Shown: positions 1-64,000 of the stretch, in pieces
Layout: each line of letters begins with the position of its first letter
How positions within the stretch are numbered: position 1 is the stretch's first letter
Source: Chloroflexota bacterium
Lineage (GTDB): Bacteria; Chloroflexota; Dehalococcoidia; Lucifugimonadales; Lucifugimonadaceae
DNA: 64,000 nucleotides
Reading direction: 5' to 3'
NCBI GenBank assembly: GCA_002721615.1
Contig: PBKW01000009.1
Location: 59,849-123,848, forward strand
Translations under genes and position numbers: made by a program
Notes under the pieces: model-generated
What the model was told of the DNA's origin: nothing
The model's input: only the letters and a program-made list of their open reading frames with translations
The model's database searches: none

Positions 1-414
1 TCATCTGGTGTAGTGGATGGTTATCCAGTTGTAGATGTAAAAGCGGTCTTGATAGATGCTTCTTTTCATGAGGTAGATTCTTCAGAAGTAGCTTTCAAAA
101 TTGCTGCTTCTATGGCATTCAAAGATGCTGCAAATAAAGCAAATCCTTATATTTTAGAACCAGTAATGGATATGGAAATTGTTACCCCTGAAGAATTTCT
201 AGGAGAAGTCTTATCAGATTTAAAATCTCGAAGAGCACAAATATCATCAATGGAAGGAGATTCAGATATTCAAGTAATCAAAGCATTTGTTCCACTTGCT
301 GAAACATTTCAGTATGCTACATTATTAAGATCAAAAACAACTGGAAGAGCAAGTTTTACTCAACAATTGGATCATTATGCTCCAGCTCCTCCTAAAAAGG
401 AAAATAAAATCTAA
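1..414 (+). CDS. fusA: Elongation factor G, C-terminal part (5' truncated by window edge)
   Basis: Frame is open from base 1; [28 protein letters not shown]...[29 protein letters not shown] is the EF-G domain IV/V C-terminus. Confidence 0.93.
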
Positions 415-427
415 CATAGGTATAATT

Positions 428-739
428 GTGGCTAATCAATCAATAAGGATAACTTTAAAAGCATTTGATCATAGAGTATTAGATTTGTCGGCTCAACAGA
501 TTTTGGATGCTGCAGAAAGAACTGGTTCTGCAGTTGCAGGTCCTGTTCCTTTGCCGACAAGTATTCGGAGATTTTGTGTAATTAGATCACCTCATGTTGA
601 TAAAGATTCTCGAGAACATTTTGAATTAAGAGTTCATAAAAGAATAATAGATATATTGGAACCAAGCTCCAAAACCATTGACTCTCTTACCGGTCTTAAT
701 GTTCCTGCTGGAGTTGATATAAATATAAAAATGAGTTGA
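428..739 (+). CDS. rpsJ: 30S ribosomal protein S10 (uS10)
   Basis: [26 protein letters not shown]...; GTG start at 428 chosen over the longer ORF from 377. Confidence 0.95.
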
Positions 740-773
740 TAGTTCATCTAAATTAGTATTAGGAAATATTTTA

Positions 774-1394
774 ATGAGTATAATTGGATTATTAGGTAGA
801 AAGATTGGTATGAGTGTTGTCTTTGATGAAGAAGATAATAAGGCTATACCAGTAACTATCCTTCAAGTAGGGCCATGCACTGTAACTCAAATAAAAAGAA
901 TCCAGACAGATGGTTATGATGCTGTTCAAATTGGGTTTGAGGATACCAATAAACTAAATAAGCCTCAATTGGGTCATTTAAAGAGATCTGGAGGTAATTT
1001 TAAAGTCTTGAGAGAATTTGATGCTGATAATTTGAATGATTATCAAGTTGGACAAGTAATTGATGTGAGTATATTTGAAGAAGGACAAACAGTTAATGTA
1101 TCAGGAACATCTAAAGGTAAAGGTTTTGCTGGAGGAGTTAAAAGATATAATTTCAAAGGAGGACCAAAGACTCATGGTCAATCAGATAGGCATAGAGCTC
1201 CAGGTTCTATAGGTGCTGGAAGTTCTCCAGGTAAAGTATGGAAAGGAACAAAAATGGCTGGCCATATGGGAAGTGCTAGTGTTACGGAGATAGGACTTAA
1301 GGTAGTAAAGGTAGATAATACAAATAATACTTTAACTCTAAAAGGTTCAGTTCCCGGATCAAGAAAATCTTTGGTATCTGTTAAGAAAAGTTAG
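774..1394 (+). CDS. rplC: 50S ribosomal protein L3 (uL3)
   Basis: MSIIGLLGRKIGMSVVFDEE... and FKGGPKTHGQSDRHRAPGSIGAGSSPGKVWKGTKMAGHMG. Confidence 0.97.
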   Translation: MSIIGLLGRKIGMSVVFDEEDNKAIPVTILQVGPCTVTQIKRIQTDGYDAVQIGFEDTNKLNKPQLGHLKRSGGNFKVLREFDADNLNDYQVGQVIDVSIFEEGQTVNVSGTSKGKGFAGGVKRYNFKGGPKTHGQSDRHRAPGSIGAGSSPGKVWKGTKMAGHMGSASVTEIGLKVVKVDNTNNTLTLKGSVPGSRKSLVSVKKS

Positions 1395-1405
1395 TTTGAG
1401 GTTTT

Positions 1406-2062
1406 ATGAAATTAGTAGTAAAAAATAATTTAGGAAAATCATCTGGATCAGTTACTGTTGATGATTCTGTTTGGTCAGTTCAAGTTAATGAAGGACTTAT
1501 TCATCAAGTGGTTACATCTCAGCTTAATAATCTTAGGCAAGGCAATCATGAAACTAAAAGAAGAAGAGATGTTGAATATTCTACTGCTAAGATGAGACCT
1601 CAGAAAGGTAGTGGAAGAGCAAGATTGGGTAGTAGATCATCTATGTTACAAGGTGGTAGTGTCGCGCATGGACCTCATAAAAAAGAATATAAAGATAGAA
1701 TACCTACTAAAATTCGAAGATCTGCGTTGAAAATGATTTTGTCAGATAAAATTAGTAATGGAAACATAAATATTATAGATAAATTGCAAACTAATTCTCC
1801 TAGTACTAAATATATCGCAGATATAGTAAAAGAATTAGGATTATCTGGAAAAACTCTTCTACTTGTTGATTCTATTAATGAAAATTTAACTAAATCAGTA
1901 AGGAATATTCCTGATGTTAATATTTTAGATGTTTCTATTCTAAATGCTTTGGAAGCTTTAAAGAATAAGAATATTTTGATTACTAGAGATGCAGTGAAAA
2001 AAATTGATAAAACATGGGGCTCTAAGGCTTCTAATAATAAAAATGTTAAAGGTAAAGTTTAG
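1406..2062 (+). CDS. rplD: 50S ribosomal protein L4 (uL4)
   Basis: Synteny; KMRPQKGSGRARLGSRSSMLQGGSVAHGPHKKEY motif. Confidence 0.96.
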   Translation: MKLVVKNNLGKSSGSVTVDDSVWSVQVNEGLIHQVVTSQLNNLRQGNHETKRRRDVEYSTAKMRPQKGSGRARLGSRSSMLQGGSVAHGPHKKEYKDRIPTKIRRSALKMILSDKISNGNINIIDKLQTNSPSTKYIADIVKELGLSGKTLLLVDSINENLTKSVRNIPDVNILDVSILNALEALKNKNILITRDAVKKIDKTWGSKASNNKNVKGKV

Positions 2063-2064
2063 GA

Positions 2065-2349
2065 ATGGATCCATATAGTATTATTATAAATCCAGTAGTA
2101 ACTGAAAAATCTACCCTTCTTCAAGAGAAAGGTAAATATACTTTTGATGTTTATAAGTCTTCTTCTAAAACAGATATTATTAGGGCTGTAGAAAATGTTT
2201 TTGATGTAAAAGTTGATTCGGTTAATACTTTTAATATAAAAGGTAAAACTAGAAGAGTTGGAAGAAATTTAGCTAAAAGACCTGATAAAAAAAGAGCTAT
2301 AGTTACATTGAAATCAGGTGAATCTATACAATTGTTTGAGGGAACTTAG
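2065..2349 (+). CDS. rplW: 50S ribosomal protein L23 (uL23)
   Basis: IINPVVTEKSTLLQEKGKYTFDV; position in S10 operon. Confidence 0.96.
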   Translation: MDPYSIIINPVVTEKSTLLQEKGKYTFDVYKSSSKTDIIRAVENVFDVKVDSVNTFNIKGKTRRVGRNLAKRPDKKRAIVTLKSGESIQLFEGT

Positions 2350-3180
2350 ATGCCATTAAAGAAATTTAAAGCTATAACACCGGGTCAAAGGAATAAAATT
2401 GCTTCGGATTTTTCTGAAATTACAGAAAAAAAACCTGAAAAATCTTTACTCAAACCTTTGAATAAAAAGGCTGGAAGAAGTAATTCGGGTAAGATTAGTG
2501 TTCGAAGAAGAGGTGGTGGTCATAAAAGAAAATATAGAATTATAGATTTTGAAAGAAGTGAAAGTAATTCATCGTATTTTGTTGAATCAATTCAATATGA
2601 TCCAAACAGAAGTGCCAGAATAGCTTTAATAAAATCAGAAAGTGGTAAAAAATCATATATTATTGCTCCTTTGGGTCTTGAGGTAGGTCAAAGTATATAT
2701 AATGGAAAAGAACCAACAATTAGTTTAGGTAATTCATTTGCTCTTAAAGATATTCCTGTAGGTACATTTGTTCATAATGTTGAAATTCATCCAGGTAAAG
2801 GAGCCCAACTAGCTAGAAGCGCAGGGACTGTTGTACAAGTAATGGCTCATGAATATGGATATACTCTTTTAAGGTTACCTTCAGGCGAAGTTAGGAAAAT
2901 ATTGGATAGCTGTAGGGCTACAATAGGACAAGTAGGAAATATTGATCATAAAAACCAAAAATTGGGTAAAGCTGGGAAGAGTAGACATTTGGGTAAAAGG
3001 CCTAGCGTAAGAGGGTTAGCTATGAATCCATCAGATCATCCCCATGGTGGAGGAGAAGGTAAAACTGGTATAGGTATGCCAGGTCCAAAAACAAAATGGG
3101 GTATGCCTGCTTTAGGATATCGTACTAGAAAAAAGAAATCTTCTAGTAAACTAATATTAAGACGCAGGTATGATAAATAA
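2350..3180 (+). CDS. rplB: 50S ribosomal protein L2 (uL2)
   Basis: [16 protein letters not shown]... and [22 protein letters not shown]. Confidence 0.98.
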
Positions 3181-3192
3181 GAGGAATATTTA

Positions 3193-3474
3193 ATGTCAAG
3201 ATCAACTAAAAAAGGACCTTTTGTAGATCCAAAATTATTAAAAAAAGTAATGAATGCTCAGGCTTCTAGTGGTAATAATATTAAAACATGGTCTAGAGCT
3301 TCAACGATTATTGAAGAAATGATAAATTTAACTATTTCAGTACATGATGGAAGAAGGTTTATACCTGTATTGATTACTGAAAATATGATAGGACATAAAT
3401 TAGGAGAATTTGCTCCAACAAGAACTTTTCGAGGTCATTCTACTAGATCAGATAGAATTTCAGAGGTTAGTTAA
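3193..3474 (+). CDS. rpsS: 30S ribosomal protein S19 (uS19)
   Basis: [19 protein letters not shown]...[16 protein letters not shown]. Confidence 0.97.
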
Positions 3475-3486
3475 AGGAATTATTAA

Positions 3487-3825
3487 ATGACAGTAAAAGC
3501 TTATTATAAAAATTTAGATATTTCAGCAAAAAAAATCAGGCCTCTGATGAATTTGATTAGAGGTTCAAGGGCAGTAGATGCTTTGGACACTTTATCTGTA
3601 TATTCTTCTCCTGGTTCTCGGGTTCTAATTAAACTTATAAAATCTGCGTTAGCAAATGCAGAAGATCAAAATTTTTCATCCAATGATAATTTAAAAATTT
3701 CTATGATTATGGCTGACGAAGGGCCAATAATGAAAAGATACAGAGCTAAAGCAAGAGGTAGAGCTGGAGCTTTTAATAGACCTAGCAGTCACCTGACATT
3801 AGAACTTGATGAGGTAGGAGGATAA
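3487..3825 (+). CDS. rplV: 50S ribosomal protein L22 (uL22)
   Basis: Synteny; ISAKKIRPLMNLIRG...EGPIMKRYRAKARGRAGAFNRPSSHLTLEL. Confidence 0.96.
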   Translation: MTVKAYYKNLDISAKKIRPLMNLIRGSRAVDALDTLSVYSSPGSRVLIKLIKSALANAEDQNFSSNDNLKISMIMADEGPIMKRYRAKARGRAGAFNRPSSHLTLELDEVGG

Positions 3826-3827
3826 AA

Positions 3828-4823
3828 ATGGGTCAAAAAACACATCCGATTGGATTTAGGCTAGGAACTACTAGAGATTGGCAATCTAATTGGTTTGTCA
3901 ATAAACCTAAGGATTATCGAAAACAAGTTTTGGAAGATCATAAAATTAGAGAATTAATTAAAGGGAAGTATGAAGGTGCTGCTATCTCTAATATATCTAT
4001 AGAAAGGGGCAACCAAGATTTGTCAGTTGTGATAAATACTGCTAGGCCTGGAATAGTAATAGGTAGAGGTGGATCTAGAATAGATGAATTGAAATCTGAT
4101 ATAGAAAATTTAACAATGAAGATGGATAAGACTATCAAAAAGACTAAGGTAACAATTAATGAAATTCGAAATCCAGATTTAGATGCTATTCTTGTAGCTG
4201 CAAATGTAGCTGAACAACTAGAAAGAAGAGTTGCTTATAGAAGAGCTATACGCCAAGTGGCATCAAGAACTATGCAAAGTGGAGCAAAAGGGATAAAAAT
4301 TTTAGTTTCAGGAAGATTGGGAGGAGCAGATATTGCTAGATCTGATAAACATATAGAGGGAAAAGTGCCTCTACATACTTTAAGATCTCAGATTGATTTT
4401 GCAATAGGAGAAGCGAAAACCACTTTCGGGATAATTGGAATAAAAGTTTGGATATATTTAGGGGACGTTTCGGCAATCGAAGATCAATTGAATGAGAAAG
4501 CAAGTCAAAGGTTTGCTGCTAGTACTCAGTTTAGTGGAGAAAATATTGAATCTGATGACATCAATCTTGAAATTGAAGAGACTGGTTCCGGGGACAAAAA
4601 ATTAATGATGATTTTAGATGATCCTGATAAACCTGTTAAAGATAAGAAATCTACTAAGAAATCAGATTCTAAAAAAAGTGATAAAACAACTAAATCTGAA
4701 GTAAAGAAATCTAACACTGTTAAGTCAAAAACTGTTAAGTCTAAGGCATCAAAAACTGTTAAGCCTAAGGCATCAAAAACTGTTTCAAAGACTTCAAAGA
4801 AACAAACTAAGGATGATTCTTAG
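3828..4823 (+). CDS. rpsC: 30S ribosomal protein S3 (uS3) with Lys-rich C-terminal extension
   Basis: MGQKTHPIGFRLGTTRDWQSNWF core; about 70 aa K/S/T-rich tail. Confidence 0.97.
   Translation: MGQKTHPIGFRLGTTRDWQSNWFVNKPKDYRKQVLEDHKIRELIKGKYEGAAISNISIERGNQDLSVVINTARPGIVIGRGGSRIDELKSDIENLTMKMDKTIKKTKVTINEIRNPDLDAILVAANVAEQLERRVAYRRAIRQVASRTMQSGAKGIKILVSGRLGGADIARSDKHIEGKVPLHTLRSQIDFAIGEAKTTFGIIGIKVWIYLGDVSAIEDQLNEKASQRFAASTQFSGENIESDDINLEIEETGSGDKKLMMILDDPDKPVKDKKSTKKSDSKKSDKTTKSEVKKSNTVKSKTVKSKASKTVKPKASKTVSKTSKKQTKDDS
4727..4784 (+). repeat. 24-nt tandem repeat in rpsC tail (2 copies plus a partial third)
   Basis: AAAAACTGTTAAGTCTAAGGCATC / AAAAACTGTTAAGCCTAAGGCATC / AAAAACTGTT. Confidence 0.9.
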
Positions 4824-4843
4824 AGTTATATTTAATAGGAGTT

Positions 4844-5266
4844 TTGAATATGTTACAGCCTAAAAGAACAAAATATCGTAAACAGCATAGAGGGAAAATA
4901 AGAGGTTCTCGTGTTGCAGGTAGTAAGATTGTTTTTGGAGATTTTGCTTTGAAATCTTTAGATGCTGGTTGGATTACAGCTAGGCAAATAGAAGCAGGAA
5001 GAAAAGCAATTGTTGGGCATGTTCAAAGAGGTGGACAGGTGTGGATTCGAGTATTTCCTGATAAACCTGTTTCTGCAAGAGCAGCAGAAACAAGAATGGG
5101 TGGAGGGAAAGGAGCTACTGAATTTTGGGTTAGTCCTGTAAATCAAGGAAGAATAATATTTGAAATAGGTGATTTACCAGAAGACATAGCACGTGAAGCT
5201 TTAAGATTGGCATCTCATAAATTTTCATTAAACACTAAAGTAGTTTCTAGAAGTGAGCAATTTTAA
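4844..5266 (+). CDS. rplP: 50S ribosomal protein L16 (uL16)
   Basis: MLQPKRTKYRKQHRGKIRG...RMGGGKGATEFWVSPV. Confidence 0.97.
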   Translation: MNMLQPKRTKYRKQHRGKIRGSRVAGSKIVFGDFALKSLDAGWITARQIEAGRKAIVGHVQRGGQVWIRVFPDKPVSARAAETRMGGGKGATEFWVSPVNQGRIIFEIGDLPEDIAREALRLASHKFSLNTKVVSRSEQF

Positions 5267-5290
5267 TTAGACGAATTTATAGGATTAAAT

Positions 5291-5518
5291 ATGAAAATAT
5301 CAGAAATAAGAGAATTAAGTGCAGAAGATTTGTTGAATCAATTAGAAGAATCTAGAAAAAAATATTTTAATTTAAGATTTAGTAAAGCTTCAATGCAACT
5401 TTCAGATTCTAGCCAAATTAAAAAAATTAAAAAAGATATTTCTAAAATTCTTACTGTGAAAAAAGAAAGAGAACTTTTGAAATTAAACACTGACCAATTG
5501 CAAGAGGAAGAAAATTGA
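5291..5518 (+). CDS. rpmC: 50S ribosomal protein L29 (uL29)
   Basis: MKISEIRELSAEDLLNQLEESRKKYFNLRFSKA. Confidence 0.94.
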   Translation: MKISEIRELSAEDLLNQLEESRKKYFNLRFSKASMQLSDSSQIKKIKKDISKILTVKKERELLKLNTDQLQEEEN

Positions 5519-5796
5519 GAAACCAGATAACAGGAAAAGTAATTAAAAATAATAATGAGAAATCTCTAATAGTTAGTGTTAATAGATTATCCTCTACTCA
5601 TATAAAAGGGAAAATGATTAAGAAAAGATCAAAATATGTCGTTCATGATCCTAATAGTCAAGGTAAAGTTGGAGACACAGTACTTATAGAAGAATGTAAA
5701 CCAGTTTCTTACACTAAAAGATGGAGATTTATTAAAACAATTTCTTCAGGGATTACTGAAATTGATGAAACAACTGAAAGTTTGGATGTGGAGTAA
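5515..5796 (+). CDS. rpsQ: 30S ribosomal protein S17 (uS17)
   Basis: TTG start overlaps rpmC stop; [18 protein letters not shown]...[37 protein letters not shown]. Confidence 0.95.
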
Positions 5797-5798
5797 AA

Positions 5799-6167
5799 AT
5801 GATTCAACCCCAAAGTAGGCTTATAGTAACTGATAATTCTGGAGCTAAAGAAATAATGTGCATTCATTTAGTTGGAGGTAGTTATCGTAAATATGCCTCT
5901 GTAGGAGACGTGATAACTGCAGCAGTTAAAGATGCAGTGCCAGGTGGAAATGTGAAAATGCATGAAGTAGTTAAAGCTGTAATTGTAAGAACCAAGAAAG
6001 AAGTAAGAAGGAAAGATGGATCTTATATTAGATTCGATGATAATGCAGTGGTGATATTAGGTGAAGATAATAATCCTAGAGGAACAAGAATATTTGGTCC
6101 AGTTGCAAGAGAATTAAGAGACAAAGAATTTATGCGAATTGTATCACTTGCGCCGGAGGTAATTTAA
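5799..6167 (+). CDS. rplN: 50S ribosomal protein L14 (uL14)
   Basis: [24 protein letters not shown]...[29 protein letters not shown]. Confidence 0.98.
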
Positions 6168-6168
6168 A

Positions 6169-6477
6169 TTGAAAATCAAGATTAAAAAAAATGATACTGT
6201 TATCGTAAGAACTGGCAAGGATAAAGGTAAAAAAGGTCAGGTGATCAGAGTAATAAAATCTAAAAATAAAGCAATTGTTGAAGGAGTGAATATGATCACT
6301 AGACATGTGAAGAGTGGGGGAACTGCAAGACAAACAGGGTTAGTTCAACAAGAAGCTCCTATAGATATTTCTAATTTAATTTTTGTAGATCCTGATTCTG
6401 ATAAAGCAGGAAAAATAAGTTTTTCGTATTTAGATGATGGTAATAAAGTTAGAGTAGTAAAAAATACAAAATCATAA
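6169..6477 (+). CDS. rplX: 50S ribosomal protein L24 (uL24)
   Basis: TTG start; [28 protein letters not shown] motif. Confidence 0.95.
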
Positions 6478-6481
6478 AGTT

Positions 6482-7207
6482 ATGGCTGAAGATAATAAAA
6501 AACTTAAAGTTAATAAAGAAAAAGGATCAGGAAGTAAAACCTCAACTTCTAGTACTACTAAAAAAGTATCTAGTGCTAAAAAAGTATCTAGTGCTAAAAA
6601 AGTAGAAACTAAAGTCAAAACTTCTGAAAAAGATAAATCTATTATTTCTCTTAGAGTGAAAGGGAGATTAGAACAATTTTATGATAATGATGTTTCCCCT
6701 GTTTTGTATAAAGAATTTGGTTACAAGAACACAATGCAGGTTCCTACTTTATCTCAAGTAACATTGAATATAGGTTTGGGAGAAGCAATTACAGATAAAA
6801 ATGCTATAGATTCAGCTACTAAAGATCTTCAATTGATTAGTGGACAGAAACCTGTAGTGACTAAATCTAAAAAATCAATTGCTAATTTTAACTTAAGAGA
6901 AGGAATGAGAGTTGGGATGAAAGTTACTTTAAGGAAAAATAGGATGTGGGATTTTGTAGATAGACTATTGAACATCGCACTTCCTAGAGTTAGAGATTTT
7001 AGAGGAGTTAGTAAGAACTCATTTGATGGAAGAGGAAATTATACTCTTGGTATTTCAGAACAAGTAATATTTCCAGAAATTGAGTATAATCAGATAGATA
7101 AAATTCGTGGTTTCCAAGTAACTATAGGTACCACTTCTATCAATGATGAAGAAGCTAGAAGATTACTTGAACTTTTAGGTATGCCTTTTTTTAGGACAAA
7201 CAATTGA
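6482..7207 (+). CDS. rplE: 50S ribosomal protein L5 (uL5) with about 55 aa Lys/Ser-rich N-terminal extension
   Basis: [17 protein letters not shown]...[22 protein letters not shown] core. Confidence 0.96.
6560..6595 (+). repeat. 18-nt tandem repeat in rplE N-terminal extension
   Basis: AAAAAAGTATCTAGTGCT x2, followed by partial copy AAAAAAGTA. Confidence 0.9.
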
Positions 7208-7221
7208 GTTAGGAGGAATAA

Positions 7222-7527
7222 ATGGCGAGAAAATCTAAAGTTGAAAGAGAAAAAAGAATAATAAGGACTATTGAAAAATATAATTCTCATAGAGATGAAT
7301 TGTTAAATCAATGGAATGATACTTCTTTGCCATTACAAAAAAGAAGAGAAGCTAGAAGGGCTTTGGGTAAGTTACCTAGAAATTCTAATCCTAATAGACT
7401 TACTAATAGATGTTCAATTACTGGCAGGCCTAGAGGTTATATAAGGTTTGTAGGATTATCTAGAATAGTTTTTAGAGATAAGGCACTTTTAGGAGAATTT
7501 CCTGGAATAAGAAAAGCGAGTTTATAG
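7222..7527 (+). CDS. rpsN: 30S ribosomal protein S14 (uS14), long zinc-free type
   Basis: 101 aa; NRCSITGRPRGYIRFVGLSRIVFRDKALLGEFPGIRKASL; no CXXC zinc knuckle. Confidence 0.96.
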   Translation: MARKSKVEREKRIIRTIEKYNSHRDELLNQWNDTSLPLQKRREARRALGKLPRNSNPNRLTNRCSITGRPRGYIRFVGLSRIVFRDKALLGEFPGIRKASL

Positions 7528-7536
7528 GAAGTTGAT

Positions 7537-7929
7537 ATGACGGATCCAATATCAGATATGTTAACAATAATAAGAAATGGTCATCACGCAAAAAAAATGT
7601 TTGTGCAAGTACCTTCATCTAAAATAAAGACGAATATTTTAAAAATTTTTCTTGATGAAGGATTTATAAATGGTTATGAACAAAATGAGGTAGATAATAA
7701 AGGTGTCACAAAAATTAATCTGAAATATGGTAAAGATGAACAACCTATGATTTTAGGTTTGAAGAGAGTTAGTAGACCTGGGTTAAGAAATTATGTGAAA
7801 AAAGGAGAGATACCTATCTATTTAGGTGGAATGGCTGTTTCTTTAGTTTCTACTTCTAGGGGAATAATGACAGGTAAAGAAGCTTTCAAAAAAGGATTAG
7901 GTGGAGAACTTATTTGTTACTTATGGTAA
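7537..7929 (+). CDS. rpsH: 30S ribosomal protein S8 (uS8)
   Basis: MTDPISDMLTIIRNGHHAKK...STSRGIMTGKEAFKKGLGGELICYLW. Confidence 0.97.
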   Translation: MTDPISDMLTIIRNGHHAKKMFVQVPSSKIKTNILKIFLDEGFINGYEQNEVDNKGVTKINLKYGKDEQPMILGLKRVSRPGLRNYVKKGEIPIYLGGMAVSLVSTSRGIMTGKEAFKKGLGGELICYLW

Positions 7930-7944
7930 TTAAGGAGAATATGT

Positions 7945-8490
7945 ATGTCTAGAATAGGAAATAAACCGATATTAATTCCTTCTGGTGTTCAAGTGGACAT
8001 TCAAGGTAATAATATCAAAGCAAAAGGTCCGCTAGGGGAACTGAGTTTAGAATTTAAGGATATTATTAATGTGACAGTAGAATCTGACAATATTATTTGT
8101 AAAAGGAAAAATGATCAACCTGAATCTAGGTCTATGCATGGATTATATAGATCCTTGATATCAAATATTATAGAGGGAGTAACATCTGGTTTTGAGATTA
8201 AGTTAGAAGTAGTTGGGACTGGTTATAGAATCGAAAAAAAGGGAGACAATTTAGTTTTTAATTTAGGTTATAGTCATCCTATAAATGTGGAGCCATTAGG
8301 TACAAATAAATTAGATGTAGAAGGTCAAAATTTGGCTATAGTTAAAGGAATTGATAGACAATTAGTAGGTCAACAAGCATCTGATATTAAGAAACTAAGG
8401 AAACCTAACCCTTACACTGGTAAAGGTGTGAAATATCAAGGAGAAACAATAACTAGAAAAGCAGGTAAAGCTGCAGTAACAACAGCTTAA
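7945..8490 (+). CDS. rplF: 50S ribosomal protein L6 (uL6)
   Basis: MSRIGNKPILIPSGVQVDI...GKGVKYQGETITRKAGKAA. Confidence 0.97.
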   Translation: MSRIGNKPILIPSGVQVDIQGNNIKAKGPLGELSLEFKDIINVTVESDNIICKRKNDQPESRSMHGLYRSLISNIIEGVTSGFEIKLEVVGTGYRIEKKGDNLVFNLGYSHPINVEPLGTNKLDVEGQNLAIVKGIDRQLVGQQASDIKKLRKPNPYTGKGVKYQGETITRKAGKAAVTTA

Positions 8491-8494
8491 TATT

Positions 8495-8875
8495 ATGAGT
8501 AGTAAGAAATATTCAAACAACAAAAGAGTAGTTAGGCATTTGAGGCTTCGTAAAAAGCTTTCAGGTACTTCTATTGCTCCAAGGTTAGCTGTATACAGAA
8601 GTAATAGAAAGATTTATGCTCAGGTTATTAATGATGATGAAAATAAGACCTTACTGTCTTCATCAAGTTTAGAAATTAATTCCAAAGAAAAACAAGACGA
8701 TAGTCTTGATTATAATGGAAAATGTTTCGAAGCTTATCAGGTAGGCGTGAATTTAGCTGAGAAATGTAATAAATCAGGAATAGATAAATTGGTATTTGAT
8801 CGTGGTGGTTATAAATTTCATGGTCGTATAAAAGCTTTAGCAGAGGGTGTTAGAAAAGGAGGAATAAGTTTCTAA
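8495..8875 (+). CDS. rplR: 50S ribosomal protein L18 (uL18)
   Basis: RLRKKLSGTSIAPRLAVYRSNRKIYAQVINDD...VFDRGGYKFHGRIKALAEGVRKGGISF. Confidence 0.96.
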   Translation: MSSKKYSNNKRVVRHLRLRKKLSGTSIAPRLAVYRSNRKIYAQVINDDENKTLLSSSSLEINSKEKQDDSLDYNGKCFEAYQVGVNLAEKCNKSGIDKLVFDRGGYKFHGRIKALAEGVRKGGISF

Positions 8876-9420
8876 TGACAACAAATTCAAGTGGACGAAA
8901 TAATTCTAGAAATTCTCGTAATAACCCTAAGGATAATGATGGGATTGTAGAGAAAGTAGTTCAAGTAAGAAGGGTAACAAAAGTAGTTAAAGGAGGAAGA
9001 AATCTTAGGTTTTCAGCTATGGTAGTTGCTGGTGATAGAAAAGGAAAAGTGGGAGTGGCTTCGGGAAAAGGTGCTGCTGTTCCAGATGCTGTTAGAAAAG
9101 CATCTACTAACGCTAGAAAAAACATGGTAAAGGTACAAATGAAAGGAACTACTTTACCTTATCAAGTGAATGCAAAATATGGAGCTGCAAAAATAATGTT
9201 GAAACCTGCTTCTCCAGGAACGGGAGTTATAGCAGGTGGAGGAATAAGAGCGGTTATGGAAGCAGTAGGTGTTCAAGATGTATTATCTAAAAATTTTGGT
9301 TCTAATAATCCTGTGAATACTGTTAAGGCTACTGTAAAAGCATTAGTTAGTTTAAAAGATCCAGATCATCATATATCTATTAGAAAAAGTAATTCTGAAG
9401 AGAAGGTAAATGATGAGTAA
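8875..9420 (+). CDS. rpsE: 30S ribosomal protein S5 (uS5)
   Basis: EKVVQVRRVTKVVKGGRNLRFSAMVVAGD...GTGVIAGGGIRAVMEAVGVQDVLSKNFGSNNP. Confidence 0.97.
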   Translation: MTTNSSGRNNSRNSRNNPKDNDGIVEKVVQVRRVTKVVKGGRNLRFSAMVVAGDRKGKVGVASGKGAAVPDAVRKASTNARKNMVKVQMKGTTLPYQVNAKYGAAKIMLKPASPGTGVIAGGGIRAVMEAVGVQDVLSKNFGSNNPVNTVKATVKALVSLKDPDHHISIRKSNSEEKVNDE

Positions 9421-9595
9421 TATTATGATTGAACAAGTAAAAAGTTATATAGGATCTAATAAGAAACAAAGAGATACTTTAAGGGCATTGGGTCTAGGAA
9501 AAATAGGAGATTCTGTTGTTAAAGAAGATTCGAAAGTTGTATTAGGTATGATTTCAAAAGTTTCTCATTTATTGAAGATAGAAAATATAAAATAG
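9410..9595 (+). CDS. rpmD: 50S ribosomal protein L30 (uL30)
   Basis: VKSYIGSNKKQRDTLRALGLGKIGDSV. Confidence 0.93.
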   Translation: MMSNIMIEQVKSYIGSNKKQRDTLRALGLGKIGDSVVKEDSKVVLGMISKVSHLLKIENIK

Positions 9596-10081
9596 GTGTT
9601 CAATATGGTTGAATTACATAAATTGAAGCCACCCGTAGGCGCAAAATCTAATAGAAAAAGAAAAGGTAGAGGAGATGGGAGTAATAAAGGCTCTTATTCA
9701 GGAAGAGGATTAAAAGGTCAAAAGGCTAGATCAGGAGGATCCCTTCCATTATTCTTTGAAGGGGGACAGTTGCCTCTAGTAAAGAAATTACCTTTCATGA
9801 GAGGTTTTTATAACAGGTTTCGTAAATCGTATCTTCCAATCAATTTGGATAAATTGGAAATTTTATTTGAATCTGGAGATAAAGTGAACCCTGAAATATT
9901 ATATGAGAAAAATATAATTTCTAAGAAAAATTCTTTGGTGAAGATTCTTGGTAAGGGAGATTTGACTAAGTCGCTTGTTGTTTCAGCACATGGATTCAGT
10001 AAAAATGCAAAAGAAAAAATAGAGAAAGCAGGTGGCTCAATAGAGAAAATTGAATCTAAAGATGGAGTAATTGATGAATAG
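9596..10081 (+). CDS. rplO: 50S ribosomal protein L15 (uL15)
   Basis: LHKLKPPVGAKSNRKRKGRGDGSNKGSYSGRGLKGQKARSGG; start may be ATG 9605. Confidence 0.96.
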   Translation: MFNMVELHKLKPPVGAKSNRKRKGRGDGSNKGSYSGRGLKGQKARSGGSLPLFFEGGQLPLVKKLPFMRGFYNRFRKSYLPINLDKLEILFESGDKVNPEILYEKNIISKKNSLVKILGKGDLTKSLVVSAHGFSKNAKEKIEKAGGSIEKIESKDGVIDE

Positions 10082-11441
10082 TTCTTCATCTTATCAAGGA
10101 AAAAAAAATACATCTAATAAGCCTGCTTTATTGCAAGCAATGATTGATGCATTTAGAGTTCCTGATCTTAGATTTAGAATTTTATTCACATTGGGTATAT
10201 TAGTTATTTTCAGATTTTTTGCTCATGTTCCGGTACCTGGTGTTAATAGAGATGCTTTGGCATCTGCTTTTCAAAGTAATCCTCTTCTAGGATTCTTAGA
10301 TCTTTTTTCAGGAGGCGCATTAAGAAATTTAAGTATAGCTGCCTTAGGTGTTTACCCTTATATTACTTCATCGATTATTATGCAGATTCTTACCCCTGTG
10401 ATTCCTACTTTAAAAGAAATGTCTCAGGATGGAGAATCTGGTCGAGCTAAAATCAATCAATTTACTCATTATTTGATGATTCCTATTGCTTTTGTTCAGG
10501 GATGGGGACAATTAACGGTTTTGCAGAATTCTTTTGGTGGTGTTCCTGTAATTTCCGGAATAGGATTTTCTGGAGGAAATGCTATTAGTACATTATCAAT
10601 ATTACTAGCTATGACAGCAGGAACAGCAATACTTGTTTGGATGGGAGAACTTGTAACTGAAAAAGGTATTGGAAATGGTGTTTCCTTAATAATATTCGCT
10701 GGAATTGTTTCTGCTATTCCTCAGCTTTTAGGTCAAGGATTGTTACTTAGGAATCAAACATTTCAATTAATTCTTTTAGTGATAATTGGATTAGTAATAG
10801 TATATTTAATTGTTGTCTTTACTGAAGCTCAGAGAAGAATTCCTGTTCAATATGGAAAAAGTATTTTTAGAGGAGGAAAGATGTATAGGCAATCGGGAGC
10901 ATCTTTTATTCCTTTAAGAGTAAATTCTGCTGGAATGATTCCTTTGATTTTTGCTTTTTCATTATTAATTCTTCCTGCTACTGTTGCTAGTTATTTTGTT
11001 GATCCTTCTAGTGATTCTATTGGTTCTAGAATTGCAGAGACTTTAGCAAATTTTTTGGGACCTGCAAGTACAGGTTATTGGGTATTGGTTTTTATTATGG
11101 TAATGGCATTCACTTTTTTCTATGCATTAGTAATGTTTAATCAACAAAATATTGCTGATAATTTGCAGAAAAATGGAGGTTTTGTTCCAGGAATTAGACC
11201 TGGTAATCCAACTCATGAATATCTTATGAAAGTTATGGTAAGGATTACTTGGGCTGGTGCTATATTTCTTGCATTTGTTGCTGTAATGCCATATTTAGCA
11301 GGGTTAATTACTAATCTTGGAGCTGCTGCTAGTATTATGAGTAGTACTAGTTTGTTGATCATGGTAGGTGTAGCTTTAGATACTTTACGTCAATTAGAAT
11401 CACAGCTTCTCATGCGAAATTATGAAGGCTTTTTGGATTAA
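10071..11441 (+). CDS. secY: Preprotein translocase subunit SecY
   Basis: Multi-TM; HVPVPGVNRDALASAF...RRIPVQYGKSIFRGGKMYRQSGASFIPLRVNSAGMIPLIFA. Confidence 0.98.
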   Translation: MMNSSSSYQGKKNTSNKPALLQAMIDAFRVPDLRFRILFTLGILVIFRFFAHVPVPGVNRDALASAFQSNPLLGFLDLFSGGALRNLSIAALGVYPYITSSIIMQILTPVIPTLKEMSQDGESGRAKINQFTHYLMIPIAFVQGWGQLTVLQNSFGGVPVISGIGFSGGNAISTLSILLAMTAGTAILVWMGELVTEKGIGNGVSLIIFAGIVSAIPQLLGQGLLLRNQTFQLILLVIIGLVIVYLIVVFTEAQRRIPVQYGKSIFRGGKMYRQSGASFIPLRVNSAGMIPLIFAFSLLILPATVASYFVDPSSDSIGSRIAETLANFLGPASTGYWVLVFIMVMAFTFFYALVMFNQQNIADNLQKNGGFVPGIRPGNPTHEYLMKVMVRITWAGAIFLAFVAVMPYLAGLITNLGAAASIMSSTSLLIMVGVALDTLRQLESQLLMRNYEGFLD

Positions 11442-11458
11442 TTATATGTAGGTATGTT

Positions 11459-12001
11459 GTGATTGTAGTTTTTTTAGGACCTCCAGGAGCGGGGAAAGGC
11501 ACCCAAGCCAAGAAATTATCTGATTATTTTGAATGGAGACATTTGTCAACAGGTGATTTGTTGCGTAATGAAGTGAAAAATAAAACTGAATTAGGATTAT
11601 TGGCTAACGAATTTATGAGAAAAGGAGATTTAGTTCCAGATAGTATTATTATAAATATGATTTCTAATATCTTAGAAAATCAAAATTCTGGTATTGTGTT
11701 AGATGGGTTTCCTCGTACTATAGATCAAGCTAAATCTTTAAGACTTTCTCTTGAAGAAATAAGTAAAAAAATTGATAAAGTGTTGTTTTTAGATGTAGAA
11801 GAATCAAATATTACCTCTAGGCTCTCTCAGAGAGGAAGAAAGGATGATGATCCTGAAGTGATTTTGAATAGATTGAGAACATATGGCGAATTAACTCAAC
11901 CATTAATTTCTTTTTATCAGAAAGAAGGATTAATTGAAAAAATTGATGGAAATGGAACTGAGGAAAACGTTTTTAACAACTTATTAAAAGTTGTGGCATG
12001 A
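11459..12001 (+). CDS. adk: Adenylate kinase (short form without LID domain)
   Basis: FLGPPGAGKGTQAKKL, STGDLLRNE, LDGFPRTIDQA; 180 aa, SRLSQRGRKDDDPE replaces the LID. Confidence 0.95.
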   Translation: MIVVFLGPPGAGKGTQAKKLSDYFEWRHLSTGDLLRNEVKNKTELGLLANEFMRKGDLVPDSIIINMISNILENQNSGIVLDGFPRTIDQAKSLRLSLEEISKKIDKVLFLDVEESNITSRLSQRGRKDDDPEVILNRLRTYGELTQPLISFYQKEGLIEKIDGNGTEENVFNNLLKVVA

Positions 12002-12074
12002 ATTTTTATGGATTTTATCTAAAGGAATATATATAATTTTGCATCGCACGAAAACTAAAATTGAAAATATTGGA

Positions 12075-12851
12075 ATGAAAGTGAGTAATTCAATCTCTTT
12101 GAAATCAAATAAAGAATTAGCTTTTATGAAAGAAGCTGGTGCTATAGTTGCAGATGTTATGCAAACAGTAGTATCAAAAGTTGATCCAGGAATAACCACT
12201 AAGGAATTGGATGATATAGCTTTAAAAGAGATAAGTGCTTCGGGAGCTAAACCTGCATTCTTAGGATATTTAGGTTTTCCTGCTTGTTTTTGTATTTCTG
12301 TGAATGATGAAATTGTTCATGGTATTCCTAGTGACAGAAAATTATTTGAAGGAGATATAGTTAGTATTGATGGTGGAGTAATTGTGAATGGATACTATAG
12401 TGATCATGCAGTGACAGTTCCAGTTGGAAAAATCACTGAGAAACTTGATAATTTGATTTTTGATACTCGAAAATCTCTTTATAAAGCTATTGAATTGTGT
12501 AAAGAGGATAATAGAATTGGGGATATAGGAAATGCAATAGAGTCTTATATTATACCCAAGAAATATGGTTTAGTAAGAGAATATGTAGGACATGGAATCG
12601 GTAGGAATTTACATGAAGGTCCCCAAATACCTAATTATGGAGAAAAAGAAACTGGGCTAAAATTAAATAATGGAATGGTAATTGCGATAGAGCCTATGAT
12701 TAATATAGGCGGAGAAAAAACAGTTTTATGTGACGATGGCTGGACTGTTAAGACAGCTGATGGTTCTCAATCTGCTCATTTTGAACATACAGTTGCAATT
12801 ACAGAAGAAGGACCAATAATTTTAACTGAAAATGGAGAAAAAAATGGCTAA
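12075..12851 (+). CDS. map: Methionine aminopeptidase, type I
   Basis: SFCIS-like [53 protein letters not shown] 12075 chosen over GTG 11991. Confidence 0.95.
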
Positions 12852-13062
12852 AAAAGAAGCCATAGAAGTAGAAGGAAAAGTGACTGAAGCTTTGCCAAAT
12901 GCAAATTTTAGGATAGAGTTGGCAAACGGACATAAGGTTTTGGCTCATGTTTCTGGAAAAATAAGAATGCATTTTATTAGGGTAATTCCTGGTGATCGTG
13001 TTTTGGTAGAGTTGTCGCCATATGATTTAACTAGAGGTAGAATTACTTATAGATTTAAATAA
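12844..13062 (+). CDS. infA: Translation initiation factor IF-1
   Basis: [72 protein letters not shown]. Confidence 0.97.
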
Positions 13063-13088
13063 AAATCTTAGAATATTAAGGTGATTAA

Positions 13089-13202
13089 GTGAAAGTAAAA
13101 GCTTCAATAAAAAAAAGATGTAATAATTGTAAAATTATTAAGAGAAGAGGTTCTCTTATGGTGATTTGTAAAAACCCAAAGTGTAAACAGAAACAAGGAT
13201 AA
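13089..13202 (+). CDS. rpmJ: 50S ribosomal protein L36 (bL36), zinc-binding type
   Basis: Not in ORF track; GTG-start 37 aa [37 protein letters not shown] with four Cys, between infA and rpsM. Confidence 0.95.
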
Positions 13203-13204
13203 AT

Positions 13205-13588
13205 ATGGCAATAGTATTAGGTGTAAATATTCCCGATAATAAAAGAATTGAAAATGCTTTGACTAAAATCCAAGGTATAGGTCCTACGATATCCAAAAAT
13301 ATTCTTAATAATGCTGGAATAATTGATAACCCTAGAGTGCATGAATTAGCTGAAGAAGATATGGCAAGGATCAGATCTGCTATTGATGGATTGAACCTTA
13401 ATCTTGAAGGTGATCTAAAAAGAGAAATTAGAGATAATATTAGAAGATTAGTTGATATTAAAAGTTATAAAGGTTCGAGGCACAGGAAAGGGCTTCCTGC
13501 AAATGGTCAGAGAACTAAAACAAATGCTAGAACTAAAAGAGGCAGAAAAACTGCTGTAGCTGGTAATAAACAAACACCCAAACATTAA
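13205..13588 (+). CDS. rpsM: 30S ribosomal protein S13 (uS13)
   Basis: [23 protein letters not shown]...[24 protein letters not shown]. Confidence 0.97.
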
Positions 13589-13605
13589 TATGGAGAAATA
13601 TAGTT

Positions 13606-13992
13606 ATGGCTAGAAAACCTAGAGATAGGAAAAAAGAAAGAAGATTTATTCCTAGATGTAAAGCTTATATTTATGCTACTTTCAATAATACTATTGTGAC
13701 TTTAACTGATCCAGGTGGAAGTGTACTTGCTACTTCTAGTGCTGGAGCAGTTGGGTTTTCTGGATCTAGAAAATCTAGTGCTTTTGCAGCTCAGAGAACT
13801 GCTGAAGCTGTTGTTAAAAAAGCAGAAGGATTTGGTGTTAAATCTATAAATATTATTGTTAAAGGTCCAGGTGCAGGTAGAGAAGCAGCTATAAGGGCTT
13901 TGCAAGCAAATGGAATGCATGTAGTTAGTATTAAAGATGTTACTCCTATACCACACAATGGTTGTAGGCCTCCAAAGAAAAGAAGAGTTTAA
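13606..13992 (+). CDS. rpsK: 30S ribosomal protein S11 (uS11)
   Basis: [19 protein letters not shown]...[19 protein letters not shown]. Confidence 0.98.
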
Positions 13993-14013
13993 TCAAAATA
14001 TATAAGGATCTAA

Positions 14014-14622
14014 ATGTCAAGAGATATATCACCAAAATGTAAATCATGTAGAAAATTTGGAATGAAAATGTGTTCTAAGCCTCCAGGTAAATGTGCATTT
14101 GAAAAGAGAAGAGGAAATAGAAATACATTTACTAGAAGGCTTTCTGATCATGGAACTCAACTTAAAGAAAAACAAAAGGCTAGAGTTACTTATGGTGTTC
14201 AAGAACGACAGTTCCGTAGATACATGAATTTAGCTGGAAGATCAGAAGGAATTACAGGTGATAATTTAATAAAAATTTTAGAAAGTAGATTGGACAATGT
14301 TGCTTATCGATTAGGTTTTGGAGAATCAAGACAACAAATCAGGCAATGGATTAATCATGGACATATCACTGTTAATCAAAAGAAAGTTAATATTCCTAGT
14401 TATCAAATCAAACCGGGAGATAAAATATCTTTTAAGGAAACTTCAAAGAAGAAAACTTTCTTTGATACAGTAACTCAAACAATTGGTTCACGTACAGTCC
14501 CTGATTGGCTTCAGTGTGATAATAGTGATATTTCTGGTGTTGTTTTAAAGATGCCAGAAGTTACAGGAATAGATATAGGAATTAATACTAGGCTTATAGT
14601 TGAATATTATTCAAGGAGATAG
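14014..14622 (+). CDS. rpsD: 30S ribosomal protein S4 (uS4), Cys-containing type
   Basis: CKSCRKFGMKMCSKPPGKCAFEKR...KVNIPSYQIKPGD S4 domain. Confidence 0.97.
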   Translation: MSRDISPKCKSCRKFGMKMCSKPPGKCAFEKRRGNRNTFTRRLSDHGTQLKEKQKARVTYGVQERQFRRYMNLAGRSEGITGDNLIKILESRLDNVAYRLGFGESRQQIRQWINHGHITVNQKKVNIPSYQIKPGDKISFKETSKKKTFFDTVTQTIGSRTVPDWLQCDNSDISGVVLKMPEVTGIDIGINTRLIVEYYSRR

Positions 14623-14630
14623 ATGCAATA

Positions 14631-15647
14631 ATGCAAGAAGAAATAGAAAAACTTTATGGATTAAATACTGTAGAAGATGCTACAGAAGAAGAAAAAGAAG
14701 AACTCAAAATTTCTTTTAAAATAATTGAAGAAAATGAAAAGTATGGAAAGTTTGTTCTTGAACCATTGTCAAAAGGTTGGGGAGATACTTTAGGTAATCC
14801 TTTACGAAGAACATTGTTAAATTCTCTTCCAGGTGCAGCAATTACATGGGCTCGTATAGGTGGAGTTGAACATGAATATTCTTCATTGGATGGCATTAAA
14901 GAAGAAGTATTGGAATTATTATTAAATTTAAAAAATGTTAGAGTGAAAGCTTTGACTGATCGGTCAGGTAGGCTTAGACTTGAGGCTAATGGTGTTGGTG
15001 AAGTCACTGGAGCTGATATTATGTCTAGTGCTGATTTTGAAATTGTTAATGGAGATGTACATTTAGCTTCTTTAGATTCTCAAGATTCGATATTAGAAGT
15101 AGAATTAAATGTGGAGACTGGAACAGGTTATATTCCTGCAGACAAGGAAGCTCAAGAAGGATTACCTATAGGTGTTTTACCTGTAGATGCAATATTCACC
15201 CCTATTAAGAAAGTTAATGTTGATGTAGAAAGCACTAGAGTTGGAAAAAGATCTGATCTTGAAAAATTAACTATTGAAGTTTGGACAGATGGTACGATCG
15301 ACCCTCTAAATGCGGTAAAAAAATCATCAGATTTACTTATGAATAGATTCTTTCAAATTAAAGAAGCTAAAGATAGAACTGAAGAAGAACCTACTGCTAT
15401 TTCAACTGGAGTAACACCTGAAATTTATAATACTTTAGTAGAGAATTTAGACTTGTCAGCTAGAACTTTAAATTGTCTAAAAAGGGCTAATTTAAATAGA
15501 GTTGGAGACGTGATAGCTGTACCAAGAGCAGAGTTATTGAAAATAAGAAATTTTGGTCAAAGGTCAGTCACAGAGTTATTTGAAAAGCTTGAAAGTCATG
15601 GGGTTACTCCTGAAGGTTCAGTAAATAAATCAGAAGATGAAGGCTGA
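14631..15647 (+). CDS. rpoA: DNA-directed RNA polymerase subunit alpha
   Basis: GKFVLEPLSKGWGDTLGNPLRRTLLNSLPGAAI...LDLSARTLNCLKRANLNRVGDV. Confidence 0.98.
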   Translation: MQEEIEKLYGLNTVEDATEEEKEELKISFKIIEENEKYGKFVLEPLSKGWGDTLGNPLRRTLLNSLPGAAITWARIGGVEHEYSSLDGIKEEVLELLLNLKNVRVKALTDRSGRLRLEANGVGEVTGADIMSSADFEIVNGDVHLASLDSQDSILEVELNVETGTGYIPADKEAQEGLPIGVLPVDAIFTPIKKVNVDVESTRVGKRSDLEKLTIEVWTDGTIDPLNAVKKSSDLLMNRFFQIKEAKDRTEEEPTAISTGVTPEIYNTLVENLDLSARTLNCLKRANLNRVGDVIAVPRAELLKIRNFGQRSVTELFEKLESHGVTPEGSVNKSEDEG

Positions 15648-15664
15648 TATGATTGGAGGAAAAA

Positions 15665-16030
15665 ATGAGGCATAGAGTTTCAGGTTTTAAATTAGGAAGA
15701 AAATCTTCTTCAAGAAAAGCACTATATAAAAATCTTGTAACAGATTTTCTTAAATATGGTTCTATTAAAACTACCCATGCAAAAGCAAAAGCTATTCAAC
15801 CTATAGTTGAGCAAATTATTACTTTAGGCAAAAAAGGAACATATCAAGATAAAAGAATTGTGTCTCGATTTATTATTGATCCTCAAGTTCAAGAGAAAGT
15901 TTTTGGAGAAATAAGTGTAAACTTAAAAGATCGTACAAGTGGTTTTACTAGGATAACTAAATTAGGTTTACGGAAAGGTGATACAGCTCCTATGGCAGAA
16001 ATAAGCCTTGTGGATACTCTAGGAGATTAA
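15665..16030 (+). CDS. rplQ: 50S ribosomal protein L17 (bL17)
   Basis: MRHRVSGFKLGRKSSSRKALYKNLVTDFLKYGSIKTTHAKAKAIQPIVE. Confidence 0.96.
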   Translation: MRHRVSGFKLGRKSSSRKALYKNLVTDFLKYGSIKTTHAKAKAIQPIVEQIITLGKKGTYQDKRIVSRFIIDPQVQEKVFGEISVNLKDRTSGFTRITKLGLRKGDTAPMAEISLVDTLGD

Positions 16031-16036
16031 CTCATT

Positions 16037-16840
16037 ATGTTTGTTGCAGCTGTTTTAGAATATGATGGTACAAATTTTTCAGGTTCACAATTTCAGAAAA
16101 ATTCTCGAACAGTTCAAGGAGAATTAGAATTAGCTCTTCATAAAACTTTTAATATTTATAATAGAGTGAAATTCGCTAGTAGAACTGATTCAGGAGTGCA
16201 TTCTTTAGGACAAATAGTTTTAATTAATATTGATAACGATATTCCAATTCAAAAATTCCCAAAGGTTATTAATGATAATTTACCATTAGATATTAGATTA
16301 AGAGAAATTAAGAAGGTTAATAAATCTTTTGATCCACGAAGAGATGCTCTAGCTAGAGAGTATATTTATAAAATATCTTTAAAAGAATATCTATCTCCTT
16401 TTGAATCAAGATTTTTATCTAATTATGGTTCCAATATAGATTTTTCACTTCTCAAGAAAGCATCATCATTGTTTGAAGGAGTGTATGATTTTAAATCTTT
16501 TTCCGGAAGTTCTTTTAATAATGTAAAATCTTCAGTTAGAAGGATACTAAATATTACTTGTGTAAAAAAGGAAAGATTGATAGAAATAAGAGTTCTAGGA
16601 AACTCCTTTATTCATCAACAATTAAGAAGGATGGTTGCTTTAATGATAAAAATTAGTCAGGGAGAATATGCTCTTACTAAGATACAAGATATGCTTTTTT
16701 CAAACGAAAGAAAAACATTATCATTAATAGCTCCTCCTAATGGACTATATTTGAGTAAAATTTTATATGCTGATGGTTTGTTTGATACTGATTATAATAA
16801 CCAAATCACCGAGGTAGAATATGTCAATTCATCTAAATAG
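16037..16840 (+). CDS. truA: tRNA pseudouridine synthase A
   Basis: LEYDGTNFSGSQFQKNSRTVQGELE...ASRTDSGVHSLGQ. Confidence 0.95.
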   Translation: MFVAAVLEYDGTNFSGSQFQKNSRTVQGELELALHKTFNIYNRVKFASRTDSGVHSLGQIVLINIDNDIPIQKFPKVINDNLPLDIRLREIKKVNKSFDPRRDALAREYIYKISLKEYLSPFESRFLSNYGSNIDFSLLKKASSLFEGVYDFKSFSGSSFNNVKSSVRRILNITCVKKERLIEIRVLGNSFIHQQLRRMVALMIKISQGEYALTKIQDMLFSNERKTLSLIAPPNGLYLSKILYADGLFDTDYNNQITEVEYVNSSK

Positions 16841-17378
16841 AATAAATCTTAAAGGGAAAGATGTTACTTCTAAGTGGCATTTAATTGATGCTGATGGAAA
16901 AATTTTAGGTCGACTTGCATCTGAAATTGCAAGATTGTTAATAGGAAAAGATAAACCAACTTATTCTAGGAATTTATTATCTGGAGACTTTGTTGTAGTT
17001 ATAAATTCCCAAGGTATTCGTTTAACGGGAAATAAATCTGAAACAAAAAAATATTGGAGACATAGTGGATATCCAGGTGGAATGAGTGAGATTTCTTTTA
17101 AAGTTATGAAAGAAAAAGATCAACAATTTATTATCAAAAATGCAGTAAAAGGGATGTTACCTAAGAATAAACAGGGAAATAAAATTTTATCAAGACTTAA
17201 AGTTTATGGAGGAAATGATCATCCTCATGAATCTCAAATTATTGCATCTAATAAAGGTTTGAATATCATTTATGATCAAAATGTTGGAAATTTGAATTCT
17301 ACTCAGAAATTAAAAGATCAAAATAATATTTCTAGAAAATCTAAGAAAAAAACACAAAAAGATAAAAATTCAGAATAA
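16821..17378 (+). CDS. rplM: 50S ribosomal protein L13 (uL13)
   Basis: WHLIDADGKILGRLASEIARLLIGKDKPTYSRN...KGMLPKNKQG. Confidence 0.96.
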   Translation: MSIHLNRINLKGKDVTSKWHLIDADGKILGRLASEIARLLIGKDKPTYSRNLLSGDFVVVINSQGIRLTGNKSETKKYWRHSGYPGGMSEISFKVMKEKDQQFIIKNAVKGMLPKNKQGNKILSRLKVYGGNDHPHESQIIASNKGLNIIYDQNVGNLNSTQKLKDQNNISRKSKKKTQKDKNSE

Positions 17379-17405
17379 AATATATATTTGTAAAAAGGTG
17401 CTGAA

Positions 17406-17801
17406 GTGACACAAGAAAAATATTATTACGGAACTGGAAGGAGAAAAAGTGCTATTGCTAGAGTAAGAGTATTTAATACTCCTGGATCTATAACTGTTAA
17501 TGGAAAATCTTTAGAAGATTTTATTACTGTAGATTCATGGAAGCAACATGCAATAAGACCACTTGTAGTTACTGATATGGAAGGTTCTTTGACTGTGAAT
17601 ATTAAAAGTCATGGAGGAGGACTATCTGGTCAAGCTGGCGCTATATCTTTAGGTATTGCTAGAGCTATTATCAATTTAGATCCTAACCTAAGAAAAGCTC
17701 TAAAATCTGCTGGTTTATTGACTCGAGATTCAAGAGTTAAAGAAAGTAAGAAATATGGCCTTAAGAGAGCAAGGAAGGCTCCTCAATATACTAAAAGATA
17801 G
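17406..17801 (+). CDS. rpsI: 30S ribosomal protein S9 (uS9)
   Basis: YYGTGRRKSAIARVRV...GLLTRDSRVKESKKYGLKRARKAPQYTKR. Confidence 0.98.
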   Translation: MTQEKYYYGTGRRKSAIARVRVFNTPGSITVNGKSLEDFITVDSWKQHAIRPLVVTDMEGSLTVNIKSHGGGLSGQAGAISLGIARAIINLDPNLRKALKSAGLLTRDSRVKESKKYGLKRARKAPQYTKR

Positions 17802-17807
17802 TTTTTT

Positions 17808-18665
17808 TTATGTGATATTCGATATTTCGATTACCCTGTCTTTTCCGGAGAGATCTTTTAAAGAATAAATCTTTGCTGATTTTAAATATATATTAATGAG
17901 GTTTTCTATATATTTTAATTGAGTGCTATCAATTTCTAAAATTACCTTACTATTGTTGTCTTTAACAATATCTGGAAGAATTTCTATTAAGTTTGCGATT
18001 ATTTCTATTCCTTTTTCACCTCCATCAAGCGCCAATCTAGGTTCGAATTTTAGTTCAGCTGGTAAACTAGGGAATCTTTTTTTAGGTATATATGGAAGAT
18101 TGGCTACAATAAAATTATATTTTATATTTAAATGATCACGAAAATCTTGATTGAAAAGATTTATTTTTCTATCTAAATTATGTAATTTAATATTTTTTTT
18201 AGTTAGACTAATTGCTTTCTTGGAAATATCTAGGGCGCTTACAGTGATGTGAGGATATATTAATTTTAGAGTTATAGCTATTATTCCGCTTCCAGTACCT
18301 ATGTCTAAAATAGATAAGTTATTGTTACAAGATTTTGAAATATTATATAAACATCTATCTACTAATAACTCTGTTTCGGGTCTAGGAATTAAAATTCCAG
18401 GAGAAATATGGAACTTTTTACCATAAAAATAACATTCTCTTGTAATATAAGGAAGAGGTATTCTTTTTTTTCTTTTTTCTAATATTTTCTTAACTTTTTC
18501 ATATTCTATTTTAGAACATTCATGATTCAAATTTGAATATAATTTTTCTGTGGAAATATTAAGAACATTTTCAATGATTATTTCAGCTTCAACTTGAAAT
18601 TCAGAGATATCTTTCTGAGATAATTCCTCTTTTATTTCTTTGAGAATTTCTCCAATAGTTGGCAT
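17808..18665 (-). CDS. prmC: Peptide chain release factor N5-glutamine methyltransferase (HemK/PrmC)
   Basis: ILIPRPETELLVD, ILDIGTGSGIIAI, FIVANLPYIP. Confidence 0.93.
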   Translation of the reverse strand: MPTIGEILKEIKEELSQKDISEFQVEAEIIIENVLNISTEKLYSNLNHECSKIEYEKVKKILEKRKKRIPLPYITRECYFYGKKFHISPGILIPRPETELLVDRCLYNISKSCNNNLSILDIGTGSGIIAITLKLIYPHITVSALDISKKAISLTKKNIKLHNLDRKINLFNQDFRDHLNIKYNFIVANLPYIPKKRFPSLPAELKFEPRLALDGGEKGIEIIANLIEILPDIVKDNNSKVILEIDSTQLKYIENLINIYLKSAKIYSLKDLSGKDRVIEISNIT

Positions 18666-18670
18666 AAATG

Positions 18671-19747
18671 TTAAGAGTTACTTAATTTTCTAGCTTGAAA
18701 TTCTTGAATAAGAGGATTAATAATTTCGTCTAGGTTGCCATCTAAAATTGAGGATAAATTATGAGAAGTGAAGTTAATTCTATGATCAGTCACTCTTCCT
18801 TGTGGAAAATTATAAGTTCTAATTTTTTCTGATCTGTCTCCTGTACCAACTTGTACTCTTCTATCTTTCTCTAATTGTTCTTGTTGTTTTTTATATTCTA
18901 TATCCCATAATTTAGCTTTTAATAAATCCATAGCTATCAAGCGGTTCTGACTTTGAGATCTTTCTCTTTGGCAAGTAACTATGATTCCAGTTGGATTATG
19001 TGTTAATCGGACTGCTGTAGCCACCTTATTAACATTTTGACCTCCAGCTCCACCAGAATGAAATATATCAGTCCTTATATCTTCAACATTTATTTCTATA
19101 TCTATATCTTCTGATTTTGGTAGTATAGCCACTGTAATTGCAGAAGTATGTATTCTGCCTTGAGATTCTGTTGAAGGTACTCTTTGTACTCTGTGTGTTC
19201 CTGCTTCATGTTTTAATCTACTAAATACTCCCTTACCTTTAATTTCGAAAGTAACTTCTTTTAAACCACCAAGACCTGTATCGTTTATATTTACAATTTG
19301 AGTTTTCCAATGATTTAATTCTGAAAATCTTTGGTACATTCTGTATATATCTGCAGCAAAAAGACCTGCTTCATCTCCACCTGTTCCAGCTCTAATTTCT
19401 ACTATAGCATCTGCTTCATCTCTGATATCTTTAGGTATAAGTTCTTTTTCTAACTTTTTTGAAATTAGGTGAATTTTTTCGGAAATTTCTTTTTGTTCTA
19501 TTTTTGCAAGTTCGATGATATCAGGATCTGAATCTGTATCTTCTATTTTTTTTGAGTTTATAAGTTCTTTCGCAAAATGATTGTATTGATCAAACAATGA
19601 GACGATATTTTTTAATTGATTATGTTCTTTGGCTAATTTAGTGATGGTTTCTGGATTTGAAGCATTTTGAGGATCTCCCATCAAATCTTCTATTTCCAAA
19701 AAACGAGTTTTAATATTTTTTAGTTTTTCAATAGTTTTTTCATTCAT
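18671..19747 (-). CDS. prfA: Peptide chain release factor 1
   Basis: [27 protein letters not shown] with [16 protein letters not shown]. Confidence 0.97.
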
Positions 19748-19771
19748 AAATAGATTTTTCAGTGGAGAAAT

Positions 19772-21058
19772 TTAGATTTTTTTTAATATTTTTAAAATAT
19801 TTTTTGGAGACAAATCTACAGGTTTTTCTGATGAATCTTTTAAGTTTTTTATTAAAGCGGAACTCTTTTCTAATTCTTTTTCACCGATTATTAAAACATT
19901 TTCTGAGTTACATGAATTAGCATATCTCATTTGACCTTTAATGCTCCTGTTCTTTGGAGCTAATATTACAGAAATATTGTTATTTCTTAAGAAAGTCGCT
20001 ATTTCTATACAAGTATTAGTAAGATCTTGATTTCCTAAGCTTATCATCGTTAATTTAGGACCTTTATTTATATAATTATCTGGAAGAAGAAATTGTTGAT
20101 TTTCTAGATTAAGAATTATTCTTTCTATACCACTGCCAAAGCCTACACCAGGTACATCTGGTCCTCCTAATAAGTTCATTAGATCATCATATCTTCCTCC
20201 AGATAATATACTGCTTTGAGATTTTTCCTCGTTGGGATGTATTTCAAAAACGGTTCTATTATAATAATCAAGTCCTCTCACTAGTTTATGATCTATTTCT
20301 ATATCAAATTTAGTATAAGTTTTTGTCAAATTATGAACATTATTTAGTACTGAATTCCAGTGTAATTTACTTTCTTCATCTAAATAATCTATTGATTTAG
20401 GAGAATTTTCTTTTAAATTTTCTAAGTTGTTATCCTTAGAATCTAATAATCTTATTGGATTTGTTTCTAGTCGTTTTTTATCTACAGAATTCATTTGAGA
20501 TTTATAGGGGCCAAAAAAAAGTTTTAAATCTTCTGAAAATTTTGATCTTGTAGTTAAATCTCCTATGCTATTAATTTTAATTTTAAGGTTTTTTAATCCT
20601 AAAGAATTAAGGTAATGTAGGGCTAATTCTATTAATTCTGAATCAATTTCAGGAGATTCATCTCCAAAAACTTCAGCTCCAAATTGGTGATGTTGTCTTA
20701 AACGTCCTGATTGAGGCCTTTCGTGTCTATACATTGAACTTATGTAGAATAATCTTATAGGTTTAGGGAGATTATTCATTCCATTTTCTATGAATGCTCT
20801 ACAAGTAGCAGCAGTTCCTTCTGGTTTGAGAGTAAAACTTTTTTCACTAGAATCAGTAAATGAATACATTTCTTTTTGAACTATGTCTGAATCGGATCCT
20901 ACTCCTCTTTGAAATAGTTCAGTTTCTTCAAAAGTAGGTGTTGATATTTCTTTAAAACCAAAAATTTCAGAAGAATTTTTAGCTATGTTATTAATAAAAT
21001 TCCAGATACCTTGTTGTTCTGGCAGAATATCTGATGTCCCTCTAGGTGCTTGATACAT
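19772..21058 (-). CDS. hisS: Histidyl-tRNA synthetase
   Basis: MYQAPRGTSDILPEQQ, class II motifs FRYERPQ-like YRHERPQSGRLRQHHQFGAE; ATG 21058 chosen over upstream TTG-type start. Confidence 0.96.
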   Translation of the reverse strand: MYQAPRGTSDILPEQQGIWNFINNIAKNSSEIFGFKEISTPTFEETELFQRGVGSDSDIVQKEMYSFTDSSEKSFTLKPEGTAATCRAFIENGMNNLPKPIRLFYISSMYRHERPQSGRLRQHHQFGAEVFGDESPEIDSELIELALHYLNSLGLKNLKIKINSIGDLTTRSKFSEDLKLFFGPYKSQMNSVDKKRLETNPIRLLDSKDNNLENLKENSPKSIDYLDEESKLHWNSVLNNVHNLTKTYTKFDIEIDHKLVRGLDYYNRTVFEIHPNEEKSQSSILSGGRYDDLMNLLGGPDVPGVGFGSGIERIILNLENQQFLLPDNYINKGPKLTMISLGNQDLTNTCIEIATFLRNNNISVILAPKNRSIKGQMRYANSCNSENVLIIGEKELEKSSALIKNLKDSSEKPVDLSPKNILKILKKI

Positions 21059-21065
21059 ATTAACC

Positions 21066-22196
21066 TTATCTTTGTTGGAATATCTTGCCTTCTGTTTTGA
21101 TTGAAGGAGCAAGAACAAGTTCAGACTTGTGCATTTGTTTTATGTTTTTTGCCCCAAGCATCCCCATCGATATTTTTAGAGCTCCTACTAAATTTAATGT
21201 TCCATCTGTTGATGAAGAAGGACCAAATAAAAGAGTTTTTAATTTCGTTTTTGTTCCAACATTTATTCTAGTTCCTCTAGGAAGAGAATCGTGAGGTGTA
21301 GCCATTCCCCAGTTGTAACCTAATCCGGGAGCTTCAAGAGTTTGAGCAAATGGGGTTCCTATCATTACTGCGTCTGCTCCTGAAGCGATAGATTTACAGA
21401 CATCACCTCCTGTTCTGATTCCTCCATCGGTAATAATTGGAACATATCTTCCTGTTTCATTAAAATAATCGTCTCTTGCTAATGAACAATCTAATGTTGC
21501 AGTTACTTGAGGTACTCCTATTCCAAGAACTTCTCTACTGGTACAGGCGGCACCTGGCCCTACACCTACTAAAATGCCATCTATGTTTTCTTTCATTAAG
21601 TCTTTTGTCACACTATAGCTTACAGTGTTTCCTACTAAAACAGGCATTTTTAAATTCTTCTTAATTTCAGAAAATATTAATCCTACAGGACTGTTGGAGC
21701 GGTGTTTTGCTGTAGTTACAGTACTTTGAATTATCAATATATCTGCTCCTGCATCTTTAATAATTCCTAGAGTTTTTTTTGTGTTTGCTGGAATTATAGA
21801 AACTGCACATTTAGATCCAGTGTTTTTTATTTGTAAAATTCTTTTTTCTATTAAAGATTTTTTTATGGGTTCAGAATAAATTTTTTGCATTAATTCTGTG
21901 ACTTTTTCTTCTTTCTCTTTAGAAATATATTGAAAAATTTCTTCAGTGTTTTCATATCTACAATAAATTCCATCCAAGTTTAAAACAGCTAATCCACCTA
22001 ATTTATCAAGTTGGTTAATAAATTCTGGTGATGATATTGCATCCATTGCTGAGGCTAAAAAAGGTATTTTAAGAGAAATATCACCAATTTCGAAAGATGT
22101 GTCTGTTAATTCTGGATTAATAGTTATCTCACCTGGGCTTATAGACACATCATCAAAACCATAAGCATTTTTTAGTTTTCTTGAATTATTTTTCAT
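21066..22196 (-). CDS. guaB3: GuaB3 family IMP dehydrogenase-related protein
   Basis: LVGVGPGAACTSREVLGIGVPQ, IITDGGIRTGGDVCKSIASGADAVMIG; no CBS insert. Confidence 0.9.
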   Translation of the reverse strand: MKNNSRKLKNAYGFDDVSISPGEITINPELTDTSFEIGDISLKIPFLASAMDAISSPEFINQLDKLGGLAVLNLDGIYCRYENTEEIFQYISKEKEEKVTELMQKIYSEPIKKSLIEKRILQIKNTGSKCAVSIIPANTKKTLGIIKDAGADILIIQSTVTTAKHRSNSPVGLIFSEIKKNLKMPVLVGNTVSYSVTKDLMKENIDGILVGVGPGAACTSREVLGIGVPQVTATLDCSLARDDYFNETGRYVPIITDGGIRTGGDVCKSIASGADAVMIGTPFAQTLEAPGLGYNWGMATPHDSLPRGTRINVGTKTKLKTLLFGPSSSTDGTLNLVGALKISMGMLGAKNIKQMHKSELVLAPSIKTEGKIFQQR

Positions 22197-22412
22197 TTTA
22201 ATAATTAATTATTTTAGTATGAATTAAACATAATGAAATAGATTTGTAAACATATCTCAATAATAAGTGTGATAATCTTTCTTGGCTAATCAATATTATA
22301 AAATACTTACAAATTTAAAATTTTGAATTTTAAAATGCATTAATAATCAAACAATTTTTAGATTTAAATGATTAAATAAAATATATGAAATTTAATTTTT
22401 ATTAGGAATCAA

Positions 22413-23249
22413 TTGGAAATATTAAAAACAATTAAAGAATTAAAATCAAAATTAATTTTGATTGATGGGTCGTTAGGTTTTGTGCCTACAATGGGAGCTT
22501 TGCATAAAGGACATTTATCTTTATTAAAATCTGCGAGAAAAGAGAATGAAATTTTAGTAGCTTCTCTATTTCTCAATCCTAAACAATTTAGTCCGGATGA
22601 AGATTTTCACAATTATCCCAGAAATATTGAAAAAGATATTTCAATATTTTCAGATTCAGGAGTTGATTTTGTTTTTATGCCCGACGAAGATCAAGTCTAT
22701 CCTAAAGGTTTTTCAACATTCATTAATAATTTGGAAGGAGGGGTATTTGAAGGAGAATTTCGTGATAGGCACTTTGAAGGTGTGTTAACTGTAGTAGCAA
22801 AATTGATAAATATTGTTAATCCAAAAAGAATTTATCTAGGAGAAAAAGATGCGCAACAATTATTCTTAATTAAAAAGATGTTGGAAGATCTAAATTTTGA
22901 TGTAATTGTAAGGCCCGTAGAAACCATTAGGGAATCTAATGGTCTTGCTTGTAGTAGTAGAAATTCTTATTTTTCAAGAAAGGAATTTGTTGATGCAGGA
23001 AATATATATCAATCTTTATTAAAAGTTTGTACTTTATGGAAAGAAGGAGAAAATGATTCTTCTAGACTTAAACAAGAATTTCAAAAGAACTTAGAAAAAC
23101 TGGATGATATGGAAATTCAGTATGTTGAAATTGTAGATCCTGATACTTTTAAAATTATAAATTCTTTAAAAAACATCAAAAAATCTATTCTAATAGTTGC
23201 GGTAATTTTCAAAGGGATAAGATTAATTGATAATATAATTCTAGATTAA
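22413..23249 (+). CDS. panC: Pantothenate synthetase
   Basis: FVPTMGALHKGHLSLLKSA...SLFLNPKQFSPDEDFHNYPR; TTG start. Confidence 0.95.
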   Translation: MEILKTIKELKSKLILIDGSLGFVPTMGALHKGHLSLLKSARKENEILVASLFLNPKQFSPDEDFHNYPRNIEKDISIFSDSGVDFVFMPDEDQVYPKGFSTFINNLEGGVFEGEFRDRHFEGVLTVVAKLINIVNPKRIYLGEKDAQQLFLIKKMLEDLNFDVIVRPVETIRESNGLACSSRNSYFSRKEFVDAGNIYQSLLKVCTLWKEGENDSSRLKQEFQKNLEKLDDMEIQYVEIVDPDTFKIINSLKNIKKSILIVAVIFKGIRLIDNIILD

Positions 23250-23746
23250 GTTTTCTTATATTGTTCTATTTTATCAACGTAGATGTTGAAAGATAATTTT
23301 ATCAACTCAACATGTCTCTCCGTTAATTTTCCTCTTATTCTAGCAGGTGTACCAGTAATTAATGAATTTGAAGGGATTTTCATATTATCTAACACTGTAG
23401 ATCCTGCTGCAACTAAGCAAAAATCTCCTATTTCAACTCCTTCATTTAGAATGCTCCCATTTCCTATAAGACAATTGTCAGAAATTTTTGAAGCATGACA
23501 AATTACTCCATGTCCAATAGTAACGTTATGTCCTATTTTGGAATTTCCATCAGAATGAATTACTGAATTATCCTGAATATTTGTTCTTTCTCCTATAGTT
23601 ATTTTTCCATTATCAGCTCTAATTACTGCTCCAGGCCATACACTGGATTCTTCTCCTATCTTCACATCTCCTAACAATATAGCGGTTTCATGGACATATG
23701 CTTGAGGATCTATTTGTGGATATTTTCCATTAACTTCAAATAACAT
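23246..23746 (-). CDS. Gamma carbonic anhydrase-like left-handed beta-helix protein
   Basis: Hexapeptide repeats; SVWPGAVIRADNGKITIGERTNIQDNSVIHSD...NVTIGHGVICHA. Confidence 0.9.
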   Translation of the reverse strand: MLFEVNGKYPQIDPQAYVHETAILLGDVKIGEESSVWPGAVIRADNGKITIGERTNIQDNSVIHSDGNSKIGHNVTIGHGVICHASKISDNCLIGNGSILNEGVEIGDFCLVAAGSTVLDNMKIPSNSLITGTPARIRGKLTERHVELIKLSFNIYVDKIEQYKKT

Positions 23747-23788
23747 TTTTGCTTTTCCTCTAATTAGTTTATATAAAAATAGTTTTGA

Positions 23789-24196
23789 TTATGGCAATTT
23801 GGGAAAATTTAAATCAAGATTAATTGGTATAGGTTTATCAGATTCTATCATTTTGTATTTTTCTTTTGCTTGTATAGATTTTTTATCAGGAGACCCTATA
23901 TGAAACGTGATGAATTTACCATAATCAGAATCTTTTTTTGCTCCAATTACTACATTCATATAAGTTCCAGATTGTGTTTCTGCAATCAAAGATCTGTGAT
24001 CACCTAATTTTGCATATATTGGGATTCCTGCTGGAATATCATTTCCATTAATTCTTGCAAATCCTTGAAAAATAACAGGCCATCCGGGTGGAGACAATTC
24101 TTCTCCCGTATTTTGAATTGAATTTTCATTATTATTACACGAGATATTTATAATAATAAATGCGCTAATTAATAAAATTTTTTTATACATAATCAT
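23789..24196 (-). CDS. Predicted secreted or lipoprotein with a beta-sandwich-like domain
   Basis: N-terminal hydrophobic segment followed by Cys; domain resembles modules in the 33701-34798 protein. Confidence 0.6.
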   Translation of the reverse strand: MIMYKKILLISAFIIINISCNNNENSIQNTGEELSPPGWPVIFQGFARINGNDIPAGIPIYAKLGDHRSLIAETQSGTYMNVVIGAKKDSDYGKFITFHIGSPDKKSIQAKEKYKMIESDKPIPINLDLNFPKLP

Positions 24197-24199
24197 ATT

Positions 24200-25678
24200 T
24201 TAAATTCTTGGTTTTTCTTTATGCCAGTTAGAAATTTTTTGTATTGAATTTCCAATATTCATTATTTTTGATTCTGAGAAATGTGGCCCCATTATTTGTA
24301 GTCCTACAGGAAGATTATCTGAAAATTTACAAGGAATTGAAATAGCAGGAACCCCAGCTATATTTGCTGGTATTGTACATATATCATTTAGGTACATTGC
24401 TAAAGGGTTATTTACTTTTGATTTTAGGTCAAAAGCTACACATGGAGATGTAGGGGAAATAAGAGCATCATATTCTTTAAATTTATCAATTATAGATTCT
24501 GTCAGAAGTGTTCTTACTTGTTGAGCTTTTTTGTAATATGCATCGTAATATCCTGATGAAAGGGCATAAGTGCCAATTAATATCCTTCTTTTGACTTCAT
24601 CACCAAACCCCTCTCCCCTAGTAAACTCCATTGTTTCCCAGATATTTTTTGATGATTTATTAGAAAACCCATATTTAAAACCGTCATATCTTGCTAAATT
24701 TGATGAAGCTTCAGATGGTGCAATTAAATAATAAATCGATACAGCTTGCTCTAATAAAGGAATTGTGGTTTTTGATACTGTAGCTCCAAGATCTTTAAGT
24801 ATAGAAATACTTTCATTTACTGAAGAGGATACTCCTTTTTCTATTCCTTCACCCAAAAGATTTTCAATTATCCCTATTTTCATACCCTTGATTCCTTTAT
24901 TAATTTCTTTTGTATATTTGGGAATCTCAGATTTAGAAGAAGTAGAATCTGCTTTGTCGTAGCCTGCAATCACTTCAAGTATTTCGGCACAATCTTCAAC
25001 ACTTTTAGTCATTGGTCCTATTTGATCTAGAGAACTTCCAAATGCTATCAAGCCAAACCTACTTACTAATCCATATGTAGGTTTTAGTCCTACAATGCCA
25101 CAAAGTGCTGCTGGCTGCCTAATACTTCCTCCTGTGTCAGATCCCAAGGATCCTATACATAGTCCAGAAGCTACAGATGCTGCGGGGCCTCCGCTACTTC
25201 CACCAGGAACTTTTTTAAAATCCCAGGGATTTTTTACTGGACCAAAAGCGGAATTCTCATTAGATGAACCCATTGCAAATTCATCCATGTTAGCTTTTCC
25301 AATGATTATTGCTCCTGCATTAATCAGATTTGTTATTACTGTCGCATTAAAAGTAGGGGTATAATTGGATAAAATTTTTGATGCTGCTGTAGTACGAAGA
25401 TTTTTTGTAGAGATATTATCTTTGATTATTATAGGAATCCCTAATAATGGGAATTTACTAAGTTCTTTGTTGTTTTTTATAATAGAATTTATCTCTTCAG
25501 CCCGCTTTAGAGATTGTTCTTTTTCAATTGTGATTACACTATTGATCTTTGAGTCAATTCTTTCTATACGTTCAATAAAATATGTGGTTAAATCTGTTGC
25601 ATTTATTTGACTAGTTTTTATTTTCTTTACAATATCATTGATATTGGTTTCCAGAATTTCATCTTTCTCTCTTAACAT
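24200..25678 (-). CDS. gatA: Asp/Glu-tRNA amidotransferase subunit A
   Basis: IPIIIKDNIST, KVPGGSSGGPAASVASGLCIGSLGSDTGGSIRQPAALCG. Confidence 0.96.
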   Translation of the reverse strand: MLREKDEILETNINDIVKKIKTSQINATDLTTYFIERIERIDSKINSVITIEKEQSLKRAEEINSIIKNNKELSKFPLLGIPIIIKDNISTKNLRTTAASKILSNYTPTFNATVITNLINAGAIIIGKANMDEFAMGSSNENSAFGPVKNPWDFKKVPGGSSGGPAASVASGLCIGSLGSDTGGSIRQPAALCGIVGLKPTYGLVSRFGLIAFGSSLDQIGPMTKSVEDCAEILEVIAGYDKADSTSSKSEIPKYTKEINKGIKGMKIGIIENLLGEGIEKGVSSSVNESISILKDLGATVSKTTIPLLEQAVSIYYLIAPSEASSNLARYDGFKYGFSNKSSKNIWETMEFTRGEGFGDEVKRRILIGTYALSSGYYDAYYKKAQQVRTLLTESIIDKFKEYDALISPTSPCVAFDLKSKVNNPLAMYLNDICTIPANIAGVPAISIPCKFSDNLPVGLQIMGPHFSESKIMNIGNSIQKISNWHKEKPRI

Positions 25679-25685
25679 TGAAATA

Positions 25686-25979
25686 TTATGTATCTAAAAC
25701 TTTTTTAATTTTGAAGAAGTTTTTTGATTTTGAAGGAGCATTTCTTAATACCTCTTCGGTATCCATTGATTTAGAGGTTCTGTCTTCTCTCTCCCTATTG
25801 ATAATATTTAAAGGGTGTCCAGTCATTTTGATGTTGTCTGTATTTATATCTTTTAAAGAAGAAAAATATTTCAAAACTTTTGATAAATCTAATGCTAATT
25901 TGTCTGATTCATCTTCATCTAGTTGTAAATGAGATAGTTTTGCAAGATTTTGTAATTCTTTCTTTGATAATCGTTCCAT
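25686..25979 (-). CDS. gatC: Asp/Glu-tRNA amidotransferase subunit C
   Basis: LQNLAKLSHLQLDEDESDKLALDLSKVLKYFSSLKDINTDNI; directly upstream of gatA. Confidence 0.93.
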   Translation of the reverse strand: MERLSKKELQNLAKLSHLQLDEDESDKLALDLSKVLKYFSSLKDINTDNIKMTGHPLNIINREREDRTSKSMDTEEVLRNAPSKSKNFFKIKKVLDT

Positions 25980-26154
25980 GGGACCCTCTATTAAATATTA
26001 AATTTAACATTAATTTTTACTTTAGTAAAAGTACTTATTAGTTAAAAAATATATTTATTTGACTAAACTTATTATGCTTTCTAGAATTGTTTAATTGATT
26101 TATTGTTTATTCGATAAATGAAATTAAAAATTGATTTAAGAGTACTGAAATAGT

Positions 26155-27789
26155 ATGAGTAAATACATCTTTGTGACGGGTGGAGTAGTTAGTTCTCTTG
26201 GGAAAGGGATTGTTTCAGCATCTATTGGAAGAATTTTAAAAAGCAGAGGATTTTCAGTTACTATTCTTAAATTAGACCCCTACTTAAATATTGATCCAGG
26301 CACAATGTCACCTTATCAACATGGTGAAGTTTTTGTTACTCGTGATGGTTCTGAGACTGATTTAGACTTAGGGCATTATGAAAGATTCATCGATGAAGAA
26401 TTAACGAAGAATTCTAATGTCACTGCTGGCCAAATTTATAGTGAAGTTATAAATGAAGAGAGGAAAGGTACATACTTAGGTGGTACTATCCAAACCGTTC
26501 CTCATGTTACTGATGTTATAAAAAATAAAATTTCTCATATATCTAATAATGGAGATCTTGACATAGTAATCCTAGAAATTGGTGGAACTGTTGGTGATAT
26601 AGAAGGGCAACCTTTTCTTGAGTCAATTAGACAGATAAGAAATGATATAGGGGCTAAAAATACGTTTAGTCTTCATTTGACTTTACTTCCTTTTTTGGGG
26701 GCTACAAAAGAATTGAAAACTAAGCCTACCCAGCATAGCGTGAATACTTTAAGAGGAACAGGTATTCAGCCTGATGCTATAATTTGTAGGAGTGATTTCC
26801 CCGTAGAACCCGATGTTAAGAAAAAGATTTCTCTTTATTGTGATGTTCCAGAAGAAAATGTTTTTTCTCTTGAAACTCTTGATACGATTTATGCTGTTCC
26901 TCTCGTATTAGAAGAACAAGCTATTGGAGATATATTAGTTAATAAATTGGGTTTGAAAAATACTGATATCAGACCAAGTCATTTAAAAGATTGGAGTAGT
27001 ATAGTTGATCTGATTAGAAAACCTAAAGATTCTGTAAAGATTGCTGTTGTTGGCAAGTATGCGGATCTACCAGATTCTTATCTTTCGGTTAAAGAAGCAT
27101 TGATTCATGCTGGAATAGATAATGGATATAACATAGACATAGAATGGATATCTTCTGAAAGATTGGAAGTAGAGGATCCAGAAAAGTTATTATCATTAAT
27201 TTCAGGTATTGTGATTCCTGGAGGCTTTGGTCCTAGAGGTATTGAAGGAATGATAAAAGCGGCTAATTATTCTAGAGTTAGAGGGATTCCTTATTTAGGG
27301 TTATGTTTAGGTATGCAAATAATGGTTGTGGAATTTACTAGATCAAAACTAGGTTTGGAGTTAGCTCATTCTATTGAATTTGATCCAGATACTCCTGATC
27401 CAGTAATTTCTTTTTTGCCTGGCCAAGAAGATATTTTTCAAAAAGGTGGAACTATGAGATTAGGCATATATCCATGTAAGTTAGAAAAAGGTTCCGTAGC
27501 GATGAAAGCTTATAAGAAAACCCTTATTGAAGAAAGACATAGACATAGATATGAAGTAAACAATGAATACAGGTCATCTATGGAAAAAGCTGGATTATTG
27601 GCTAGTGGAGTTTCACCAGATAACAACTTAGTAGAAATTTCAGAGATAGTAGGACATCCATTTATGGTAGGAAGTCAATTTCATCCTGAGTTTCTTTCTA
27701 GACCTAATAATCCTCATCCTTTATTTAGAGAGTTTGTTAATGTTGCTAAAAAAATTATCAGAGAAGGTTCTCAGCATAAATTAGTATAA
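26155..27789 (+). CDS. pyrG: CTP synthase
   Basis: KYIFVTGGVVSSLGKGI...GTMSPYQHGEVFVTRDGSETDLDLGHYERF; GATase YLGLCLGMQ. Confidence 0.98.
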   Translation: MSKYIFVTGGVVSSLGKGIVSASIGRILKSRGFSVTILKLDPYLNIDPGTMSPYQHGEVFVTRDGSETDLDLGHYERFIDEELTKNSNVTAGQIYSEVINEERKGTYLGGTIQTVPHVTDVIKNKISHISNNGDLDIVILEIGGTVGDIEGQPFLESIRQIRNDIGAKNTFSLHLTLLPFLGATKELKTKPTQHSVNTLRGTGIQPDAIICRSDFPVEPDVKKKISLYCDVPEENVFSLETLDTIYAVPLVLEEQAIGDILVNKLGLKNTDIRPSHLKDWSSIVDLIRKPKDSVKIAVVGKYADLPDSYLSVKEALIHAGIDNGYNIDIEWISSERLEVEDPEKLLSLISGIVIPGGFGPRGIEGMIKAANYSRVRGIPYLGLCLGMQIMVVEFTRSKLGLELAHSIEFDPDTPDPVISFLPGQEDIFQKGGTMRLGIYPCKLEKGSVAMKAYKKTLIEERHRHRYEVNNEYRSSMEKAGLLASGVSPDNNLVEISEIVGHPFMVGSQFHPEFLSRPNNPHPLFREFVNVAKKIIREGSQHKLV

Positions 27790-27824
27790 TTTTTACTATT
27801 ACAAAAAATTGTATTTATTTAATG

Positions 27825-27854
27825 TTGCAGTAATTCATGTAATCAGTGTATGAT
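27825..27854 (+). promoter_or_regulatory. Candidate sigma-70-type promoter for rho
   Basis: TTGCAG (27825-27830), 18-nt spacer, TATGAT (27849-27854); would give a leader of about 165 nt. Confidence 0.4.
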
Positions 27855-28027
27855 AGGGATGTTTTCGACTACACTGTCCGATTTAGGGCAAATTCCAATA
27901 ATAATTCTCATAGTGTAGAAGTTTCTATTATTAACTTTATAGAGTTAATTAGATCAGAGGATTATTTTTATAGTGAAATTAAAATCTAAAAAATTCAATT
28001 TTAAGATATATTCTTGGAGGTATTGGC

Positions 28028-29491
28028 TTGGCTGGTACAATTGATAAACCTACTAAAAAACCAACTACTAGAACTAGGAAAGTTGTTTCTAGGAAAAAAC
28101 CTGTTTCAAAACCTAGTATTTTGAACTTGGATAAGTTAGATAAGGGTGAAAATTCAGTAAATTTTCGAAATAAAGAAGATTCAAAATATTTAGTTGAGAA
28201 AGAAGAAAATCAATTTTCTAGTTTATTTACTAAGTCTCCAGAAGAATTAATGAAAATGGCTACTGAATCGGGAGTAGATGCTACAAAGTTTTCTAGAAGA
28301 ATAGATTTATTAATTTCCTTAATGTCAGTTTTAGCTGAACAATCTGATGTTTTAATAGGTGCTGGGGTATTAGATGTTCTGCATGATGGATTTGGATTCT
28401 TAAGAAACCCTGAAGGCTCAGATAAGAAAGAAGATATTTATGTTTCTCAGACACAAATCAGACGTTTTAGTTTGAGGAAGGGAGATTTTGTGGCAGGCCA
28501 AGTAAGGCCACCTAAAGATAATGAAAAATATTATGGATTAATAAGAGTAGAAATGGTTAATGGTGGTGGGCCAGACTCTTCTAAAAATAGAGGAAGATTT
28601 GAGAAATACACTTCTATTTATCCCAATGAAAAATTAGTTTTAGAAACCGATGTTAAACCTTTTTCTACTCGATTAATTGATATTATTTCTCCTATAGGTA
28701 AAGGTCAAAGAGCATTAATAGTTGCTCCTCCAAAAGCTGGGAAAACAGTTCTTCTCAAAGAAATTGCTTCCGGTATTTCTGATAATTATCCTGATGTAGT
28801 ATTGATAGTAGCCCTTATTGGGGAAAGACCTGAAGAGGTAACTGATATGAGGCGATCCGTTAAGGGAGAAGTATATAGCTCAACTTTTGATGAACCTGTA
28901 GAAGATCACTGTAGAATGGCTGAATTAGCTCTTAATAGAGCATATCGTTTAGTTGAATCTGGACAAGATGTAGTTATATTGTTGGATAGTTTAACTAGAT
29001 TAGCTAGGGCATATAACTTAAAAATTCCTAGTAGTGGAAGAACACTTTCAGGAGGAATGGATCCATTAGCCCTATATCCTCCTAAGAATTTTTTTGGTGC
29101 AGCAAGAAATTGTGAAGAAAGCGGGAGTCTTACAATTATAGCTAGTTGTTTAGTAGATACTGGAAGTAGATTAGATGATTTGATTTATGAAGAATTTAAG
29201 GGTACCGGTAATATGGAATTACATTTAGATAGAAGATTAGCTGAACAAAGAGTTTTCCCTTCTATAGAAATGTCAAAGAGTGGAACTAGACATGAAGAGC
29301 TACTCTTGGATGAGTATACTTTAAAGCAGTCTACTTTACTTAGAAGAATGATGGCTTTATCTAATTCTCATTCTGACGCCACTTCCGACCCTTCAGATTT
29401 TGCTAAAAGAATTTTAAGAGAAATGGGGAAAACAAAATCTAACGAAGAATTTTTAAAGTTTGATTTTTTGAAAAAGAAAAATGGGTATTAA
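28028..29491 (+). CDS. rho: Transcription termination factor Rho
   Basis: GVLDVLHDGFGFLR, GKGQRALIVAPPKAGKTVLLKEIA, ALIGERPEEVTDMRRSV; basic N-terminal extension. Confidence 0.97.
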   Translation: MAGTIDKPTKKPTTRTRKVVSRKKPVSKPSILNLDKLDKGENSVNFRNKEDSKYLVEKEENQFSSLFTKSPEELMKMATESGVDATKFSRRIDLLISLMSVLAEQSDVLIGAGVLDVLHDGFGFLRNPEGSDKKEDIYVSQTQIRRFSLRKGDFVAGQVRPPKDNEKYYGLIRVEMVNGGGPDSSKNRGRFEKYTSIYPNEKLVLETDVKPFSTRLIDIISPIGKGQRALIVAPPKAGKTVLLKEIASGISDNYPDVVLIVALIGERPEEVTDMRRSVKGEVYSSTFDEPVEDHCRMAELALNRAYRLVESGQDVVILLDSLTRLARAYNLKIPSSGRTLSGGMDPLALYPPKNFFGAARNCEESGSLTIIASCLVDTGSRLDDLIYEEFKGTGNMELHLDRRLAEQRVFPSIEMSKSGTRHEELLLDEYTLKQSTLLRRMMALSNSHSDATSDPSDFAKRILREMGKTKSNEEFLKFDFLKKKNGY

Positions 29492-29587
29492 GCAAAAATT
29501 CATTAACAATAATTGTTTTTTTGATTAATTTGTAGATGATTTTGTTGTTTTTATGCACTTTTATCAAAAAAAAGACTTGAAATGACG

Positions 29588-29617
29588 TTGACAGTTATAA
29601 CCTTTTTAACTTATATT
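29588..29617 (+). promoter_or_regulatory. Candidate sigma-70-type promoter for the S-layer-like gene
   Basis: Perfect TTGACA (29588-29593), 17-18 nt spacer, TTATAT/TATATT at 29611-29617. Confidence 0.6.
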
Positions 29618-29770
29618 CTGATTCAAGTCCAAATACAATTAAGTTAAATTTTTAATTTGAAATTTGATTTTAATTATAAAAATGGGCAAATTAAATAGAA
29701 AAACTGCAAATAACATCTTGACATCGTGTGTTTAGAATGAAAAAATTTGGTAGTTAGTATAAATATAACT

Positions 29771-29850
29771 AGATAAAACTATGGTCTGTTTTATCTTGTT
29801 GTGCTAATCTTACATATAAGTTTTTCTTAAAAACTAAATATTAAGACCAT
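29771..29850 (+). promoter_or_regulatory. Candidate structured 5' leader with pseudoknot potential
   Basis: AGATAAAAC (29771-29779) / GTTTTATCT (29788-29796) hairpin; loop ATGGTCT (29781-29787) complementary to AGACCAT (29844-29850). Confidence 0.45.
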
Positions 29851-29917
29851 TGAAAATTAATTAATTACAAAATTAATAAATTGAAAAAGTATAAAAAAAA
29901 TAAGACCGTACCGCTGT

Positions 29918-29967
29918 CCGAATTCGAGGCAGCAAAGGTTCGAATGCCTTCAAGCATTCGAATTCGG
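29918..29967 (+). promoter_or_regulatory. Candidate mutually exclusive RNA helices just upstream of the likely start codon
   Basis: TTCGAATGC (29939-29947)/GCATTCGAA (29954-29962) versus CCGAATTCGA (29918-29927)/TCGAATTCGG (29958-29967). Confidence 0.45.
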
Positions 29968-29988
29968 GATAAAAGGGGGATACACGCA

Positions 29989-32900
29989 GTGAAAACATTA
30001 GTATCTGCGAAGACTCTAACAGCCCTAGCAGCAGGAATGTTGCTTATTGTTGGTTTGTTGGGGATCCAGAATTCAACCGATACGGCTCAGGCTGCTGCAA
30101 CAGGAACAGTCAACCTTACTAATGGTTGGTCGAACCTAAGCACTGCTGCGAGCCCAGCTAAATTAGCTGCCGGAACTACTCCAACATATGTTGGTTCAGG
30201 AAAGAGTTTGTATGTTACATTCACTTCTTCTGGAAGACTTATACAAAGTGGTTCTAACCAGTTAATTGTTTCAGTAGTAGACTCAGACTTAAATGCTTCT
30301 ATTACTAAAAGTACAGTTGTGGTCCTACATGCTGACCACAGTTCATCTTCTACACTTATAGCAGCCACCATTGGTGGAACTGGTACAGGTGACTCAAAGA
30401 TGATTCCTATTATTGACAGCTCCGGTAACGGATCTGTTGGTGGTGAGGATATAACTACTGCATGTAAGTGGATTGGACATGGTTCATACAATAACCTTGG
30501 TGCAGCCGCTACAACTGCTACTACAAAATTAATGAATATAGGTAGTGATGGTGACTTCAACTTGAAACTTGATAACACATCTTACGATGCAGCAGCAGCA
30601 GGTCTATTTAATGATTTGCCAGACTGTAGTACTGCAACTGCTGGATTTATTTCAGTAGATGTTAATAATGCAGGAAATGTTACCAATAACCAAGCTGCGA
30701 AGATCACAGTATCTACTGCCAACAACAAATTAAATGTTGTTAACCCACCTGTGGCTGTGGACAACTCTGAAGGAACTAATGCAGAGTATCCAGTAGTTTT
30801 GATGTCTCTATCATGGAGCACAAGTCAGGTGAACACTACTTCTGTAACTGCATGGAGTGGTGTTGTGACTTCAAGTAATGCTATATCTATAGTTCTTGAA
30901 GAAACTGGTAGAAATACCGGAGTTTTCGAACAGTTATTTACAGTGTTCGATAACCAAAATACAGAAATGCCTCTAGGAATGATACAGGGCGTAGCTGATG
31001 GAACAGGAATTGTTTTAACAGCAACCGGTGATCAGACTACATACCCTGTAGGATCTTTTGGGCATGATATTCCAGCAACTTGTGCTAATGATTGTGCAAC
31101 TCCTGCTGGAAGAAGCGTCACTTCTGCTACAAGTACATTAGCAGTTAAAGATGGCGGAACAGTATATGTTAAATACATAGATGCTGCTACTAAAGATTCA
31201 ACTAACGTATCAACTACAGTTTCGGCTAAAGTTGATGCTACGATTCCTACAGTAACAGTTGATAGCCCAGCTCATGCTTCTGAGAACCAGACTAGAGTAC
31301 CTACTATTAGTCTAACTGCTACGGATGCTGGTGCTGGTCTTGATGTATCACAGGCTATACTGTTACTTGATGAAGAAAATGATGATACTGAAGATAAAGC
31401 ATACTCAGATGATAACGATGGAACCTCAAATGGTGCTGACGTAATTACATCTGACAGTGCTGCTAGTATCAACAGTAACGCTACTGGAGTAACTGGAGTA
31501 AATGCGAGCCAGGCTGAACTTCTTGTTCTTTATGGATTCTCTACTGCAGGAGCTCTTAATGGTGGAAGCCACGACAGCTACACTGTAGCTACTGGTGGTG
31601 TAACAGTTGATAGAGGAACAGCTACAGATGGTGCAAGTTCAATGACTTACACTCATACTCCATCAGCTAGTTTGCCTATAGACGGTAACTCTAACTTGAC
31701 TCTTCCAGTAAACCACTGGGTAGACTTCATTGGAGTTGCTTCTGACTTGGCAGGTAACGTTGGATTCTCTGACTCTGACTCAACTGCTAGCGTTGGTATA
31801 CTAGGTAAATACGCTCCTCACCACATTAAGATTGACCAGAAATTGCCTTCTATAAGTAGTGCAAATACCGGTTGGTGGTGGGACACAAGTCTTGACGTAA
31901 GAGACAAGACTCACAAAAACACAACAACAAAAGCTACGGCTTTGGTTGTAAACTTTGACGGAAACGTTACAGATGTTGATGCAACTGACTTCCTAATCAC
32001 TTATGATGACGGAACAACGCATACTCCATCTTCAGCTGTAGTTTACGACTTTGTACCAGATGCTGGCGATTCAGCAATTAGTGAAGGAACACAAAGAGTA
32101 TTCCTTACTTTAGATTCGTCAATGGCTGCTAATGATACTCCAAAAGTTGCATTAGCTGGTTCAGTGTCTGATAAAGCAGGAAATGCTACGGCAACAGGTT
32201 CATTAGGAAACGCTACTGATACCATTGATCCTACTATCACGGCAGTATTGTCTGGTGGTTCAGGAACTGGTACTGGTGCAGAAGGCGCTTCTGGACTAAC
32301 TAAAAACACTGTTACATTGACAGTAACAACTGATGAAGAGTTAATCTCTAACCCAACTGTTACTGTGCATGACCTTGGAATGGCTAAAGCTGGTGGTGGA
32401 GACGATGCAGCTAACGGTAACGCATACTTGGGTCCATGTGGTGCTCTAAGTACTTGTGGATTCGGTGCATCTAGAGTTGAAATTACAGCTTATGGATCTA
32501 GTGCGGCTTCAACTGACTCTGCTGATTGGGTAGGAGCTTCAACTACAGCACAAGGTGCTAAGAGTTTCACTCTATCAATAGCTAAAGGAACTCCAGGTTA
32601 TGATGGTACTAAGACTGTAATAGTCAATGCTACCGACAAAGCTACTTCTGGTAACACTAAGACTACTGGAACAGCTTCAAGTTCAACTGATCAAATTAAG
32701 TTCGTGTTTGACACAACTGCTGCAACTCTAGTGATTTCGCCAGCGGCGGCATCAACTACTACGCAGAGAAGGCCTTACATTGTTCTTGATTACAGTGATG
32801 ACTTAAGTAAAGTAACAATTAGTAAAGCTACTTTGGACGGAGTAGACATTAGTGGTGACTTATCTACTACTGATAACAAGAAATTCTACTATGTTCCATC

Positions 32901-33600
32901 TGCAGACCTTACTGCTGCTAGCCACACAGTTATTGCTAAAATGACTGACTATGCTGGTAATGCAACATCAGAAGAGTCTAAGAGCTTTACAGTGGCTGCT
33001 AGAAAAGACTTCAAAATCACATTGTTAGCTGGTTGGAACGCAGTTTCTGTACCATCTAATCCTGTAACTAGTGATATAGATACAGTATTCAGCAATGCTG
33101 GTGTTGACCAAGTCTTGGCTTATCAGAACCACGCATGGCATATTGCCACCAAAGATGCATCATCAGGAACATTTGCTAGTACGAGCGAGTCTCCACTAAC
33201 TAGTGTTTCTCAGGGTGTTGGTTATTGGGTACACAACAACAACTTTGAAAGTCAAGCTGTGGCTCTAGTAGGTCCAGTAGAACCTTCAGCTGGTACCCCT
33301 CCAGCGGTGGTCACTATACCTACAGTTGCTGGTTGGAACTTCGTAGGTGTTGTAGATGTGTCTAGAGCTAATACTGAAGGTGCTGATGGTACTGCTATAA
33401 CTACTTCTAACCTATACTTCGGTGATTTGGTTGATTCAAATGCTGGTGGACATGATATTGTCTACAAGTATGACACAACTAACTTGAAGTTCGTTGAAGT
33501 AGCTCAAGCTACTAACGTAACAACTGGACAAGGATTGTGGATCTACGTGAAACCTCAATCTGATGGATCAGTGTTAGCAATCGTACCACCTAGTCCATAA
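29989..33600 (+). CDS. Large secreted S-layer-like surface protein
   Basis: Signal peptide KTLVSAKTLTALAAGMLLIVGLLG...AQAAA; long Thr/Ser/Ala-rich beta-type sequence; C-terminal AGWN modules. GTG 29989 follows an AGGGGG ribosome-binding site; ORF is open from TTG 29881. Confidence 0.8.
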   Translation: MKTLVSAKTLTALAAGMLLIVGLLGIQNSTDTAQAAATGTVNLTNGWSNLSTAASPAKLAAGTTPTYVGSGKSLYVTFTSSGRLIQSGSNQLIVSVVDSDLNASITKSTVVVLHADHSSSSTLIAATIGGTGTGDSKMIPIIDSSGNGSVGGEDITTACKWIGHGSYNNLGAAATTATTKLMNIGSDGDFNLKLDNTSYDAAAAGLFNDLPDCSTATAGFISVDVNNAGNVTNNQAAKITVSTANNKLNVVNPPVAVDNSEGTNAEYPVVLMSLSWSTSQVNTTSVTAWSGVVTSSNAISIVLEETGRNTGVFEQLFTVFDNQNTEMPLGMIQGVADGTGIVLTATGDQTTYPVGSFGHDIPATCANDCATPAGRSVTSATSTLAVKDGGTVYVKYIDAATKDSTNVSTTVSAKVDATIPTVTVDSPAHASENQTRVPTISLTATDAGAGLDVSQAILLLDEENDDTEDKAYSDDNDGTSNGADVITSDSAASINSNATGVTGVNASQAELLVLYGFSTAGALNGGSHDSYTVATGGVTVDRGTATDGASSMTYTHTPSASLPIDGNSNLTLPVNHWVDFIGVASDLAGNVGFSDSDSTASVGILGKYAPHHIKIDQKLPSISSANTGWWWDTSLDVRDKTHKNTTTKATALVVNFDGNVTDVDATDFLITYDDGTTHTPSSAVVYDFVPDAGDSAISEGTQRVFLTLDSSMAANDTPKVALAGSVSDKAGNATATGSLGNATDTIDPTITAVLSGGSGTGTGAEGASGLTKNTVTLTVTTDEELISNPTVTVHDLGMAKAGGGDDAANGNAYLGPCGALSTCGFGASRVEITAYGSSAASTDSADWVGASTTAQGAKSFTLSIAKGTPGYDGTKTVIVNATDKATSGNTKTTGTASSSTDQIKFVFDTTAATLVISPAAASTTTQRRPYIVLDYSDDLSKVTISKATLDGVDISGDLSTTDNKKFYYVPSADLTAASHTVIAKMTDYAGNATSEESKSFTVAARKDFKITLLAGWNAVSVPSNPVTSDIDTVFSNAGVDQVLAYQNHAWHIATKDASSGTFASTSESPLTSVSQGVGYWVHNNNFESQAVALVGPVEPSAGTPPAVVTIPTVAGWNFVGVVDVSRANTEGADGTAITTSNLYFGDLVDSNAGGHDIVYKYDTTNLKFVEVAQATNVTTGQGLWIYVKPQSDGSVLAIVPPSP

Positions 33601-33632
33601 ACAGAATTAGGTAAAAACGAGTAAAAATAATA

Positions 33633-33665
33633 TGGCCTCCTGTAGAAATGCAGGAGGCCATTTTT
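33633..33665 (+). terminator. Rho-independent terminator after S-layer-like gene
   Basis: Perfect 10-bp stem TGGCCTCCTG / CAGGAGGCCA, 8-nt loop, then TTTTT. Confidence 0.95.
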
Positions 33666-33700
33666 ATATACTTTAGGGGAATTGTTATTATATAAATATT

Positions 33701-34798
33701 ATGTTTATGAATTTTAAAACTTTATTAATAGGAGTCGTGACATCTTTTCTGCTTACAGCAGGGATATTTGTTACTTCAGATTTTGTAAAAGCTGATAATC
33801 ATGGTGAATTTAATTTTATACCTAGGATTATTGTATTTCAGGGAAATGTATTTATTAATGGTAAAAGGATCAGTGAGTATGAAACTGATATAACTGATGG
33901 AATTACATTAATTGCTAAATCAGGTGATATTGAAATTACAACTGAAGTAGGAGCATTTACTGCTGGTAGATATCATATCCAACTAGGACCTAATATAAAA
34001 GAAGATACAACATTTGAAATTTGGCTTGAAAATCAAGTTAAAGCTGAAGAATCATTATTTTATGGTGCTGATTCAAATGGCAAATGGAGTTTATCTGTAA
34101 TACAAGATCTACATTTTTCCGAAATGCCTGTTGCAACACCAACGCCAACACCTGTACCACCAACACCAACACCAACACCAGTTATTGTTCCACCTGCTTT
34201 TTTAAGTGGTGAAATAGTATCAGGTAGTTCAGGTGAAAATGCAGGTGCAGGTTTAAAATTATATGCAGTTATTAATGATTACACTTCTGAAACTGTTGAA
34301 ATTGAGGATGGTTTTTACAAGATAGTTGTTGATCCTAAATTTGACTATTATGTAGGAGAAAATGTTCAATTCATATTAGAAGGAGTGAAAGCTTTAACCA
34401 CTCATAAGTTCGTATCAGGTGAATTTAACAAAGAAGTCAATTTAATTTTCCCAAATATACCAGCTACACCTGTACCACCAACACCAACACCTGTACCACC
34501 AACACCAAAGCCTAGTGTTCCTGAACCAACGAGGACACCTGTTCCGCCTGTAGTAGAAAAAATTATTGTAGAAATTACTTCAACTCCTACGCCAACACCT
34601 TTAGCAGAGATAGAACCTAAACAAGAAAAGATTTCTGAACCAACAAGCGAAACGGTTGTAATGGAAGAAGAATCTAGCGGAGGAGCATGTAGTGCGAATG
34701 TTGATCCTAATGCACCAATATCATCAGGTCACATTGCAATGCTGTTGTCTCCATTGTTATTTATCGGTTTTAGAAGAATTTTTGGAAGAAACGGATAA
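33701..34798 (+). CDS. Secreted, C-terminally anchored Pro/Thr-rich protein with two related beta-domains
   Basis: N-terminal signal, PTPTPTPVPPTPTPTP linkers, C-terminal GGACSANVDPNAPISSGHIAMLLSPLLFIGFRRIFGRNG. Confidence 0.75.
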   Translation: MFMNFKTLLIGVVTSFLLTAGIFVTSDFVKADNHGEFNFIPRIIVFQGNVFINGKRISEYETDITDGITLIAKSGDIEITTEVGAFTAGRYHIQLGPNIKEDTTFEIWLENQVKAEESLFYGADSNGKWSLSVIQDLHFSEMPVATPTPTPVPPTPTPTPVIVPPAFLSGEIVSGSSGENAGAGLKLYAVINDYTSETVEIEDGFYKIVVDPKFDYYVGENVQFILEGVKALTTHKFVSGEFNKEVNLIFPNIPATPVPPTPTPVPPTPKPSVPEPTRTPVPPVVEKIIVEITSTPTPTPLAEIEPKQEKISEPTSETVVMEEESSGGACSANVDPNAPISSGHIAMLLSPLLFIGFRRIFGRNG

Positions 34799-34803
34799 TT
34801 AAA

Positions 34804-35445
34804 CTAAACTCCAGGTTTTAGATAAATTACTTTTAATCCATCTGAACTGTTAAGGTTAGACTTGGTCAAAGAGGCCCTTGTAATGCTTTCTTCTACCTCA
34901 ACACCTAATTCAGAAGAAAAAAGCTTCTGTTCGGGCGAGGTTTGTTCAGAGAATTTGTAATTCATTGGAATTACTACTCTAGGATCAATAGATCTAATTA
35001 GACTTGTTATTTCATCCATATTAAGAGATGAAGTATTTAGAGGTATTAAAAGAATATCTACTCCTGAAATATTTTGAGCAATTAATGATGTGGATAACAT
35101 CAAGCTAAGATTTCCTAAGTGGCATATAGATAAATTTTCGCATTCTGCAATAATAATGTTATTTATTGTAGATTCATCTTTTGTTTCAGGGTTCCCATGT
35201 GCTAAACTCTTTAATCCTATTTTTCCAAATTCATATTCTCCTGGTCCGAATATGTTTTTTGATTCTTTGATGATTTTTCCCTTAGTAGATTCATATAGCG
35301 ATTCAGAACTAAATGTTAGTACAGTATTTGAATCTTTTTGATCATCAGGGGATAAATTATCTTTTTTTGGATCAAATATAATTTTCCCTGAGTTTGTGTC
35401 TGCAACTATAGTGTTACCACTTTTCCAGCTTATTCTCATGATCAC
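34804..35445 (-). CDS. MBL-fold (UlaG-like) protein lacking the canonical metal motif
   Basis: IFGPGEYEFGKI, ICHLGNLS, VDILLIPLN resemble UlaG-like MBL proteins; HxHxDH absent. Confidence 0.65.
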   Translation of the reverse strand: MIMRISWKSGNTIVADTNSGKIIFDPKKDNLSPDDQKDSNTVLTFSSESLYESTKGKIIKESKNIFGPGEYEFGKIGLKSLAHGNPETKDESTINNIIIAECENLSICHLGNLSLMLSTSLIAQNISGVDILLIPLNTSSLNMDEITSLIRSIDPRVVIPMNYKFSEQTSPEQKLFSSELGVEVEESITRASLTKSNLNSSDGLKVIYLKPGV

Positions 35446-35588
35446 CTCATTATTTAATCATTGGTACTTTTTTAAATTTTTTATAGAATTACCAATATAA
35501 ATAAATTTAATATATTTACTTTAACATCCAGTATAATGGTAACAAAATTTATTAATATTTTTTTCTTGAGAAAGAATTGTTTTTTCAT

Positions 35589-36635
35589 ATGAATTCATTA
35601 AATACAAGAACTAAAGAAATATTGAATATATTGATTGATCAATATGTTAATACTGGTTTTCCTGTTGGATCTGAAACGATTGTTCAAAATAGCGAAATTG
35701 AAGTTAGCCCTGCTACTGTAAGAAGTGAGATGGGCTTATTAACTAGAGAGGGATACATTTCTAAATTACATCAATTTTCTGGAAGTATTCCATCTCATAA
35801 AGGATATCAGTTGTTTATTGAGATGATTCCTGATGATAACCCTCCAGAAATGAATGATTTTGTTACTTTGAAAGGGAAATTAAACGTTTTACCCAAAACA
35901 TTTGAACACGTCTGTGAGAATGCTATGGCTGTTATTTCTGATTTGACAGGAGGAGTGGCTTTTAGCAAGTTATATTCTTCTAGGTCAATTTTAATCGATT
36001 TTGGTTTTTTTCAATTGGAAAATGAACTAATAATTACCTCTAAATTATCTAGTGGTACAGTTTTAGAAATAAAACTTCCTCTTATTAGAAAATTAACTTC
36101 TAATGAAATTCAATTTTTAGATAACTTTATTAAGTTAGAGATATTTGGAAAAACAATTGATCAAATTGAACAATCTAAATATTCTGTATTTTCAACAGAT
36201 AATTTGTTACAGCAAATTTGTTTGGAGATTTTTGAAATTTTTCTTCTTCGCATTAGAAGATCTGAAGAAGGGAAATTTAAAGGAGCTAAAAGAGTTTTTG
36301 AGCATCCTGATGTTATATCACAACCTATTATAGCTAAATCTTTATTGGAGATGATTGATGATCCATTATTATTTGAAGATTTGATAGATTTATCTAATGA
36401 TGAAGATTCCTTTAGAGTAATAATAGGAGAAGATAATATAGAGAACAATTTGAAATGGTTTAGCATAATTATTGCTCCATTTGGTATTAGTAATAATTTA
36501 GGTGGATCGATTGGTTTGATAGTGCCAAAAAGAATCTCTTATAAAAGAATATTGCCAATTGTAAAATATGCATCTATTTGGATAGATGGATTAATTAAGA
36601 AAAATATGGGAGAAAATTCGCTCATTTTAGAATAG
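35589..36635 (+). CDS. hrcA: Heat-inducible transcription repressor HrcA
   Basis: MNSLNTRTKEILNILIDQYVNTGFPVGSETIVQ...SPATVRSEMGLLTREGYI. Confidence 0.93.
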   Translation: MNSLNTRTKEILNILIDQYVNTGFPVGSETIVQNSEIEVSPATVRSEMGLLTREGYISKLHQFSGSIPSHKGYQLFIEMIPDDNPPEMNDFVTLKGKLNVLPKTFEHVCENAMAVISDLTGGVAFSKLYSSRSILIDFGFFQLENELIITSKLSSGTVLEIKLPLIRKLTSNEIQFLDNFIKLEIFGKTIDQIEQSKYSVFSTDNLLQQICLEIFEIFLLRIRRSEEGKFKGAKRVFEHPDVISQPIIAKSLLEMIDDPLLFEDLIDLSNDEDSFRVIIGEDNIENNLKWFSIIIAPFGISNNLGGSIGLIVPKRISYKRILPIVKYASIWIDGLIKKNMGENSLILE

Positions 36636-36678
36636 AATGTGATTGAGATTTCCATTTTTATGTATCTAAGTTGATTTT

Positions 36679-37833
36679 ATGAGTTCAAAAAGAGATTATT
36701 ATGAAATATTAGGCGTTAATAGGAATGCCTCTCTAGAAGAAATTAAGAAAAAATTTCGTAAACTTGCTTTAGAGTATCACCCTGACAGGAATAAAGCTGC
36801 AAATGCCTCAGAGAAATTTAAAGAAATAAATGAAGCATATCAGGTATTAATTGATCCAGAAAAAAAGAAAATTTATGATCAATTTGGACATTCTGGATTA
36901 GAAGGAAAATTTGGAGGATTTCAGCAAGGAGGATTTGAAGATCTAGGTGGTTTTGGAGATATTTTTGAAACTTTTTTTGGAGGATCTTTCGGTTCATCGA
37001 AATCTTCTTCAAATCGAGCATCACAAGGAAGAAGTTTAGAATATAGAGTTAAAATAAATTTTTATGAATCAGCATCAGGAAAAGAAGAACCATTAAAAAT
37101 TGAAAGATTAGAGGAATGTATAACATGTAAAGGTTCTAGAGCTAAACCAGGTACAGAAGTTGATTCTTGCTCTTCATGTAATGGTTCTGGGCAAGTTAGA
37201 AGAGTTCAAAGAACGATTTTTGGTCAATTCGAACAGAGAACTACATGTTCATCATGTAATGGTTCTGGTCAATTAATTAAAGTTTTATGTTCAAATTGTA
37301 GAGGAAAAGGATTATCTAAAGTTGTAAAAGATTTGATAGTAAGAATTCCTCCTGGAATTTCTGATGGTGATATTGTTAAACTTACACATCAAGGAGATCC
37401 AGGAGTTAATGGTGGCCCAAATGGTGATATTTTAGTGCATATTAATGTTGATCCCCATGAAGTATTTGTAAGAAAAAATAACAATATTTTATTAGGAGTA
37501 GATGTTGATATAGTACAAGCATCATTAGGAAGAGATATCACTATTCCCACTATTGAAGGAGAGACACTAATACAAATTAAACCAGGAACTCAAAGCGGAG
37601 ATCAGTTGAAGTTGTCAGGATTAGGATTTCCTGAAATAAACAATTCTCGTAAAAAAGGAGATATGATTGTTATTTTAAGGGTAATTACTCCTACTAAATT
37701 ATCAAAAGAACAAAAAACACTTTTTGAAACCTTAGAAAAATCTTTTGGAAGTAAATCTAATGGAAAAGTAAAAGAAACTGATCGAAAAAGTATATTTAGA
37801 AGAATAAAAGATGGGTTTCTTCAAGATCAATAA
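36679..37833 (+). CDS. dnaJ: Chaperone DnaJ
   Basis: [35 protein letters not shown]; zinc-finger CxxCxGxG repeats. Confidence 0.97.
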
Positions 37834-37857
37834 CAATAACTGAATCATAGGATTGAG

Positions 37858-38757
37858 ATGAGTGAAAGAGGAAGTAAATGGGTAGAATTAAAAATCAGAG
37901 TCAACTCAGAATATGTAGAACCAATTGTAAGATTGTTTAATAAATATTTATCTGGAAAAGTTTATACTCAAGTTGTTGATTTTAAAGAAGATGATAATGA
38001 TCCAAATCATTTAGATGTTGAGATAATAGGATATATTGTTTCAGATGATAAAATTTCAGAATATTTAACTAATATAGAGGTTGGATTAAAGCTTTTTGAG
38101 AAAATTTTTGACATTTCTGATTTAAGTAAAAAGGAAGTGTTTTCTGACACTTGGGAAAAACAAAAATTTCCTCCAATTAGTTTAGGAAATAATATTGTGA
38201 TAGTACCAAAAGAAGAAGATAAAGTTGATTTTCAAGATAAAAAAACATTAGTTATTGAACCATCTATGGCATTTGGAACAGGACATCATGCAACTACAAA
38301 AATGTGTATTGAATTGTTAGATATTTTCATTGAAGGAGAAGAATCTGTACTTGATCTTGGTACTGGAACAGGAATATTATCTCTTTGTTCATTGTTGTTA
38401 GGAGCTAAAAGAGTTTTTTGTGTTGATAATGATATTGAAGCGATTTATGCAGCTAGAAAAAATTTTGAAAAATCTGGTTTTATTTCAGAAGTTGAATTTT
38501 TTCACGGAGATTTATCAAAAATTCCAGAAAAAAATAAAAATTTTGATCTTGTTTTGGCTAATTTGACATCTAATATACTTATAGAAAACTTTGATCATAT
38601 TTTTAGTAAAATTTCTGAAAATGGGATAATAATTATTTCAGGAATTTTAGATATCAGAATAGATGAAGTGATAGAAAAATTTCTTAATGGACACTTAAAA
38701 TTATTGAAAAAATTAAAATATGATAATTGGGTTTCTTTAGTTTTTCAGGGAATATAA
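37858..38757 (+). CDS. prmA: Ribosomal protein L11 methyltransferase
   Basis: PSMAFGTGHHATTKMCIELL...VLDLGTGTGILSL...FDLVLANLTSNILIE. Confidence 0.94.
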   Translation: MSERGSKWVELKIRVNSEYVEPIVRLFNKYLSGKVYTQVVDFKEDDNDPNHLDVEIIGYIVSDDKISEYLTNIEVGLKLFEKIFDISDLSKKEVFSDTWEKQKFPPISLGNNIVIVPKEEDKVDFQDKKTLVIEPSMAFGTGHHATTKMCIELLDIFIEGEESVLDLGTGTGILSLCSLLLGAKRVFCVDNDIEAIYAARKNFEKSGFISEVEFFHGDLSKIPEKNKNFDLVLANLTSNILIENFDHIFSKISENGIIIISGILDIRIDEVIEKFLNGHLKLLKKLKYDNWVSLVFQGI

Positions 38758-38758
38758 A

Positions 38759-39517
38759 ATGCATAGATTTTATGTGAGTAATATTCAAGAAATAGATGAT
38801 CCGAAGATCTTTTTAGGTTCTATAAAACATCAATTAAAAAATGTTCTTAGATTTCGAAAAGATGATTTAATTGAAATTTTTGATGAGACAAGTTTTGAAT
38901 ATTCTGTACGAATATTAGATGATGATTGTGATTTTGGAAAAATAATTTCTAAGAGAATTAGAAAAATCGAAATGTATCCTGAAGTTATTTTATGTCAATC
39001 TTTTATAAAAAATGATCGGTTTGAATTAATTATTGAAAAATCATCTGAACTTGGTGTCACTCAAATAATTCCAATGATTACTGAAAGAGTACAATCAAGT
39101 AAGAAACTAAAAAAGACTCATCCTAAACATCAAAGGTGGAGAAGAATTATTAAAGAGTCTGTGGAACAATCAGGCGGAAATGTTATTCCTCATATTGAAT
39201 CCTTCCATACTTTTGAAGAATTATTGGAATTATTTGACGATCAATATGAGAAAATTTTATTTTGGGAGAAAAATGAGAATTCTATAGATTTAAAAACTTG
39301 TTTAAATTCTTATAAAGGTAACATCAAAAAGTTAGTGATATTTATAGGTCCTGTTGGAGGCTTCTCAGAGTCAGAAATATTAATGGCTAGAGAAAATAGA
39401 TGTAAGATAGTTACTCTTGGTGATAGAGTTTTAAAATCTGAGACAGTATCTGTTTCCTCTCTTTCAATAATTAGGTATCATTTTCAAGGTCTTGTAAGTG
39501 GCAAATATAGGGATTAA
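38759..39517 (+). CDS. rsmE: 16S rRNA (uracil-1498-N3) methyltransferase
   Basis: IEKSSELGVTQIIPMITERVQ...FIGPVGGFSESEILMA...LGDRVLKSETVSVSSLSIIRY. Confidence 0.94.
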   Translation: MHRFYVSNIQEIDDPKIFLGSIKHQLKNVLRFRKDDLIEIFDETSFEYSVRILDDDCDFGKIISKRIRKIEMYPEVILCQSFIKNDRFELIIEKSSELGVTQIIPMITERVQSSKKLKKTHPKHQRWRRIIKESVEQSGGNVIPHIESFHTFEELLELFDDQYEKILFWEKNENSIDLKTCLNSYKGNIKKLVIFIGPVGGFSESEILMARENRCKIVTLGDRVLKSETVSVSSLSIIRYHFQGLVSGKYRD

Positions 39518-39521
39518 TTAT

Positions 39522-40517
39522 TTATTCTTCAGATAAGTTTCTAGTCATTAACTCTTTAATTGCTGAATCTATAGAAATTTCATTATTTAATACTTTTGAT
39601 GTGGTAGTTGTTATAGGCATAGATACTTGTAATTTTTGGCTTAATTTTTCTGCTTGTATAGTAGTTTGAATTCCTTCTAAAGTAATTTTTGATTTATTTA
39701 AAAATTCTTTAACTGATGATCCTTGAGATAAAGCTACTCCTAGTTTCCAGTTTCTACTAGAATTTCCAAAACAGCTTGTAATTAAATCTCCCATTCCTGA
39801 TAAACCAGCAAATGTAGATTTTTCCGCTCCTAATTTTACTCCAAGTTTTGTAATTTCATGTAGTCCTCTTGTTACGAATGCAGATTTTGCATTCGTTCCT
39901 AATTTCAGACCATCTATAATTCCAGCTCCAATAGCTATGATATTTTTTAATGCTCCTCCTAATTCAGTTCCTATGACATCTGTTCCACTGTAAATCCTGA
40001 AACTATCAGATGAAAAAGAGTCTCGAAATTTATTTGAAAGATTAATATCTTTGAATGCAATAGTTGTAACAGTAGGCTTTCCTTCAGATATCTCCAAAGC
40101 AAGATTTGGACCAGATAAGGCTCCTATATTATTTATAGATGATTTAGTTAAGTAAGAATTTATTACTTCACACATTCTTTCTCCATTTATTGAAATGCCT
40201 TTAGTCGCACTAATTATTATTTTGTCTGAAGTAACATATTCTCTAATTTTTATTAAATTTTCATTTAGTGTATGAGAAGGTACAGCGATGATAATGATAT
40301 TAGATTGTTGGATATTTTTTTGAATATTTGATTCTATTTTAATTTCTCTAGGTAATTTCATTTGATTTGATAGATTTTTATGAACCCTAGTTTTATCAAG
40401 TAAATTTTTCTCTTCTTTAGATCTTGTTAAGATAGATATAGAACTAACTTTTTTTGATATTAAATAAGTTAGTGTAAAACCCCATGTAGTATTTCCGATT
40501 ACAGTAATTTTTTCCAT
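39522..40517 (-). CDS. gpsA: Glycerol-3-phosphate dehydrogenase (NAD(P)+)
   Basis: GALSGPNLALEISEGKPTVTTIA, ELGGALKNIIAIGAGIIDGLKLGTNAKSAFVTRGLHEI. Confidence 0.95.
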   Translation of the reverse strand: MEKITVIGNTTWGFTLTYLISKKVSSISILTRSKEEKNLLDKTRVHKNLSNQMKLPREIKIESNIQKNIQQSNIIIIAVPSHTLNENLIKIREYVTSDKIIISATKGISINGERMCEVINSYLTKSSINNIGALSGPNLALEISEGKPTVTTIAFKDINLSNKFRDSFSSDSFRIYSGTDVIGTELGGALKNIIAIGAGIIDGLKLGTNAKSAFVTRGLHEITKLGVKLGAEKSTFAGLSGMGDLITSCFGNSSRNWKLGVALSQGSSVKEFLNKSKITLEGIQTTIQAEKLSQKLQVSMPITTTTSKVLNNEISIDSAIKELMTRNLSEE

Positions 40518-40534
40518 AATTTATTAGAAGACCA

Positions 40535-41182
40535 TTAAGGTTTTTTATCATTTCCTATTTTGTTTTCTTTACCTTTAATTAATCTTTGGATATTTTCTTT
40601 ATGCCGATAGAATATGACACAAAAAATAAATAAAGTAAACAATATATCTGCAAAAGAAGAGCTTCCTATGGATGTGAAAAAGGAAATAATTACATATATC
40701 AATGCTAATGAGCCTCCCACAAGAGAACCTAGGGAAACATATTTAGAAATTGTTGCAATAATAATGAAACTAGTTAATGCAATTAGACATGCCAAAGGGT
40801 TGACAAGCAAATATACTCCTAAACTTGTTAAAACACCTTTTCCGCCCTTAAATCTATAATATACTGGCCAACAATGTCCTATGATTACCATAGATCCTAT
40901 GAGAATCATACTATAAGAAGGAATTTCAGCATCAGAAAACTTAAGTAAATAAACAAATAAGTAAACTATTAAAAAACCTTTCCCTATGTCTATTAATGCT
41001 ACTCCTGTAGCGATTTTAACTCCTAATGTTCTTCCAACATTTGTTGCACCCGTACTTCCACTTCCATGTTCTCTGATATCTATTCCTCTAATCAATTTTC
41101 CAAATATTAATCCAAATTGTATAGAACCAATTAAATAGGCGAGTATTCCCGTAAGTATATTTAAGCTTAATTGTAAGATCAT
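40535..41182 (-). CDS. plsY: Acyl-phosphate glycerol-3-phosphate acyltransferase
   Basis: GSIQFGLIFGKLIRGIDIREHGSGSTGATNVGRTLG...YYRFKGGKGVLTSLG. Confidence 0.94.
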   Translation of the reverse strand: MILQLSLNILTGILAYLIGSIQFGLIFGKLIRGIDIREHGSGSTGATNVGRTLGVKIATGVALIDIGKGFLIVYLFVYLLKFSDAEIPSYSMILIGSMVIIGHCWPVYYRFKGGKGVLTSLGVYLLVNPLACLIALTSFIIIATISKYVSLGSLVGGSLALIYVIISFFTSIGSSSFADILFTLFIFCVIFYRHKENIQRLIKGKENKIGNDKKP

Positions 41183-42486
41183 TATTTAATATCTAATTTT
41201 ATTGGTACCCCGTTTAACCCAAACTTTTTTCTTAATCCATTTTCTAAATATCTCTTATAAGTGAAGTGTAACAGCTTACCATTTTGAAATTTTATTTCAA
41301 ATGTTGGTGGTTTAGTTGATTTTTGGAAAGCATTTTTGATGATAATTTTTGATCTTCCTTTGGACGGAGGTGGATGTTTAGATATTGTATCTATAATGTT
41401 ATCCCATATTTTATTATCGGGAATAGTTCTATTATATTCTTCATACACTTCAAGTATTTTGTCAAAGATAGTATTTATCCCTATTTTTGTCACATTAGAA
41501 GTAAATATAATAGGAGATCCATTCAAAAACTTTAATTTATCCATTGTAATATTAGATACATCACCTTGTATTAATGACAATTTTTCATTGAGGTCCCACT
41601 TATTTGCTATTACGATACAGCCTTTTCCAGCATCTTTTATCATTCCAGCAATATGTGAATCTTGAGAACTTATTTTTTCAGTTATATCTGTAACTAATAA
41701 TGAAATATCACATCTTGAAATTGCCTTAACGCTTCTGATCACACTATATTTTTCTATTCCCGGTTCTATGCTTCCTCTTCTTCTTAGACCAGCAGTATCT
41801 ATGAAGTTAATTTTTTTATTTTTAAAAATAACTTCGGTATCTATTGAGTCCCTAGTAGTCCCTGCTATTGGATTAACTATAGATCTATCTTCACCAATGA
41901 TTGAGTTAAACAAGGAAGATTTTCCAACATTAGGTTTTCCAACAATTGCAACGTTTATTGAATCTGATTTCTCAGTTTTCTCATTAAATATAGGTAATTG
42001 TTTTGATATTTGATCTATTACATCAGACACGCCATTACCATGGTATGCGCTTAAAGTAACTACGTTTTTTAATCCTAATTGATAAAATTCTGAGATTCCT
42101 AAAAGTCTATTAGGATTATCAACTTTATTGATTGCTAAGACACAGGGTTTATTAGATGTTCGAGCTAGTTGAGCTGCATAGAAATCTAACACATTTAGGC
42201 CTTCTTTAGAATCTACTACTAAAATAATTCCATCAGACTCTCTCAAAACTTGCTTTGTGACTTCAGAAACTTCATTAGAGAGTTCTTCTTGAGGGTTTTC
42301 ATCTATACCCCCTGTATCAATTAATATAAATTTGTTATCTTCTGATTCTATATTTAAAGATATCCAATCTCTTGTAGTTCCAGGAATATCACTAACTATT
42401 GAAAAACGGGATCCTGCAATTCTATTAAAAAGAGTAGATTTTCCCACATTGGGTCTTCCTAAAATTGCAATTACTGGGATACTCAT
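41182..42486 (-). CDS. der: GTPase Der (EngA)
   Basis: Two G domains: AILGRPNVGKSTLFNRI and AIVGKPNVGKSSLFNSI; ATG 42486. Confidence 0.97.
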   Translation of the reverse strand: MSIPVIAILGRPNVGKSTLFNRIAGSRFSIVSDIPGTTRDWISLNIESEDNKFILIDTGGIDENPQEELSNEVSEVTKQVLRESDGIILVVDSKEGLNVLDFYAAQLARTSNKPCVLAINKVDNPNRLLGISEFYQLGLKNVVTLSAYHGNGVSDVIDQISKQLPIFNEKTEKSDSINVAIVGKPNVGKSSLFNSIIGEDRSIVNPIAGTTRDSIDTEVIFKNKKINFIDTAGLRRRGSIEPGIEKYSVIRSVKAISRCDISLLVTDITEKISSQDSHIAGMIKDAGKGCIVIANKWDLNEKLSLIQGDVSNITMDKLKFLNGSPIIFTSNVTKIGINTIFDKILEVYEEYNRTIPDNKIWDNIIDTISKHPPPSKGRSKIIIKNAFQKSTKPPTFEIKFQNGKLLHFTYKRYLENGLRKKFGLNGVPIKLDIK

Positions 42487-42503
42487 AAGAAATTTTAGAA
42501 TAA

Positions 42504-43409
42504 TTATATTAAAAATATTTGATTTAATAGAGAAACTTGAGACCAAACTCTATTTTCTGCTTGCTCAAATACTATTGATTGTGGATGCTCTAATAGATTT
42601 TCAGAAATTTCTTCTCCAGGGTGTGCTGGTAGATCGTGCATGAATAAAGCTTCTTGTGATAAGGAAAGCAATTTTTCATTGACTTGAAAATTTTTGAAGA
42701 TGATTTTTCTTTCAGCAATTTCTTTTTCTTGTCCCATACTAGCCCAAACATCTGTATAGATAATATTAGAATTTTTAACAGATTCTTCAGGAGAAGACTC
42801 AATATGGAATTTACCCCCATATTTGTTTTCTAATTGTTTTATTTTTGTAATATGTGTCTCATCAAACCCATATCCTTCAGGAGTACAAATGATAAATTCT
42901 CCACCTAGAGATAGAATAGCATGAGATAAACTGCGTGCTACATTATTGCCATCTCCAATGAAAGTAATTTTTATATCTTTAAAATCTAAAGATGTGGCTT
43001 CATATATTGTTAAAAGATCTCCTAGGGCTTGGCATGGATGTTCTAAATCACTTAAAGCATTTATTACTGGAATATTAGAATAATTAGAGAATTCTTCTAT
43101 AGTAGAATGTGAATAAGTTCTCAGAATAGCAATATCAGCCATTCTTGAAACTACTTTGGATATGTCTTTAATAGGTTCTCTTTTGCCCATACCAATTTCT
43201 TCAGGGCCAAAATATATAGGTAATCCGCCAAGTATATTAATAGCTTTGAAGAATCCAAGTTTTGTTCTTAAAGAAGGTTTTTCAAATAATAAAACCACAT
43301 TTTTCCCTTTTAGAGATTCAGTTTTGAAACCTTTTTTAAAATCTAAAGATTTTTCTATGATCTTTCTTATTTGTTTTGGTTTTAAATCAGTGATATTTAA
43401 TAAATTCAT
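42504..43409 (-). CDS. argF: Ornithine carbamoyltransferase
   Basis: FEKPSLRTKLGF, HPCQALGDLLTIYE, MHDLPAHPGEEIS. Confidence 0.93.
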   Translation of the reverse strand: MNLLNITDLKPKQIRKIIEKSLDFKKGFKTESLKGKNVVLLFEKPSLRTKLGFFKAINILGGLPIYFGPEEIGMGKREPIKDISKVVSRMADIAILRTYSHSTIEEFSNYSNIPVINALSDLEHPCQALGDLLTIYEATSLDFKDIKITFIGDGNNVARSLSHAILSLGGEFIICTPEGYGFDETHITKIKQLENKYGGKFHIESSPEESVKNSNIIYTDVWASMGQEKEIAERKIIFKNFQVNEKLLSLSQEALFMHDLPAHPGEEISENLLEHPQSIVFEQAENRVWSQVSLLNQIFLI

Positions 43410-43477
43410 GATATTAATTCAAGTTGTTTTATAAATGTATATTAAAGCAAAATATTCTTTTAAAGAAATTATCGCTA

Positions 43478-45145
43478 CTACATTTTGTTTGGTGACTCCA
43501 TTCCCATTATAGATAATGTTTCAGAAAGAATTAATTTAGAAGCTTTTATTAGGTCTAATCTACTTTTTGAGGTTTCGTAATCTTCTTGTTTTTCAGGCAA
43601 CACTCTACACTCTTCGTAGAATTTTTGAAGTAATTGAGATAATTCCAAAGTGTATTGAGGCAGCCTGTGAACTTCTAATTTTTCTGATGAAAATCTTAAA
43701 ATTTCTGGGAATTCTGAAAGTTTTTTCATTATTTCTATTTCAGAATCGTGTGTTAAAAGTTTTAAGTTAGAAGTTGATTTTGAAAAATTGAAGTTTTTAC
43801 TTTTTTCTATTATTGAATTCATTCTTGCATGAGCATATTGGACATAAAAAACTGGATTTTCATTAGATTTTTTTTTAGAAATATCTAGGTCAAATTCAAT
43901 TTGACTTTCAGGAGATTTACTCAGAAAGTTATACCTACAAGCATCTTTTCCAACTTCTTCTATTAATTCTTTTAATGGAATTGATGTGCCTTTTCTTTTA
44001 CTGAATTTTGTCATTGAAGATTTCGTTTTTAAAGAAACAATTTGGTTCAAAATTACAACAAATCTATTTTTTTCTATCCCCAAAGCCTTTAATGCATCTG
44101 ATAACCTTTTTATATGCCCATGATGATCTGCTCCCCATATATCTATTACGGTGTCAAAATTTCTAGTGAGGAATTTATTTTTATGATAAGCAATATCAGT
44201 AGCAAAATAAGTAGGTGCACCTCCGTCACTTTTAATTAGAACATTATTCTTATCATCTCCAAGTTTTTTTGAGTCTAGCCATGTGGCCCCATCTTTTTCA
44301 AAAACTAAATTTTTCTTTTTTAAAATATTAATTGTTTCTTTAAATTCGCCACTTTTTATTAGAGATTTTTCACTAAACCATGAATTGTATTCAACTCCTA
44401 GTTCGATTAGGTCATTCTTGATGTTATTTAATATTTGTTTGATGCCTATTTTTTTGAGATGTATTAGAGCCTCTTTTTTAGATATTTTGGTGAATTTTTC
44501 ATAGTTTTCTGATTTTATTTGTTCTGCTATTTCCTCTAATTCTTTTCCTTCATATCCGTTTTCAGGTATAGGTAAATTATTATTAAATAAGTTCATATAT
44601 CTTACATATAAAGATTCAGTGAAAAGGTCTATTTGATTTCCAGCATCATTAATGTAATATTCTCTGTTTACTTGAAAGCCTTGTGTCTCTAATAAATTAG
44701 ATAAAGTACTTCCAATTACTGCACCTCTTGCATGTCCAATGTGTAAATTTCCTGTAGGATTTACACTAACAAACTCAACTTGAATTTTTTTATTGAAGTT
44801 CTCTTTTTTTGAATAATTATTTTCTTTATTTAGGATAGATTTTAAATTTTCTTGTAACCACTGATCTGACAAAAAGAAATTTATAAATCCAGGTTTTTTA
44901 AAAGATACATTTTTTATAAAATCAGGAAGTTCTAGATTTTTTATAATTATTTTCGCTATTTCTTCAGGATTTTTATTTAATCCTCGGGAAACTTGTAGCG
45001 CAATATTAGATGAATAGTCTCCATGTTCTTTAATTTGAGGTTTTTCTACAACAAAATCAATTTTGTAACTCTTTTTTAAGTATTCCTGTTTGACTGATGA
45101 AAGAGCTTTATATAAATGTTTTTTAAGAGCAAATGAAATGTCCAT
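43478..45145 (-). CDS. argS: Arginyl-tRNA synthetase
   Basis: VNPTGNLHIGHARGAVIGSTLSNLLE; class I DALR C-terminal domain. Confidence 0.97.
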   Translation of the reverse strand: MDISFALKKHLYKALSSVKQEYLKKSYKIDFVVEKPQIKEHGDYSSNIALQVSRGLNKNPEEIAKIIIKNLELPDFIKNVSFKKPGFINFFLSDQWLQENLKSILNKENNYSKKENFNKKIQVEFVSVNPTGNLHIGHARGAVIGSTLSNLLETQGFQVNREYYINDAGNQIDLFTESLYVRYMNLFNNNLPIPENGYEGKELEEIAEQIKSENYEKFTKISKKEALIHLKKIGIKQILNNIKNDLIELGVEYNSWFSEKSLIKSGEFKETINILKKKNLVFEKDGATWLDSKKLGDDKNNVLIKSDGGAPTYFATDIAYHKNKFLTRNFDTVIDIWGADHHGHIKRLSDALKALGIEKNRFVVILNQIVSLKTKSSMTKFSKRKGTSIPLKELIEEVGKDACRYNFLSKSPESQIEFDLDISKKKSNENPVFYVQYAHARMNSIIEKSKNFNFSKSTSNLKLLTHDSEIEIMKKLSEFPEILRFSSEKLEVHRLPQYTLELSQLLQKFYEECRVLPEKQEDYETSKSRLDLIKASKLILSETLSIMGMESPNKM

Positions 45146-45246
45146 AGGATTAGATTAGCACAAAAATCATCTATGTTGACTATAGTGAAGGATAAAAAAA
45201 AATCATGTATTCTTATTCATAAGTATTAATAATTTATAGGATTTTT

Positions 45247-45393
45247 ATGGATAAGTTAAAAACAGATTTTTTTAAAAAGTTATTTCAAGATTTTAATTTG
45301 TCTTCCTCTGAAATTCATGATCTTGAGAATAATCTCAATGTAATAAAATCACATTTAGATATATTAAAAAAAATAAATATCAATAAAAGATAA
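45247..45393 (+). CDS. Small 48-aa protein resembling the N-terminal helix of GatC/AtzG
   Basis: Not in ORF track; AGGA upstream of ATG; MDKLKTDFFKKLFQDFNLSSSEIHDLENNLNVIKSHLDILKKINININ-like helix immediately before an amidase. Confidence 0.5.
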   Translation: MDKLKTDFFKKLFQDFNLSSSEIHDLENNLNVIKSHLDILKKININKR

Positions 45394-45499
45394 GAAGGAA
45401 AATATAAATAACCAAGAATTAACTCAATATACAATAAAAGATTTATCACAAAAAATTTATGATAAATCTATATCTCCGATTGAATTAACTAATGCTTAT

Positions 45500-46813
45500 T
45501 TGGATAACATTAAATTTTTTGATAAAGAGTTAAATTCTTTTATGGAAGTTTATGAAGACTCAGCCTTAAAAACAGCTATCAGGCTTGAAAAAGAGCAGTT
45601 ATCAGGTGATATAAGAGGACCTCTTCATGGTATTCCAATAGGATTGAAAGATATTTTTGATGTTAAAAATAAAATTACAACAGTTGGATCAAAAATTTTA
45701 AGAAATAATTTTGTGTCCTCTAATGCCACTGTAGTTGAGAAGTTAGAAGCATCAGGAGCTATAATTATAGGAAAAACTTCTTTAGTAGAATTTGCATTTG
45801 GGTCTACAGGATTGAATCCTCATTATCCTCAAACTGTAAATCCTTGGAATAAAGAAAAAATTCCTGGAGGATCAAGTAGTGGATCAGGAGTAGCAGTTTC
45901 TTCAAAACTATGTGTGGCAGCATTGGGTACAGATACTGGAGGATCAGTCAGAATGCCTGCTTCTTTGTGTGGTGTTTCTGGACTAAAACCTACTTATGGA
46001 TTAGTTTCACGAACTGGAGTTTTTCCATTAAGTTGGACTTTAGACCATGTGGGTCCTTTAGCAAGAACTCCTTACGATTGTGGTGTGATAATGAATAGTA
46101 TTTCAGGTTATGACCCATCCGACAAGTATTCGATTCTATTGGATGATTTTGACTTTAATCGAAAAATTGGAAAATCTATTAGAGGGATTAAAATTGGCAT
46201 TCCTCAAGAATATTTTTTTGATGATTTAGATTCAGAAATTGAAGGCAAAGTTAATAATTCTATTAGTTTTCTTGAAGATAATGGAGCAATAATCCAAAAA
46301 ATTTCTTGTCCTTGGGTAAAATTTGGAAGATCTATAAATTTTATTATTAGTTCATCAGAAGGATTATCTATACATGAAAATTGGTTAAAGAAATTTAGAG
46401 ATCAATATGATCCTGAAGTAAAATCTAGATTTTTATCAGCTAAATCAATTAGTTCAAATGATTATATAAAAGCATTAAAAGCTAAAGAATGGTTTACTGA
46501 ACAAATGAATAATGTTTTCAAAAAAGTAGATTTAATTGTTTCTCCCACGATACCTATTTTGGCTACAGATATAAAAGATGATCCTAATGTAGCAAGTATA
46601 AAAAATCCTTCATTTACTGGTGTTTTTAATGTAACTGGACATCCATCATTAAGCGTTAATGTTGGTTTCTCAAAAAGTAAACTTCCTATTGGTTTAATGA
46701 TTAGTGGTAGACATAAGGAAGATGATTTAGTTCTACAAGTAGGCGAGGTGATAAGTGGGGCTGAATCAACATATTATAGAAAAAATGTGAGCCAGATTCA
46801 GGAAACAAGATGA
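45500..46813 (+). CDS. Amidase-signature family protein (GatA/AtzE-like)
   Basis: IPIGLKDIFDVKN, IPGGSSSGSGVAVSSKLCVAALGTDTGGSVRMPASLCG; homology appears to extend upstream of TTG 45500. Confidence 0.88.
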   Translation: MDNIKFFDKELNSFMEVYEDSALKTAIRLEKEQLSGDIRGPLHGIPIGLKDIFDVKNKITTVGSKILRNNFVSSNATVVEKLEASGAIIIGKTSLVEFAFGSTGLNPHYPQTVNPWNKEKIPGGSSSGSGVAVSSKLCVAALGTDTGGSVRMPASLCGVSGLKPTYGLVSRTGVFPLSWTLDHVGPLARTPYDCGVIMNSISGYDPSDKYSILLDDFDFNRKIGKSIRGIKIGIPQEYFFDDLDSEIEGKVNNSISFLEDNGAIIQKISCPWVKFGRSINFIISSSEGLSIHENWLKKFRDQYDPEVKSRFLSAKSISSNDYIKALKAKEWFTEQMNNVFKKVDLIVSPTIPILATDIKDDPNVASIKNPSFTGVFNVTGHPSLSVNVGFSKSKLPIGLMISGRHKEDDLVLQVGEVISGAESTYYRKNVSQIQETR

Positions 46814-47748
46814 AACAAATTTTAGGATTATTTGAAATATTCCGTTTAAGACAGCAAATAAAAAATTTACTTGTAATTGTTCCATTTTTATTCTCCCTAA
46901 ATTTATGGTATCCCAACAATGAATTAGGGCAATATTTTTTAATTTTTTCTTCTGTAATAGGAGGGGTTTTGGTTTTTTCTTTATCTTCTTGGGCAGTATA
47001 TCTTTTTAATGATGTGGTAGATGCTGAGATGGATTTAATTCATGACTCTAAGAAGAATAGGCCTATAGCTAGAGGTACAGTATCAAAAATTTATGCTTTC
47101 ATAATGTCTCTACTGTTGATGATAGGGACTCCTATGTTAGCTTTTTTGCTTAGTACAGGTTTTTGTTTTTGTATATCTATATATTTAATAATGAATATTT
47201 TTTATTCTCTCTTTTTGAAAAAAATAGTTATTATTGATGTCATTATAGTTGCTCTAGGATTCGTTATTAGAGCACTTTCAGGAGTATTTATTCTTCGAGA
47301 TAGTGGAGTTGAGATTTTATCTAATCTTCAAGTATCTCCTTGGTTTTATTTGTGTACAGGATTTGGAGCTCTTTTTATTGTTTTGATGAAGAGACAAGGA
47401 GAATTAGAAGGTTCGGAGCAAACATTTGTTACTAGGCCTACTTTGAGGATGTATTCTACAAATTTGCTTTTAAGTTTTATTAATATATCGTGTTCTGCGA
47501 CTATAATTACATATTCATTATATACTGTCAGTGGTAAATTTGGTTGGGAAGTGAATGTTCCTTCTGATAACTCTATGATTATTACAGTACCATTAGTGAT
47601 TATTGGAATTTTTCGTTATATGTATCTTTGTTTTGAAGAAAAAAAAGGAGAAAGTCCAGAAAAAATTATTACTTCAGACATATTCTTAATCATAGTAATT
47701 TTAATCTGGTTAGTGACTAGCATTTTTATATTGTTATTAAGGGGATAA
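46810..47748 (+). CDS. UbiA-family prenyltransferase, decaprenyl-phosphate phosphoribosyltransferase-like
   Basis: NDVVDAEMDLIHDSKKNRPIARG motif, multi-TM. Confidence 0.82.
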   Translation: MKQILGLFEIFRLRQQIKNLLVIVPFLFSLNLWYPNNELGQYFLIFSSVIGGVLVFSLSSWAVYLFNDVVDAEMDLIHDSKKNRPIARGTVSKIYAFIMSLLLMIGTPMLAFLLSTGFCFCISIYLIMNIFYSLFLKKIVIIDVIIVALGFVIRALSGVFILRDSGVEILSNLQVSPWFYLCTGFGALFIVLMKRQGELEGSEQTFVTRPTLRMYSTNLLLSFINISCSATIITYSLYTVSGKFGWEVNVPSDNSMIITVPLVIIGIFRYMYLCFEEKKGESPEKIITSDIFLIIVILIWLVTSIFILLLRG

Positions 47749-47749
47749 T

Positions 47750-48508
47750 ATGAAATATAAGAATTATCTAGAAGTTATTTATCCCATAGAGAAAAGAAAA
47801 GTAGAAATTTATATTCCTTGGGTAATTGTTCAGAGAATACTTTCTATACCTTTTTTAGGCTTAAGTATATTGTTAAAAATTTCTCCTAATTTTATTTCAT
47901 TTATTTCTATTTTTCTCATTTTTTCTGCCTCATTTTTAATGTTCTTAGATTTTTTTATTTCTGGAATATTAGTATTAACTTTAGCTGTGATATTCGACTG
48001 TGTTGATGGCGAGTTAGCTAGAGTTACAAAAAAAACAAGTATATTAGGTGAAAGATTGGAGCATCTGGCGGCAGATTTATTCTCTATGATTGGAATTCCT
48101 TCAATAGCAATTTGGTTATTCATTTATAATGATTTATCCATTTTGATCTTATTTTTTTGTTTTTTGGCAGCTACTTCTCATGTATTTATAAGAAACTTTT
48201 TTCAGTTTGATTCTAATGTTGAGATTAAAAAAACAGTTTTTTTTGGAAAAATTCTTCTTTCTCAGTCTAAAGAATTCATAAGTATTAATGATTCATCTAT
48301 ATTTATATCTATTATGTTTTTTCTAAAAATGAATTTGGTTACTCAAGATGGAATTTTGTTTTTTGTAATTATTTTATCTGGTATTTTTTACCCACAAAAT
48401 CTTTCTTATTTAGTAATTCTAGTAAGTATTTCACAAATATTTTTCGTATCTTTAATAATATTTGGGAGTATAGCAAAAAACAGAATAACTTTATTTATTA
48501 AGGATTAA
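47750..48508 (+). CDS. CDP-alcohol phosphatidyltransferase-family membrane protein
   Basis: DCVDGELARVTKKTSILGERLEHLAAD, variant of D-x2-DG-x2-AR-x8-G-x3-D-x3-D; multi-TM. Confidence 0.75.
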   Translation: MKYKNYLEVIYPIEKRKVEIYIPWVIVQRILSIPFLGLSILLKISPNFISFISIFLIFSASFLMFLDFFISGILVLTLAVIFDCVDGELARVTKKTSILGERLEHLAADLFSMIGIPSIAIWLFIYNDLSILILFFCFLAATSHVFIRNFFQFDSNVEIKKTVFFGKILLSQSKEFISINDSSIFISIMFFLKMNLVTQDGILFFVIILSGIFYPQNLSYLVILVSISQIFFVSLIIFGSIAKNRITLFIKD

Positions 48509-49231
48509 ATTCTTAGCATCTTCATAATCTTTTGGGAAGTCTATTTCTATCCACTTTTTCCCTTCTATTGAGACAAATCCTATATCAACTAATTTGACTA
48601 ATTCATCTAGAAGATCTTCATATCCGATGTTTTTTAAATTCAATGAAATGTTTTTTTCAATTATTTCAAATAATTTTTGTATAGATCTTCTATTTAATTT
48701 CATGAATCCTATTGATTCTCCGAAATTCTTGAATTCTCCTGTAAGTCCACGTTTAATAGAAAGAATTTTTTTTGTAGAAGCCCCAACTAAAATTTCTTCA
48801 CCAGAATTCTTAGATTTTGGATCGATTAAAATAAGATTTTCATTTTTAGAATTAAATATTAAAGAAGTTATACTAGATTCACAAAAAACATCTCCATCCA
48901 TGATGATGTTGTGATTATTAATATGGTTTTTTGTTAAATTTAGGCTAATGATACTACCTAATTCATAATCTGGGTTTACGATAAAATCACAATAGGATGA
49001 AAGTTTATGTTTGGAAATTTGAGTTTTAATTTTTTCAGATTTATATCCTGTTACAAAAATAATCTTATTAATTTGTTTTTCATAATTAGATAATTGATCT
49101 AGAGTTCTATCAATTAAGGTTCTACCATGAATTTTTAATAGACATTTTGGATCTTTTGTCACGTTTTCTAACCTAGAACCTCTCCCAGCTACTAAAATTA
49201 TTATGTTTAAATTTTTATGATCTTTACACAT
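48491..49231 (-). CDS. Sugar-phosphate/phosphonate nucleotidyltransferase (PntC-like NTP transferase)
   Basis: IILVAGRGSRLENVTKDPKCLLKIHGRTLIDRTLDQL; IMDGDVFCE. Confidence 0.8.
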   Translation of the reverse strand: MCKDHKNLNIIILVAGRGSRLENVTKDPKCLLKIHGRTLIDRTLDQLSNYEKQINKIIFVTGYKSEKIKTQISKHKLSSYCDFIVNPDYELGSIISLNLTKNHINNHNIIMDGDVFCESSITSLIFNSKNENLILIDPKSKNSGEEILVGASTKKILSIKRGLTGEFKNFGESIGFMKLNRRSIQKLFEIIEKNISLNLKNIGYEDLLDELVKLVDIGFVSIEGKKWIEIDFPKDYEDAKNLILNK

Positions 49232-49713
49232 TAATTTTCTAAGTTACCTTTGGGTTTTTTATCACGTTCAACCATTTCAATTACATTACCATCAGGGTCC
49301 TGTATATATATTGCATATCGAGCCCAAGGATAAGGTTTGTCTCTCAATGTAGGCTCTCCGTTACTAAGAATTTTTACATTTCTTTCTTTTAAGTTCTTAT
49401 ACCAACTTCTTACATCATCTACGATGAAAGCACAATGAGCAGAACCTGGTAGAAACACTTTATCCATTTTTTTTCTTTTTTCACCGGTAGGATTAACATA
49501 TTCAAATAATTCTATTGAATGTCCATCTCCAGTTCCTACAAAAGCCATTTTAAGTTCCATGTTTTTTAATCCAACGACATCTGATATCCATGTTCCTGAT
49601 TGTGTTGCAGGTTCTCTTTCTATTTTTAATCCTAAAATATCAACATAGAAATGTAATGATGCCTCTAGGTTTTCCACGACAAAACCAGTATGATATTGTC
49701 CAAGTATATTCAT
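49231..49713 (-). CDS. VOC-family (glyoxalase/dioxygenase-fold) protein
   Basis: HTGFVVENLEASLHFYVDILGLKIE...YAIYIQDPDGNVIEMVER. Confidence 0.88.
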   Translation of the reverse strand: MNILGQYHTGFVVENLEASLHFYVDILGLKIEREPATQSGTWISDVVGLKNMELKMAFVGTGDGHSIELFEYVNPTGEKRKKMDKVFLPGSAHCAFIVDDVRSWYKNLKERNVKILSNGEPTLRDKPYPWARYAIYIQDPDGNVIEMVERDKKPKGNLEN

Positions 49714-49794
49714 GATTAACCTCCTTAGTTTATTTTAATCAAATCAATAATAATTGGTATATAAATAATAAGTTCATTAAATATAGATATTTTT

Positions 49795-50904
49795 ATGGAA
49801 GACAAAGTACTTTTTACACCAGGGCCTTTAACAACAAGTTTAGATGTTAAAAAATCAGGATTGAGGGATCTAGGATCTAGAGATGAAGAATTTATTGAAT
49901 TATGTAGAGATGTAAGAAAAAAATTATTACTTTTAGCGCGCCTAGATCATGATGAATATGAGGTGATACTTCTTCAAGGGTCAGGTACCTATGGCTTGGA
50001 AGCAGTATTATCATCATTTACTCCACCAAATGGAAAATGGTTGATAGTTTCAAATGGTGATTATGGACATAGGTTAACTTTGATAGCTAAAACTCTTAAT
50101 ATTGATTTTGTAGAAGCTTCTTTTTCTTGCCAAAATATTCCAGATATAAAAGTGATAAATTCTTATTTAGAGAATGATGAAAAAATTACTCATGTCTCAC
50201 TTACTCATTGTGAAACTACTACAGGAATTTTAAATCCAATTGATGATCTTTTAAAGATTCCTTCGATGTTAAATAAGAAGGTTTTTATTGATGCTATAAG
50301 TTCCTTAGGGTCATATGAAATCATTAATGATAATTCTGTTATTGATTTCTTAATAGGTTCTCCTAATAAATCATTAGAGTCTATTCCTGGATTTTCTTTT
50401 ATATTTGTAAAAAAAGATATTCTAAATGAATATTATTATCCTCCTAGAAGTTTTTCCTTAGATTTATTGGGGCAATACAGAGAATCAGAAAAAACTGGAC
50501 AATTTAGATTTACTCCTCCTGTTCAATCTATATTGGTTTTGAAAAAAGCTTTACAAATATACTTTGAAGAAGGAGGATTGGATTCTAGATTTAAAAAGTA
50601 TAAAAATATTCAAGATTCTATAATTAAAGGAATGAAGAAGATGGGATTTCAAACCATCATCGAAAATGAATATCAAAGTGTTTTAATAACTAGTTTCAAA
50701 ATTCCTGATTTACAAAATTTCGTTTTCGAGGAATTTTATAGATTCTTAAGCAATAATGGTCTAGTGATTTATCCTGGGAAAATCGAAGGAATAAATTCAT
50801 TTAGAATTGGCCATATGGGACAGATAAAAGATGAAGATGTCGATAACCTTCTCAAAAATATTTATTTGTATTTAGAAAATTGTAAAGGTGATGATGAAAT
50901 CTAA
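49795..50904 (+). CDS. Class V aminotransferase, 2-aminoethylphosphonate-pyruvate transaminase-like
   Basis: LFTPGPLTTSLDVKKSGLRDLGSRDEEFIELCRDVRKKLL, LLQGSGTYGLEAVLSSF, SPNKSLESIPGFSFI (PLP Lys). Confidence 0.8.
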   Translation: MEDKVLFTPGPLTTSLDVKKSGLRDLGSRDEEFIELCRDVRKKLLLLARLDHDEYEVILLQGSGTYGLEAVLSSFTPPNGKWLIVSNGDYGHRLTLIAKTLNIDFVEASFSCQNIPDIKVINSYLENDEKITHVSLTHCETTTGILNPIDDLLKIPSMLNKKVFIDAISSLGSYEIINDNSVIDFLIGSPNKSLESIPGFSFIFVKKDILNEYYYPPRSFSLDLLGQYRESEKTGQFRFTPPVQSILVLKKALQIYFEEGGLDSRFKKYKNIQDSIIKGMKKMGFQTIIENEYQSVLITSFKIPDLQNFVFEEFYRFLSNNGLVIYPGKIEGINSFRIGHMGQIKDEDVDNLLKNIYLYLENCKGDDEI

Positions 50905-51583
50905 AAATTTTGATATTAACGAACTTCTTTCAGAAACTGGATCTTCTTTATTAACAATAATTTACAAATCTTTATTAAAAAGAAAAAAACAAATAATTTT
51001 GGAATGTGGAGTAAATAAGGGGTATTCTACTTCGATTTTTTCTTATTATGCTGAAAATAGTGATAGTTATTGTTTTTCCATAGATATAAATGATTGCAAA
51101 GATGTTGTGACTTCAGAACGTTGGACATTTATTCATAGTGATGATTCTAAGGTATCAGAGATTATTCAAGATTATCCAGTACTTGAAGATAAAGGAATAG
51201 ATATTTTATTTATAGACAGTTTTCATCATGTAGATCATGTTAAGAAACTTCTATATCGTTGGTACCCTTACCTAAATAAAGATTCTTTAATATTTATTGA
51301 TGATATTGATGCAAGAAGTTATAGAAAAGGAAAAGAAAAGGATAGTTATTACAATGAATTGAATTGGGAAAAGATTAATAGATTTACAAGAGATTTTTCT
51401 GAAAATAATGCTTCTGACACAACATTAACCCAATATTTTGGAAAAACTGGATTAGCAAAAATTGTAAAAAAATCTAATAAAGGCTCTTTACCTAATCCTA
51501 TAGTTAATAGGAATAGATCTTTATTATTACAAATAATTGTTTTAACTATTATTAAGTTAAAAAATTTATTTAGGGTTAAATAA
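50888..51583 (+). CDS. Class I SAM-dependent methyltransferase-like protein
   Basis: ILECGVNKGYSTSIFSYYAENSDSYCFSIDIN...GIDILFIDSFHHVDHVKKLLYRWYPYL. Confidence 0.65.
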   Translation: MMMKSKNFDINELLSETGSSLLTIIYKSLLKRKKQIILECGVNKGYSTSIFSYYAENSDSYCFSIDINDCKDVVTSERWTFIHSDDSKVSEIIQDYPVLEDKGIDILFIDSFHHVDHVKKLLYRWYPYLNKDSLIFIDDIDARSYRKGKEKDSYYNELNWEKINRFTRDFSENNASDTTLTQYFGKTGLAKIVKKSNKGSLPNPIVNRNRSLLLQIIVLTIIKLKNLFRVK

Positions 51584-51584
51584 T

Positions 51585-53060
51585 ATGAAAAACGATAAAA
51601 AATATGAAATTTTATTTTATTCAGTTATAGAATTAAGAAAATTAATTTATTCTAAAGAAATTTCTCCTGTTGAAATTACTAAACTCGCTCTTGAACGAAT
51701 TGAAAAAGTAAATCCTAAAATTAATGCTTTCTTAACTGTGACAGCTGAAAGTGCAATAGAGAAAGCCAAAGAAGTAGAAAAGAAAATTTTAAAAAAAGAA
51801 CGAGTTGGTTTATTAGCAGGGATACCTACATCCATTAAAGACTTAGAGCCTATGAAAGGTGTTAGGCAGACTAAAGGTTCGATAGTTTTTGAGGATTTTG
51901 TTGCTGATGTAGATCAGATAGCTGTAGAACGAATCAAAAATGAAGACGGAATAATATTGGGTAAAACTAATACTCCAGAATTTGGGGCAAGTGGAACTAC
52001 AGAAAATAAATTAGGTGATCATTGTAGAAATCCATGGGATTTAGAATGTGTAGCTGGAGGATCTAGTGGAGGTGCTGGAGCTTCAATCGCTTCTGGGATA
52101 ACACCAGTCGCTCAAGGTTCAGATGGTGGAGGATCTATAAGAATACCTTCTGCTTTTTGTGGTATTTATGGTATTAAAGCGACTCAAGGTAGGGTTCCTA
52201 GAAGAAATATAGGTAATTTAAGTTGGCATCCTGTTAATTATTCTAGTATGGGACCAATGAGTAGATATGTATTGGATAGTGCTTTATTTCTTCAAGTGAT
52301 TTCCGGTCCCCATCCTGAATCTGAATTTGGAACATTAAAAAAATCTCCTCCTGATTTTTTGTTAGATATAGAAAAAGGTATTTCAGGAAAATTAATTGGA
52401 TGGTCTCCTGATTTAGGTTCAAGAATTGTAGATGATGAAGTTAAAAACCTTACGCAAAAAGCGGTTGAATCTTTTGAAGAATTAGGAGCAAATGTAGAAT
52501 TATTTAATTTTGATATTAATCTTGATGAATTAGAAGAACCTTTACATAATGTGCTTTCTTTTGCTCTTTCTTATGCTACTAATGGTTATTTACTTGAAAA
52601 AAAATCTGATTACCTGATGCATTATGTAAGAAACACTCTTGAACAAGGCAAAAAAATTACGACATATAAGTATATAGAATCTCTTACAAAATTATATGAG
52701 TTTCGCAATAAAGTAGAGCATATTTTTAAACAATATGATTATATTGCTACTCCTACTATGGGAATGACTGCTTTCAAATGTGATACGAGACCATTTTTTG
52801 AAAATAATAAAATAAAGTTTAAAGATTTTGATAATGGTTATTATGACTATTCAAGTTGGAATCTTGAATTAACTCAATTTACAGCTTTATTTAATTGGAG
52901 TTCTAACCCTGCAGCAGCATTACCATGTGGATTTTCATCATCGGGGCTTCCAGTATCCCTCCAAATTATTGGAAAGAAAGAAGATGAGGTAGGTGTACTG
53001 CAGGCATCAAGATCTTTTGAGAAATTAAATCCTTGGCATCATTACTATCCAGATATATAA
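51585..53060 (+). CDS. Amidase-signature family hydrolase
   Basis: IPTSIKDLEPMKG, VAGGSSGGAGASIASGITPVAQGSDGGGSIRIPSAFCG. Confidence 0.9.
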   Translation: MKNDKKYEILFYSVIELRKLIYSKEISPVEITKLALERIEKVNPKINAFLTVTAESAIEKAKEVEKKILKKERVGLLAGIPTSIKDLEPMKGVRQTKGSIVFEDFVADVDQIAVERIKNEDGIILGKTNTPEFGASGTTENKLGDHCRNPWDLECVAGGSSGGAGASIASGITPVAQGSDGGGSIRIPSAFCGIYGIKATQGRVPRRNIGNLSWHPVNYSSMGPMSRYVLDSALFLQVISGPHPESEFGTLKKSPPDFLLDIEKGISGKLIGWSPDLGSRIVDDEVKNLTQKAVESFEELGANVELFNFDINLDELEEPLHNVLSFALSYATNGYLLEKKSDYLMHYVRNTLEQGKKITTYKYIESLTKLYEFRNKVEHIFKQYDYIATPTMGMTAFKCDTRPFFENNKIKFKDFDNGYYDYSSWNLELTQFTALFNWSSNPAAALPCGFSSSGLPVSLQIIGKKEDEVGVLQASRSFEKLNPWHHYYPDI

Positions 53061-53109
53061 AATGTTAAATTGGATATTAAATATTTTTATAAAACCATAT
53101 AATTATTTA

Positions 53110-53149
53110 AATGTTCTTCAGAATGTTTAGAAGGACATTGATTGTTTTT
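53110..53149 (+). terminator. Probable rho-independent terminator downstream of the amidase
   Basis: AATGTTCTTC / GAAGGACATT 10-bp stem with one G-U, 10-nt loop, then GATTGTTTTT. Confidence 0.6.
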
Positions 53150-53166
53150 AACTAAAATTAATAATT

Positions 53167-54033
53167 ATGGAAGCTAAATTACATGTTTTGGGTTCTGGAA
53201 CTCCGAATCCTACTAAAGAAAGATGGGGATCATGTTTTGTTCTTGATATCCCAGGAGAACAAATCATGTTTGATTGTGGTCCAGCATCAACTTATAAAAT
53301 GATTTTGATGGATTTGGATCCCAAAAATATTAATAATCTATTTTTTACTCATCATCATTCTGATCATGATTTGGATTATCCTTGTTTTCTTCTTACTAGA
53401 TGGGAAACTAGTATTGGAAATGAAGAAAATTTAAATATTTATGGTCCTCCGCCTACTGAATTACTGACTAAGAGATTAATAGATTTAGATATTGGAGCTT
53501 TTTCACACGACCTTATTGCTAGAACCAAACATCCTTTAAGTTTAAATGCTTATAAAATTAGAGGAGGTGTTTTACCTAGACAATTACCCAAATACTTAGC
53601 TAGAGATATTTCACCAGGAGAAATAATAAATACTAAGAATGCCAAAGTGACATCTACTTTAGCTGAACATGTACAACCATATTTGGATTCTCTTGCATAC
53701 AAAGTTGAAGTTGAAGATTTAAGTATAGTATTTACTGGAGATACAAGACCTTGCAAAACTGTAGTGGAATTAGCTAAAGATGTAGACTATTTAGTTTGTA
53801 TATGCTCAGGATTACAGAGTGATATTGAAGGTACACCAGAAGATGATTATATGAGTGGAAGTATTGATGCAGGAATGATGGCAAAAGAGGCAAATGTGTC
53901 TAATCTCATGTTAGTTCATGAAGGCTATAATTTGTCTGACCCTATTAATCTTCAAAGTGCTATAGATGGAATAAAAGAAATTTATGATGGAAATATTATT
54001 CAAACAAACGAATTAAAAACATATTATTTATAA
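53167..54033 (+). CDS. MBL-fold metallohydrolase (RNase Z-like)
   Basis: VLGSGTPNPTKERWGSCFVLDIPGEQIMFDCG, FFTHHHSDHDLDYP. Confidence 0.88.
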   Translation: MEAKLHVLGSGTPNPTKERWGSCFVLDIPGEQIMFDCGPASTYKMILMDLDPKNINNLFFTHHHSDHDLDYPCFLLTRWETSIGNEENLNIYGPPPTELLTKRLIDLDIGAFSHDLIARTKHPLSLNAYKIRGGVLPRQLPKYLARDISPGEIINTKNAKVTSTLAEHVQPYLDSLAYKVEVEDLSIVFTGDTRPCKTVVELAKDVDYLVCICSGLQSDIEGTPEDDYMSGSIDAGMMAKEANVSNLMLVHEGYNLSDPINLQSAIDGIKEIYDGNIIQTNELKTYYL

Positions 54034-54044
54034 GTAGGTAGATA

Positions 54045-54134
54045 GTGAGTAAAGGATTAATTATTATGATTGTTGTGATGTTGTTAGTTATAGGTTTGGG
54101 TATTTTTTACATGGGTTTTGCTCAACCATATTAG
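54045..54134 (+). CDS. Possible 29-aa single-TM small protein
   Basis: VSKGLIIMIVVMLLVIGLGIFYMGFAQPY between MBL and M20 genes; GTG start. Confidence 0.3.
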   Translation: MSKGLIIMIVVMLLVIGLGIFYMGFAQPY

Positions 54135-55336
54135 GATTTGTTTTTATAGATTCCACAATATTCTATAGCTGTTAAAGCGTATATTTTTGAAGCTTCATGA
54201 AGACTATTTATTGAAATTTTCTCATGATCTGAGTGGGCAGTTTTATATTGTGGGCCAAAACCTACTGTCGGTATTTTTGTATGATAAGAATAAAGATTTG
54301 CGTCTGTTGATAAAGCCATGCCAATAATTTCTGGTGATTTTTTAGTTACTTTTTTACCAGCATTTTTTAATGAATTTATAATAGGGTGATCCAGAGACGT
54401 TTGAAAAGGTTGTTTTGTTGCATTTTCCTCTATAGTAAGATTAGTTTTTAAATTAGACTTTTTAGATATTTTCGAACAGATTCCTTGTAATTTTGAAAGT
54501 ATATCTTTCATTTTATAGTTAGGATTCCATCTCAAAGTTCCATTTATTGTTACATCTGAAGGTAAACGATTAAAGTAATCCCCTCCATTAATTTTTCCAA
54601 TATTTAATTGATTTCTTCCACATAATTGATGATATCCAGAATTTTCAAATTCCAATTCCAAGTTTTGCAATTCCATAAGTATTTTTCCTGCCCAGTAGAT
54701 TGGATTTTCTGAATAAGTTGTATTGATTGTATGAATAGAACCTTTTTCAGAATGAATGGTAATTGTAAAGTTTATAAATCCCATTCCTGCTGTCCATATA
54801 GCGTTTGGTCCTTCTGTAATTACTATTGCATCTGGAGTCATTTTTCTTGATTTTAATAATTCAATTAATCTTTTTGGACCCTCTTTTTGACCTATAGGTG
54901 TTTCGTGACCCACTACCGAAGTCAATGAAACATCTCCAGATAAATTTATTTTGGATCTTTTTATTGCTGAAATAGCATGAATCACTGCAATTAATCCACC
55001 TTTCATATCTTCAGCTCCCCTTCCAATGATCATATTATTTTTTATTTCAGGTGGATCACTTATTCCTATAGGAATAGTATCTATATGACCATTAAACATT
55101 AAGGATTTTCCACCTTCAGGATTTATTCCAGAAAGGCTCGTGTAAACATTTGGTCTTTTATCAATAAATTCATCTACAATAATGTGTAAATTTTCACGTT
55201 TAAGTATATTGATTAAAAAATCACAGCCTTTTTTTTCATTTCCAGTTTCACTTATAACATTTAGAAAATCTAAGGTATCTTCGGCTATTCTTTTTTCATT
55301 AATTGAATCTAGAATTCTTTGTATATTATCTTCCAT
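54131..55336 (-). CDS. M20-family metallopeptidase/deacylase
   Basis: LMFNGHIDTIPIG, IIGRGAEDMKGGLIAVIHA. Confidence 0.9.
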   Translation of the reverse strand: MEDNIQRILDSINEKRIAEDTLDFLNVISETGNEKKGCDFLINILKRENLHIIVDEFIDKRPNVYTSLSGINPEGGKSLMFNGHIDTIPIGISDPPEIKNNMIIGRGAEDMKGGLIAVIHAISAIKRSKINLSGDVSLTSVVGHETPIGQKEGPKRLIELLKSRKMTPDAIVITEGPNAIWTAGMGFINFTITIHSEKGSIHTINTTYSENPIYWAGKILMELQNLELEFENSGYHQLCGRNQLNIGKINGGDYFNRLPSDVTINGTLRWNPNYKMKDILSKLQGICSKISKKSNLKTNLTIEENATKQPFQTSLDHPIINSLKNAGKKVTKKSPEIIGMALSTDANLYSYHTKIPTVGFGPQYKTAHSDHEKISINSLHEASKIYALTAIEYCGIYKNKS

Positions 55337-55390
55337 ATTATTAGATTAGTTTATTGATAATTATAATCATTCTCTCTATAGTCTAAAATA

Positions 55391-55561
55391 ATGAATAAAT
55401 TAATTATAATACTTTTAGGGTTATTTTTTATTTCTGTAGGATTGCTAGTATATCAATATAGATTAGAAAATAATTTTCAAATGAAATTCGATGAAAACAG
55501 ACATACAAATACTAGTTATTTGAATGTAATGAAGGAAGTAGAAGAACAGTTATTTGATTGA
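55391..55561 (+). CDS. Possible 56-aa single-TM small protein
   Basis: Not in ORF track; MNKLIIILLGLFFISVGLLVYQYRLENNFQMKFDENRHTNTSYLNVMKEVEEQLFD. Confidence 0.4.
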   Translation: MNKLIIILLGLFFISVGLLVYQYRLENNFQMKFDENRHTNTSYLNVMKEVEEQLFD

Positions 55562-55597
55562 AATCATCAAAGAATTTTAATAAGAAAACAAAAATTT

Positions 55598-56605
55598 ATG
55601 GCTACTTTAACACAAGATCAGAGAGAACATTTTGAAGAATTTGGTTTTGTGAAAATTCAAGAATTACTTGATTCGGAAGAAATAATTAATCCTGTAATAG
55701 ATGAGTATCAAGGGGTTTTAGATAATTTAGTTGAGAATTTGTTTAATAATGGGAAAATAAAATCCAAATATAAAGATCTAGAATTTGGAGAGAGAGTAAC
55801 TAAAATTTATTCAGAAAGCGGTGAAGTGCATAATCAATTTTTTGATTTTTCTTTGCCTCAATCTAATATTAAAAGTGATACGCCTTTCTGGACTGGTCCT
55901 GCTGTTTTTAATGCAATTAGAAATTCAGAATTATTGGATATTATTGAAGGTTTTATTGGTTCAGAAATTTATTCTAATCCAATCCAACACGTAAGAATAA
56001 AAGTTCCTGAAAAAGATTGTCCCAGAGATAGTGATGGCAATGTTATTTTTGGGGCTACGCCATGGCATCAAGATGCTGGTGTAGCTACTGAAGAAATTGA
56101 TAAAACAGATATGCTTACAGTATGGTTTCCTCTCACAGATGCTAATGAAGAAAATGGTTGTTTACAGATCGTTCCAGGAAGTCATAAAGGAAAAGTTTTG
56201 ACTCATTGCCCTGGATTTGATTTAAAGACTAAGAAAAAAATTTCTAAATTGGGCCCTGGAGGCTTACAAATCCCTGAAAAATTATTTCAATCAGAAGATT
56301 CTATGCCTGTGCCTATGAAAAAAGGGGATGTATTGTTATTTACTAAGAAAACAGTTCATTCTGCATTACCAAATTTAAGTGATCAGATTAGATGGAGTTT
56401 TGATCTTAGATATCAACCTGTAGGTCAACCTACAGGTAGAGATATTTTTCCAGGTTTTGTCGCAAGAAGTAAAAATGATCCAGGTTCTGTGTTGAAAGAT
56501 CCTGATACTTGGAATCAAATGTGGAAAAATGCAAGAGATTTATTAGCGAATACTGAACAATATGAATTTAATCGTTGGGATGGTAATGATATTGCATGTG
56601 CTTAA
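55598..56605 (+). CDS. Phytanoyl-CoA dioxygenase family protein
   Basis: TPWHQDAG (HxD), NGCLQIVPGSHKG, IRWSFDLRYQP. Confidence 0.9.
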   Translation: MATLTQDQREHFEEFGFVKIQELLDSEEIINPVIDEYQGVLDNLVENLFNNGKIKSKYKDLEFGERVTKIYSESGEVHNQFFDFSLPQSNIKSDTPFWTGPAVFNAIRNSELLDIIEGFIGSEIYSNPIQHVRIKVPEKDCPRDSDGNVIFGATPWHQDAGVATEEIDKTDMLTVWFPLTDANEENGCLQIVPGSHKGKVLTHCPGFDLKTKKKISKLGPGGLQIPEKLFQSEDSMPVPMKKGDVLLFTKKTVHSALPNLSDQIRWSFDLRYQPVGQPTGRDIFPGFVARSKNDPGSVLKDPDTWNQMWKNARDLLANTEQYEFNRWDGNDIACA

Positions 56606-56631
56606 AACTACAATTTTAATTTTTCTTCTCG

Positions 56632-56832
56632 ATGAATAAAAGATTAATTTTTGGAATATTTCTTGTAATAGTAGGGATAATTTATCTATTTAGAATAGGT
56701 GAATCTTTTAGTCAACTTTTAATTCTTTCAATAGGGATATATTTTTGTTTTATAGGAGCATCAAAAACAATTAGTTCGTCTAAGAAAAAAAAATCTGAAG
56801 AAGAGGATAATCAACCAAATCAAGATGATTGA
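56632..56832 (+). CDS. Small membrane protein, unknown function
   Basis: 66 aa with two hydrophobic segments; overlaps next gene by 8 nt. Confidence 0.6.
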   Translation: MNKRLIFGIFLVIVGIIYLFRIGESFSQLLILSIGIYFCFIGASKTISSSKKKKSEEEDNQPNQDD

Positions 56833-57709
56833 TAAAGATAAAATTAAGTTTTCAGGATATCTTTTTTTAATTCTTTTACTTTCATTTATTTTCACTTTAT
56901 TGATTAGCCCAAATACTATTAAAATAGGAGTTGTTTCATCAATAGTTATTTTTTCTGGAATAATATTTCTTTTTCAATGGATTTCTTTTATCCATTCATA
57001 TTATTTAAATTCAGAATATTATTTTGATCTTGTTGGATCCATGACATTTGTTTTGATTATAATTTCAGCATTTTTGCTTTCAGATTTAAAAGATTTAAGA
57101 TCCATATTACTTTTTTCTATTATTGTTATCTGGGGTATAAGATTGGGGTCATTTCTTTTTTTTAGAATTAGGTCAAAAGGATTTGATGATAGATTTTCAT
57201 TAATTAGGACTGATTTTTTCAAATTACTTTTTCTTTGGAATCTTCAAGGAATGTGGATTTTGTTTTCAATTTCTCCTGCTCTTATTTCATTACTTTCTGA
57301 AAAAAAAAATTCTATGGATTTTTTAGGATATTTAGGTTTTTCAGTTTGGGTTTTAGGATTTTTTTTGGAAGTTGTTGCTGATTATCAAAAAATGATTTTT
57401 AGATCTAAAAAAGAAAATAAAAACAAATTTATTAAACTAGGTCTGTGGGCTTATGTTCGTCATCCAAATTATCTAGGGGAGATTATTCTTTGGTTTGGAA
57501 TAAGTATTATTTGTTTTCCAGTGTTGATAGGTTGGCAATTATTGTCTTTATTGTCTCCAATTTTCGTAACAATATTATTAATTAAGATTAGTGGAGTGCC
57601 TATATTAGAGGAAAATAATAAAAAGAGATGGGGTGATAATATTGAATATTTAAATTACATCAACAATACTCCTATGATTATTCCAAGAATTCTAAAGAAA
57701 AAAAAGTAA
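56825..57709 (+). CDS. DUF1295-like (steroid 5-alpha-reductase/ICMT-fold) membrane protein
   Basis: DYQKMIFRSKKENKNKFIKLGLWAYVRHPNYLGEIILWFGI. Confidence 0.85.
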   Translation: MIDKDKIKFSGYLFLILLLSFIFTLLISPNTIKIGVVSSIVIFSGIIFLFQWISFIHSYYLNSEYYFDLVGSMTFVLIIISAFLLSDLKDLRSILLFSIIVIWGIRLGSFLFFRIRSKGFDDRFSLIRTDFFKLLFLWNLQGMWILFSISPALISLLSEKKNSMDFLGYLGFSVWVLGFFLEVVADYQKMIFRSKKENKNKFIKLGLWAYVRHPNYLGEIILWFGISIICFPVLIGWQLLSLLSPIFVTILLIKISGVPILEENNKKRWGDNIEYLNYINNTPMIIPRILKKKK

Positions 57710-57821
57710 AACTTTATTGAATTTTTTTATTTTTTTATAATGTCGATATAAACAAGTTGTATTTTAATAATCTCTTGTTTAGGTAGATTATGAAAAAGAA
57801 AATTAAATAACAGGCCTACTG

Positions 57822-58427
57822 ATGATTTTAATATTTTGGATATTAGTTGCCTTTTTTATTTCCAGTATTCCTTGGCCTATGGTTTTGGGATTCTTATTTT
57901 TGAATCGTGATATTCGAGAGATTGGAGATAATAATCCAGGTGGAACTAATGCTTGGAAAATGGGAGGATGGAAAATAGGAATCTCATCTATTTTTCTTGA
58001 TTTATCAAAAGCTTTTGTTCCAATTTATTGTGTTATTAATTTTACTGGAATTGAATCTTGGGGTATTAGTGCAGTAGCTGTAGGATCATTGCTTGGGAAT
58101 GCATTTACTCCTTTTCTAAAATTTAGAGGAGGTAAATCTTTAGCTGTTACAGGTGGAATATGGATAGCAATATCAAATGGATGGTTAATTATTCCTGTGA
58201 TGATATCCTTAGCAACTTTTCATTCTTTACAGAGAACTCATGTTTGGACAATTATTTTGACTATGTTTGTAATTCTCTCTTGGGTTATTCTAAGAGATTC
58301 TTCTACCTCTATTATTATTTTTTGGTTGTTTAATTTAAATTTAATAGTTTTAAAGCATAGAAATGAAATTATAGAAGGTATTATTCCTAGAAATTGGTTG
58401 ATGAATATTGTCAGGAAGCAAAAATGA
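57822..58427 (+). CDS. PlsY-family acyltransferase paralogue
   Basis: NRDIREIGDNNPGGTNAWKMGGWKIG...FLKFRGGKSLAVTGG. Confidence 0.8.
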   Translation: MILIFWILVAFFISSIPWPMVLGFLFLNRDIREIGDNNPGGTNAWKMGGWKIGISSIFLDLSKAFVPIYCVINFTGIESWGISAVAVGSLLGNAFTPFLKFRGGKSLAVTGGIWIAISNGWLIIPVMISLATFHSLQRTHVWTIILTMFVILSWVILRDSSTSIIIFWLFNLNLIVLKHRNEIIEGIIPRNWLMNIVRKQK

Positions 58428-59608
58428 TCAATTATATATTTTTTTATTATTTATATTTTTTAGTAATTTTTTCTTTATTACTTTTGTTTATTACTTTAAT
58501 AAATATTTTTTTATCTTTTCTTTTTACTAGAAAAAATAAAAGAAATGACTCAATAGATATTTCATCTAAAGAACCATTGATTTCAGTACTTATTCCAGCT
58601 AGAGATGAAGAAGATAATATTCAAAGATGTATTAATTCATTGCTTAAACAAAGTTACTCTAATATTGAAGTTTTGATTTTAGATGATGATTCTAAGGATA
58701 ATACTTTTACTTTGGCTACAGAAATATCTGATTTAGATTCAAGAGTTAATGTTTATAAAGGAAAAAAGATTCCTAACGGATGGTTAGGTAAAAATTGGGC
58801 TTGTCATCAACTTAGTGAAAAGGCAAATGGAGAATTTCTTTTGTTTCTTGATTCAGATACAAATTTAAAACCCAATCTTCTTTCTGATTCTATAAAAATG
58901 CATATAAATGAGGATTTAGATCTTCTTACTTTGTTTCCTAAGAGAAAAGCATCTACTTTTATAGATAAAATTATTTCAGTGACCATAGGATGGATGATTT
59001 TTTCATGGATTCCAATATTTTTAGCTAACAAGTCAAAATTCCCATTTTTCTCAACTGCTTTTGGTCAATTCTTGTTATTTAAGAAGCATTCTTACCTCTT
59101 AATTGGAGGACATAAAACAATTAAAGTGGAAATTTTAGATGATTTCGAATTAGGGAGGAATATAAGTAGAAATAAATTAAAATTAAAAATGATTAATGGA
59201 GTGAAGGATATTGAGACTTTTTCCTATAGTTCTGAAAAAGAGGCGATTAAAGGTTTTTCGAGGACAATTTTCCCTTTCTTTTATCAAAGTTTAATCGGGT
59301 TTTTAATATTATGGTTTTTATTTATTTCTATAACCTTTATACCTTTTCTCATGATATTTGTTGAATTCTTCAATATTAATTTAGATGAAAATACAAATTC
59401 TTTAATCTTATTAACCTGGACTTTACTTACTTGTTCATGGATTTTGGCTGCTTTAAGATCTAAACAGAGTATTCTTTTAGCAATTTTGTTTCCTTTTGCA
59501 ACCTTAGTGACTTCAATAATAGGGTTTTATTCAGTTATTTCATTTTTTATTGATAATATTCATTGGAAGAACAGAAATGTGATTTATCAGAAAGAAAAAA
59601 ATAAATAA
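58424..59608 (+). CDS. Family 2 glycosyltransferase, membrane-associated
   Basis: ISVLIPARDEEDNIQRCINSLLKQSYSNIEVLILDDDSKDNT, LFLDSDT; C-terminal TM helices; ATGA overlap with upstream stop. Confidence 0.88.
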   Translation: MINYIFFYYLYFLVIFSLLLLFITLINIFLSFLFTRKNKRNDSIDISSKEPLISVLIPARDEEDNIQRCINSLLKQSYSNIEVLILDDDSKDNTFTLATEISDLDSRVNVYKGKKIPNGWLGKNWACHQLSEKANGEFLLFLDSDTNLKPNLLSDSIKMHINEDLDLLTLFPKRKASTFIDKIISVTIGWMIFSWIPIFLANKSKFPFFSTAFGQFLLFKKHSYLLIGGHKTIKVEILDDFELGRNISRNKLKLKMINGVKDIETFSYSSEKEAIKGFSRTIFPFFYQSLIGFLILWFLFISITFIPFLMIFVEFFNINLDENTNSLILLTWTLLTCSWILAALRSKQSILLAILFPFATLVTSIIGFYSVISFFIDNIHWKNRNVIYQKEKNK

Positions 59609-59626
59609 GTAAGAATTAGGAGAAAT

Positions 59627-60112
59627 ATGGATATCAAAATTATTGATCAATATAAAATAACAAATAATCAAGTTTTAAATTATATTGACGATATTACTGA
59701 TGAAGAATCTAAGCGTATTTTTGAACCTTTGAATTGTATTAGTTGGACTTTAGGCCATTTAGCTAGATATAACAATCTTACTTTCGCAGCAAGATCTAGA
59801 GGAGTAGAAATACCTAATGAATTTAAAGATTTTGAAAATGGAGCTCCGCACTCTCAGAAAGATTTATCCTATGTAAAAGGTTTGTGGATTAAAACATTAA
59901 AAGATACTGAGAAGTTTTTAGATGGTTTAAATGAAAATGATTTAGTAAAAATTTTGGATAATGATTCAAATGCTGGTGATAATTTAGGCACTGTAATCAC
60001 TAGATTGATCTTTCACTCATGGAATCATCTGGGAGAAATTGCTTCAGTTAGACAATTGATAGGGAAAAACCCTGGAAATCCTGGATATGGAAAATGGGAT
60101 TGGAAATATTAG
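59627..60112 (+). CDS. DinB-like protein
   Basis: CISWTLGHLARYNNLT...RLIFHSWNHLGEIASVRQLIG four-helix metal-binding pattern. Confidence 0.75.
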   Translation: MDIKIIDQYKITNNQVLNYIDDITDEESKRIFEPLNCISWTLGHLARYNNLTFAARSRGVEIPNEFKDFENGAPHSQKDLSYVKGLWIKTLKDTEKFLDGLNENDLVKILDNDSNAGDNLGTVITRLIFHSWNHLGEIASVRQLIGKNPGNPGYGKWDWKY

Positions 60113-60278
60113 TTTTTTTATTCTATTTATCAAAAAATTAGTTTAAAGGAAAAAATGATACCTGAAAATAATGATTATACTTCTTTAGTTCCAAAGTATA
60201 TTTTTTAAATCATGAAAAATGTTAAAGAGTATATTGAAGGAATAAAAACAATTCCATGGATTTCATTTGATGAATTAA

Positions 60279-60542
60279 ATAATCAAATATTTATTTAATT
60301 CTCCTATTTCTTATGTGGAAAATGTGAAAACACCTGCATTGATTTTATGCGGCGAATTAGATTATAGGTGTCCTATTGAGCAAGCTGAACAATATTTTGT
60401 TGTATTGAAAAGGTTAAATAAAAATGTTCAATTTGTGAGATATCCTGAGGAGAATCATCAGATACTGAATCAGGGAAAACCAGATTTTGTGATAGATTAT
60501 TGGGCTAGAACTATAAATTTTTTTAAAGAATATCTTTATTGA
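60279..60542 (+). pseudogene. C-terminal remnant of an S9 prolyl oligopeptidase-family gene
   Basis: YLFNSPISYVENVKTPALILCGELDYRCPIEQAEQYFVVLKRLNKNVQFVRYPEENHQILNQGKP; stop codons directly upstream, no catalytic Ser region. Confidence 0.7.
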
Positions 60543-60563
60543 TATTTTTTGGGGTTTCCAAAA

Positions 60564-62051
60564 TCATTTTCTATATATTTCTACTTTAGGGGAGAATTTA
60601 GAGTTTTTCTCCATTGGGAACATAGGTCTTTGGCAATTTTTATGTCCTAGACTGGATACATTAGCACTTGTAGCTCCAGGAGCATCAACATTAAAATTTT
60701 TTTTAACCCAATTATCATAAAATTCTGGCTCACAATGAGGAGATTTTACTATTACTGAATGAAAATCTTTGGGATTTAGTTTATTAACTAAGTATATTGA
60801 TCTATCTACTTGCATTACAGGATTACTAGTTACAACTATTGTTAAATTTCCAGATTTTAGAACGGCTGTTAAACCAGGAGTTTGTAAAAATCCCCACTTT
60901 TCTAACATAAAAGGTTCATTAGAAATAGAAATCACTTTCCATTCTAAGTTTAGTGGCTTGAATCTTTGATCAAATGCTCCTCCAACAGGGATTGTAATTT
61001 GAGATCCTTGCCCTTTTTGATGAGCAAATTTAGCAGCTTTGGGGTCAAGTAAAGTAGATAATATAGAATGTGGATAATTTTGTTGGATCATCTCTGAGAT
61101 AATAGCATTGCTGTCTCCCAAGGCACCAGAACTAGGAGCATCAGCAGCATCTGTATATGCGATTGTGCCTTCCATCTTTGATCCTAACTCAACAGATTTT
61201 TTAATATTTATTAATTTTGCTTGCATTTTTTTTCTATTTGGCCAAAAATCATTCGCCATTTTTAAAGCTGACTGTGAAGCTAGTTCTATATCATTGTCAG
61301 AAAAGACATAAGATTGACTACAGAGTTCTGGAACATCTGTAAATGGATTACCTATAAAAAAACCTGCAGATAATATTTTGTTATTCGAATTTAGAGATTT
61401 TGCATATTTTATCTGTTTACCAAAAATACCTTTTTCAGTAATTAATTCTTCTCCTCTAACTAATGTAGGAATTCTCACTCGGGCACATAATGGTTTTACT
61501 TTTTGATTCATGATCTTTTTCAACATTTTAAATGCTCTTTTCCCTGTATCAGCAAAATCAATATGTGGATAAGTATGTAAAGATGTGACACCATCACAAT
61601 TTTCCAGCATTTTTGTTGTAAGTACACCATGTAAATCTAAAGAAATTACTAAGGGGATATCTTGTCCAAGAATTTTTCTAATTTCTTCTAAAATAAAACC
61701 TTCTGGATCTAATTCTTCAGTAGTAGCCATAGATCCATGTAGAGAGATATATACTCCGTCTACTTTTCCTTTATGTTCCTCTATAGAATTGATAAGTTCG
61801 TTAGAGATTTTTAAAAAAGAAGTGTGTTCTAATATTCCTGCTGCATGTCCTTGAGCATTGTATGTGAACACAGGATGCATATTTTGTGTTTTCTCTATCT
61901 CTTCAATTACTCCTCCGATATAAGTATTTAACCCTTTATTGAACTTATATATTTCATTTCCTCTAGATATATCAAAAAAATCATATTTACATGTAACAGG
62001 ATTGAAAGAGGAGATTTCTTGAGTGCATCCAGCAATTAAAATTTTTTTCAT
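60564..62051 (-). CDS. M81-family (MlrC-like) metallopeptidase
   Basis: IAGCTQEISSFNPV, GVYISLHGSMATTEELDPEGFILEEIR, VISLDLHGVLTTKM, YPHIDFADTGKRA. Confidence 0.9.
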   Translation of the reverse strand: MKKILIAGCTQEISSFNPVTCKYDFFDISRGNEIYKFNKGLNTYIGGVIEEIEKTQNMHPVFTYNAQGHAAGILEHTSFLKISNELINSIEEHKGKVDGVYISLHGSMATTEELDPEGFILEEIRKILGQDIPLVISLDLHGVLTTKMLENCDGVTSLHTYPHIDFADTGKRAFKMLKKIMNQKVKPLCARVRIPTLVRGEELITEKGIFGKQIKYAKSLNSNNKILSAGFFIGNPFTDVPELCSQSYVFSDNDIELASQSALKMANDFWPNRKKMQAKLINIKKSVELGSKMEGTIAYTDAADAPSSGALGDSNAIISEMIQQNYPHSILSTLLDPKAAKFAHQKGQGSQITIPVGGAFDQRFKPLNLEWKVISISNEPFMLEKWGFLQTPGLTAVLKSGNLTIVVTSNPVMQVDRSIYLVNKLNPKDFHSVIVKSPHCEPEFYDNWVKKNFNVDAPGATSANVSSLGHKNCQRPMFPMEKNSKFSPKVEIYRK

Positions 62052-62167
62052 ATTTTAATATTCTATTGTTTTTAATTATCTTTATACTAGATTGTCACAC
62101 CTAGTTAATTTCTGTGCAATATTAAAAATATGATTATTGTATTTGAAAATTTCAGAAATTTTTAACT

Positions 62168-62623
62168 TTATCTGACAATGAATTTTCCAACTGTTCCACT
62201 AGAATAATGACCAGGAATATTACAGATAAATGCATATGTTCCAGGTTGTAAATCAGAGATTGCGCCTTTTCCATTTTGTCCTGGTTGCACATCAGATATT
62301 TCTAATAATACTTCTATTTCAGATAAATCAGCAGTTTCATCATCTAATATAGTGAAATCGTCATAACTACTCTGATTTAAAACATACATATTATGAACAA
62401 GTTTCCCTGCATTAGTTAGAGTGATTTCTATGTCACCAGGAGGAATGTGTTTTCCCATTTTATAGTTTGGAGTAGGTCTAACCTCCCACTCATTCATAAT
62501 GACTGATAATCTATTCACGGATTTTTCTGATATTTCTTTGCTTGATGCTTCATCAGAACTAGCTTGACTACAAGAGATAATAGTCATTGAAATTACCAAT
62601 AAAATAGTGTAAAAAATTTTCAT
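62168..62623 (-). CDS. Cupredoxin-like lipoprotein
   Basis: Lipobox IISC; KLVHNMYV, DLQPGTYAFICNIPGHYSSGTVGKFIV. Confidence 0.82.
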   Translation of the reverse strand: MKIFYTILLVISMTIISCSQASSDEASSKEISEKSVNRLSVIMNEWEVRPTPNYKMGKHIPPGDIEITLTNAGKLVHNMYVLNQSSYDDFTILDDETADLSEIEVLLEISDVQPGQNGKGAISDLQPGTYAFICNIPGHYSSGTVGKFIVR

Positions 62624-62783
62624 AATCGTCCCCAGTATTTAATGTTTTCCTTGATATTAATAATAATTTTTCAACAATCTGTAACAAATAGTATAAATAT
62701 GATTAAAATAGTCAAGAGTTCTAAGTTTAGAAAAATTTGGTTACTTGGTTGATTTTATAAGTTTTGTATAGAATACAATTAAT

Positions 62784-64000
62784 ATGAAAATCTATTTTAA
62801 ATATTTTGTTCTCCTCTTAGGTATATTTTTTATTATGCCTGTGATTGAAATTAAAGCTAATGAAATTGAAATTAAAGATGATCAAGTTCACTTTTTTGAT
62901 TTACCTACTTTAGAAGGAAGAATGGTTTTTTCCGTCAAAACAGAAGGCCAATCTAACCATGACCTTTGGATAATGAATGCCGATGGAAGTGATATACGTT
63001 CCCTTACTCGAACAAATTATAATGAAATAGAACCTACAATATCACCAGATGGACGACAAGTTGCTTTTGCACATGATAGAGAAGGAGATTGGAGAATAGG
63101 AATAATGGATCTAGATAACCCCACACCTACAGATCCCTGGCCAATTACATTTTATAATGACCAAAGAAATCCAGATTGGGGAGACAATGGATTGATTGCT
63201 TTTCAGTCAAATCAAGAAGGAATGTGGAGCATATGGTCAAAAGATCCATTTATGAAAGGTGATCTTTACGGGCGAGATCTTCAAGAACAGTCTAATATTT
63301 CAAAGTGGGGTGATGTGGAAATGCAGAATGATGTAAAGCAACCCTCCTATAGTAAAGATGGTAGGTATTTAGCTTTTGCTACAAATAGAGACGGCCAAAA
63401 TCCTGACAATAGAATAAATAGAATCTGGGTCTTGGACAGACAAACTCGTACATCAAAATCAATTCCTCGTAATATGGTAAAACAGGGTGATGATCCTGAA
63501 TTTTATAAAGGAAGAAATTGGTATCCAGATGCTTTTGGACTTCCTGTAATTGCGTTTGTACAAATTAAAGATGGAAAACCAACTATAAGATGGTCAAATA
63601 TAGATGGATCCGGAGGTGGAAAACTTACCGATAGAATGCCTGGAAATATTGCTGCAAAAAACCCTAAGTTTGGTCCCGAAAGATCACAAGAAGTATTGGC
63701 TTTCTTAACTGAGAAAAGTCCTAATGCTGGATGGAAAATTGCAGTAATGGATATTCACAGAGGTCAAAACATGCCTCCTGTTATTGTTACTCCACCTTCA
63801 ATGGGAGCATCTATAGATTCTTTTGATTGGGGAATTCATCCTGGTTCTAGTGGAGGCATGATGGACAGGATGAGAAATATGATGCCTGGTGGTAATAATA
63901 GAGGTGGTGGAAACAATATGGACAATAGGATGATGGACGAAGGTAGAAAGATGATGCAGGAGCAGGAAGAAATGCAACGTAGGATGATGGAAGAGCAGAG
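62784..64000 (+). CDS. Secreted TolB/PD40-like beta-propeller protein with Met-rich tail (3' truncated by window)
   Basis: Not in ORF track; signal MKIYFKYFVLLLGIFFIMP; WIMNADGSDIRSLTRTNYNEIEPTISPDGRQVAFAHDREG; open to window end. Confidence 0.85.
   Translation, partial: MKIYFKYFVLLLGIFFIMPVIEIKANEIEIKDDQVHFFDLPTLEGRMVFSVKTEGQSNHDLWIMNADGSDIRSLTRTNYNEIEPTISPDGRQVAFAHDREGDWRIGIMDLDNPTPTDPWPITFYNDQRNPDWGDNGLIAFQSNQEGMWSIWSKDPFMKGDLYGRDLQEQSNISKWGDVEMQNDVKQPSYSKDGRYLAFATNRDGQNPDNRINRIWVLDRQTRTSKSIPRNMVKQGDDPEFYKGRNWYPDAFGLPVIAFVQIKDGKPTIRWSNIDGSGGGKLTDRMPGNIAAKNPKFGPERSQEVLAFLTEKSPNAGWKIAVMDIHRGQNMPPVIVTPPSMGASIDSFDWGIHPGSSGGMMDRMRNMMPGGNNRGGGNNMDNRMMDEGRKMMQEQEEMQRRMMEEQ

Follow-up and report, generated by a model that had tools for sequence, protein, structure and literature searches.

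Does the segment directly upstream of a large S-layer-like gene encode the beginning of its protein, or is it an untranslated RNA leader whose alternative folds could act on translation? The gene lies in a 64-kb stretch of DNA, analyzed as a whole and called the window below:

29989 to 33600, forward strand: S-layer-like gene with a GTG start, encoding a secreted protein of 1,203 aa; the GTG and the V-K/Q-x-x-S protein start are kept across the family.

The product begins with a typical signal peptide. Its sole domain match was Big_13 (Ig-like), just under threshold, and no relative was found in NCBIfam or PDB, so that S-layer-like is a reasonable rather than a proven name. The host family of the gene is a marine, SAR202-type group of Dehalococcoidia. 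SAR202 bacteria are widespread in the ocean. They have been reported to lack peptidoglycan and to have walls made of S-layer (PMC11994032). Were the gene to encode such a wall protein, controlling how much of it is made would be a central problem for these cells. Directly after the gene, a GC-containing perfect inverted repeat of 10-11 bp (33632-33661) is possibly a terminator. The next gene (33701-34798) encodes a protein that has repeats rich in proline and threonine and a C-terminal hydrophobic segment with RRIFGRNG after it, similar to a sorting signal; it matched no Pfam or NCBIfam family over the cut-off.

Seven genomes of the genus hold the S-layer-like gene, including that of the window. 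Protein identity to the window is 97% in G002 and roughly 55-70%, depending on the part of the protein, in the five others. The initial annotation had left room for a 36-aa N-terminal extension starting at TTG 29881, and had named amino-acid conservation with synonymous third-position drift upstream of the GTG as an observation that would speak against an RNA. We made this comparison in four of the five more distant genus members (G009 was omitted owing to an indel). The 42 nt before the GTG had 7, 8, and 5 differences at codon positions 1, 2, and 3, respectively, and the 90 nt that follow had 16, 6, and 52. The pattern is flat upstream, third-position drift begins at the GTG, and the upstream segment is not coding. 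The 36-codon frame is open in the window and G002 but is interrupted by stops in all five more distant relatives, and in other genera in-frame stops lie as near as 6 codons upstream of the same GTG. G000 and G002 differ by a single change in the 84 nt before the GTG, which would be non-synonymous if the segment were coding. A shorter extension (15 aa) would begin at ATG 29944, and all seven genus genomes have an in-frame ATG after a purine-rich, ribosome-like site. A Brevibacillus cell-wall protein gene reportedly uses tandem translation starts, and the likeness lies in two possible starts, each with a ribosome-like site, at a surface-protein gene; here, however, the upstream segment is without coding-type evolution, and the codon-position pattern ruled out a tandem start at ATG 29944. 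Set against these patterns, the frame left open in two genomes and the recurrent ATG leave an extension of either length extremely improbable, and the conserved open frame with third-position drift that it predicts is already contradicted by the sequences compared. On these comparative grounds, translation starts at GTG 29989 and the segment before it is untranslated leader. The RNA reading of the initial annotation has withstood its own test, and the start position of the protein is settled.

Two arrangements were observed around the start codon itself. In genera g4, g5, g7, and g8 (L065-L080), it lies within AGCU-GUGA-AGCU or a close variant, a small hairpin whose GNRA-type loop holds the GUG, with a predicted unpaired probability near 1 in most. 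In the five other members of the window's genus (L027-L031), a predicted hairpin (GAGUGA/UCAUCUC) sequesters the GTG, whose unpaired probability is about 0.02-0.16; coding constraint may explain the 3' side of this hairpin.

The following parts lie upstream of the GTG in the window:

29718 to 29746, forward strand: likely promoter from a consensus scan, with TTGACA at 29718-29723, 17 nt, and AAAAAT at 29741-29746.
29908 to 29983, forward strand: outer stem of the long-hairpin state in the minimum-energy fold, GUACC 29908-29912 pairing with GG 29978-29979 and UAC 29981-29983, and the adjoining CU with GG 29975-29976.
29913 to 29933, forward strand: hairpin A, GCUGUC 29913-29918 pairing with GGCAGC 29928-29933, inner CG/CG.
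29918 to 29967, forward strand: long helix of 10 bp, CCGAAUUCGA 29918-29927 pairing with UCGAAUUCGG 29958-29967.
29937 to 29964, forward strand: hairpin B, the 9-bp hairpin 29939-29947/29954-29962 with a basal extension of two G-U pairs.
29971 to 29979, forward strand: ribosome-binding site AAAAGGGGG, recognized from the sequence.

Counted from the likely promoter, the predicted leader is ~235 nt long. The consensus scan found four promoters versus 3.7 expected and is weak by itself; the TTGACA, however, recurs at the equivalent position in genomes of the genus and of sister genera. The ribosome-binding site reads AAAGGGGG/AAGGGGG in most relatives and AAGGAGG in others.

Several features described by the initial annotation were recovered at this locus. 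GC content rises from 0.18 in 29753-29904 to 0.52 in 29905-29991. A 9-bp hairpin with a 6-nt loop, TTCGAATGC/GCATTCGAA, is located at 29939-29947/29954-29962 and a 10-bp helix, CCGAATTCGA/TCGAATTCGG, at 29918-29927/29958-29967; their 3' arms have 29958-29962 in common, which makes them exclusive, and both stand directly before the ribosome-binding site and GTG 29989. The arms of the long helix are near-copies of a palindrome, and the pairing is in part automatic, as had been cautioned. When the 87-nt leader 29905-29991 was shuffled with its dinucleotides preserved, 0.25% of the shuffles had a perfect repeat of ≥9 bp with a loop of at most 10 nt, 0.35% had one of ≥10 bp with a loop of at most 40 nt, and about 0.1% had both lengths. 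Nowhere else in the 64 kb did a hairpin of ≥9 bp and a helix of ≥10 bp compete with each other. Folding z-scores were -2.4 for 29905-29995 and -4.65 for 29752-30030; measured against their own shuffles, 3% of control 100-nt windows reach the same level, so that folding energy would not suffice by itself.

Evidence for a conserved structure came from the rest of the family. In two sister genera, a block of 115-135 nt upstream of this GTG is highly conserved in nucleotide sequence. A covariance model built from 11 of their leaders (R1) gave one match per genome in 23 of the 76 family genomes. All 23 matches end at the GTG of the S-layer-like gene, and among 234 genomes of the order no other family had a match. 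Across the 23 aligned leaders, 92.9% of pair cells were standard pairs and double changes occurred at 10 of 30 pairs (26 cells), in an alignment that was fitted to the model, and hence leans toward it, and whose sequences are mostly closely related. The compensating bases are nonetheless present in the sequences themselves. The covariation values were reached by none of 500 shuffles, and sliding the partner by 1-3 columns gave a pairing of at most 56.4%. This sister-genus covariation includes G-U pairs and is of the RNA type. When applied to the window's genus, R1 gave no convincing match beyond the ribosome site, and leader homology between the genera consequently rests on position and design. 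What they have in common is an architecture in which a long hairpin immediately precedes the AAGGGGG ribosome site and the GTG; we regard it as homologous by position and design rather than proven so by sequence. Hairpin A is not claimed for the sister genera, where local hairpins lie over the same arm in some leaders and are differing or unclear in others.

Rfam returned no match in the window or 18 related loci at the gathering score, and nothing in the leader region at E up to 10; covariance-model matches to its cis-regulatory families, such as riboswitches and ribosomal-protein leaders, were thus not obtained. A metabolite riboswitch would be expected to place its aptamer before several linked genes or in many lineages, and we found one copy per genome, before the same gene, in one family. 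The element is untranslated, carries compensatory changes, and is associated with one gene only, as a gene-specific structured leader should be; because this association is exclusive, such a leader fits better than a metabolite riboswitch. We therefore consider it very likely that the segment belongs to a non-coding, structured, gene-specific leader. A literature search of incomplete coverage found no study of S-layer gene leaders in Chloroflexota. The leader is best described as a separate RNA element without a described Rfam family, and in kind it resembles other structured leaders of abundant surface-protein mRNAs. Absent from Rfam, exclusive to one gene, and kept by compensatory change, it offers a concrete and testable control site.

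Do two competing helices really form in the window's genus? All six pairs of hairpin A are present in the seven genus leaders. Its strands read GCUGUC/GGCAGC in the window and in G002; those of the five other members read CGUGUC/GGCACG, so that both bases of two neighboring pairs differ between the sub-clades. Likewise, the eight core pairs of the long helix are kept in 7/7 leaders, in the variants UCCGAAUU/AAUUCGGG and UCCGGAUU/AAUCCGGA, which differ by a double change at one pair; this genus covariation amounts to essentially one divergence and one event. With two bases in common and crossing strands, hairpin A and the long helix exclude each other in their full-length form. Hairpin A is the conserved competitor, which the initial annotation had missed. 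Of the two helices that it had proposed as a competing pair, the 10-bp helix is conserved, whereas the 9-bp hairpin, here part of hairpin B, is confined to the window and its nearest relative (G002) and absent from the five other genus members. Hairpin B can form alongside hairpin A, and the pair constitutes the state that competes with the long hairpin. An equivalent of the outer stem (UAUC/GGUA plus CC/GG) is found in the five other members, with weak covariation support. From the kept and compensated pairs, we judge that both competing helices probably form in this genus. A genus covariance model built without the window (R2) ranked the window leader first in the 64 kb, yet weakly (17.3 bits, E 0.026), the second match being chance-like (16.1 bits). 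Matches of R2 in G007, G031, and G068 were judged to be chance; that in G068 (E 6e-5, the model being roughly calibrated) precedes an apparent NADH-dehydrogenase subunit gene and is without the conserved sequence of the leader.

The same conservation could be read in two other ways. Both arms of the long helix are self-complementary and changed together between the sub-clades, as might palindromic operator sites bound in the DNA by a dimeric transcription regulator. However, the arms lie roughly 165-215 nt downstream of the likely transcription start, no further credible copies were found in the family genomes, hairpin A changed in a compensated way despite being non-palindromic, and the covariation of the sister genera is of the RNA type, which together make operator sites very unlikely. 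At the RNA level, the two helices overlap by only two bases, cross each other, and are both kept in all seven leaders, and a trimmed hairpin A (4 bp) might coexist with an 8-bp long helix in a pseudoknot, a single fold that would bind a protein or ligand. The geometry would be tight, with no linker between the two 5' strands and, in the window, ~5 nt leading from the 5' arm of the long helix to the 3' strand of the trimmed hairpin A. We consider such a pseudoknot unlikely.

For these mutually exclusive helices, the predicted balance in the window depends on how much of the RNA is present. When either hairpin A or the long helix was forced in the window, the ensemble energies stayed within about 2 kcal/mol of each other in all contexts tried at 37°C, as would be expected of a bistable element, although such a near-tie depends on the energy parameters. 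Hairpin A has a probability of 0.96 for RNA that stops short of a complete ribosome site and the long helix one of 0.93 for RNA ending at the GTG; with 40-90 nt of coding sequence, hairpin A prevails again (0.76-0.89). The state energies are nearly equal in the window and G002; in the five genus members further removed, the long helix is the dominant one. The minimum-energy fold of the window, which contains the long hairpin, pairs four of the five Shine-Dalgarno G's. Across the ensembles, access to the ribosome site in full-site contexts of the window was about 0.56-0.87 versus 0.56-0.60 between the states, and the difference had the opposite sign in G003, the wrong direction for a switch. 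The interpretation of the initial annotation thus stood in part: the segment behaves as RNA rather than as coding sequence and its helices are exclusive, but a translation-level switch or autoregulation is no more than a possibility, and in the predicted ensembles access to the ribosome site is only modestly changed between the states.

We favor, with a probability of roughly 55%, a structured leader of one gene family that is proposed to be bistable and whose competing folds may tune translation. The segment would be the 3' part of this structured 5' untranslated RNA. State I, consisting of hairpins A and B, would leave the ribosome site largely free and be favored while the site is still being transcribed. 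In state II, one long hairpin would form and its outer stem would draw in most of the Shine-Dalgarno G's. A protein bound to the leader, perhaps the surface protein, or ribosome traffic could shift the balance, which would tune the translation, perhaps also the lifetime, of an abundant mRNA. A bistable switch is plausible. That the competition between the helices regulates translation is put forward tentatively from the modeled folds, and autoregulation by the surface protein is a guess, consistent with the occurrence of the leader at this gene exclusively.

Several known systems come close to this leader. Bistable translational riboswitches, as a class, have two exclusive folds near the ribosome site; unlike them, the present leader has no Rfam match, one gene only, no known ligand, and weak predicted gating. 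The leader of the Thermus thermophilus S-layer gene slpA is reportedly involved in autogenous control. It is likened here by description, as an S-layer gene leader, and autogenous control is a feature reported for the Thermus case. The slpA (S-layer) mRNA of Lactobacillus acidophilus has a large untranslated stem-loop leader, proposed as possible mRNA protection (PMC6482533). Its host and gene are unrelated to ours; the present structure immediately precedes the ribosome site, is supported by covariation, and in one genus competes with a conserved hairpin.

By analogy with the L. acidophilus proposal, the long hairpin beside the ribosome site could be static, protecting an abundant mRNA or keeping the initiation region open, with the alternative helices being incidental. 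The long hairpin is strongly supported in the sister genera and favored in most genus members, and the access to the ribosome site is hardly altered between the states, all of which would suit this role. Such a role would not require hairpin A, all of whose pairs are nevertheless retained in the genus, two of them through compensated changes; we regard a purely static leader as a lesser possibility than the bistable one. The broadest claim, that a bistable or pseudoknotted element switches the translation of the S-layer-like protein in SAR202-type bacteria and represents an undescribed, gene-specific regulatory RNA family, is also rather doubtful at this stage. If true, cells reported to be without peptidoglycan would match their envelope-protein output to demand via an RNA element.

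Other upstream regions and the 5' part of the leader provided additional observations. Genomes of genus g2 (L084-L091) have several paralogs of the S-layer-like protein each, many of them clustered, with upstream sequences conserved paralog by paralog; the folding z-scores of these leaders were ordinary. In L027, L028, L029, L030, and L031, an extra hairpin of the GUUGCGACU.../AGUCGCAA type lies about 110-190 nt before the GTG, with G-U variants on its 3' side. In the window, the predicted leader fold has one more hairpin, which is kept in G002:

29771 to 29796, forward strand: 9-bp hairpin AGATAAAAC/GTTTTATCT near the predicted 5' end of the leader.

Its loop is TATGGTCT, in which ATGGTCT (29781-29787) is complementary to AGACCAT at 29844-29850. 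This pairing, also present in G002, may form a second pseudoknot, between loop and tail.
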